Below are positions 1 to 27,068 of a stretch of 27,068 nt of DNA, piece by piece. The DNA is taken from positions 1 through 27,068 of the IMG/VR virus record IMGVR_UViG_3300006325_000101; one strand, given 5' to 3'. How positions within the stretch are numbered: position 1 is the stretch's first letter; the number at the start of each line of letters is the position of its first letter. Origin of the DNA: a virus. A program made the translations under genes and the position numbers. Below the pieces are notes generated by a model, which made no database searches, was not told where the DNA came from, and saw nothing but the letters and a program-made list of their open reading frames with translations.

Positions 1-2035
1 TAATATACAATACGTTTTCTGCTACAATTTCTCTACCTGCTTGAATATCATCTGCACGACCTTTAGGACAATGGAATGCTTTACCCATAAACTCAATAAA
101 TGTTTTATTAACTTCTTCTGCTACCTGATCATATAATTTAATAACACTTTCTTTAGTCCAAGGTATTGCTCCAGATTCTATTTCTTTTTTCAAAATTGGA
201 AATGCAGAAAAGTATGCAGAATCTGTATCTCCGTAAATTATAGCATCACCAACATGGTCGTATGTGCCTGTAATAACTTTATTAGATTCTGCCGCCATAT
301 GTTTTGCAATTTGTCTACCGGTTAATGTAGTTGATTGCCCAAGACGTTTATCAAAAAATCTACAACCTGGATTTAAAAGTGCTCCATATAAACTGTTTAA
401 ATTAATTTTTTTAACAAGTTGTCGTTTATCCCAATATTCAATTTCAATTTTATTGCCAGCTTCAATGGCTTTTGTTTTCATTTCTTGCAGTTCTTTACGT
501 TCTGCATACCAACGTTTTAATAATCCAGGTATAACACCATCAAACTCGTTTGTTAAAATAGTTCCGTTTGCTGTTAACATCCAAGGTTTACGACTATCAA
601 ATATTGCTTTATAAACTTCTGCCGCACTCATTATTTCTGAATCTGCATTTTCCCAATCAATTGTAATGTCAAAGTCTTTACGTTTTTCCATTACAGCTTC
701 ATATTCTAATGTACCGAAATGTCCTTCCCATGCTCCTGCAAATGATTTTTTCTTTAATGTCATTGCTTCTTCAACCATTGCATCTGTATCAATAGGACGT
801 AATTGTCCTACAATAGTTGCTGGGTCCATATTCAATGCTCTAATAACACTTGGATATAGAGAATTTAAATCCATTGAACCTATCCACTTGTGTAAACCTT
901 TTTTAGGAAATGCAACATAAGCCCCAGCCGCGGTTGCGTGTTCTCTATCATGCTTACTTCTATTAGGTACTTGTAATCCTCTACCATGTGCTTCGTTAAT
1001 AATTGCTTGTTCTGTAACTGCTACTGCACCCATTGTAGTTTGCAGTAATACAGTATTTGCATGAGCTAGTTCATTACTAAGATCAATAAACTTTAATTTT
1101 TGATCTAGTTTGTCTAATAGTGCTACGTCTTGTCTATTATATTCAATAAACTTTTTAAAATCGTTTTTATAAAGTTCGTCTAACGTACCTTCATAAACTG
1201 TTTTCTTTTCACCTATTTCAGCTTCACCAATAGCATCCAGTCTATAAGAATGTGTTTCAGAGTATGTATATTTTCTATACAGTTCTAAACTATCTAAATG
1301 CACACGCCCTTTTAAATCATATGTTTCAAGTGTACGCCCATATTTTTCATATTCACGTTTCTTAGGTAGTTGTCCCCAAAGACAAAATCGTCTTGTGTCG
1401 TCTTTGCTTAATACTCTGCTTACTCTATTAACTGTATAAGGAATATCATAACCTTCTGAGTTCCAACCACTTAATATATCAGCGTCTTCAATTAAGTCAA
1501 GAAATGTTTTTAACATATCTTCTTCTTTTTCAAATAAATGTGTATTCGGAAAGTCTTTAGTTTGCTCTTTAGCTTCTTCCATTGTAATTGTTTTCGGTGG
1601 AACTGCTAAAGTAACAAGTGTATCCATCCATTGTAGATGTACACTAATTGCTGTTATTGGCATAAACGGATCTGAAGGATCAGCAAAGCCACGTTCAGGA
1701 TCAAAGTCCGTTTCAATATCCCAAAATGCTACGTTGAGTTTTGGAGCATCTTGATTAAGATAATTTTCACTTAAACATTGGAATATCGGATTTATATCGC
1801 TTTCAAATAATTGCTTTGTATTATTAATAGCGAGTTCTTTGCGGAATTCTTTAGTTGACTTTGATACTATTCTATTTAAAGGATCACCGTAAATGCTTTT
1901 ATGCTTTCCGCGAGGATCTTTATAATAAAATGTATATTTTATAGGATATTCTGTGAAATGTCGTTTTCCTTCTCTGCGTTCTACAACACGGAGTAGGTCA
2001 GCGTCACGATCAAACATAGCGTCTACATAACTCAT
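1..2035 (-). CDS. 43: T4-type family B DNA polymerase (gp43), 3' end missing
   Basis: Replicative DNA polymerase with 3'-5' proofreading. The reading frame starts at ATG 2035 behind AAAGAGG and stays open to the window edge, giving about 678 residues; T4 gp43 has about 900, so the end of the palm and the thumb lie outside. Visible motifs are the exonuclease I motif DIETDF (about residue 106), polymerase motif A DLNSLYPSVI (about 387), motif B KKINLNSLYGAL (about 541) and motif C YGDTDSAYF (about 600). All catalytic Asp residues of motifs A and C are present. It is the last visible gene of the operon led by the sigma70 promoter at 2933-2961 and starts 15 bases after the HAD gene. Identity is seen directly from the motifs; the full N-terminal fit to the T4 type is family knowledge. 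Confidence 0.97.
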   Translation of the reverse strand, partial: MSYVDAMFDRDADLLRVVERREGKRHFTEYPIKYTFYYKDPRGKHKSIYGDPLNRIVSKSTKEFRKELAINNTKQLFESDINPIFQCLSENYLNQDAPKLNVAFWDIETDFDPERGFADPSDPFMPITAISVHLQWMDTLVTLAVPPKTITMEEAKEQTKDFPNTHLFEKEEDMLKTFLDLIEDADILSGWNSEGYDIPYTVNRVSRVLSKDDTRRFCLWGQLPKKREYEKYGRTLETYDLKGRVHLDSLELYRKYTYSETHSYRLDAIGEAEIGEKKTVYEGTLDELYKNDFKKFIEYNRQDVALLDKLDQKLKFIDLSNELAHANTVLLQTTMGAVAVTEQAIINEAHGRGLQVPNRSKHDREHATAAGAYVAFPKKGLHKWIGSMDLNSLYPSVIRALNMDPATIVGQLRPIDTDAMVEEAMTLKKKSFAGAWEGHFGTLEYEAVMEKRKDFDITIDWENADSEIMSAAEVYKAIFDSRKPWMLTANGTILTNEFDGVIPGLLKRWYAERKELQEMKTKAIEAGNKIEIEYWDKRQLVKKINLNSLYGALLNPGCRFFDKRLGQSTTLTGRQIAKHMAAESNKVITGTYDHVGDAIIYGDTDSAYFSAFPILKKEIESGAIPWTKESVIKLYDQVAEEVNKTFIEFMGKAFHCPKGRADDIQAGREIVAENVLYI

Positions 2036-2050
2036 AGTGACGCCTCTTTG

Positions 2051-2371
2051 TTATTTTGTTCGTAGTCCTTTAGGACCGTACCAAAAGTATTCTTTATCAT
2101 TTATTGCCTTATCATCTATCCAAACATCGTAATGGGGTTTTCCCATTTTAATTGATGTAAATTTAACTCCCCAGCCTTCTAATTGTGCCTTAGTAAACCC
2201 TTGCCAATCTTTGCCAGACCTTGCACCTCTGGCTGTCCAATAATGTACTTCGTTTCCATCATCAAAGAGTTTATTTAAAATTTCTATTCGTTCCTTAATT
2301 GGTTTACTTTCTTCATAATTACTACCATCAGTATAACATATTGTTCCGTCTATGTCTACCATATAGATCAT
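2051..2371 (-). CDS. HAD-superfamily hydrolase/phosphatase, small
   Basis: A 106-residue HAD-fold protein. The N-terminus carries the motif I nucleophile sequence VDIDGT, the middle has YWTARG (motif II region), and the C-terminal half has GKPHYD followed by WIDDKAIND, matching the Lys of motif III and the acidic pair of motif IV. There is no cap domain, so it belongs to the compact phosphatase type often found in phage and polysaccharide gene clusters; the substrate cannot be read from the sequence. The frame is open upstream to 2422, but I chose ATG 2371 because it overlaps the stop of the previous gene as ATGA and puts the nucleophile motif at the very N-terminus, as usual in this family. 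It lies between a membrane protein and gp43. A nucleotide or sugar phosphatase role is a guess. Confidence 0.85.
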   Translation of the reverse strand: MIYMVDIDGTICYTDGSNYEESKPIKERIEILNKLFDDGNEVHYWTARGARSGKDWQGFTKAQLEGWGVKFTSIKMGKPHYDVWIDDKAINDKEYFWYGPKGLRTK

Positions 2372-2652
2372 AAAAAGAGTCGCCAAATTGCAATACCATT
2401 CATTATTGAAAACCACGAACATAATAGTATTACAAATGCCGCCTTTCGAATTATTGCACTAACCACGCCCAACATAGATCCAACAAAGTACATCGGAATA
2501 AAAAGTTTAGTTGCAGGGTCAAGTACAGTATAGGTTAATATTGCACTAGCTGAAATCAAAAAAGTTGCCTCAACCATTTCACAATAAAATGCCGTAGGAC
2601 TTAATCGATGACTTTCTTTAAGGAAATTTGTTACTTTACTTAAAATTATCAC
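2368..2652 (-). CDS. Small membrane protein, unknown function
   Basis: A 94-residue protein that I do not recognise. Two or three hydrophobic stretches (about residues 29-42, 48-68 and 70-90) suggest an inner-membrane protein with a short, fairly basic N-terminus. The start is GTG at 2652, overlapping the stop of dsbA (GTGA); its end overlaps the HAD gene start (ATGA), so it is translationally coupled on both sides. It is transcribed with dsbA and the DNA polymerase from the promoter at 2933-2961, which places it with early or middle genes rather than with lysis genes. Coding status is supported by the tight overlaps; function is unknown. Confidence 0.75.
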   Translation of the reverse strand: MIILSKVTNFLKESHRLSPTAFYCEMVEATFLISASAILTYTVLDPATKLFIPMYFVGSMLGVVSAIIRKAAFVILLCSWFSIMNGIAIWRLFL

Positions 2653-2909
2653 TTATCTTTGCCAAGCGTAACTATTAATGTTTCCAAGTCGTCAAATGCA
2701 TCTGAATGAGCTTGCCAATCATGTTTATGTGCAATTTTAATTGCTTTATTAATTAAAGCTGGCTTCATATCCAACTCTTCTGCTACTGCTTTTACTGTAT
2801 CTTTAAGACCAGCTTGTAGATCTTCAACTTCTTGAAGAACAGTACCTCCTTCGTTGACCAAACGAGTAAGTTTGTCTTTTTCTTCGGGTCCGTATACGCG
2901 ATCACTCAT
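2649..2909 (-). CDS. dsbA: DsbA-like double-stranded DNA-binding protein
   Basis: An 86-residue, mostly helical, charged protein that resembles the DsbA family of T4-like phages, small dsDNA-binding proteins linked in T4 to late-promoter regions. The N-terminal part (RVYGPEEKDKLTRLVNEGG) and the segment GLKDTVKAVAEELDMKPA match the form I recall from marine T4-like phages; T4 DsbA itself is 89 residues long. The start ATG 2909 has a strong ribosome binding site (TGGAGG, 2915-2920) and lies behind a consensus sigma70 promoter, so it is the first gene of the operon leading to gp43. The family match is from memory of related sequences, not from a search. No cysteine or enzymatic motif is present. 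Confidence 0.8.
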   Translation of the reverse strand: MSDRVYGPEEKDKLTRLVNEGGTVLQEVEDLQAGLKDTVKAVAEELDMKPALINKAIKIAHKHDWQAHSDAFDDLETLIVTLGKDK

Positions 2910-2932
2910 GTTTACCTCCAGGTTAATACTAC

Positions 2933-2961
2933 ATTATAGTATACTTTTCGCATTTTGTCAA
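2933..2961 (-). promoter_or_regulatory. Perfect sigma70 promoter for the dsbA-gp43 operon
   Basis: On the minus strand TTGACA (2961-2956) is followed by exactly 17 bases and TATAAT (2938-2933), both hexamers matching the bacterial housekeeping consensus. The expected transcript start is near 2925, leaving a short leader with a TGGAGG ribosome binding site before ATG 2909. It sits in the only gap between the oxygenase genes and dsbA. It fits early transcription by unmodified host RNA polymerase. Confidence 0.9.
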
Positions 2962-2964
2962 GTT

Positions 2965-3498
2965 TTATCTTGCTTGTTCTAATTTAATTGATATATTTCC
3001 TGATATAACAACTCGATTATGTTCACATTCTTGTTTTGGAACGTAATGTGAAACAGTTCCAGGAAATATAATTATTAAACCAGTATTTGGTTTAATATTT
3101 CTTCCTGCCCCCGGAAAAATTAATGGAGCACACTTTGGACAAGCATCTACATAATATATAAATGACCAAAGTGATGGCCAATGGGCGTGTGGATTAGTAT
3201 TGTCTCCAGTTTTATAAATTACTCCCCAAGCATCTGTGCAATATGTTTCTCCAGTAGGATATGGATGAACTTCTTGTTTAAGTGTATCTATTGCAAAATC
3301 AATTATTAGTTTAAAATATTCATTCTTATACATATCCCAAGTAGTCATATCAGCTTTAACGTTTGTTTCGTGATTTTGTTGGTCACCAAGGTCACGTATA
3401 ATATTTGTTAAGAGTTCTTTAAACCCTTCAGCCTTAGGATATACGTTTGTATGTACAACCATTGGTTCTGTAAATAAAAATCGTTCTGAGTTTATCAT
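2965..3498 (-). CDS. Putative 2OG-Fe(II) oxygenase, paralog 3 of 3
   Basis: A 177-residue protein of the phage 2-oxoglutarate/Fe(II) oxygenase type (2OG-FeII_Oxy_5-like). The C-terminal half has HAHW at 104-107, the strand pair SFIYYVDA, PLIFPG, GLIIIFPG, then SHYV with His151, and NRVVISGN with Arg162 as the likely 2OG-binding Arg. The second residue of the usual HxD/E metal pair appears to be His here (HxH), a point needing care. Cys120, Cys123, Cys158 and His160 are conserved in all three paralogs. It starts at ATG 3498 overlapping the previous stop (ATGA) and is the last of the tandem, followed by a new promoter. It is the shortest and most divergent copy. The substrate is unknown; hydroxylation of a protein, nucleotide or glycan is possible. 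Confidence 0.7.
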   Translation of the reverse strand: MINSERFLFTEPMVVHTNVYPKAEGFKELLTNIIRDLGDQQNHETNVKADMTTWDMYKNEYFKLIIDFAIDTLKQEVHPYPTGETYCTDAWGVIYKTGDNTNPHAHWPSLWSFIYYVDACPKCAPLIFPGAGRNIKPNTGLIIIFPGTVSHYVPKQECEHNRVVISGNISIKLEQAR

Positions 3499-4103
3499 AA
3501 ATTTACTGCTACGTTTCCGGCTATTGAGAATCTATTATGATTACATTTATGTGGTGGAACAGCATGAGCTATCCAACCAGGAAATATAATTAATAATCCT
3601 GTTTTAGGAAAATGAAGGTTTGCGTCTTGACAATTTGGAAATACTATCGGTGCACAATCCTTACAAGCATCTATATAGTAAGTAAATGCCCATGTTGCCG
3701 GCCAATGATAATGTGGTTCTAATCCTAATGTCCAAGTTTCTTTAGAAGTGTTAGGCTTATACAATACACCCCAACAGTCAAGTATATATGGATCATTATT
3801 AAATCTATCCATATTAGGAAATAATGGTAGAGCTTCTTTTATTGTGTCTAGAGCAAAGTCTGTTATTTTTTTAAAGTATTCATTGTCTTGAAAGAGTTTA
3901 CGAAAATTAGCTGATTGCGGTCCTTTATTTATTGTTGAGTTTACAAAGGTAGTTTGCGTAGGTTCTTTATGATATGTTTGTTCTATTTTATCGTAGTCTA
4001 ATATAATTTTACTTAATAGAGGCTTTATAGTTTCAGCATCAGGATATGTGGTTGTAAATATATCACCACCTTCTAAAAATTGTTTTGTGTCAGAATTAAT
4101 CAT
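3495..4103 (-). CDS. Putative 2OG-Fe(II) oxygenase, paralog 2 of 3
   Basis: A 202-residue protein, the middle of three tandem paralogs. The shared core is HYHW (131-134), TYYIDAC, APIVFP, TGLLIIFPGW, AHAVPPHKC with His180, and HNRFSIAGN with Arg191. Cys147/Cys150 and Cys187/His189 repeat the CxxC plus CxH pattern of its neighbours. The N-terminal half (residues 1-100) is helical and similar in plan to the other copies: a TTYPDAETIKPLL segment and EYFKKITDFALDTIKE. It overlaps both neighbours by four bases (ATGA). The oxygenase call rests on the His/His/Arg spacing and the double-stranded beta-helix-like strand pattern; activity is unproven. Confidence 0.72.
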   Translation of the reverse strand: MINSDTKQFLEGGDIFTTTYPDAETIKPLLSKIILDYDKIEQTYHKEPTQTTFVNSTINKGPQSANFRKLFQDNEYFKKITDFALDTIKEALPLFPNMDRFNNDPYILDCWGVLYKPNTSKETWTLGLEPHYHWPATWAFTYYIDACKDCAPIVFPNCQDANLHFPKTGLLIIFPGWIAHAVPPHKCNHNRFSIAGNVAVNL

Positions 4104-4705
4104 AATTTTATTGCTACGTTTCCTGCTATTGATATTCGGTCATGTTCGCACTTATGCGGACCAACGCTATGTGTTACCCAGCCTGGAAATATAACTAGGT
4201 CCCCTGTTTTTGAGTTAATAGCATTTCTATTGTCAGTATTAGAAAATACTAACGGCGAACAATTTTCACAAGCATCTATATAATATGTAAAAGTCCACGT
4301 TGCAGGTATATGTCTATGTGGATGTAATCTTGGTGTATTAGCTACTCCTGGACCTCTAGATAAAAAAGATTTATTTAATACACCCCAAACATTTATTATA
4401 TAAGGTTCAACAGGCCAACTTGTAATCTTGCTATCATTGTTTTTATATGTTTCTATATCTGGAAATGATGGTGTGCATTCTTTAATAGTTTTTATTACAA
4501 AGTCAGTTATTTTTTTGAAATATGAGTCTTTAAGCATTACTTCTATTGAGTCCAAGGGTACTAACGGTGCCCAAGAAGTTTTCTCTTGCTTGTTATAAGT
4601 GTTTATTAGCTGTGTTAGAAACGGTTTTACTGTATCAGCGCCAGGATACGTATTCTGATAAACTTCACCAATTTCGTTAAATTCTTTTTTTGTTAATGCT
4701 GACAT
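4100..4705 (-). CDS. Putative 2OG-Fe(II) oxygenase, paralog 1 of 3
   Basis: A 201-residue protein, first of the tandem. From ATG 4705 the core residues are HRHI (about 130-133), TYYIDACENC, SPLVFS, TGDLVIFPGW, THSVGPHKC with His179, and HDRISIAGN with Arg190. It shares the CxxC and CxH cysteines. The frame can be extended two codons to a TTG at 4711; I prefer the ATG because it follows the preceding stop by nine bases and needs no rare start, although no clear ribosome binding site is visible for either. It follows the conserved unknown gene at 4715-5371 and probably shares its late promoter. Paralogs 1 and 2 are closer to each other than to paralog 3, suggesting serial duplication. Confidence 0.72.
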   Translation of the reverse strand: MSALTKKEFNEIGEVYQNTYPGADTVKPFLTQLINTYNKQEKTSWAPLVPLDSIEVMLKDSYFKKITDFVIKTIKECTPSFPDIETYKNNDSKITSWPVEPYIINVWGVLNKSFLSRGPGVANTPRLHPHRHIPATWTFTYYIDACENCSPLVFSNTDNRNAINSKTGDLVIFPGWVTHSVGPHKCEHDRISIAGNVAIKL

Positions 4706-4714
4706 TAACAATAC

Positions 4715-5371
4715 TTATGTACTGCTATTGTCCTTAGATTCGTCTTCCGACTTATATTGCCATTCGTCAGTATGTCCTACTGTCCATTTATCAGTATTTT
4801 CAACTTTATAATTTTGAGTACAAACTTTAAAGTCAACTGGAAGAGTTTTTCCAGGGATTAAACTTGCGTCTTTCCAAATTATTCTATTATTCGGTTGTGC
4901 CGCAAACTGTCCATTCTCAAGTTTAATAATATTAAATGATTTATGTTCAGCATCATATTCGGAAAAGTTTATATCTGTAGAATTTTTATCAGCATGACAA
5001 TTATCTATAGTAAACATATATTCGCCTTGATGCATTTTACGATCCTTACCATAGAACGAACAAGCACCTAGCATTTGTTTTTCTACTACTGTAAAGTCGT
5101 AGTCAAAGCAATCCCATAGTTGTAAGATATGTAAAGGAAGCTGTTCTCCAAATAATTGTTCTTTCCAAACGAAAGCTGATAGTGGGAGTTTATCGTATAG
5201 AGCACCGTATTCAGTTAATAATGTTTCAAAGTATAATGCTTTTCCTAATACACTTTTTACGCTTATCCAAATACCAGGAGTTACTTCTCCGTGACCTTTC
5301 TCAAGGTCATATAAGTATTCTTTTTTTACAAGTACGTGTATTGGGGGTATAACCCCAACAAGAAAAGCCAT
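4715..5371 (-). CDS. Conserved unknown protein of marine T4-like phages
   Basis: A 218-residue soluble protein. Its sequence (N-terminus MAFLVGVIPPIHVLVKKEYL, then ALYFETLLTEYGALYDKLP, LQLWDCFDY, GEYMFTIDNCH, NGQFAAQPNNRI) matches what I remember of a hypothetical protein common in T4-like cyanophages, but no function is known to me. No catalytic motif, signal peptide or membrane segment is visible; the C-terminus is acidic and Ser-rich. It starts at ATG 5371 with a GGAG ribosome binding site and lies directly behind a NATAAATA late promoter (5390-5397), so it heads the late transcript that also carries the three oxygenase-like genes. Confidence 0.75.
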   Translation of the reverse strand: MAFLVGVIPPIHVLVKKEYLYDLEKGHGEVTPGIWISVKSVLGKALYFETLLTEYGALYDKLPLSAFVWKEQLFGEQLPLHILQLWDCFDYDFTVVEKQMLGACSFYGKDRKMHQGEYMFTIDNCHADKNSTDINFSEYDAEHKSFNIIKLENGQFAAQPNNRIIWKDASLIPGKTLPVDFKVCTQNYKVENTDKWTVGHTDEWQYKSEDESKDNSST

Positions 5372-5389
5372 ACGGTCTCCATTCAGATA

Positions 5390-5397
5390 TATTTATT
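5390..5397 (-). promoter_or_regulatory. Late promoter, NATAAATA type
   Basis: The minus strand reads AATAAATA, matching the T4-like late -10 octamer (TATAAATA in T4, NATAAATA in marine relatives). It lies 19 bases before ATG 5371 in a 37-base gap, and there is no -35 hexamer, as expected for gp55-dependent late promoters. Confidence 0.7.
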
Positions 5398-5408
5398 TAA
5401 AATTTCAA

Positions 5409-6083
5409 TTATGCGTGGGATTTTTGTTGAGCTGAATCAGCCTGTTTCATTAACATTTTAAACTTTGTAAACAACTGTGGGTCGTTCATAATGACTTGAA
5501 GTTTTTTTGTATATGGTGCTATTGATTTAACTAAATTAGGAGGTATAGTGCCTCCTGCTGAAATTTTATCTAAACCTTTAGCTACTAATCCACCACTAGC
5601 TTTACCACCGCCAACACTTTTTAGTGTTGTGGCTCTTTGTGCAATTTTAGTTGTATCTTTAGGATTTGTTTTATGGCCGTGTGTTTTGCCTTTGTGTTTC
5701 TTTTGAATCCCTCCTGCTGGAACGTTATGTTGTGTTTGTCCTGTTTTTGGGACCACATTAGGAACTGCATTTGCTTGACTTGGTTGTTGAGTTGGTTGTT
5801 GAGTTGTTTGTGGAGTTGGAACCACACTAGCAACTTTATTTACAGCATTACTTCTCTTTGCCTTAGTTGCGGCCAAATTAGCACCGGATTTTTTAAGATC
5901 TTGAGCACTTCTCTGACGTGCCCCCTTTGCCCATTTTCCTGCACCCGTTGCCGCCGCTCTAGCCGCCGCCGCTACTGCTGGTAATATTTCATTAATTTGT
6001 TTACCAGACATACTTTCAGTAATATACCGATGTTTCTTACCAAAGTTAATTAGTGCATCGTTTTCAAATTGGTTAAATTTCAT
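5409..6083 (-). CDS. Basic low-complexity protein, possibly packaged in the virion
   Basis: A 224-residue protein that I do not recognise. Residues 30-55 are Ala-rich, 85-105 are Pro/Gln/Thr-rich, and there are Lys/Gly-rich stretches around 125-170; it has no cysteine and is strongly basic. The N-terminus MKFNQFENDALINFGKK contains YITE|S at about residues 20-24 and INE|I at 30-33, which would fit hydrophobic-x-Glu cuts by a T4 gp21-like protease. The only folded-looking part is the C-terminal 50 residues (APYTKKLQVIMNDPQLFTKFKMLMKQ). It begins at ATG 6083, overlapping the previous stop by one base. By composition it could bind DNA or RNA or be an internal head protein; this is inference only. 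Confidence 0.7.
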   Translation of the reverse strand: MKFNQFENDALINFGKKHRYITESMSGKQINEILPAVAAAARAAATGAGKWAKGARQRSAQDLKKSGANLAATKAKRSNAVNKVASVVPTPQTTQQPTQQPSQANAVPNVVPKTGQTQHNVPAGGIQKKHKGKTHGHKTNPKDTTKIAQRATTLKSVGGGKASGGLVAKGLDKISAGGTIPPNLVKSIAPYTKKLQVIMNDPQLFTKFKMLMKQADSAQQKSHA

Positions 6084-6961
6084 TAAAATCTCTCAACCGG
6101 GTCGAGTTTATTTTTATTAAAATATATTAATTTTCCACCGCCGAAAGCTATACCGTAGTAGCCGGCTTTGTTTTTGTCTCTGACTACTCCTACCTTCCCA
6201 GCGAATTCATTATTTCCTAATATTGTTTTTTTAATTTTTACCCTGTTTCCTATTAACTCATCTTTTGTCGTGCCAGTTTTTTGTGGAGCGTTCCAAGAAC
6301 CTATTTTAGCTGGTGCCGTTTTATGGCCGCCCTGTCCTGTTGCAAATTTTGACATAACTCCACTAACACTTTTTGCTATGTTACCCAAGTTTCCTACAGG
6401 TTTCTCCCTGGCAGTCCTTACCGATTGGGGTGCCCAATTAGTTGGATGATATCCTTTTTTTGGGGGTCCTACTTCTTCTAGCTTTTCATTTAAGTGATGT
6501 TGTAGTCCATCTTTATATTCTGATTCCTTGTTTACTAAATCAGTTAAAAATTTAGTAAGTTCTTCTATAGTATCAAACTCACCTATTTGTTTACCATGTC
6601 TAAATGCTTTAAAAGGTTCGCCCTTCATTTTTGTACTATGAATTCCGTACTTATTCATATCTGGGGCAGGGTTTCTCTCTTGTCCTTCAAATGTTGTATC
6701 ATTAAATTTATCTGCATAATCAAGATGATGATATACAGTACTTAGATAGTCAGATGCTTTTGTAATTTTAGCCGAAACCCATCCTTCTAACCCGTCTTCC
6801 TCATTCATGCTTTTAAGCATATCGTGAAGTTTAATAGAATACTTTGCGGCTTTATATAGTTCAGCTCTAGCAAGTTGTATTTCGTGATCCTGCTCAACTT
6901 TGTGAGCCATATCTGCTAAATCTTCTTTAACTACTTGTTTTGTAAACTCTTTTTCTCGCAT
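6083..6961 (-). CDS. Late protein with helical N-domain and KOW/SH3-like C-domain
   Basis: A 292-residue protein of unknown function. Residues 30-90 form a helical region (ARAELYKAAKYSIKLHDML, then EGWVSAKITKASDYLSTVY) of a kind I associate with repeated modules in large marine myovirus proteins. Residues 115-145 look like a small beta unit (FKAFRHGKQIGEFDTIEEL). The last 55 residues (IGNRVKIKK to LDPVERF) read like a small KOW/SH3-type barrel with the VGVVRDKNKAGYYGIAF pattern. It starts at ATG 6961 behind AAAGGAT and sits between two other late proteins of unknown role. Cysteines are absent. A structural or co-packaged role is inferred from its neighbours. Confidence 0.75.
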   Translation of the reverse strand: MREKEFTKQVVKEDLADMAHKVEQDHEIQLARAELYKAAKYSIKLHDMLKSMNEEDGLEGWVSAKITKASDYLSTVYHHLDYADKFNDTTFEGQERNPAPDMNKYGIHSTKMKGEPFKAFRHGKQIGEFDTIEELTKFLTDLVNKESEYKDGLQHHLNEKLEEVGPPKKGYHPTNWAPQSVRTAREKPVGNLGNIAKSVSGVMSKFATGQGGHKTAPAKIGSWNAPQKTGTTKDELIGNRVKIKKTILGNNEFAGKVGVVRDKNKAGYYGIAFGGGKLIYFNKNKLDPVERF

Positions 6962-6972
6962 TATAATATCCT

Positions 6973-8916
6973 TTATCGACTTACAGTCGCTCCACCCATT
7001 AAGTTGTTACTCATATCTAAAGCATTAACGGCCGTTCCATCAGCTTTTTTCTTTTGTGGTGCCTTAGGTAATCCTTTTTTATCCTTTGGTCTGTGTCCGT
7101 ATGCTTGTTTAGGATTAACCACTGTAGCAATATTGCCGGCACTTGTTGCACCAGCTGTAGCTGTTTCTTTCATACCATTATATAATTCTGCTTCGTAATC
7201 TTCTTTCTTATCAGCATCATAATTAATTTTCCATGCCGCTAATTCTCTATAGCGTCTCTTTACTTCACTAGCAAGTTCAGGGTCGTCATGCATATAACGT
7301 TCTAACCCATAAAGAGCTTTAATTTTAGCTTGGTAATCTTCTAAATCTTTAACTTTAAAATCAGCTTCTAATATTTTAGCAATCTCTTCGTTAGTTAAAG
7401 ACTCTTTCTCGTCTGGTTGTTTAGCAGTACCGAATTCTTTTTCATCTTCATCAGACCAATCATCGTCTTCTTCATCAGGATCGACTTCATTTGGCCAATT
7501 CATTGGATCTTGTAATGGTTCAATTCGTCCCCAGTATTGATGATCACCTGCATAGTCTTTAGTTGAATCATAAAACTCATGATCAGCAGGTCTATCACTA
7601 TTTTTACCGTCTAACCATATGTCAAATGCTTTGTCATAATTTTCTGCAGGTACTTTATAAAAATGTAATTCTGTTGGTTGGTCCATAATAATATGTGTGC
7701 CACGAGCGCCACTATCATAGTCAGTTGGATTCATATAATTACGGCCTATTGGATTTGCTTTATGCCAAATTTGCGATTGTACTCTATCATCGCTTTCATC
7801 TTCTTTAATTCCTTCGTTAGCGTCCCACGGATGTTTCCAGTCACGTGGTTTAGTAGTTTTACCTAATGCATCTGTAGGAACTTCAAGATCAAGTTCATCA
7901 CGACTCATGTATACTTCAACACCGCTTTGAAATTCTACTTTGTATAGTCCTTGTTTAGGATCAGCGTGTATTATTTTTACTCTTTTACCTTGAGATGTTT
8001 TTACAACAGTTCCAACACGATCGTCAATAAATTCTTTAATGCTTTCAGATCCGTTTCCTGTTCTTTTATATACGTTTTGTATTTTGTTAATTGCGTCTGG
8101 CCAACCATCTACAATAACTCTTGCCATGCTTTCAGCTTTGTATTCATCTTTATTTAATACGTGTTGAGCCATTTCTAACCCATAGCCTAAATGAGCTTGA
8201 GCGACTCCTAAAAGTCTTGCTGGATGGTATTCATCACTTTCATCTTGTATATCTTCTTGTGGTTGTGCTTCTGGCTCGTCGTCTGATACATAGTCATAAA
8301 GTTTTTTACCACCATATAAAATTGCAATAATTGCCGTTGCCGGTAATGCCCATTTTATTGCCACTTGTGCAAGTGCTTTGATAGTTTCACTATCAAGCAT
8401 ATCACCTACAAGTTCTGTGATGTCGTCAATTAACTCATCAACTTCCATGTAAATTTTTGCGCCTACACCTAATATTGTAGCCTTAATAGGATGTTTAAGA
8501 ACTTGTTTTCCTACTCCTTTTACTACGCTTCCTGCGCCTTTGCCACCTTGTTTAATAAGAGGTTTGGCACCTTGAGCCACTTTTTTAGCCACACTAGCTC
8601 CAGCACCAGCTCCTTTTTTAAGTATGTCTTTTGCACCTTTTCTTCCAAGGAATCTAAGTACATGAGGAGCACCTAGTCTAACAGCCGCACCTAATGCCGG
8701 TATTAGTAATGGTAAAAAAGCAAGTTCAGTTAAGTACTTGACATCTGCTTCAGTTAAATCGTCTTGGTGTTTTGCTTTTCGTGGAATTATCTTAGTTTTA
8801 TCACCATGAGATCCAGCGGCACCGCTCTTTTTAATGTCTTGCATTTGTTTCCAATTAGGATCGCGGGGTTTTACTACCTTGCCACCTTTATATTTTTTAA
8901 GCTCTTCAAATCTCAT
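6973..8916 (-). CDS. Large modular late protein with hydrophobic segments, unknown function
   Basis: A 647-residue modular protein. Residues 15-50 form a basic module (DPNWKQMQDIKKSGAAGSHG, then IPRKAKH). Hydrophobic stretches at about 67-90 and 188-206 could cross or enter a membrane, with a Gly/Lys-rich linker (93-145) between them. Residues 295-345 look like an SH3-type barrel (DRVGTVVK, KVKIIHAD, YKVEFQSGVEVYM). The region 380-500 contains HEFYDSTKDYAGDHQYWG and a very acidic stretch, 540-590 is helical, and the C-terminus has a basic tail beginning at ETATAGATSAGNIATV. A late promoter lies 20 bases upstream. An injected or internal virion protein able to touch the host membrane would fit, but this is inference; I recognise no enzyme. 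Confidence 0.75.
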   Translation of the reverse strand: MRFEELKKYKGGKVVKPRDPNWKQMQDIKKSGAAGSHGDKTKIIPRKAKHQDDLTEADVKYLTELAFLPLLIPALGAAVRLGAPHVLRFLGRKGAKDILKKGAGAGASVAKKVAQGAKPLIKQGGKGAGSVVKGVGKQVLKHPIKATILGVGAKIYMEVDELIDDITELVGDMLDSETIKALAQVAIKWALPATAIIAILYGGKKLYDYVSDDEPEAQPQEDIQDESDEYHPARLLGVAQAHLGYGLEMAQHVLNKDEYKAESMARVIVDGWPDAINKIQNVYKRTGNGSESIKEFIDDRVGTVVKTSQGKRVKIIHADPKQGLYKVEFQSGVEVYMSRDELDLEVPTDALGKTTKPRDWKHPWDANEGIKEDESDDRVQSQIWHKANPIGRNYMNPTDYDSGARGTHIIMDQPTELHFYKVPAENYDKAFDIWLDGKNSDRPADHEFYDSTKDYAGDHQYWGRIEPLQDPMNWPNEVDPDEEDDDWSDEDEKEFGTAKQPDEKESLTNEEIAKILEADFKVKDLEDYQAKIKALYGLERYMHDDPELASEVKRRYRELAAWKINYDADKKEDYEAELYNGMKETATAGATSAGNIATVVNPKQAYGHRPKDKKGLPKAPQKKKADGTAVNALDMSNNLMGGATVSR

Positions 8917-8935
8917 AATATTTCCTTGCTTTAAG

Positions 8936-8943
8936 TATTTATG
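8936..8943 (-). promoter_or_regulatory. Late promoter, NATAAATA type
   Basis: The minus strand reads CATAAATA, 20 bases before ATG 8916 and followed by a GCAAGGA ribosome binding site. It overlaps the stop codon of the upstream gene (8939), so the match could partly be chance, but position and spacing are as expected for a T4-like late promoter. Confidence 0.6.
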
Positions 8944-10387
8944 CTTTAGCTAGTTTAGTGGCTGTAGCATACATAACTGCTTTAGCGTCATCACCATAGC
9001 GTTTTGAGAAGCCTTTTTTGTCTTTTTTCATGCCCTTAACAATACGTTCTTTGCTTTTTTCTTCACCCTTAGATAGTGAGCGTTCTGTAGCTGGATTTCT
9101 ACCTTTTCTAGCGTGTGCTCTTGGAGAATGTTCAATATCATGAATAGTATAGTTTTTGCCATCATATGAAACATCTTTTCCGGATAAAAGTTCGTAAATT
9201 TTAGCTAATAATCTTGGATCGTATTCTTTTCTTCCAAATCCCTTTTGTGGTTCTTTAATTTTATCAGCAACAAAGTCTTTAAAATCAGAATAATGCATCT
9301 TTAACTGACCTTCAGTCATGTTTTCTGAAAAATATTGTTTTAATTGTTTTGCAGTTCTTTCGAATTTATGATCTTTATGTTTAAATCCGACACCGCCAGC
9401 CGCTTCCCATTTTGCAATATTTTGTCCAAAGTCATCTATTAAGATATTTGGTGTTCCATTTGGTTGTATAGCGTATTGTTTTTTGTTAGTTGTAATAATA
9501 ACTTTATCAGGTGGGAAATCTTTTAAATGTTTCTTAGCCCATTCTTTTTTACTAGGCTCAACTCTATGATCGTCTGCCATAGGTGCAGAAAGAATATTAT
9601 AATTGCCTTTAATTTCTTTAATAATGCCTAATAAGTTAAAAGCATTAGGGGCTGGGTCTAAATTAACCCAAAAATCTGGAGTACTTCTAATTTTATCTAA
9701 TCCTAAATTTACATTTTTAATCTCTCTCCAGTCTTTAACTCCCATTAATTTAGTCCAGGCACTAAAGAAGTCAACAAGTACTCCATCCATGTCAACATAA
9801 ATTTCAGATTGTTTGCTTACATCACTTATCTCTGCTTCTTGTAGGTTATCTGGAACATCAAATTGCCATACTTTACCCTGACCAGTTGTTCTTATTGCCG
9901 CAGTAAGTCTTGTATTACCGCCTACAAGCTCTAACCATCCATCACTATAACTTGCAACAATAGGTAATTCAATTGTGCCTGTTTTTAATTGTTTTTCAAC
10001 TCTTTTTTTCCTTACAGGATCTATTTTATCCCAGTCTTTTACATCACCAGCTTCAGTATTTTTAATTTTTTTAACTGTTTCAGTATCATAGTCTACTACG
10101 CTACCTTGTTTAGCAAGAGCAATCCATTTCTCTTTACCTATATTTTTAAATTCCTTGTAACGTTTTGCTTCTTTCCATTCAATATCAAAGTTAGGGTTAG
10201 TATATGTAATAGAGTTTTCTGATTCTGTTAATTTGTCGCCCATGAAGTATGCAGGTCGACCATCTTTGTCAACTTTGTTTCCAAATTTAGCGGCTTGTAT
10301 TTTTGTTTCGTCAGGACCAACGTCAGCAGTTGTATTAACTCCTGGAACTATTCTACCAACACCTTCGTATATCTGACGTAATTTCAT
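8939..10387 (-). CDS. ParB-like / 5'(3')-deoxyribonucleotidase-like fusion
   Basis: A 482-residue protein with at least three parts. Residues 75-180 resemble a ParB/Srx-type domain, with DYDTETVKKIK, ELPIVASY and LVGGNTRLTAAI (the GGNxR signature near 156-160). Residues 195-345 are a HAD domain of the 5'(3')-deoxyribonucleotidase kind: IYVDMDGVLVDF (nucleophile about 199), ILSAP, a Lys-rich KKEWAKKHL and ILIDDFGQN. Residues 365-482 are a basic tail ending in KRYGDDAKAVMYATATKLA, which I recall from other large marine phage proteins. ATG 10387 is chosen over an upstream ATG at 10399 because it overlaps the previous stop as TAATG and gives the leader MKLRQIYE|GVG, a possible prohead-protease site. 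Both active-site Asp residues are present. A nucleotidase inside a virion protein is unusual. Confidence 0.8.
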   Translation of the reverse strand: MKLRQIYEGVGRIVPGVNTTADVGPDETKIQAAKFGNKVDKDGRPAYFMGDKLTESENSITYTNPNFDIEWKEAKRYKEFKNIGKEKWIALAKQGSVVDYDTETVKKIKNTEAGDVKDWDKIDPVRKKRVEKQLKTGTIELPIVASYSDGWLELVGGNTRLTAAIRTTGQGKVWQFDVPDNLQEAEISDVSKQSEIYVDMDGVLVDFFSAWTKLMGVKDWREIKNVNLGLDKIRSTPDFWVNLDPAPNAFNLLGIIKEIKGNYNILSAPMADDHRVEPSKKEWAKKHLKDFPPDKVIITTNKKQYAIQPNGTPNILIDDFGQNIAKWEAAGGVGFKHKDHKFERTAKQLKQYFSENMTEGQLKMHYSDFKDFVADKIKEPQKGFGRKEYDPRLLAKIYELLSGKDVSYDGKNYTIHDIEHSPRAHARKGRNPATERSLSKGEEKSKERIVKGMKKDKKGFSKRYGDDAKAVMYATATKLAKA

Positions 10388-10872
10388 TATACCGCCCATA
10401 CATGAGTTGCACCACGTTCTTTACCAGTACGTGCAATACTATTCATTCGCATTATTACTCTATTAAAGTAACCTTCAGGTAATCCACCACTTATCATTGT
10501 AGCACCGCCACCACTTTTATCTACTGTAGTAGGTTCTTCCTTCGATCGTTTACCAATATGCTGTTTTAACCATTGGGTAGTCTTACCTATAAATTCATCA
10601 ATAGAAATACTGTCGTCTGGATTACCATACCCAAGCTCATCGAACACTTGGCGCATATTATGATTGGAAAGGTTTAAATCTAAGTCTTCATCGTAGTCAG
10701 GATTTGCAGGAGGCTCTTCATCACTATGCATATACTTGTCTGAATTTTTGTAAAACTCGTCACCGTATATATTTCCTGGATCAGTATCACTAGTCCAGTA
10801 ACCTTTTTCTTTATCTTTATGCCCTGCGGCAAAACTCATGCTTTCAGCAAGACCTAGTTCTTTTATTTTCAT
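10387..10872 (-). CDS. Acidic late protein with possible capsid-targeting leader
   Basis: A 161-residue protein of unknown function. The N-terminus MKIKELGLAE|SMSF resembles T4 internal-protein leaders cut after hydrophobic-x-Glu. The middle is acidic and disordered (HSDEEPPANPDYDEDLDLN). Residues 72-110 form a helical module (MRQVFDELGYG, ISIDEFIGKTTQWLKQH), and the end contains GGGATMISGGLPEGYFNRVIMRMN. It begins at ATG 10872, overlapping the previous stop by one base (TAATG), and overlaps the next gene in the same way. I recognise no catalytic residues. The shared leader and shared transcript suggest co-packaging with its neighbours. Confidence 0.75.
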   Translation of the reverse strand: MKIKELGLAESMSFAAGHKDKEKGYWTSDTDPGNIYGDEFYKNSDKYMHSDEEPPANPDYDEDLDLNLSNHNMRQVFDELGYGNPDDSISIDEFIGKTTQWLKQHIGKRSKEEPTTVDKSGGGATMISGGLPEGYFNRVIMRMNSIARTGKERGATHVWAV

Positions 10873-11078
10873 TATTTGCGTCCCCTAAAGCCATTACTGC
10901 CCATAAATGGTCTACTAAACCAAAGTTTGAACCAATCAGGGTCTCCAGGCTTAAGATCTAAATCTTTTTCTTTCTTTTTAAGAAGATCAGCAGTGAAACT
11001 AGGGTTTTCTGGAATATATTCGTAAGGTCCTTTATATTCGTTTACACCTGCTAACTGTTTTAATCTATTTAAATCCAT
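10872..11078 (-). CDS. Small protein with MDLNRLKQLAG leader, unknown function
   Basis: A 68-residue protein. The leader MDLNRLKQLAGVNEYKGPYE is of a kind I recall at the start of other marine T4-like phage proteins and contains VNE|Y, a possible cut site. The rest is charged and ends in a basic RPFMGSNGFRGRK tail. It begins at ATG 11078, overlapping the end of the small cysteine-containing gene (11065-11232) by 14 bases, and its stop overlaps the next start (TAATG). No domain is recognised. Confidence 0.65.
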   Translation of the reverse strand: MDLNRLKQLAGVNEYKGPYEYIPENPSFTADLLKKKEKDLDLKPGDPDWFKLWFSRPFMGSNGFRGRK

Positions 11079-11232
11079 CTTTTTCTATACCAACCTGTTC
11101 TACCGCTTTATCAACTGCTACCATACTTACTTTACGAAAATCACGCATAACGTTTTTATGTCTTACGTTATTTGGACAAGAACATTGCCATGAATATAAT
11201 GCTTGACATCTTACACAATATCGTGACTTCAT
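11065..11232 (-). CDS. 55-residue zinc-ribbon-like protein
   Basis: A short gene of 55 residues reading MKSRYCVRCQALYSWQCSC and on to EKDGFK. Cys6, Cys9, Cys17 and Cys19 form a CxxC plus CxC cluster that could hold one zinc ion. It fills the space between the nucleotidyltransferase fusion (stop 11256) and the gene at 11078, which it overlaps by 14 bases. No good ribosome binding site precedes ATG 11232; an AAGGAGA lies in the end of the upstream gene, about 30 bases before, so translation may depend on coupling. Coding is supported by gap-free packing and the Cys pattern, not by a known family. Confidence 0.6.
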   Translation of the reverse strand: MKSRYCVRCQALYSWQCSCPNNVRHKNVMRDFRKVSMVAVDKAVEQVGIEKDGFK

Positions 11233-11255
11233 TCTGTTTGGATTATCTGAAGTAT

Positions 11256-12272
11256 CTACGATTGGTTATCTCCTTCTACCCTGCTTACGTTTTGAGCGTC
11301 AAAGATTACAAGACCTTCAACTGCTTTATCACTAATTACTCCATCATAATCTTCTTTTTTTAAGTCCATTGTTAGTATTGCTGAGTACAATTGATCTCCA
11401 GTATACTCCCAGGGTTTAAGTCCCATCTTTGCTTTGATTTTTGCTACTTCTTCGCTTTGATAATCAGCTATTTTTAGCCCTGGCTTCACTTTATACTTAA
11501 CAATTTCGCCGTCAGCACCATGATGTACTGAAAATGCATTTGCGGCAGACTCTGTCCATGTAAGATAAATTCCTCTACCCAATGCACCAAGTCCTAACCC
11601 TTTGCCACCTTTGCCTTCTCCACGAAAAAATTCGCCCTTGCCTTCGTCATATAAATGTTGATAAAAATCTGCTTCTGATTCTATTATTTGTATGTCTTCT
11701 TCTTGGATACCCATACCATCACGAACTTTATTGAATAACATTTTTGCTACTTTAGGATCTGGACTACAAACTCCACTTTTAAATGTTTGAAGATCATTGT
11801 CAACCGCGGCCGCTTTCATTTTACTTGCACTCATACCTTCAGCACCTGCGGCATCTGGGTCACGTTGTCCTGCACTTATAACATTTATAGAATTAAATTG
11901 GTAATCATCACCACCGTTGTATTTGTTTAGTAATGTATCAAAATCTTTTACACGATCTTCACCAGCAACATAGATGAGATCAGTATATTTTCTGTTGTAA
12001 AGAAATTTACAACAATCAATAATAGTCCTAACACTATCGCTACCGATAGTGATACCATCACCAAAGCATTTACGAGCGAAAAAAACTTTTTCTGCAAATG
12101 ATAAAGGATCTGTTTTAGGTTTTTGTGTGTGGCTTAAGAATAAAAAAGGATCACCGGGCTGGTTTTTTACTACGTCAACTAATTTAGAATGACCGATAGT
12201 GGGCGGGTTCATTCGCCCAAAGGCAAATGTCGCAGTTTTTCCATCTTGTTCAATTAGTTGACGAATCAGCAT
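11256..12272 (-). CDS. Nucleotidyltransferase (NMNAT-like) fused to ADP-ribosyltransferase-like domain
   Basis: A 338-residue two-domain protein. Residues 12-190 are a cytidylyltransferase/NMN-adenylyltransferase-like fold: FAFGRMNPPTIGH (18-28, with the T/HxGH nucleotide-binding motif), YVAGEDR (101-107) and GMSASKMK (146-153) in the place of the ISSTxxR motif. Residues 205-332 look like an ADP-ribosyltransferase: FFRGEG (Arg217), GRGIYLTWTESAANAFS (232-248) and YDGVISDKAVEGLVIFDAQNV (split at 309-319 and 320-329), with Glu319 as candidate catalytic Glu. The leader MLIRQLIE|QDGK could be a prohead-protease site. T4 packages the ADP-ribosyltransferase Alt in its head, so an injected effector that also makes or uses NAD is conceivable. 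It starts at ATG 12272 (TAATG overlap). The first domain is firm; the second is a motif-level call. Confidence 0.8.
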   Translation of the reverse strand: MLIRQLIEQDGKTATFAFGRMNPPTIGHSKLVDVVKNQPGDPFLFLSHTQKPKTDPLSFAEKVFFARKCFGDGITIGSDSVRTIIDCCKFLYNRKYTDLIYVAGEDRVKDFDTLLNKYNGGDDYQFNSINVISAGQRDPDAAGAEGMSASKMKAAAVDNDLQTFKSGVCSPDPKVAKMLFNKVRDGMGIQEEDIQIIESEADFYQHLYDEGKGEFFRGEGKGGKGLGLGALGRGIYLTWTESAANAFSVHHGADGEIVKYKVKPGLKIADYQSEEVAKIKAKMGLKPWEYTGDQLYSAILTMDLKKEDYDGVISDKAVEGLVIFDAQNVSRVEGDNQS

Positions 12273-12667
12273 TAATAGTCACCTTCACGAAAGAGCTCCA
12301 TTTCTTCCCCGTAGATTTTTTCTACTAATGCGTCAACTTCTTCATCTTGAAGTAAGTCCTCGGGTCGTTTTGAAAGATTATATTTGGCACAATAGTGATC
12401 TCTTGCTTTATTCACCATTGGTAACATTTCGTTCTTAACGTCAATAGGATTACCTTGTTTAAGTTGGTCTTGAAGTTTAGCCATACAGGGATAATATTGC
12501 TTACGATAAAACATAGGGTCATTCTTCATATGAATATGAAGATCTTCTATAATATTCCATCCTAGATCGCTCTTGGCTTCATGCTCTCCAACATTTATAT
12601 CTTTAGTCTTGGCGCAATTTGCTTGAGTCCAACAGGGTGCATTTTCATCTAATTCTTTTATTTTCAT
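12272..12667 (-). CDS. Late protein with MKIKELDE leader, unknown function
   Basis: A 131-residue helical protein of unknown role. The leader MKIKELDE|NAP nearly repeats that of the gene at 10387-10872 (MKIKELGLAE). Cysteines at about 12, 18, 81 and 113 and a His-rich stretch (EDLHIHMKNDPMFYRKQY) stand out. The C-terminal half is helical and acidic (RPEDLLQDEEVDALVEKIYG). It starts at ATG 12667, six bases after the stop of the cysteine-rich microprotein gene, and its stop overlaps the start of the nucleotidyltransferase fusion. I recognise no fold; co-packaging is inferred from the leader. Confidence 0.72.
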   Translation of the reverse strand: MKIKELDENAPCWTQANCAKTKDINVGEHEAKSDLGWNIIEDLHIHMKNDPMFYRKQYYPCMAKLQDQLKQGNPIDVKNEMLPMVNKARDHYCAKYNLSKRPEDLLQDEEVDALVEKIYGEEMELFREGDY

Positions 12668-12673
12668 AATTCT

Positions 12674-12772
12674 CTACTCTGTTCTGGTACAGCATTCACA
12701 ACGCATTTCTGGTGTGCATTCACATGGATCACACATACAGTTAGCATTGTCGCATTGGTCGTTAGTACACAT
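12674..12772 (-). CDS. 32-residue cysteine-rich, metallothionein-like microprotein
   Basis: A very short gene encoding MCTNDQCDNANCMCDPCECT and 12 more residues, with nine Cys in 32 residues (positions 2, 7, 12, 14, 17, 19, 25, 27, 28). The CxC, CxxCxC and CxCC spacing is like metallothioneins, so binding of Zn, Cu or Fe-S is possible. Coding is supported by an AGGAGG ribosome binding site seven bases before ATG 12772, a NATAAATA late promoter 30 bases upstream, and the next gene starting six bases after its stop. It is the first gene of a late transcript, so high expression is expected. No family assignment is made. Confidence 0.75.
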   Translation of the reverse strand: MCTNDQCDNANCMCDPCECTPEMRCECCTRTE

Positions 12773-12801
12773 GACAAATCCTCCTATATACCTATATAGA
12801 G

Positions 12802-12809
12802 TATTTATC
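12802..12809 (-). promoter_or_regulatory. Late promoter, NATAAATA type
   Basis: The minus strand reads GATAAATA in the 48-base gap between the genes at 12821 and 12772, followed by TATAGGAGG. It is the clearest late promoter in the window because it lies wholly outside coding sequence and heads the microprotein and effector cassette. Confidence 0.75.
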
Positions 12810-12820
12810 AGTCTTTAGTC

Positions 12821-13090
12821 TTATACGGAAATATTGACGTCGAAGGATTGGTAGCCCATGTCGAATAATTTGTTGGCAATTCGCTCAGCTACAATTGTGG
12901 ATTCTGAATCTTTAAGTGCTTTATGGGTCTCTACAGTAAGGATAAGTCCACCTTCTTCAGTTTCACCCATTTCATAGTTTGTTTCATCTTCAAGTAAGGC
13001 TTCGTCGGCACATTCAAGAACTGCATCAACAACTACATCGTCGACATCTTCGTCTTTCTTTTCCCAAACTATGCTTATAAAGTGTTTCAT
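12821..13090 (-). CDS. Small acidic protein, unknown function
   Basis: An 89-residue acidic protein with an apparent beta-alpha-beta layout: MKHFISIVW at the start, acidic helices (DVVVDAVLECADEALLED), a strand GGLILTVETH, a helix TIVAERIANKLFDMGY and a last strand SFDVNISV. It might be a ferredoxin-like or ACT-like fold, but no active residues are evident. It starts at ATG 13090 behind TAGGAT, eight bases after the stop of the structural gene, and its end is followed by a late promoter for the next unit. Function unknown. Confidence 0.7.
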   Translation of the reverse strand: MKHFISIVWEKKDEDVDDVVVDAVLECADEALLEDETNYEMGETEEGGLILTVETHKALKDSESTIVAERIANKLFDMGYQSFDVNISV

Positions 13091-13098
13091 GGTGTATC

Positions 13099-13440
13099 CT
13101 AATGATTTAATAGTATAGACTGTACTGTACCAGATGTATATGTAACTACAGCTCTAACCCATACAAAGTTACCAGTAAAATTGCTAAAAAAACTACCATC
13201 TGTACTACTTTCGTTAGTACCAGCAATATCAAAATAGTCAGCATCAACAGGGGCTACTGCTAATGTACCCTGCATTTTTAAAGTACCGTTAAATCCGGCA
13301 ACATTATATTGAACTGTATGAAAACCGTCAGCTCTTCCATAAAATCCATCGCCTTTATACTTCTCTCCTATGACTGTAACTGTAGTACTGTCACCAGGAT
13401 GTACTGAATTTGTTAAAATTGTTTCGCTTATACTGGACAT
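13099..13440 (-). CDS. Small beta-rich virion structural protein (putative)
   Basis: A 113-residue, Gly/Thr/Ser-rich protein that appears all-beta. The pattern GFYGRADGFHTVQYNVAGFNGTL, ADYFDIAG and FTGNFVWVRAVVTYTSGTVQS resembles small structural or decoration proteins I recall from marine T4-like phages. No cysteine and no signal peptide are present. It follows the gene at 13445 by four bases. No good ribosome binding site is seen before ATG 13440; the GATAAATA sequence that ends eight bases upstream overlaps the previous stop and is ambiguous. A virion role is family-type inference. Confidence 0.7.
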   Translation of the reverse strand: MSSISETILTNSVHPGDSTTVTVIGEKYKGDGFYGRADGFHTVQYNVAGFNGTLKMQGTLAVAPVDADYFDIAGTNESSTDGSFFSNFTGNFVWVRAVVTYTSGTVQSILLNH

Positions 13441-13444
13441 AATG

Positions 13445-14119
13445 TTATTTATCTACATCTTCCTTTAGAACTATTCGATCAATTCTGCCTATATTGCCAC
13501 TTAAAAAAAGCATGGCTAAAGTGAGGACTTTTTCATCACGAAAATATAGATATTTGCCCTTCACATAGCCGTTCTCTTGAATAGTTCGAAGAAGTCCAGG
13601 ACTTACTCGTACTTTATCAGGGTTATTTTTTGCCCAGTTGTAAAAGTTACGATCAATTGAGTTTTCTCCAAGGGTAACTTTATACTTGTGGTCAAATGGT
13701 GCGTTTTTAATTAGTACATTTTTGCTATTTAAAAGTAAGTCTATTGTTGAGTCTGCAGGTTCATAAAAATCGCAAACACAATCAAGTTTTTTACCTACAC
13801 GTTTTAACCAACTATCGTTGTTTGAAAAAATCCCCATCTTATTTTGTTCACAACGTACCATAAAATCTGTTTGGTCCTGGAATTGGGTGAGTAAGTATTT
13901 TAAATCGTGTAATTCGTCTACTGTAAGATCAATATGCCGTAAAGCATCTGAACAGGTTTTATATTGGATGGGTTCTTCTTGGTGTAATTGTAGGTCGTCA
14001 ATAATTGTTCTAGCGTGGCTTAGGTTTTTATTGCGAAAGATGAAGGCAACAGGATTATATATTCCAAGTTTAAATAAATATTTGTCATAAAACAGTTTTG
14101 TAGTTTCATATTTAATCAT
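13445..14119 (-). CDS. Conserved phage protein, unknown function
   Basis: A 224-residue soluble protein. Segments such as KLGIYNPVAFIFRNKNLSHAR, the Trp- and Cys-containing middle (DSWLKRVGKKLDCVCDFYEP), YKVTLGENSIDRNFYNWAKN and GYVKGKYLYFRDEKVLTLAML resemble a conserved hypothetical protein of T4-like phages as I remember it. No catalytic motif is identified. It starts at ATG 14119, 12 bases after clpA, behind GGGAG, and so appears to be the last or next-to-last gene of the dnaJ-def-clpA transcript. Confidence 0.72.
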   Translation of the reverse strand: MIKYETTKLFYDKYLFKLGIYNPVAFIFRNKNLSHARTIIDDLQLHQEEPIQYKTCSDALRHIDLTVDELHDLKYLLTQFQDQTDFMVRCEQNKMGIFSNNDSWLKRVGKKLDCVCDFYEPADSTIDLLLNSKNVLIKNAPFDHKYKVTLGENSIDRNFYNWAKNNPDKVRVSPGLLRTIQENGYVKGKYLYFRDEKVLTLAMLFLSGNIGRIDRIVLKEDVDK

Positions 14120-14131
14120 GCATACATCTCC

Positions 14132-16372
14132 CTAGTGGACTGTATGTTTAATTTCCTCTTTTTCTAAAATAAATTTTTTATCTTTAACATTTATTTTAAT
14201 CTTTCCACCAGTTTTTAATGAGCCAAATAGTAACATTTTTGATAACGGACGTTTAATATCTTTATCAATTACACGTTGTAATGGTCTTGCACCCATTTTT
14301 TGATTAAATCCTTTATCAACTAATACGTCGATAGCTTCATCAGTAATACTTATGTCAACTTCCTTGTCTTTTAACATCTCTTTTAACTGTACTAAGAACT
14401 TACCAACAATTTTTATCATTGTGTTCTTATCTAGTTTATCGAACACAATAACACCGTCTAGTCTATTGCGGAACTCTGGAGGGAAGTATTTCTTAAGTTC
14501 CACATCTTCAAATTCTGCATCGTCACTACCAAATCCTATTAAACTTTTTTCTGCTTCTACGGCTCCTAAATTAGTTGTTAGGATTAAAATAATGTTTCTA
14601 CAATCTGCGGTTTTACCATTACTACCTGTAATAAATCCGTTGTCCATAATTTGTAATAATAACGAACTAACATCAGGGTGTGATTTTTCAATTTCATCTA
14701 ATAATAAAACACAATTCGGCGCTTCTTGTAATCCCGTTATAAGTTGTCCTGCATTTTCTTCAAATCCTACATATCCTGGAGGTGAACCAATTAGTTTAGA
14801 AACAGAATGTTTCTCTTGATACTCTGACATATCAAATCTAATAAGTTTTACGCCAAGTTGTTTAGCAAGTTGTCTGGCAGTTTCAGTTTTACCTATCCCC
14901 GTTGGGCCCATAAACACAAAAGAACCAATTGGTTTGTTGTCTTCTTTTAATCCTGCTTGGGCAACTAGTATTTTATCGACAATATCTGATACTGCAACAT
15001 CTTGTCCATAAATTTCACCCTTAATATTCTTTTCTAAGTTAGCAAGATTTTGTGTTTCTTTTTCTTTAACTTGCTCTTCAGGAAGATTAACAGCTTTTGC
15101 TAGTTCATATTGTATTTCGTCTTCAGTTACAATTCTTTCTTCAACTTTTTTAAGATTAAATCTTGAACAAGCACAATCAAGTAAGTCAATTGCTTTATCA
15201 GGTAGTTTTTTATCTGCTTGATATTTTATACTCAATTTAATTGAGGCATCAACAGCTTCTTCTGTAATAGTAGTATTATGAAATTCTTCATAATATTTTT
15301 TAATTCCAAGTAAAATTTCTTTTGTAACTTCTTTACTAGGTTCATCAATAGTAACTCTAGCAAATCTCCGCATTAAAGCTCTGTCACTTTCAAAAAACTT
15401 GCGATATTCTTCCCAAGTAGTAGATGCAACTACTTTAATATTACCTCTAGTTAATACAGGCTTTAACATATTTGCAAGATCGTTTGAACTGCTACTACCA
15501 GCCGCCCCTGCTCCGCTAATCATATGTGCTTCGTCAATAAACACAATAGTTTTACCACGTTTCTTTAATGCCGCAATTACTAACTTAAAACGTTCTTCAA
15601 AATCACCTCTATACTTACTACCTGCTAACATAGACCCAATATCTAAATTATAAACATTGTATTCTTGTAAAAATTCTGGACATTCTTTCTTTACAATTTT
15701 CCAAGCAAGTCCTTCTGCGATAGCAGTTTTACCTACACCAGGATCACCAACAAGTAAACAATTATTTTTTGTTCTACGCCCAAGTGCTAAGGCAATTGTA
15801 TCTAATTCTTCGTGTCTGCCTACAACTGGATCAATTTTTCCAGCATCAACTGATTGATTTAAATTAGTTGTAAAAGAACGTAACGCCCTAGAAGCCATTC
15901 CTTGTGTTTCTTCATCTTCATAATTTGCTTCTAGTTCATTGTTTAAGTAATCTGCAAATTTAGTTTTATCAATATTTGCTTTTGTAATATTATAATATGC
16001 CCATGACTTTTGTTCGTTCATCATGCTAAGAAAAACGTCAGAGATTTCAATACTTTGACGTCCGCTAAACAATACTTGTGTGAATGCTCTATTAAGAACA
16101 CGTTCTACGGCGTGTGTTTTTTTTGGTTTATACTTTTTCTTCTCAGGTTCAATAACTATAATATCTTTACAATTAGATTTTAGATAATGCTCAAGATTCT
16201 TTTTAATAAATTCATGGTCAGCACCAAAACCTTCCATAATTTTAGCAAAGCTATCTTCACATAACATAGCAAAGAGTAAATGCTCAATAGTTACGTATTC
16301 GTGGTTCAGTTTTTTAGAAACATCAACCGCTTTATCAAATACTAACTGTAATTGTTTACTAGGTTCAACCAT
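14132..16372 (-). CDS. clpA: ClpA-like AAA+ unfoldase with ClpP-binding loop
   Basis: A 746-residue double-ring AAA+ ATPase that would unfold proteins and feed them to ClpP. Order: Clp N-domain repeats (1-150), first AAA module with Walker A GDPGVGKT (209-216), pore loop KYRG (253) and Walker B IVFIDEAH (276-283), then second module with Walker A GPTGIGKT (489-496), pore loop GYVG (533-536) and Walker B VLLLDE (555-560). There is no ClpB middle coiled coil. LIGF at 611-614 lies where ClpA has its IGL/IGF loop for docking to ClpP, so protease partnership is likely retained. Length is close to E. coli ClpA (758). ATG 16372 follows def by two bases behind AAGGAT. No ClpP is present in the window, so host ClpP is the presumed partner. 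Confidence 0.96.
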   Translation of the reverse strand: MVEPSKQLQLVFDKAVDVSKKLNHEYVTIEHLLFAMLCEDSFAKIMEGFGADHEFIKKNLEHYLKSNCKDIIVIEPEKKKYKPKKTHAVERVLNRAFTQVLFSGRQSIEISDVFLSMMNEQKSWAYYNITKANIDKTKFADYLNNELEANYEDEETQGMASRALRSFTTNLNQSVDAGKIDPVVGRHEELDTIALALGRRTKNNCLLVGDPGVGKTAIAEGLAWKIVKKECPEFLQEYNVYNLDIGSMLAGSKYRGDFEERFKLVIAALKKRGKTIVFIDEAHMISGAGAAGSSSSNDLANMLKPVLTRGNIKVVASTTWEEYRKFFESDRALMRRFARVTIDEPSKEVTKEILLGIKKYYEEFHNTTITEEAVDASIKLSIKYQADKKLPDKAIDLLDCACSRFNLKKVEERIVTEDEIQYELAKAVNLPEEQVKEKETQNLANLEKNIKGEIYGQDVAVSDIVDKILVAQAGLKEDNKPIGSFVFMGPTGIGKTETARQLAKQLGVKLIRFDMSEYQEKHSVSKLIGSPPGYVGFEENAGQLITGLQEAPNCVLLLDEIEKSHPDVSSLLLQIMDNGFITGSNGKTADCRNIILILTTNLGAVEAEKSLIGFGSDDAEFEDVELKKYFPPEFRNRLDGVIVFDKLDKNTMIKIVGKFLVQLKEMLKDKEVDISITDEAIDVLVDKGFNQKMGARPLQRVIDKDIKRPLSKMLLFGSLKTGGKIKINVKDKKFILEKEEIKHTVH

Positions 16373-16374
16373 TG

Positions 16375-16890
16375 TTATCCTTGTTTAACTTTTTTTAAAA
16401 ATTTATGACGTTTCCTCTTAGCCATATCTAACTTTAATTTACTTACTCGATCTGTATAATTAATACCGTATAAGTGATCGTATTCGTGTCCAAATATTCT
16501 TGCATTCCAGCCTGTTAATTCTATAGTTTGTTCTTGTTGTTTACTATCAAAACATTCAACTATTAAGCCTGCAGGGCGTTTTACTTTAATATATAAGAAA
16601 GGAAAACTTAAACACCCTTCTTCACCTATAACTGTAGTGTCAGTTACGTGAGTTATTTTAGGGTTAATAATAGCAAATGGTACATCGTCTTCATAGCCTT
16701 TTAACTCAACTGGATTCATAATAAAGATTTGTGCATCTAGTTCAACTTGGTTAGCCGCTAATCCAATGCCCCTATGTTGGGTCATTATAGCTGACATTTC
16801 TTTTTCAATTTCTATAGCGTCGGTTACTTTAAAGTCGAACGGTGCTACCGTTTTTTCTAACCAGCTATTAGGAGCTTCTATTAATTTCAT
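16375..16890 (-). CDS. def: Peptide deformylase
   Basis: A 171-residue metalloenzyme that removes the formyl group from new protein N-termini. All three family motifs are present: GIGLAANQ (41-48), EGCLS (91-95, with the metal-binding Cys) and HEYDH (135-139, metal-binding His pair and catalytic Glu). Marine T4-like phages often carry such genes. Unlike the shortened phage forms, this one has a normal length and a basic C-terminal tail (AKRKRHKFLKKVKQG). Its start ATG 16890 lies 23 bases inside the end of dnaJ, and clpA follows two bases after its stop, so the three form one unit. Confidence 0.97.
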   Translation of the reverse strand: MKLIEAPNSWLEKTVAPFDFKVTDAIEIEKEMSAIMTQHRGIGLAANQVELDAQIFIMNPVELKGYEDDVPFAIINPKITHVTDTTVIGEEGCLSFPFLYIKVKRPAGLIVECFDSKQQEQTIELTGWNARIFGHEYDHLYGINYTDRVSKLKLDMAKRKRHKFLKKVKQG

Positions 16891-17737
16891 TCTGTATTTT
16901 TCTTAAACGTTCTCTAATTTTTTCATTCTTAATTTTAGGTGTAATACCATGTACTTTAATATATAATTTTCCAATTGTTCTAGTTCTATGATCTGGTAAA
17001 CCTTGTTCATGTACGCTAAATGTTGTTCCTGAGTTTGATCCTGCTGGTACTGTAACATTTAGTTTCTTACCGTGTAAAGTATCTATTTTAAGATTTGTAC
17101 CTAACATAAGATCAATTAAATCAATATTTTTATTTAGATATAAATCCAGTCCATCTACTTCGTAAATAGGATGTCTCTTTATTCTTATTTTAACATGAAG
17201 ATCCCCTGGTTGTCTACCTGGAAAGTGCTCATTTCCGCCCATGCCTCTAAAATTCATCATATCTCCATGTCTAACACCAGGAGGAATATCAATGTTAACA
17301 GTTTGTTCTTGTCCGCTAGGAAGTCTATATGATGCAAGTAATTTTTTACCTGTTACTACATCTTCTAAATCAATATCTGCGGCAATTGTTATGTTTTGAT
17401 TTTTTTGTCTTTGAAATCCGCGACCAAAAAACGGATTTCCTTGATTATCACCAAAGAATTGATTGAAGATATCTTCTACGTTTATATTATGATTAGTATG
17501 GAAATGAGTATGTTGTTGACGAGCTTGATGTTGCGGATCAACAGTACCAAATTGATCATACATTGATTTCTTTTGTGGATCCTTTAGTACGTCATATGCT
17601 TCATTAATTTCTTTAAATTGTTCTTCATTTCCCCCGCGATCAGGATGATATTGCATAGCTTTCTTTTTGAAAGCATCTTTAACATCGTTTTTTGAGGCGT
17701 TGCGAGGAACTCCTAGTATGTCGTAGTAATTTGCCAT
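16868..17737 (-). CDS. dnaJ: DnaJ/CbpA-type co-chaperone without zinc finger
   Basis: A 289-residue J-domain protein that should stimulate host DnaK. Residues 1-65 form the J domain with HPD at 31-33 and EINEAYDVLKDP. A Phe/Asn/Gly-rich linker (about 70-115) follows, then C-terminal substrate-binding domains with PPGVRHGDMMNFRGMG, PGDLHVKI and LTGxNL-like DLMLGTNLKI. The CxxCxGxG zinc-finger repeats of class A DnaJ are absent, so it is class B, like CbpA. It lies in front of def and clpA with overlapping genes, making a chaperone, deformylase and unfoldase operon. ATG 17737 gives the canonical MANYYDILGV start. Confidence 0.95.
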   Translation of the reverse strand: MANYYDILGVPRNASKNDVKDAFKKKAMQYHPDRGGNEEQFKEINEAYDVLKDPQKKSMYDQFGTVDPQHQARQQHTHFHTNHNINVEDIFNQFFGDNQGNPFFGRGFQRQKNQNITIAADIDLEDVVTGKKLLASYRLPSGQEQTVNIDIPPGVRHGDMMNFRGMGGNEHFPGRQPGDLHVKIRIKRHPIYEVDGLDLYLNKNIDLIDLMLGTNLKIDTLHGKKLNVTVPAGSNSGTTFSVHEQGLPDHRTRTIGKLYIKVHGITPKIKNEKIRERLRKIQNEINRSS

Positions 17738-17780
17738 ACTAGTACTTATCTTAATATTTAATGTCGGTTAAAATTGCTGA

Positions 17781-18098
17781 TTATTTACGTCTTGGTATAC
17801 TTGCACCAGGCTTGCCAACATATAATCCAAAGAATGCCGCACCTGCACCAACTATAGTTGAGATGAACATAGCTTGGGCGTTAGTTGGATCTGGCAATCC
17901 CATAAACCAAGATACTGATGTATAGAAAGCATAAATGTATGCCAACATAATAAGTCTAGGTATTAATCTAAACTTATCCATAATACCAGCTGTTTGATTA
18001 TACCAGGTATTATCTTCGTCACCAGATGCAGGAACTAAATCTGCTTTATCTAATTCATATTCCCTACTAGTTTCTTTTACAGGAATTTTGTCACTCAC
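17781..18098 (-). CDS. Small two-helix membrane protein, holin candidate
   Basis: A 105-residue protein with a charged N-terminal 40 residues, two hydrophobic segments (about 46-66 and 74-96) and a short basic tail (SIPRRK). The segment FRLIPRLIMLAYIYAFYTSVSWFM followed by LPDPTNAQA and a Gly/Ala-rich second helix (IVGAGAAFFGLYVG) resembles a conserved small membrane protein of marine phages that is sometimes labelled as holin. Size and topology fit a class II holin, but so do other roles. It starts at ATG 18098, overlapping the MscS-like gene stop (ATGA), and is the last gene of the membrane block, about 3.9 kb from the endolysin. Confidence 0.7.
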   Translation of the reverse strand: MSDKIPVKETSREYELDKADLVPASGDEDNTWYNQTAGIMDKFRLIPRLIMLAYIYAFYTSVSWFMGLPDPTNAQAMFISTIVGAGAAFFGLYVGKPGASIPRRK

Positions 18099-18502
18099 TT
18101 TTTGTCTCCATTTTTAATAGTCTCGATATCTTTACGATTCTTAACAATTTCTGTCTTATTATTATTAGGAGTATGATCGAAGATAACCTTTTCTAATTTT
18201 AAAAATGGTATTCTATCATTAGGTACATAACGCCATATATAGTCGCCATCCCATTCACCACTTACTTTAGTAATTCCAAATACAGTTTCAGTTAGGCCTA
18301 TTTTTACTATTAATGCTCTTTCGCCGTCGAGTATAACTTTATCACCTTCTTTAAATTGAGGGTTTAATTTAAATGCTATACCTTTGGCAAGTTTAGTAGC
18401 CCAATCTTTAAACCAGATAGCAATCATTATGGACATTAATACAGCTATCCACGGCATTAATATATCTGTTAGCCCTAAGGATAAATCGCTTAATCCATTC
18501 AT
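18095..18502 (-). CDS. Miniature MscS-like membrane protein
   Basis: A 135-residue protein with one transmembrane helix (about 13-31) followed by an amphipathic basic helix and a beta domain. Residues 49-100 read FKEGDKVILDGERALIVKIG, then TVFG and YIWRYVPNDRIPFLK, which matches the plan of the MscS beta domain (GDxV, GxVxxI, T and a PN motif before the last strand; here VPN at 93-95). The usual MscS has three or more helices and a larger cytoplasmic cage (286 residues), so this is a stripped form. It overlaps both neighbours by ATGA. Whether it makes a channel is unknown; a wall-side or membrane-sensing role in lysis is possible. Confidence 0.6.
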   Translation of the reverse strand: MNGLSDLSLGLTDILMPWIAVLMSIMIAIWFKDWATKLAKGIAFKLNPQFKEGDKVILDGERALIVKIGLTETVFGITKVSGEWDGDYIWRYVPNDRIPFLKLEKVIFDHTPNNNKTEIVKNRKDIETIKNGDKK

Positions 18503-18747
18503 TTTTTGCTCTCCAACTTTTTCATACGTTTATCCATAGCCTCTAATTTTTCTTTAAGGATAGGAAATTTTCGCATCTGCTTTTCTTCGTCTGTTATTAA
18601 CTTTATGTGGTAGCGTTTAGCCGCCCAAGTGTATAATTGGTCTACTTTATTGTAAAACCATACACCTAGTTTCGTGCCGCGAAACCATTTTTCGGTTGCG
18701 CCACCTAGAATACTGCCAGCTATTGCTTTTATTAGAAAAAACCACAT
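18499..18747 (-). CDS. Small membrane-anchored protein with coiled-coil tail
   Basis: An 82-residue protein. The first 20 residues (MWFFLIKAIAGSILGGATEK) form a short hydrophobic, Gly-containing helix, followed by an aromatic and basic region and a C-terminal charged helix (ILKEKLEAMDKRMKKLESKK) that may be a coiled coil. It starts at ATG 18747 with AAAGGAGC and a NATAAATA late promoter 25 bases upstream. It overlaps the MscS-like gene by ATGA. I do not recognise a family. Confidence 0.7.
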   Translation of the reverse strand: MWFFLIKAIAGSILGGATEKWFRGTKLGVWFYNKVDQLYTWAAKRYHIKLITDEEKQMRKFPILKEKLEAMDKRMKKLESKK

Positions 18748-18772
18748 TTTTGCTCCTTTAATAATGTATTAG

Positions 18773-18780
18773 TATTTATC
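18773..18780 (-). promoter_or_regulatory. Late promoter, NATAAATA type
   Basis: The minus strand reads GATAAATA in the 43-base gap between genes at 18791 and 18747, 26 bases before the start and followed by AAAGGAGC. It splits the membrane block into an upstream stator-like part and a downstream part with the MscS-like and holin-like genes. Confidence 0.72.
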
Positions 18781-18790
18781 AGGATGTGGT

Positions 18791-19591
18791 TTACGGAATA
18801 TCGTTGGCGCTTCCGCCTCTATCTGTGGGTAATTGCTGTTCTTGGGTGTTATTATTAATATCTGGTGTACCATCTGGTGATACACCTATATCAACTTGTT
18901 CTTCTGGTGTCCCGTCAGAAGTATTAGCTTGTTGCTCTCTAATAGAGTCAGTATCACCAAAGAAAGAAGTAGGTTCTTCAGGTGGTGTAGGTTGATGGAT
19001 AATCTTAGATGTCTTATCACCCGTATCTATTATAGTATAATCCTTTATATTAATATGGTCTTCAGGTAAGATATATGGAACGTATTTTTGACGGTCTTCT
19101 TTTTCATCACCCTTATGTGAATTTCCTTTTTTCTTAGGTACAATTTTTACTGAAATTGCTTGACCACCTCGTTGGCTTTCAATGCCAACTAACATCTTAT
19201 GTAATTCTTTGTCGTAAGGCATAATATAAGCACGAGGCTGACCTTTGTTAGCTACTAATCCTAATTTAACTAACCAAGCCATTTTATGTTCTTCGCTTTT
19301 CTTTGGTATTAACCATACGTAAATATTACCCTCTATATTTCTTTTTACATTGGGTTCTACAATATATGATCCTACAAGATAATAACTTTTGTTATTAGGG
19401 TGTTCTGCATACGGAAATCCGTAGATTGCTTTTAATCCTATCCATGAACTTGCTATAGATAGTAATAATGCTATAGTTATTATAGCTTTAACATACCATC
19501 TAGTATTAGATGAAGTAATAAAGATCCATAGTACTAGGGAGCTAATCAATAGTAATACAAGTACTAAAAATACGTGACCTTGAATAACCAT
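18791..19591 (-). CDS. Two-helix membrane protein with long disordered tail, stator-operon partner
   Basis: A 266-residue protein. Two hydrophobic helices (about 6-26 and 34-53) are followed by a soluble region (about 60-155) with strands such as YYLVGSYIV and NIYVWLIPKK, a charged Lys-rich section, and a Pro/Asp/Gln-rich tail of about 70 residues. No OmpA-like or other peptidoglycan-binding motif is seen. It starts at ATG 19591, overlapping the stop of the ExbD-like gene by one base (TAATG), so it belongs to the same transcript and may be a third subunit. Function unknown. Confidence 0.75.
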   Translation of the reverse strand: MVIQGHVFLVLVLLLISSLVLWIFITSSNTRWYVKAIITIALLLSIASSWIGLKAIYGFPYAEHPNNKSYYLVGSYIVEPNVKRNIEGNIYVWLIPKKSEEHKMAWLVKLGLVANKGQPRAYIMPYDKELHKMLVGIESQRGGQAISVKIVPKKKGNSHKGDEKEDRQKYVPYILPEDHINIKDYTIIDTGDKTSKIIHQPTPPEEPTSFFGDTDSIREQQANTSDGTPEEQVDIGVSPDGTPDINNNTQEQQLPTDRGGSANDIP

Positions 19592-20262
19592 TAGTTTCCT
19601 TCCGAAGTGTCGTAACCACTATTTTCAACAGTTTTAACTATTTGAAATGGAAGTTCATTAAGTTCTATAATATCACCGTCTTCGTTTACAGTAAATCGTA
19701 CAATTGTTTTCTCTTCACCTTTGCGAATTAAAAAAACTTTTTTAAGATACACTAAACCATATGGGTTTAGTTTTTCTATGTTAACCACTACAGGTATTTG
19801 ATCATAATAGTCTTTATCAAGTACTTCATTTCGTGGTGCTCGTCTATATAAATGTATATTGACAATATATTCGCCTGCAATAATACCTCTAATTGTTACG
19901 TGTTCTATATTACGTCTAACAGTAACCTTTTTACCAGTTGTAAGCATTACGGTATCATTAGACCTTCCTAGATCATCTCTATCTAGGTTCATTAACCCTC
20001 TATCTTTTTGTTTAAAGCCAACTACATTTCCAATTGGATCTTTAACCCAAGTATCAATGTCATCTTCACTATTATCTGGCCATGAAGTTGTAATGATAAA
20101 TTCTGCAATTACTTCTACATTAGATTTTTTAGCAACTGGATTTATTAAGATAAAAGCTAAAACAAAAAGAAAAACGAAACCCACTAAGGTATTGAAAAGC
20201 AAATCAATGAATGCTATTTGGGAACCGTATGTTCTAATTCGATCAAGTCGAAGAAATCTCAT
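19591..20262 (-). CDS. ExbD/TolR/MotB-like single-span membrane protein
   Basis: A 223-residue protein with a short basic N-terminus, one transmembrane helix beginning AFIDLLFNTLVGFVFLFVLA (about 17-40) and a soluble, probably periplasmic region of beta strands. An Asp sits at the start of the helix (residue 20), the position of the proton-carrying Asp in ExbD, TolR and MotB. The periplasmic part (YIVNIHLYRRAP, VYLKKVFLIRKGEEKTIV) does not look like an OmpA domain. The frame extends to a TTG at 20277, but ATG 20262 has AAAGG seven bases upstream. It overlaps the ExbB-like gene by 20 bases, the order found in ion-driven stator pairs. The partner makes this call; alone it would be weak. Confidence 0.68.
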   Translation of the reverse strand: MRFLRLDRIRTYGSQIAFIDLLFNTLVGFVFLFVLAFILINPVAKKSNVEVIAEFIITTSWPDNSEDDIDTWVKDPIGNVVGFKQKDRGLMNLDRDDLGRSNDTVMLTTGKKVTVRRNIEHVTIRGIIAGEYIVNIHLYRRAPRNEVLDKDYYDQIPVVVNIEKLNPYGLVYLKKVFLIRKGEEKTIVRFTVNEDGDIIELNELPFQIVKTVENSGYDTSEGN

Positions 20263-20773
20263 TCCTGTACCTTTCAAGGTCTTGCTGGAGTCTAAAGTAC
20301 TGGAATTTTAATAGTGTGCTTGTTATTAAACCTGTAAGTGTTGTATACAATGCAGTAGACATTCCAACTGCCATATTTGCTAATGCTTGTTGAACAGATG
20401 AAACGTCAGATATATTAATACCTTTAAACGCACCTGTTAACATTAATATAAAACCAGCAACCGTACCAATTAGCCCCATAGTTAATAAGACATCCGAAGC
20501 GAACCATCCTGTCTCGTGCCGTATATCAACGTTTTTAATTTCGTCTAACTCTTTATTTGCTAGTTTGCTTAATAACCAAGATTCATAACCGCAATGAACT
20601 GTCATCCCGTAGAAGATCGTGAGGATCAAAAACGATAATTTCGTTTTATCATTTACCCAAAGGGTAGTGTGTACATCGAATAATAATAGCCCGATAGTCG
20701 CAACTATTAATAAACTAAAGAACCACCACCACTTCAAGAAGATAGTGTGTTTCCTAATAGCCGGTATGTCCAT
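20243..20773 (-). CDS. ExbB/TolQ/MotA-like proton-channel protein
   Basis: A 176-residue protein with four hydrophobic segments (about 14-33, 45-62, 92-113 and 131-155). The third and fourth carry the family hallmarks: LTMGLIGTVAGFILMLTGAF (97-116) and ALANMAVGMSTALYTTLTGL (130-149), with conserved Gly and Thr residues of the ExbB/TolQ ion path (TT at 144-145). Family members use proton or sodium flow to drive work across the envelope as pentamers around a dimer of the ExbD/MotB subunit. The cytoplasmic loop is short, so this is a minimal form. The next gene encodes the expected single-span partner. The energised substrate and purpose in a phage are unknown. Confidence 0.82.
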   Translation of the reverse strand: MDIPAIRKHTIFLKWWWFFSLLIVATIGLLLFDVHTTLWVNDKTKLSFLILTIFYGMTVHCGYESWLLSKLANKELDEIKNVDIRHETGWFASDVLLTMGLIGTVAGFILMLTGAFKGINISDVSSVQQALANMAVGMSTALYTTLTGLITSTLLKFQYFRLQQDLERYRNEISST

Positions 20774-20780
20774 GACTATG

Positions 20781-20787
20781 TATTTAG
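20781..20787 (-). promoter_or_regulatory. Possible late-promoter variant CTAAATA
   Basis: The minus strand reads ACTAAATA eight bases before ATG 20773. The same CTAAATA occurs on both strands of the phoH divergent region. It differs from NATAAATA by one base, and the start codon is very close, so the leader would be almost absent. Weak. Confidence 0.3.
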
Positions 20788-20822
20788 TGTGTTTTATTTT
20801 TTTAGAATTTAAAAAGAAATTT

Positions 20823-20841
20823 TAGGCATAGGATATGCCTA
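20823..20841 (-). terminator. Hairpin between spanin and stator-like genes, possible terminator
   Basis: An exact inverted repeat TAGGCATA / TATGCCTA with a three-base loop lies 17 bases after the outer spanin stop. On the minus strand it is followed by AAAATTTCTTTTT, a broken U-run. It may end the lysis transcript before the stator-like genes; the stem is AT-rich and short, so termination would be partial at best. Confidence 0.45.
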
Positions 20842-20857
20842 TTAAGTGTATAGATAA

Positions 20858-21244
20858 TTATTCTTTCTTAATTTTATCTTCAGGCTCGTAATATTCTTTA
20901 TATTGATTGATTATTTCTCTTTGCTTAATAATATACGCTCTTATTTGTGCAAAATTTATACTAAGAGTTTCATAACCTTCATCTGTGAGTCCAAAAAGAA
21001 CTGGATCAGCGCCTGATTGTTTAACTTTTTCAAGAACCTCTGCAGAATTTTCTGAGTTGATAATGTACCACTTTAACTCCTCTACCTTAAGCGGATCAGG
21101 AAGTTGTAAGTTGAGCGGTTGTCGTTCAACTTCTGTTTTAAAAATGTCCAGCTTCTTTACAGTACTACAACTAGTTGTAAGAAATATAATTGGGATTAGC
21201 AATACTAGGACACTCAGGATTGATCTGAGACTTCTTCGTTGCAT
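20858..21244 (-). CDS. Outer-membrane lipoprotein, o-spanin-like
   Basis: A 128-residue protein with a type II signal peptide: basic MQRRSLRS, hydrophobic ILSVLVLLIPIIFL and lipobox LTTSC, giving lipidation at Cys26. The mature part has a Pro/Leu-rich stretch (LNLQLPDPLKVEE) and ends in a charged helix. Its start overlaps the end of the inner-membrane gene by 74 bases in another frame, the classic overlapping arrangement of Rz/Rz1 spanins, which fuse inner and outer membranes in the last step of lysis. At about 100 mature residues it is larger than lambda Rz1. Function is inferred from arrangement and signal. Confidence 0.75.
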   Translation of the reverse strand: MQRRSLRSILSVLVLLIPIIFLTTSCSTVKKLDIFKTEVERQPLNLQLPDPLKVEELKWYIINSENSAEVLEKVKQSGADPVLFGLTDEGYETLSINFAQIRAYIIKQREIINQYKEYYEPEDKIKKE

Positions 21245-21665
21245 TTTTCTCTTTCTCCGTTAAAGGTGAACCGGTAGCGATTTCAAAACATCTATTCGCA
21301 TGAGCAGTTCCTTTATTAATGACTTTTTCCATAATTTTTGCTTTTTTAAGAGCAAGGGCGCCTACATCACGCTTTTTGCCTGATGCATTTATTTTATTAA
21401 ATTTTTCTTCTGTATCTGCTAGTTCTTTAGCAAGTGTTAAATTTGTTTGTTGTAACGCTTTACTAATTTCTTGTTGCTTTTTAAAGTCTGCTTGTACTTG
21501 TTCTATAACAGCTCTTTGATCAGAAATACTTTGTTCTAATTTCATATTATTAGCTTCACTAACAGCCAAGTCAGCTTTAAGTGTTTTTACATACACATAA
21601 GCACCACCAATACCGCTGAGTATTGCTAGTATTATTATAATTTTTATGGTACTAAATATTCCCAC
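21171..21665 (-). CDS. Inner-membrane coiled-coil protein, i-spanin-like
   Basis: About 164 residues with an N-terminal transmembrane helix (IKIIIILAILSGIGGAYVYV), a long heptad-patterned coiled coil (about 30-105), and a C-terminal region with ANRCFEIATGSPLT and a second Cys (NPECPS). This is the plan of Rz-type i-spanins, including the CFEIATG segment. The frame also offers GTG at 21671, but GTG 21665 has GGAG seven bases upstream. It overlaps the acyl-carrier-like gene by 14 bases and the lipoprotein gene by 74. It lies on the same transcript as the endolysin, supporting a lysis role. Confidence 0.78.
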   Translation of the reverse strand: MGIFSTIKIIIILAILSGIGGAYVYVKTLKADLAVSEANNMKLEQSISDQRAVIEQVQADFKKQQEISKALQQTNLTLAKELADTEEKFNKINASGKKRDVGALALKKAKIMEKVINKGTAHANRCFEIATGSPLTEKEKNATKKSQINPECPSIANPNYISYN

Positions 21666-21885
21666 TTTCACTCTCCGCTAATTTAATAATATCGTCTACA
21701 GTAACAAGATGTTCCATTTTATCTTCGGGCATAGTAATATTTAACTTTTCTTCTACAGCAAGACAGACTTCGATAATATCCATATCGTCGCCATCCAAGT
21801 CGTCAATTATACCGTGCTTAGGTTCTATTGTTACGTCTTTCCCAAAATGTTCGTGTAATGCTTCCATTACTTTATCTTTAATCAT
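21652..21885 (-). CDS. Acyl-carrier-protein-like protein lacking the phosphopantetheine serine
   Basis: A 77-residue protein with the acidic four-helix layout of acyl carrier proteins: IDDLDGDDMDIIEVCLAVEE, then LNITMPEDKMEHLVTVDDII. In true ACPs the second helix begins DSLD with the Ser that carries 4'-phosphopantetheine; here the four residues are DDMD, with Asp in place of Ser. A carrier function by that route is therefore not expected; it may act as a decoy or adaptor for ACP-binding enzymes. ATG 21885 is preferred to ATG 21897 because it has GAGGA six bases upstream and overlaps the stop of the CxxC gene. It sits between endolysin and spanins. Confidence 0.8.
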   Translation of the reverse strand: MIKDKVMEALHEHFGKDVTIEPKHGIIDDLDGDDMDIIEVCLAVEEKLNITMPEDKMEHLVTVDDIIKLAESESGNI

Positions 21886-22009
21886 TGTATTCCTCATCGT
21901 ATCTAGCTTGGTAACAAACTATAATTTCTACGGGTTTATTATCACCGTCCATAAATTCTTCAGTTAATTTACCTTCGTGTTTACGTCCACAGTTTTGACA
22001 CGTTCTCAT
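21878..22009 (-). CDS. 43-residue CxxC protein
   Basis: A short gene encoding MRTCQNCGRKHEGK and on to YQARYDEEYND, with Cys4, Cys7, His11 and Cys32 as possible zinc ligands. It starts at ATG 22009, overlapping the endolysin stop as ATGA, and ends eight bases inside the ACP-like gene. This exact packing supports real coding. Function unknown; it could bind zinc or a nucleic acid. Confidence 0.65.
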   Translation of the reverse strand: MRTCQNCGRKHEGKLTEEFMDGDNKPVEIIVCYQARYDEEYND

Positions 22010-22530
22010 ATCATATTTAAGGCTATGTTCGACGTTTCACTTACTCGTCTGGTCCAGCCTCTTCCAAATGTTTCAAACGTGGATAAACTCTCATAATATC
22101 CTTGTCTAGCATCTTGGTACTCACGAATTGCTATTTCTACACCGTTTGCTTCAACAAATTCGTTTACTTTACTAATTGTATTTGGGCCTATAGCCCCATC
22201 TACTCCTGCTCCGACTAGCTCTTGTAGGTATCTAGCGGCTCGTCCTGTGCCAGCGTTTACGCCAAAGTCGAATACGCACAGATCTAAACCGGCGGGCAAA
22301 TTATCTGCATGAACCCTGCCCCAGTAGTTCTTTTCATAAATAGGAGCAACATCATCTTCAGTTAATGCTTTCATAGTGTCAGCATCAACCTCGTGTCCTA
22401 CCCATCCTTCATAAGTCCGTTTAGTAACACCCATATTAGTGATACCACCTGGATCCTTAGGGTGATTAACGTAACCACCCTCGTGGTCTAAGATTATCGA
22501 AAGTGCGTCTCTGTAATTCTCTCTCGCCAT
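22006..22530 (-). CDS. GH108-type endolysin (N-acetylmuramidase)
   Basis: A 174-residue lysozyme-like protein. The glycosyl hydrolase 108 signature DHEGGYVNHPKDPGGITNMG (15-34) contains the catalytic Glu17 of the EGGY motif. Then come YWGRVHADNLPAG, DFGVNAGTGRAARYLQ and a C-terminal peptidoglycan-binding-type region (GVDGAIGPNTISKV). It would cleave the glycan strands of the host wall. There is no signal peptide, so export must rely on a holin. Length is typical. It starts at ATG 22530, 13 bases after the unknown gene at 22544, and begins the lysis block with spanins. Confidence 0.93.
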   Translation of the reverse strand: MARENYRDALSIILDHEGGYVNHPKDPGGITNMGVTKRTYEGWVGHEVDADTMKALTEDDVAPIYEKNYWGRVHADNLPAGLDLCVFDFGVNAGTGRAARYLQELVGAGVDGAIGPNTISKVNEFVEANGVEIAIREYQDARQGYYESLSTFETFGRGWTRRVSETSNIALNMI

Positions 22531-22543
22531 TCTAGTCCTTTTA

Positions 22544-23254
22544 TTATTTTGTTAGTACTAATGTGTAACCTGCGTTTTCAATTAAGTATTTGTCGCCGTA
22601 GATGGAAATATCATAGTCACCTAAATATTTAGTAAGGAAAATAATTTCTGGAAATGCATTGATGTTAAAAGATTCATTAATTTTATTGTGGATATCGTCG
22701 TGTTTTCCAAAACTATTTACTTTAAATTTTAAAGGTTGTGCCCAAATCTTTTTAAATGTAATATCGTCTTGTAATAATTCAACACTATCTAAATAACTCT
22801 TGTTAAAGAAGTTTTTATAGTTTTCCATGTTAGCTTCGTTAACTCTAATTTCGTAACCATCAACATCTAGTGGAACTGTTTCGCTAATAGTTTGTTCATC
22901 AGCTGGTAAACTATTAAAGCCCTTATAATATCTAAATTTAATATCTTCTATATGAGCTAACTTTTTAACACCGTCAACTATTTCTATAATTTGTTGGGGA
23001 ATTTCTCTACCACGTTCTAGTTCAACAAAAACCTTGTATGTTCCGTCTGGTTGTTCGCCTGATGTAACATCAGAGTCTAATACAAACGGATAACCTTTTT
23101 CGCAAAAATTCATTAAGTCTTTTGCTGGTTCTTGTGATTTGACTGAAAAACTTAAAACAACAATATCTTTATCTTCACCCATTTTTGATTTGAATGAATC
23201 TATTTCAAAGATGTCGTAAACTAAATTTCTTAAATCTCCTGCTTGAAGACCCAT
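22544..23254 (-). CDS. Conserved unknown protein of marine T4-like phages
   Basis: A 236-residue soluble protein. The stretches LVYDIFEIDSFKSKMGEDKD, YPFVLDSDVTSGEQPDGTYK and KVFVELERGREIPQQIIEIV recall a conserved hypothetical protein of marine T4-like phages, but I know no function. It looks alpha/beta, with a repeated strand-helix layout and no Cys-rich or catalytic motif. It starts at ATG 23254, overlapping the previous stop by one base, and precedes the endolysin, so it is in the late transcript that starts at about 23840. Confidence 0.72.
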   Translation of the reverse strand: MGLQAGDLRNLVYDIFEIDSFKSKMGEDKDIVVLSFSVKSQEPAKDLMNFCEKGYPFVLDSDVTSGEQPDGTYKVFVELERGREIPQQIIEIVDGVKKLAHIEDIKFRYYKGFNSLPADEQTISETVPLDVDGYEIRVNEANMENYKNFFNKSYLDSVELLQDDITFKKIWAQPLKFKVNSFGKHDDIHNKINESFNINAFPEIIFLTKYLGDYDISIYGDKYLIENAGYTLVLTK

Positions 23255-23811
23255 TATACTTCACCTTCTACTGGTGCCGGTGCCGGCTCAGCCATAGGTT
23301 CAGGCGCCATTGCCGCTTCTTCGCCTGCTTGTGGCACTTGATCAACAGCCGTTTCTGGACCCATTTCAGCTGGCTCTGATACTATGTCTAGTTGTTCTCT
23401 GTAGCCACTGTAAATATTAAGAATTAGATCTTTAGGCATTTGTATTTTAACTACCCAAATAGGATGTCTATCTAATTTGCCCTTTTTAGTACCAGGACGC
23501 ATATCGCCAGGTTCTTTAATTTTTCGGGGTTTAATAATATTTGTTTTTTCAAAGGATACTTTGCATTCGTAATCTATAAGTCTTTTTCCACCCATAGGAT
23601 CTGGCATTTTCTCTCTAGCCCACATAAATTCACAAGTTACCCAATGTTTTTCTATGTTTGGACCTGAGACTAATTCACCATCTTCCCAATTTTCGTATAC
23701 GTAAATATCAAGCTCATCTAGTACTCTTTCAAAGTCTTTAAGAACACTAAAAGCGGTATCACTATCGTAGATATGTTCGATGTTTTTAACAATGTCCATC
23801 ACGTCATGCAT
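23254..23811 (-). CDS. Conserved unknown protein with Pro/Ala/Glu-rich tail
   Basis: A 185-residue protein. The folded part (1-140) has an acidic helical N-terminus (DIVKNIEHIYDSDTAFSVLK), then beta-like segments (WVTCEFMWARE, LIDYECKVSFEK, PIWVVKIQMPKDLILNIYSG). The last 45 residues are Pro/Ala/Glu/Met-rich and likely disordered (MAPEPMAEPAPAPVEGEV). It starts at ATG 23811 with TAGGAGCG upstream, opposite phoH, and is translationally coupled to the gene at 22544. Probably a binding partner of that gene product, by proximity only. Confidence 0.7.
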   Translation of the reverse strand: MHDVMDIVKNIEHIYDSDTAFSVLKDFERVLDELDIYVYENWEDGELVSGPNIEKHWVTCEFMWAREKMPDPMGGKRLIDYECKVSFEKTNIIKPRKIKEPGDMRPGTKKGKLDRHPIWVVKIQMPKDLILNIYSGYREQLDIVSEPAEMGPETAVDQVPQAGEEAAMAPEPMAEPAPAPVEGEV

Positions 23812-23933
23812 GGTTATAGTCGCTCCTATACACTTATTTAGCTAATCTGCGTTCATATAGTAGTAGTTTAGTTTTTCCCCTGGTTCACTAAATATTTGCG
23901 TAGAGACAAGATTACCTCATAAAGGAGGACTGA
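23812..23933. promoter_or_regulatory. Divergent promoter region between the late operon and phoH
   Basis: The only divergent intergenic region in the window, 122 bases. CTAAATA occurs on the minus strand at 23841-23835 (about 24 bases before ATG 23811, followed by TAGGAGCG) and on the plus strand at 23888-23894 (about 40 bases before ATG 23934, followed by AAAGGAGG). No clear -35/-10 pair was found for phoH. The two equal elements suggest back-to-back late-type promoters. Confidence 0.5.
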
Positions 23934-24647
23934 ATGAGTAATAAACGAGCCAAACGGCATCTTCAGAATACGAGTAATATCATTAATTTTCAAAACCCAC
24001 ATAAAAGAGAAGTTAAAATACTACCAAGAAATAAAAATCAAGAATCATATATGCTAAAACTAATGGATCCTAAGAAAGACATAGTCTTCGGTATAGGGCC
24101 TGCGGGAACCGGTAAAACGCTATTAGCGGTACAGGTGGCTGTTAAGTTATTTCGAAATAGTGTTGTGGATAAAATTGTTGTTACTCGACCAGCAATTAGT
24201 GTCGATGAAGATTTAGGATTTTTACCAGGGACAATGGAACAAAAAATGGCACCGTGGACAATGCCAATTTTTGATGTATTTAGAGAATATTATAGTCAGT
24301 ATGAAATACAGAATATGATAAACGAAAATGTTGTAGAAATTGCACCCTTGGCCTATATGAGAGGTAGAACATTTAAAAATGCATTTATTGTTGCAGATGA
24401 AATGCAAAATGCTACTGCTAGTCAAATGAAGATGCTTTTAACACGGTTAGGTTCAAAATCACAAATGGCTGTTACTGGAGACCTAAGACAATCAGACAGG
24501 TTAACTAGTAATGGATTATTAGATTTTATCAAACAATTAGAACGCTTTCCCACAACTAAACATATTGACGTTATAAGATTTAGACAAGGAGACATTGAAC
24601 GCAGTAATGCAGTCAAAGAAGTCCTTCAAGTATACGGAGATGAATAA
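23934..24647 (+). CDS. phoH: PhoH-like ATPase
   Basis: A 237-residue P-loop ATPase of the PhoH family. Walker A is GPAGTGKT (55-62), followed by VVTRPAISVDEDLGFLPG, the Walker B-like region AFIVADEMQNAT and VTGDLRQSD, all diagnostic of PhoH. PhoH genes are widespread in marine phages and often linked to phosphate starvation, but the biochemical role (an RNA-related ATPase/helicase activity is proposed for PhoH proteins) is unsettled. It is the only large plus-strand gene here and has an excellent ribosome binding site (AAGGAGG, 23922-23928). No Pho box was recognised upstream. Confidence 0.96.
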   Translation: MSNKRAKRHLQNTSNIINFQNPHKREVKILPRNKNQESYMLKLMDPKKDIVFGIGPAGTGKTLLAVQVAVKLFRNSVVDKIVVTRPAISVDEDLGFLPGTMEQKMAPWTMPIFDVFREYYSQYEIQNMINENVVEIAPLAYMRGRTFKNAFIVADEMQNATASQMKMLLTRLGSKSQMAVTGDLRQSDRLTSNGLLDFIKQLERFPTTKHIDVIRFRQGDIERSNAVKEVLQVYGDE

Positions 24648-24655
24648 GTAATTGT

Positions 24656-24736
24656 ATGACTAGACAAGTTTTTCAGTTGTTGTTTGGACTTTTAGTTATT
24701 TCAGGACTTATGGCTTTGTATTACTACCTAGCGTAG
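24656..24736 (+). CDS. 26-residue single-span membrane microprotein
   Basis: A short reading frame behind phoH encoding MTRQVFQLLFGLLVISGLMA plus LYYYLA, almost entirely one transmembrane helix. It starts eight bases after the phoH stop and ends one base before the stop of the convergent gene, filling the gap exactly. The nearest GGAG is about 15 bases upstream, too far to be convincing. It may be a real microprotein coupled to phoH or chance; composition and exact fit favour coding slightly. Confidence 0.45.
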   Translation: MTRQVFQLLFGLLVISGLMALYYYLA

Positions 24737-24737
24737 T

Positions 24738-25475
24738 TTATTCACCTGGAAGCTCGGTATCGTGGGCATCAACAATATAGTTTTTCTTTTCATGTTGCCA
24801 ACGTGTCCAACCGGCAAAAATAATATTTTTTAAGCCTATAATAGCATTATGTCTGGCGACCGCAGTTTCGCTCAAGTTACCAGTTTTAGCAACAACTGTT
24901 TCTCGTTTAATAGGAATAACTTGACACAAAGGTTCACCTAGTTTAATAGTTGTAGGTTTAATTTCTTTCAGCATAATATTAATAGGACTCACTAACGCAC
25001 CTATGTCATGATCTATTATACCAGGAATTGCTTCATAATTTCTATCCTCCCAATAAAACATTGGTAGATACATTAAACTCCAGTCTTTGGCCGCCCACAT
25101 TTTCCATGGGTTATCTAATTTTACAGCCGCTCTTACACCAAATTTTTTTAATAGTTGATTGCTTAATTGATCTGTTGGATGATAAGCACTATTATAGTTA
25201 GGTTCTGAATATCTAGTAGTAACGCTTTGTCCGTCTCCACTTGGAGTAATTTCTATATCACACCAAGCAGGAATAACATAGCCAGTTGACATAAAATCAC
25301 CAATACCCGGGCAGGCTTTTATACTTTTATCGCTGTCAATTAAATGCTTTGCCTTCTTAGTATATGTAGGCATATTTTTCCATGCTTCAGGCATGAAATC
25401 TTTGGCAGGTTTAATAGGTGCGTATTTTCTTACAGCCCAATGTTCTGTTTCAAAAAATAATATAGGTTTTGTCAT
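24738..25475 (-). CDS. Conserved unknown phage protein
   Basis: A 245-residue soluble protein rich in Trp, Pro and Tyr. Recognisable stretches are KPILFFETEHWAVRKYAPIK, PEAWKNMP, CPGIGDFMSTGYVIPAWCDI, WKMWAAKDWSLMYLPMFYW and a late SPINIMLKEIKP. It looks like a compact enzyme or binding domain of the kind seen in cyanophage hypothetical proteins, but no function can be named. The frame reaches back to 25523; ATG 25475 is chosen because it overlaps the thyX stop (ATGA). It is the last gene of the ferredoxin-parvulin-thyX operon and converges on phoH. Confidence 0.75.
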   Translation of the reverse strand: MTKPILFFETEHWAVRKYAPIKPAKDFMPEAWKNMPTYTKKAKHLIDSDKSIKACPGIGDFMSTGYVIPAWCDIEITPSGDGQSVTTRYSEPNYNSAYHPTDQLSNQLLKKFGVRAAVKLDNPWKMWAAKDWSLMYLPMFYWEDRNYEAIPGIIDHDIGALVSPINIMLKEIKPTTIKLGEPLCQVIPIKRETVVAKTGNLSETAVARHNAIIGLKNIIFAGWTRWQHEKKNYIVDAHDTELPGE

Positions 25476-26137
25476 TTTAATTCGTTTATTATAGGAAAAA
25501 TTCCTGCAATTACTTTGGCACAAGCATGAGCAATATCCATGTGTTCTTTTTGTGTACCATGCCCGCCACGTAATTCAATATAATGAACCCATGAACGAAG
25601 TGTGCCATTCATATATAGTCGTGTTTTAGTTAATCCTTCAGGTAATACGGCTCTTGCTTGTTCTTTAGCAATTCCTTCACCAAGTGCCCAGTCATATGCT
25701 TCTTTGCATTTATCAATTACTTGTTGTTGTTTTCGTCCCCAAGCCATTTGTAAAACGTCATCTTCAACAGCTATAGAATTTTGTCTATTTTTTGGATCTT
25801 GTAAACGTGCTTCTCTAAAAGTAAATGCATTTTCCATGTCTTGTGGATTTGCATATCGTTGGCTAAATTCTTGGAAGGCAAATGATCTGTGTCTTACTAT
25901 TTGGTGGGCTATATCTCTTGTAGTATTAATTTCAAGACAGGCACTAACCATCTCTAATGGTGACCAATGTTTGTGCTTAATCAAATACTTAATAAGTTTA
26001 GCACTTGTTTCAGTATTCATTTGATTACTGGGATTACTAACCCTAGCACAAAAGGCAATTAAGTCTTGAGCGTCTTCTAATCCTTCTTCTAAAAAATCAT
26101 CTGATGGTTTTGAATACGAAACTAATTTTACACTCAT
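25472..26137 (-). CDS. thyX: Flavin-dependent thymidylate synthase ThyX
   Basis: A 221-residue enzyme making dTMP from dUMP using FAD, NADPH and methylene-tetrahydrofolate. The ThyX signature is present as RHRSFAFQEFSQRY (82-95): the Arg-His-Arg and the second Ser (92) are kept, while the first Ser of the usual RHRxxSxxxxSxR is Ala87. Other family parts are HKHWSPLEM (His near the flavin), EQARAVLPEGLTKTRLYMNG and WVHYIELR. The frame extends to 26179, but ATG 26137 overlaps the parvulin stop (ATGA) and gives a normal N-terminus. It supplies thymidylate for phage DNA synthesis. Confidence 0.96.
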   Translation of the reverse strand: MSVKLVSYSKPSDDFLEEGLEDAQDLIAFCARVSNPSNQMNTETSAKLIKYLIKHKHWSPLEMVSACLEINTTRDIAHQIVRHRSFAFQEFSQRYANPQDMENAFTFREARLQDPKNRQNSIAVEDDVLQMAWGRKQQQVIDKCKEAYDWALGEGIAKEQARAVLPEGLTKTRLYMNGTLRSWVHYIELRGGHGTQKEHMDIAHACAKVIAGIFPIINELK

Positions 26138-26451
26138 CCTGTTCTCAATATAATATGTACTCCAAAGGGTGAAATACAAGGCGGCCCTATGTCGTCTTTT
26201 TGAATACTTTTACAGGCTTGTGAAAATTCTATAGCCATTGCTGATTCTTCAAACCAACCAAGGTCCCCTCCTCGCTCTTTGCTAGGACAAGCACTATTTT
26301 CTCTAGCCGCTTGTTCAAAAGATATGCCGCCTGCTTTTAATTCTCTTATTAGTTCCTCGGCTTCATTCATTGCAACTGCAATTCCTCTACTATGTGTAGG
26401 AGGATTGGCATCACGATGACTTAATAATATGTGTGATGCTCGTAATTTCAT
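26134..26451 (-). CDS. Stand-alone parvulin-type prolyl isomerase
   Basis: A 105-residue rotamase domain with no signal peptide, so cytoplasmic. It follows the PpiC/parvulin pattern: ASHIL (His7), FEQAARENSACPSKERGGDL (split at Ser/Cys55), LGWF, and a C-terminal FGVHIILRTG with the second conserved His98. The length is that of E. coli PpiC (93). It would speed cis/trans Xaa-Pro changes, probably in phage structural proteins. It starts at ATG 26451, directly after the ferredoxin stop, and overlaps thyX by four bases. Confidence 0.95.
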   Translation of the reverse strand: MKLRASHILLSHRDANPPTHSRGIAVAMNEAEELIRELKAGGISFEQAARENSACPSKERGGDLGWFEESAMAIEFSQACKSIQKDDIGPPCISPFGVHIILRTG

Positions 26452-26793
26452 TTAATCTCCCTTACCTGGATTTTCACTAAAGTGTTCCATCTTTCCAGGA
26501 ACGTTTTCCCATTCCTTAACATCCTCTGGAACATCTTCTGGTCGTTTCTTTGTAATGTTAGGCCAACTGTTTGCCCACTTTTCATTTAGGATAAACCATT
26601 CTTCACTACCGGGTGTATTATCGTCAATAATTGCTTCTACAGGACATTCAGGTTCACACACACCACAGTCGATACATTCGTCTGGATGTATAACTAACAT
26701 ATTCTCGCCTTCGTAAAAACAATCTACAGGACAAACTTCAACACAATCCATGTGTTTACATTTGATACAACTATCATTTACTAGGTATGTCAT
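26452..26793 (-). CDS. fdxA: 7Fe-type ferredoxin, alphaproteobacterial FdxA type
   Basis: A 113-residue ferredoxin with two iron-sulfur clusters. The first part has [20 protein letters not shown] (Cys9, 12, 17, 21, 25), the second [17 protein letters not shown] (Cys40, 43, 46, 50), followed by the long C-terminal extension typical of FdxA ([20 protein letters not shown]). It is very similar to cellular FdxA of alphaproteobacteria as I recall them, which suggests recent gain from the host. It is likely to carry electrons for a reductase or for ThyX-linked or other metabolism in infected cells; no partner oxidoreductase is in the window. It starts at ATG 26793, inside the end of the preceding gene. 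Confidence 0.94.
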
Positions 26794-27068
26794 CTTTCTT
26801 ACTACTTTTTTCCTTTTCTTCTACAAGTTGGTCAATTACTTGTTTAGCATTTGCCAGCGATTCTGTCAAGTGCATAGTAAGACCTAATATACTGGCTCCT
26901 TCACCTCGTAAGCCAGTCCAAAACATTCTATAGTCGTCCGGATTTTTTTCCCTTGGAAAATTGTCCGCCTCCTTTAAAAGGTCCCTAAACTTATTTACAA
27001 TTTCTTGTTGTCTTTCAGCTGAATAAAGGATCAAAAACGATTCAACTTTATCATAGTTGCGGCCAAGT
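26774..27068 (-). CDS. Unknown protein, N-terminus outside the window
   Basis: At least 97 residues, open to the right window edge. A TTG at 27034 is the only near start, but the frame continues upstream as [20 protein letters not shown] without a ribosome binding site, so this is very likely a 5'-partial gene. It is helical and charged ([59 protein letters not shown]). It overlaps the ferredoxin gene by 20 bases. I do not recognise a family. Confidence 0.7.

Follow-up and report, generated by a model that had tools for sequence, protein, structure and literature searches.

A three-gene relative of ion-driven envelope motors shared by phages and bacterial chromosomes

Introduction

What would a phage do with the parts of an ion-driven motor? 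Flagella, the Ton and Tol systems, gliding and Zorya are all known to use ion-driven stators. The question is raised here by a 27 kb record from a marine virus of bacteria (IMG/VR IMGVR_UViG_3300006325_000101), whose whole stretch of 27,068 nucleotides we call the window. An earlier reading of its letters, the original prediction, had proposed a minimal phage-encoded stator-like pair, an ExbB/MotA-like gene overlapping an ExbD/MotB-like one.

We followed this proposal through profile searches, structural models, surveys of phage and bacterial genomes and comparison of gene neighbourhoods. Our best reading places the locus, which we call B-D-T after its three genes, within the ExbBD/TolQR/MotAB/ZorAB superfamily, as a still uncharacterised variant that phages carry in minimal form.

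Results

The locus encodes a translationally coupled trio. The genes run in the order B, D, T on the minus strand, from 20773 to 18791. B (20243..20773, minus; 176 aa) is a MotA/TolQ/ExbB-type channel subunit with minimal cytoplasmic parts. D (19591..20262, minus; 223 aa from its ATG) combines one helix bearing Asp20 with a predicted TerD-like periplasmic beta-sandwich. T (18791..19591, minus) is modelled by AF2 as a two-helix hairpin, a predicted periplasmic alpha/beta domain (about residues 67-150) and a disordered tail. D overlaps B by 20 nt, and T starts at once after D. B and D lie exactly where the original prediction had placed its two genes, and the two-helix protein with a disordered tail that it saw beside them is T. 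Its term "pair" holds for the adjacency of B and D, but the real unit is three genes, T being conserved as well. As it had also stated, no TonB gene and no nuclease partner is seen beside the trio; TolA and Pal genes are absent there as well. A search for a T4-type late promoter upstream of B found TATAAATA absent from the window and CTAAATAC at chance level.

B is a bona fide member of the MotA/TolQ/ExbB family, as had been proposed from its motifs. It matches Pfam MotA_ExbB (PF01618) with E 2.1e-9 and 37.7 bits, above the cut-off of 22.9, and the same family is matched by 37 of 39 diverse B relatives at E<=0.1. PHROG offered nothing informative for the protein (best E 0.027), and a tblastn search of 50,697 phage records found no match; its close relatives are 71-98% identical. 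The proposed four-helix plan stands for the family, with four membrane helices predicted in 34 of the 39 relatives by a hydropathy count that recovered only two helices in the window's own B. "Minimal" is an apt description of this subunit: phage B proteins span 138-188 aa (median 159) against a chromosomal-set median of 235 aa, and the C-terminus ends about 20 residues past the last helix.

The pore residues of the family are retained in B. Alignment of B sequences reveals five invariant residues (D42, G100, G103, T145 and G148). Thr104 and Thr145 align with threonines present in all 27 members of a comparison set of ExbB/TolQ-type proteins from twelve genomes, and both positions, which fall in the last two helices, are threonine in 77/77 aligned chromosomal B rows. 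We take these columns to be the T148 and T181 positions of ExbB. The helix glutamate of the G-[IL]-[AS]-E-A-L motif occurs in 19 of the 27 comparison rows and in none of 31 phage and 77 chromosomal B rows.

D supplies the expected aspartate helix but departs from ExbD and MotB in its soluble part. The AF2 model places a single N-terminal helix at residues 13-40, with Asp20 near its start, in agreement with the original prediction. Asp20 is the sole invariant residue of the membrane helix across 42 diverse sequences, and the equivalent aspartate is also invariant in a set combining phage and chromosomal D proteins. The soluble domain keeps W61, D68, D70, L93, D96, D97, G99, N102 and E120 across the same 42 sequences. 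The ExbD/MotB-like label therefore survives for the helix but not for the rest: neither the window's D nor any of 32 members searched matched ExbD/TolR (PF02472) or MotB (PF13677) at E<=1 or an OmpA-like peptidoglycan-binding domain in Pfam, and no Pfam family reached E<0.01 in the 32 members. Profile-profile alignment with hhalign gave the D-ExbD helix region a probability of 2.8%, in a comparison whose positive control, ExbD-MotB, likewise fails at 2.9%.

Modelling suggests that the periplasmic domain of D has a TerD-like fold rather than an ExbD or OmpA-like one. The AF2 model, a helix plus beta-sandwich of moderate confidence (pLDDT 74), fits solved TerD structures best (3ibz, Z 11.2; 2qng, 9.7; 2qz7, 9.4; 2kxt, 8.6), with DUF4425 next among bacterial families and well below (Z 6.7), these scores re-ranking Foldseek's list only, so that further families could fit the domain. 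Foldseek alone returned 2qng with E 2e-4. The TerD sequence profile (PF02342) found no match at E<=1 among the 32 D members.

T is a conserved third subunit with a probable periplasmic domain. Its modelled fold had no significant match in the PDB, and its hhalign similarity to ExbD is weak (6.4%). The loop between its two helices is net positive in 37 of 40 sequences, suggesting that the loop is cytoplasmic and the T domain periplasmic. The N-terminus of D is also positive on average, less uniformly than the T loop (26 of 42). From this predicted topology of D and T, the trio should act in the periplasm. Taken together, the architecture and homology of the trio are well supported, and the invariant residues of B and D strongly suggest, at the level of sequence, that the two couple to ion flow.

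The trio is inherited as a set across phages. Scanning IMG/VR with D gave 135 stretches that encode it. We retained 80 loci, which together with other loci yielded 51 non-redundant D proteins. B lies directly upstream of D in 47 of the 51 lineages. The B of L044 was recovered by profile search and that of L040 by translating the gap, and L045 and L051, cut by the contig end, were left out of the count. The B-D pair is thus present in all 49 testable lineages, bearing out the proposed adjacency of the second gene to the first, and T, judged by position, directly follows D in 51/51. Such retention of the pair with T directly downstream is not a chance pattern. Gaps between the genes mostly range from -47 to +9 nt, and distances between lineages run in parallel for B, D and T, with matrix correlations of 0.81-0.88, a level reached by none of 999 permutations. 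T assignments in the most diverged rows rest on position, size and the two-helix plan rather than a strong profile score; a first T profile scored none in several diverged loci, and a deeper profile recovered most.

Carriers range from giant marine phages to isolated Rhizobium phages. D occurs once in each of ten large virus records, five of which have a terminase match. Isolated phages encoding D account for 27 records, all Rhizobium or Sinorhizobium phages, and comprise Pootjesviridae such as P10VF and RHph_Y68, phages of 59-69 kb and the classical temperate phage 16-3, where the trio is p038, p040 and p042. A homing endonuclease gene separates B from D in two phages, annotated in L112 and recognised from GIY-YIG-like sequence in L113. 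That the gene order survived such insertions supports selection acting on the whole set.

Bacterial chromosomes carry the same trio. A genome-contig scan with a narrower D alignment found 36 loci, nearly all with B-D-T, although some of the other bins among them may be phage contigs. Chromosomal neighbours, read from sequence, include trpE/trpG-like genes in SAR116, suf-like genes in alphaproteobacterial bins and PQQ-dehydrogenase-like genes in gammaproteobacteria. Among sampled species, D was matched in 57 of 385 alphaproteobacteria and 40 of 369 gammaproteobacteria; where examined, these loci are mostly flanked by B and T, as called by a simple gene caller that miscalls GC-rich loci. "Phage-encoded" is accordingly correct for many phages, but the trio is not phage-specific. 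In the D tree neither phages nor cells form one clade, and at least six changes are forced, a figure limited by long branches, rough bootstraps and possible mis-binning. Many chromosomal trios are followed by a fourth gene, which varies, as read from sequence: a lipoprotein-like protein of about 235 aa with a YFPL..G..W motif (L157, L177, L195, L197, L199), a VWA-like protein (L165, L169) or an FHA-like protein (L198).

Gene neighbourhoods differ between phage lineages and indicate no single pathway for that reason. Common neighbours outside the window's clade are ClpS, Hsp20, ClpP, DnaK and trypsin-like proteases. ClpS starts at most about 25 bp after the end of T in most of L019-L024, L036-L044, L052, L065 and L101. 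In the 59-69 kb rhizobial phages, a predicted periplasmic trypsin-like protease lies directly before B in L109 (3511-4158), L112 (3093-3803) and L113 (3057-3779), and another precedes B with one small gene between in L111 (6238-7137). The trio of L112 follows an annotated attL.

The original prediction had named envelope weakening at lysis, superinfection exclusion and interference with the host Tol/Exb system or Zorya as roles that the pair could have. One possible role is superinfection exclusion or anti-phage sensing, in which a Zorya-like motor would sense envelope or wall damage and block an incoming phage. The ion-driven core is common to ZorAB, B has weak profile matches to ZorA, and the cassette of Rhizobium phage RHph_TM3_3_14B lies behind a trypsin-like protease and an annotated attL, where lysogenic-conversion genes are commonly located. 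Such a role is nonetheless unlikely. B lacks the long cytoplasmic tail of ZorA, D has no peptidoglycan-binding domain of the OmpA-like kind, and we saw no ZorC/D/E-like partner; trios in giant phages or alone on chromosomes are also less expected of a defence system.

The window itself suggests a lysis module. Directly upstream of B on the same strand stand an Rz1-like lipoprotein o-spanin (20858..21244, minus; PHROG 812, Rz-like spanin, E 8.7e-11), 84 bp from the start of B, an Rz-like i-spanin (21171..21671, minus; PHROG 739, Rz-like spanin, E 4e-9) and a GH108 endolysin (22006..22530, minus; Pfam 5.8e-30, PHROG endolysin 3e-49). With these, the trio might dissipate or use the proton motive force for a holin-like collapse, or weaken the outer membrane mechanically. 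Members of the window's clade share this gene order, and we identified no holin among the clustered genes. Two of the 59-69 kb rhizobial phages have an annotated lysozyme gene some 3 kb upstream, accompanied in one of them by an "endopeptidase". A terminator-like hairpin between Rz1 and B (20823..20841, minus; 8 pairs and a T-rich tail) argues against this role: it is kept in relatives by alignment, with a compensatory base-pair change in L003. Direct adjacency to lysis genes is moreover confined to the window's clade. The families that matched at least two of 87 non-redundant neighbours across lineages included none for lysis, the Pootjesviridae trio adjoins gyrase and late sigma genes, and chromosomal copies exist. 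The hairpin and the differing neighbourhoods elsewhere weaken a lysis-specific role, which we regard as quite improbable.

Two further sets of genes in this region deserve mention. Between endolysin and Rz lies an acyl carrier protein-like gene (21652..21897, minus; Pfam PP-binding 1.1e-4, over the cut-off; PHROG 5934, 3.5e-9), also kept in relatives of the window's clade. Six membrane-like genes stand in a row at 17781-20773 (minus), encoding B, D, T and proteins of 82, 135 and 105 aa, and a holin may be among them. The 105-aa protein matches PHROG 10198, of unknown function (2.2e-21). The 135-aa protein (18095-18502, minus) resembles by eye a membrane segment plus an MscS beta-domain, an MscS-like reading that we dropped on finding only a weak PDB match (MscS 4hw9, E 0.82).

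Farther downstream in the window, the neighbours offer a lead towards protein quality control. In the window's clade, T is followed by conserved genes for DnaJ (16868-17737, minus), at about 1 kb, peptide deformylase (16375-16890, minus) and ClpA (14132-16372, minus), at about 2.4 kb; DnaJ and the deformylase are named from sequence. The trio could form a proteostasis-linked envelope machine that, with Clp, Hsp20 or HtrA-type proteins, extracts or degrades envelope proteins during infection. Elsewhere, many marine lineages have ClpS close behind T, three have ClpP before B, and trypsin-like proteases adjoin the trio in rhizobial phages and L063. Chromosomal copies have other neighbours, however, large phages often cluster such genes, and the apparent enrichment is biased because the categories were picked after the neighbours had been seen, so that we set its Fisher value aside as evidence; we hold this role to be somewhat less probable even than one in lysis. 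Finally, it is highly improbable that the trio is a passive passenger or a dominant-negative decoy whose B and D poison host ExbBD/TolQR by mixed assembly: the small size of B and its intact pore motif would suit a decoy, but the conservation of T and of the soluble acidic residues of D, strict co-inheritance and stand-alone chromosomal trios point to a complete machine.

A few features elsewhere in the window were also noted. Three tandem related genes at 2965-4711 (minus) include at least one 2OG-Fe(II) oxygenase (PF13759, 5.4e-11). A PPIC-type rotamase stands beside a ferredoxin with DUF3470 at 26134-26793 (minus), in a phage. At 11256-12272 (minus), a 338-aa protein without a Pfam match appears by eye to have a nucleotidyltransferase-like start (GRMNPPTIGH) and a second half that is possibly ADP-ribosyltransferase-like.

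Discussion

On the reading that we favour, B-D-T is a motor of the inner membrane, driven by ions and built like ExbBD, TolQR and MotAB, with periplasmic output; in phages it would act on the host envelope. We give this reading a probability of about 0.62. Counting against it are the missing ExbD and MotB profile matches of D, the lost helix glutamate of B, the moderate confidence of the D model, the lack of a fold match for T and the variable neighbours. By analogy with known stators, the helices of two D subunits would sit within a ring of five B subunits. Protons, or possibly Na+, would pass by way of D Asp20 and the ring of B threonines (Thr104 and Thr145), and the predicted folds and topology suggest that the motion would be delivered in the periplasm by the TerD-like D domains and the periplasmic domain of T. 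Since the trio has no large cytoplasmic part, we expect its output in the envelope, the Ton/Tol arrangement, rather than at a cytoplasmic rotor (Mot) or rod (Zorya). Bacteria hold the system on the chromosome, whereas the smaller phage form would belong to their auxiliary genes. The most likely use of the trio in phages is on the host envelope during infection, where it may alter or keep the inner membrane, the wall or the outer membrane; exclusion of superinfecting phages and lysis are the main competing uses.

A larger claim can be made only tentatively. B-D-T might constitute a distinct class of ion-driven envelope motor, apart from Mot, Ton/Tol, gliding and Zorya, that is present on many proteobacterial chromosomes, has moved between cells and phages several times and serves phages for active mechanical control of the envelope during infection; no motor of this kind would have been described in a phage before. 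Its occurrence in many phages and on the chromosomes of many marine bacteria gives the trio the look of an overlooked envelope machine borrowed by phages. As a conserved stator relative with a new periplasmic domain, it would be an undescribed machine, held by roughly a tenth of the sampled alpha- and gammaproteobacterial species and by phages from soil and sea, whose channel subunit, at 138-188 aa, is unusually small. Isolated Rhizobium phages that carry it, 16-3 among them, make the trio directly testable.

A search over open-licence papers found no description of the trio. It resembles ExbB-ExbD and TolQ-TolR in the Pfam family of the channel subunit, both pore threonines, an Asp-helix partner and predicted periplasmic output. 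It differs from them in that no TonB, TolA or Pal adjoins the trio and the modelled D domain is TerD-like instead of having the ExbD/TolR fold; most B proteins have four helices, and B has next to no cytoplasmic domain and lacks the helix glutamate; and the two-helix T is always present. With MotA-MotB the trio shares the four-helix plan of the channel subunit and the aspartate of the partner helix, but it lacks the torque-generating cytoplasmic domain, the plug/linker and the OmpA-like peptidoglycan-binding domain (PMC12505986). The beta-sandwiches of the TerD and DUF4425 families share the modelled fold of the D domain; D differs from TerD in lacking a sequence-profile match to it, in its membrane anchor and in its pairing with an ion channel.

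ZorA-ZorB would, by homology, share an ion-driven 5:2 core with the trio, and B has its weak ZorA matches. In Zorya a conserved aspartate packs against a Ser/Thr ring, the same logic as in the B-D residues, and function needs the tail, peptidoglycan binding and ion flow (PMC11890865). B-D-T has neither the ZorA tail, the OmpA-like ZorB domain nor effector genes, and it sits on phages and on chromosomes without noted defence neighbours. We rejected membership of Zorya on the missing tail of B and the missing peptidoglycan-binding domain of D. An ExbB-type gene has also been reported on chronic phages of Lentisphaerae, where it was suggested to be auxiliary and to help in polysaccharide metabolism; the portion of that account dealing with it presents a single TonB-system gene and describes no D or T partners (PMC11361711). 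Non-flagellar stator relatives with varied added domains have been grouped as "generic ion transporters" (mBio 2025, PMC12505986), and B-D-T fits this broad group as a new variant.
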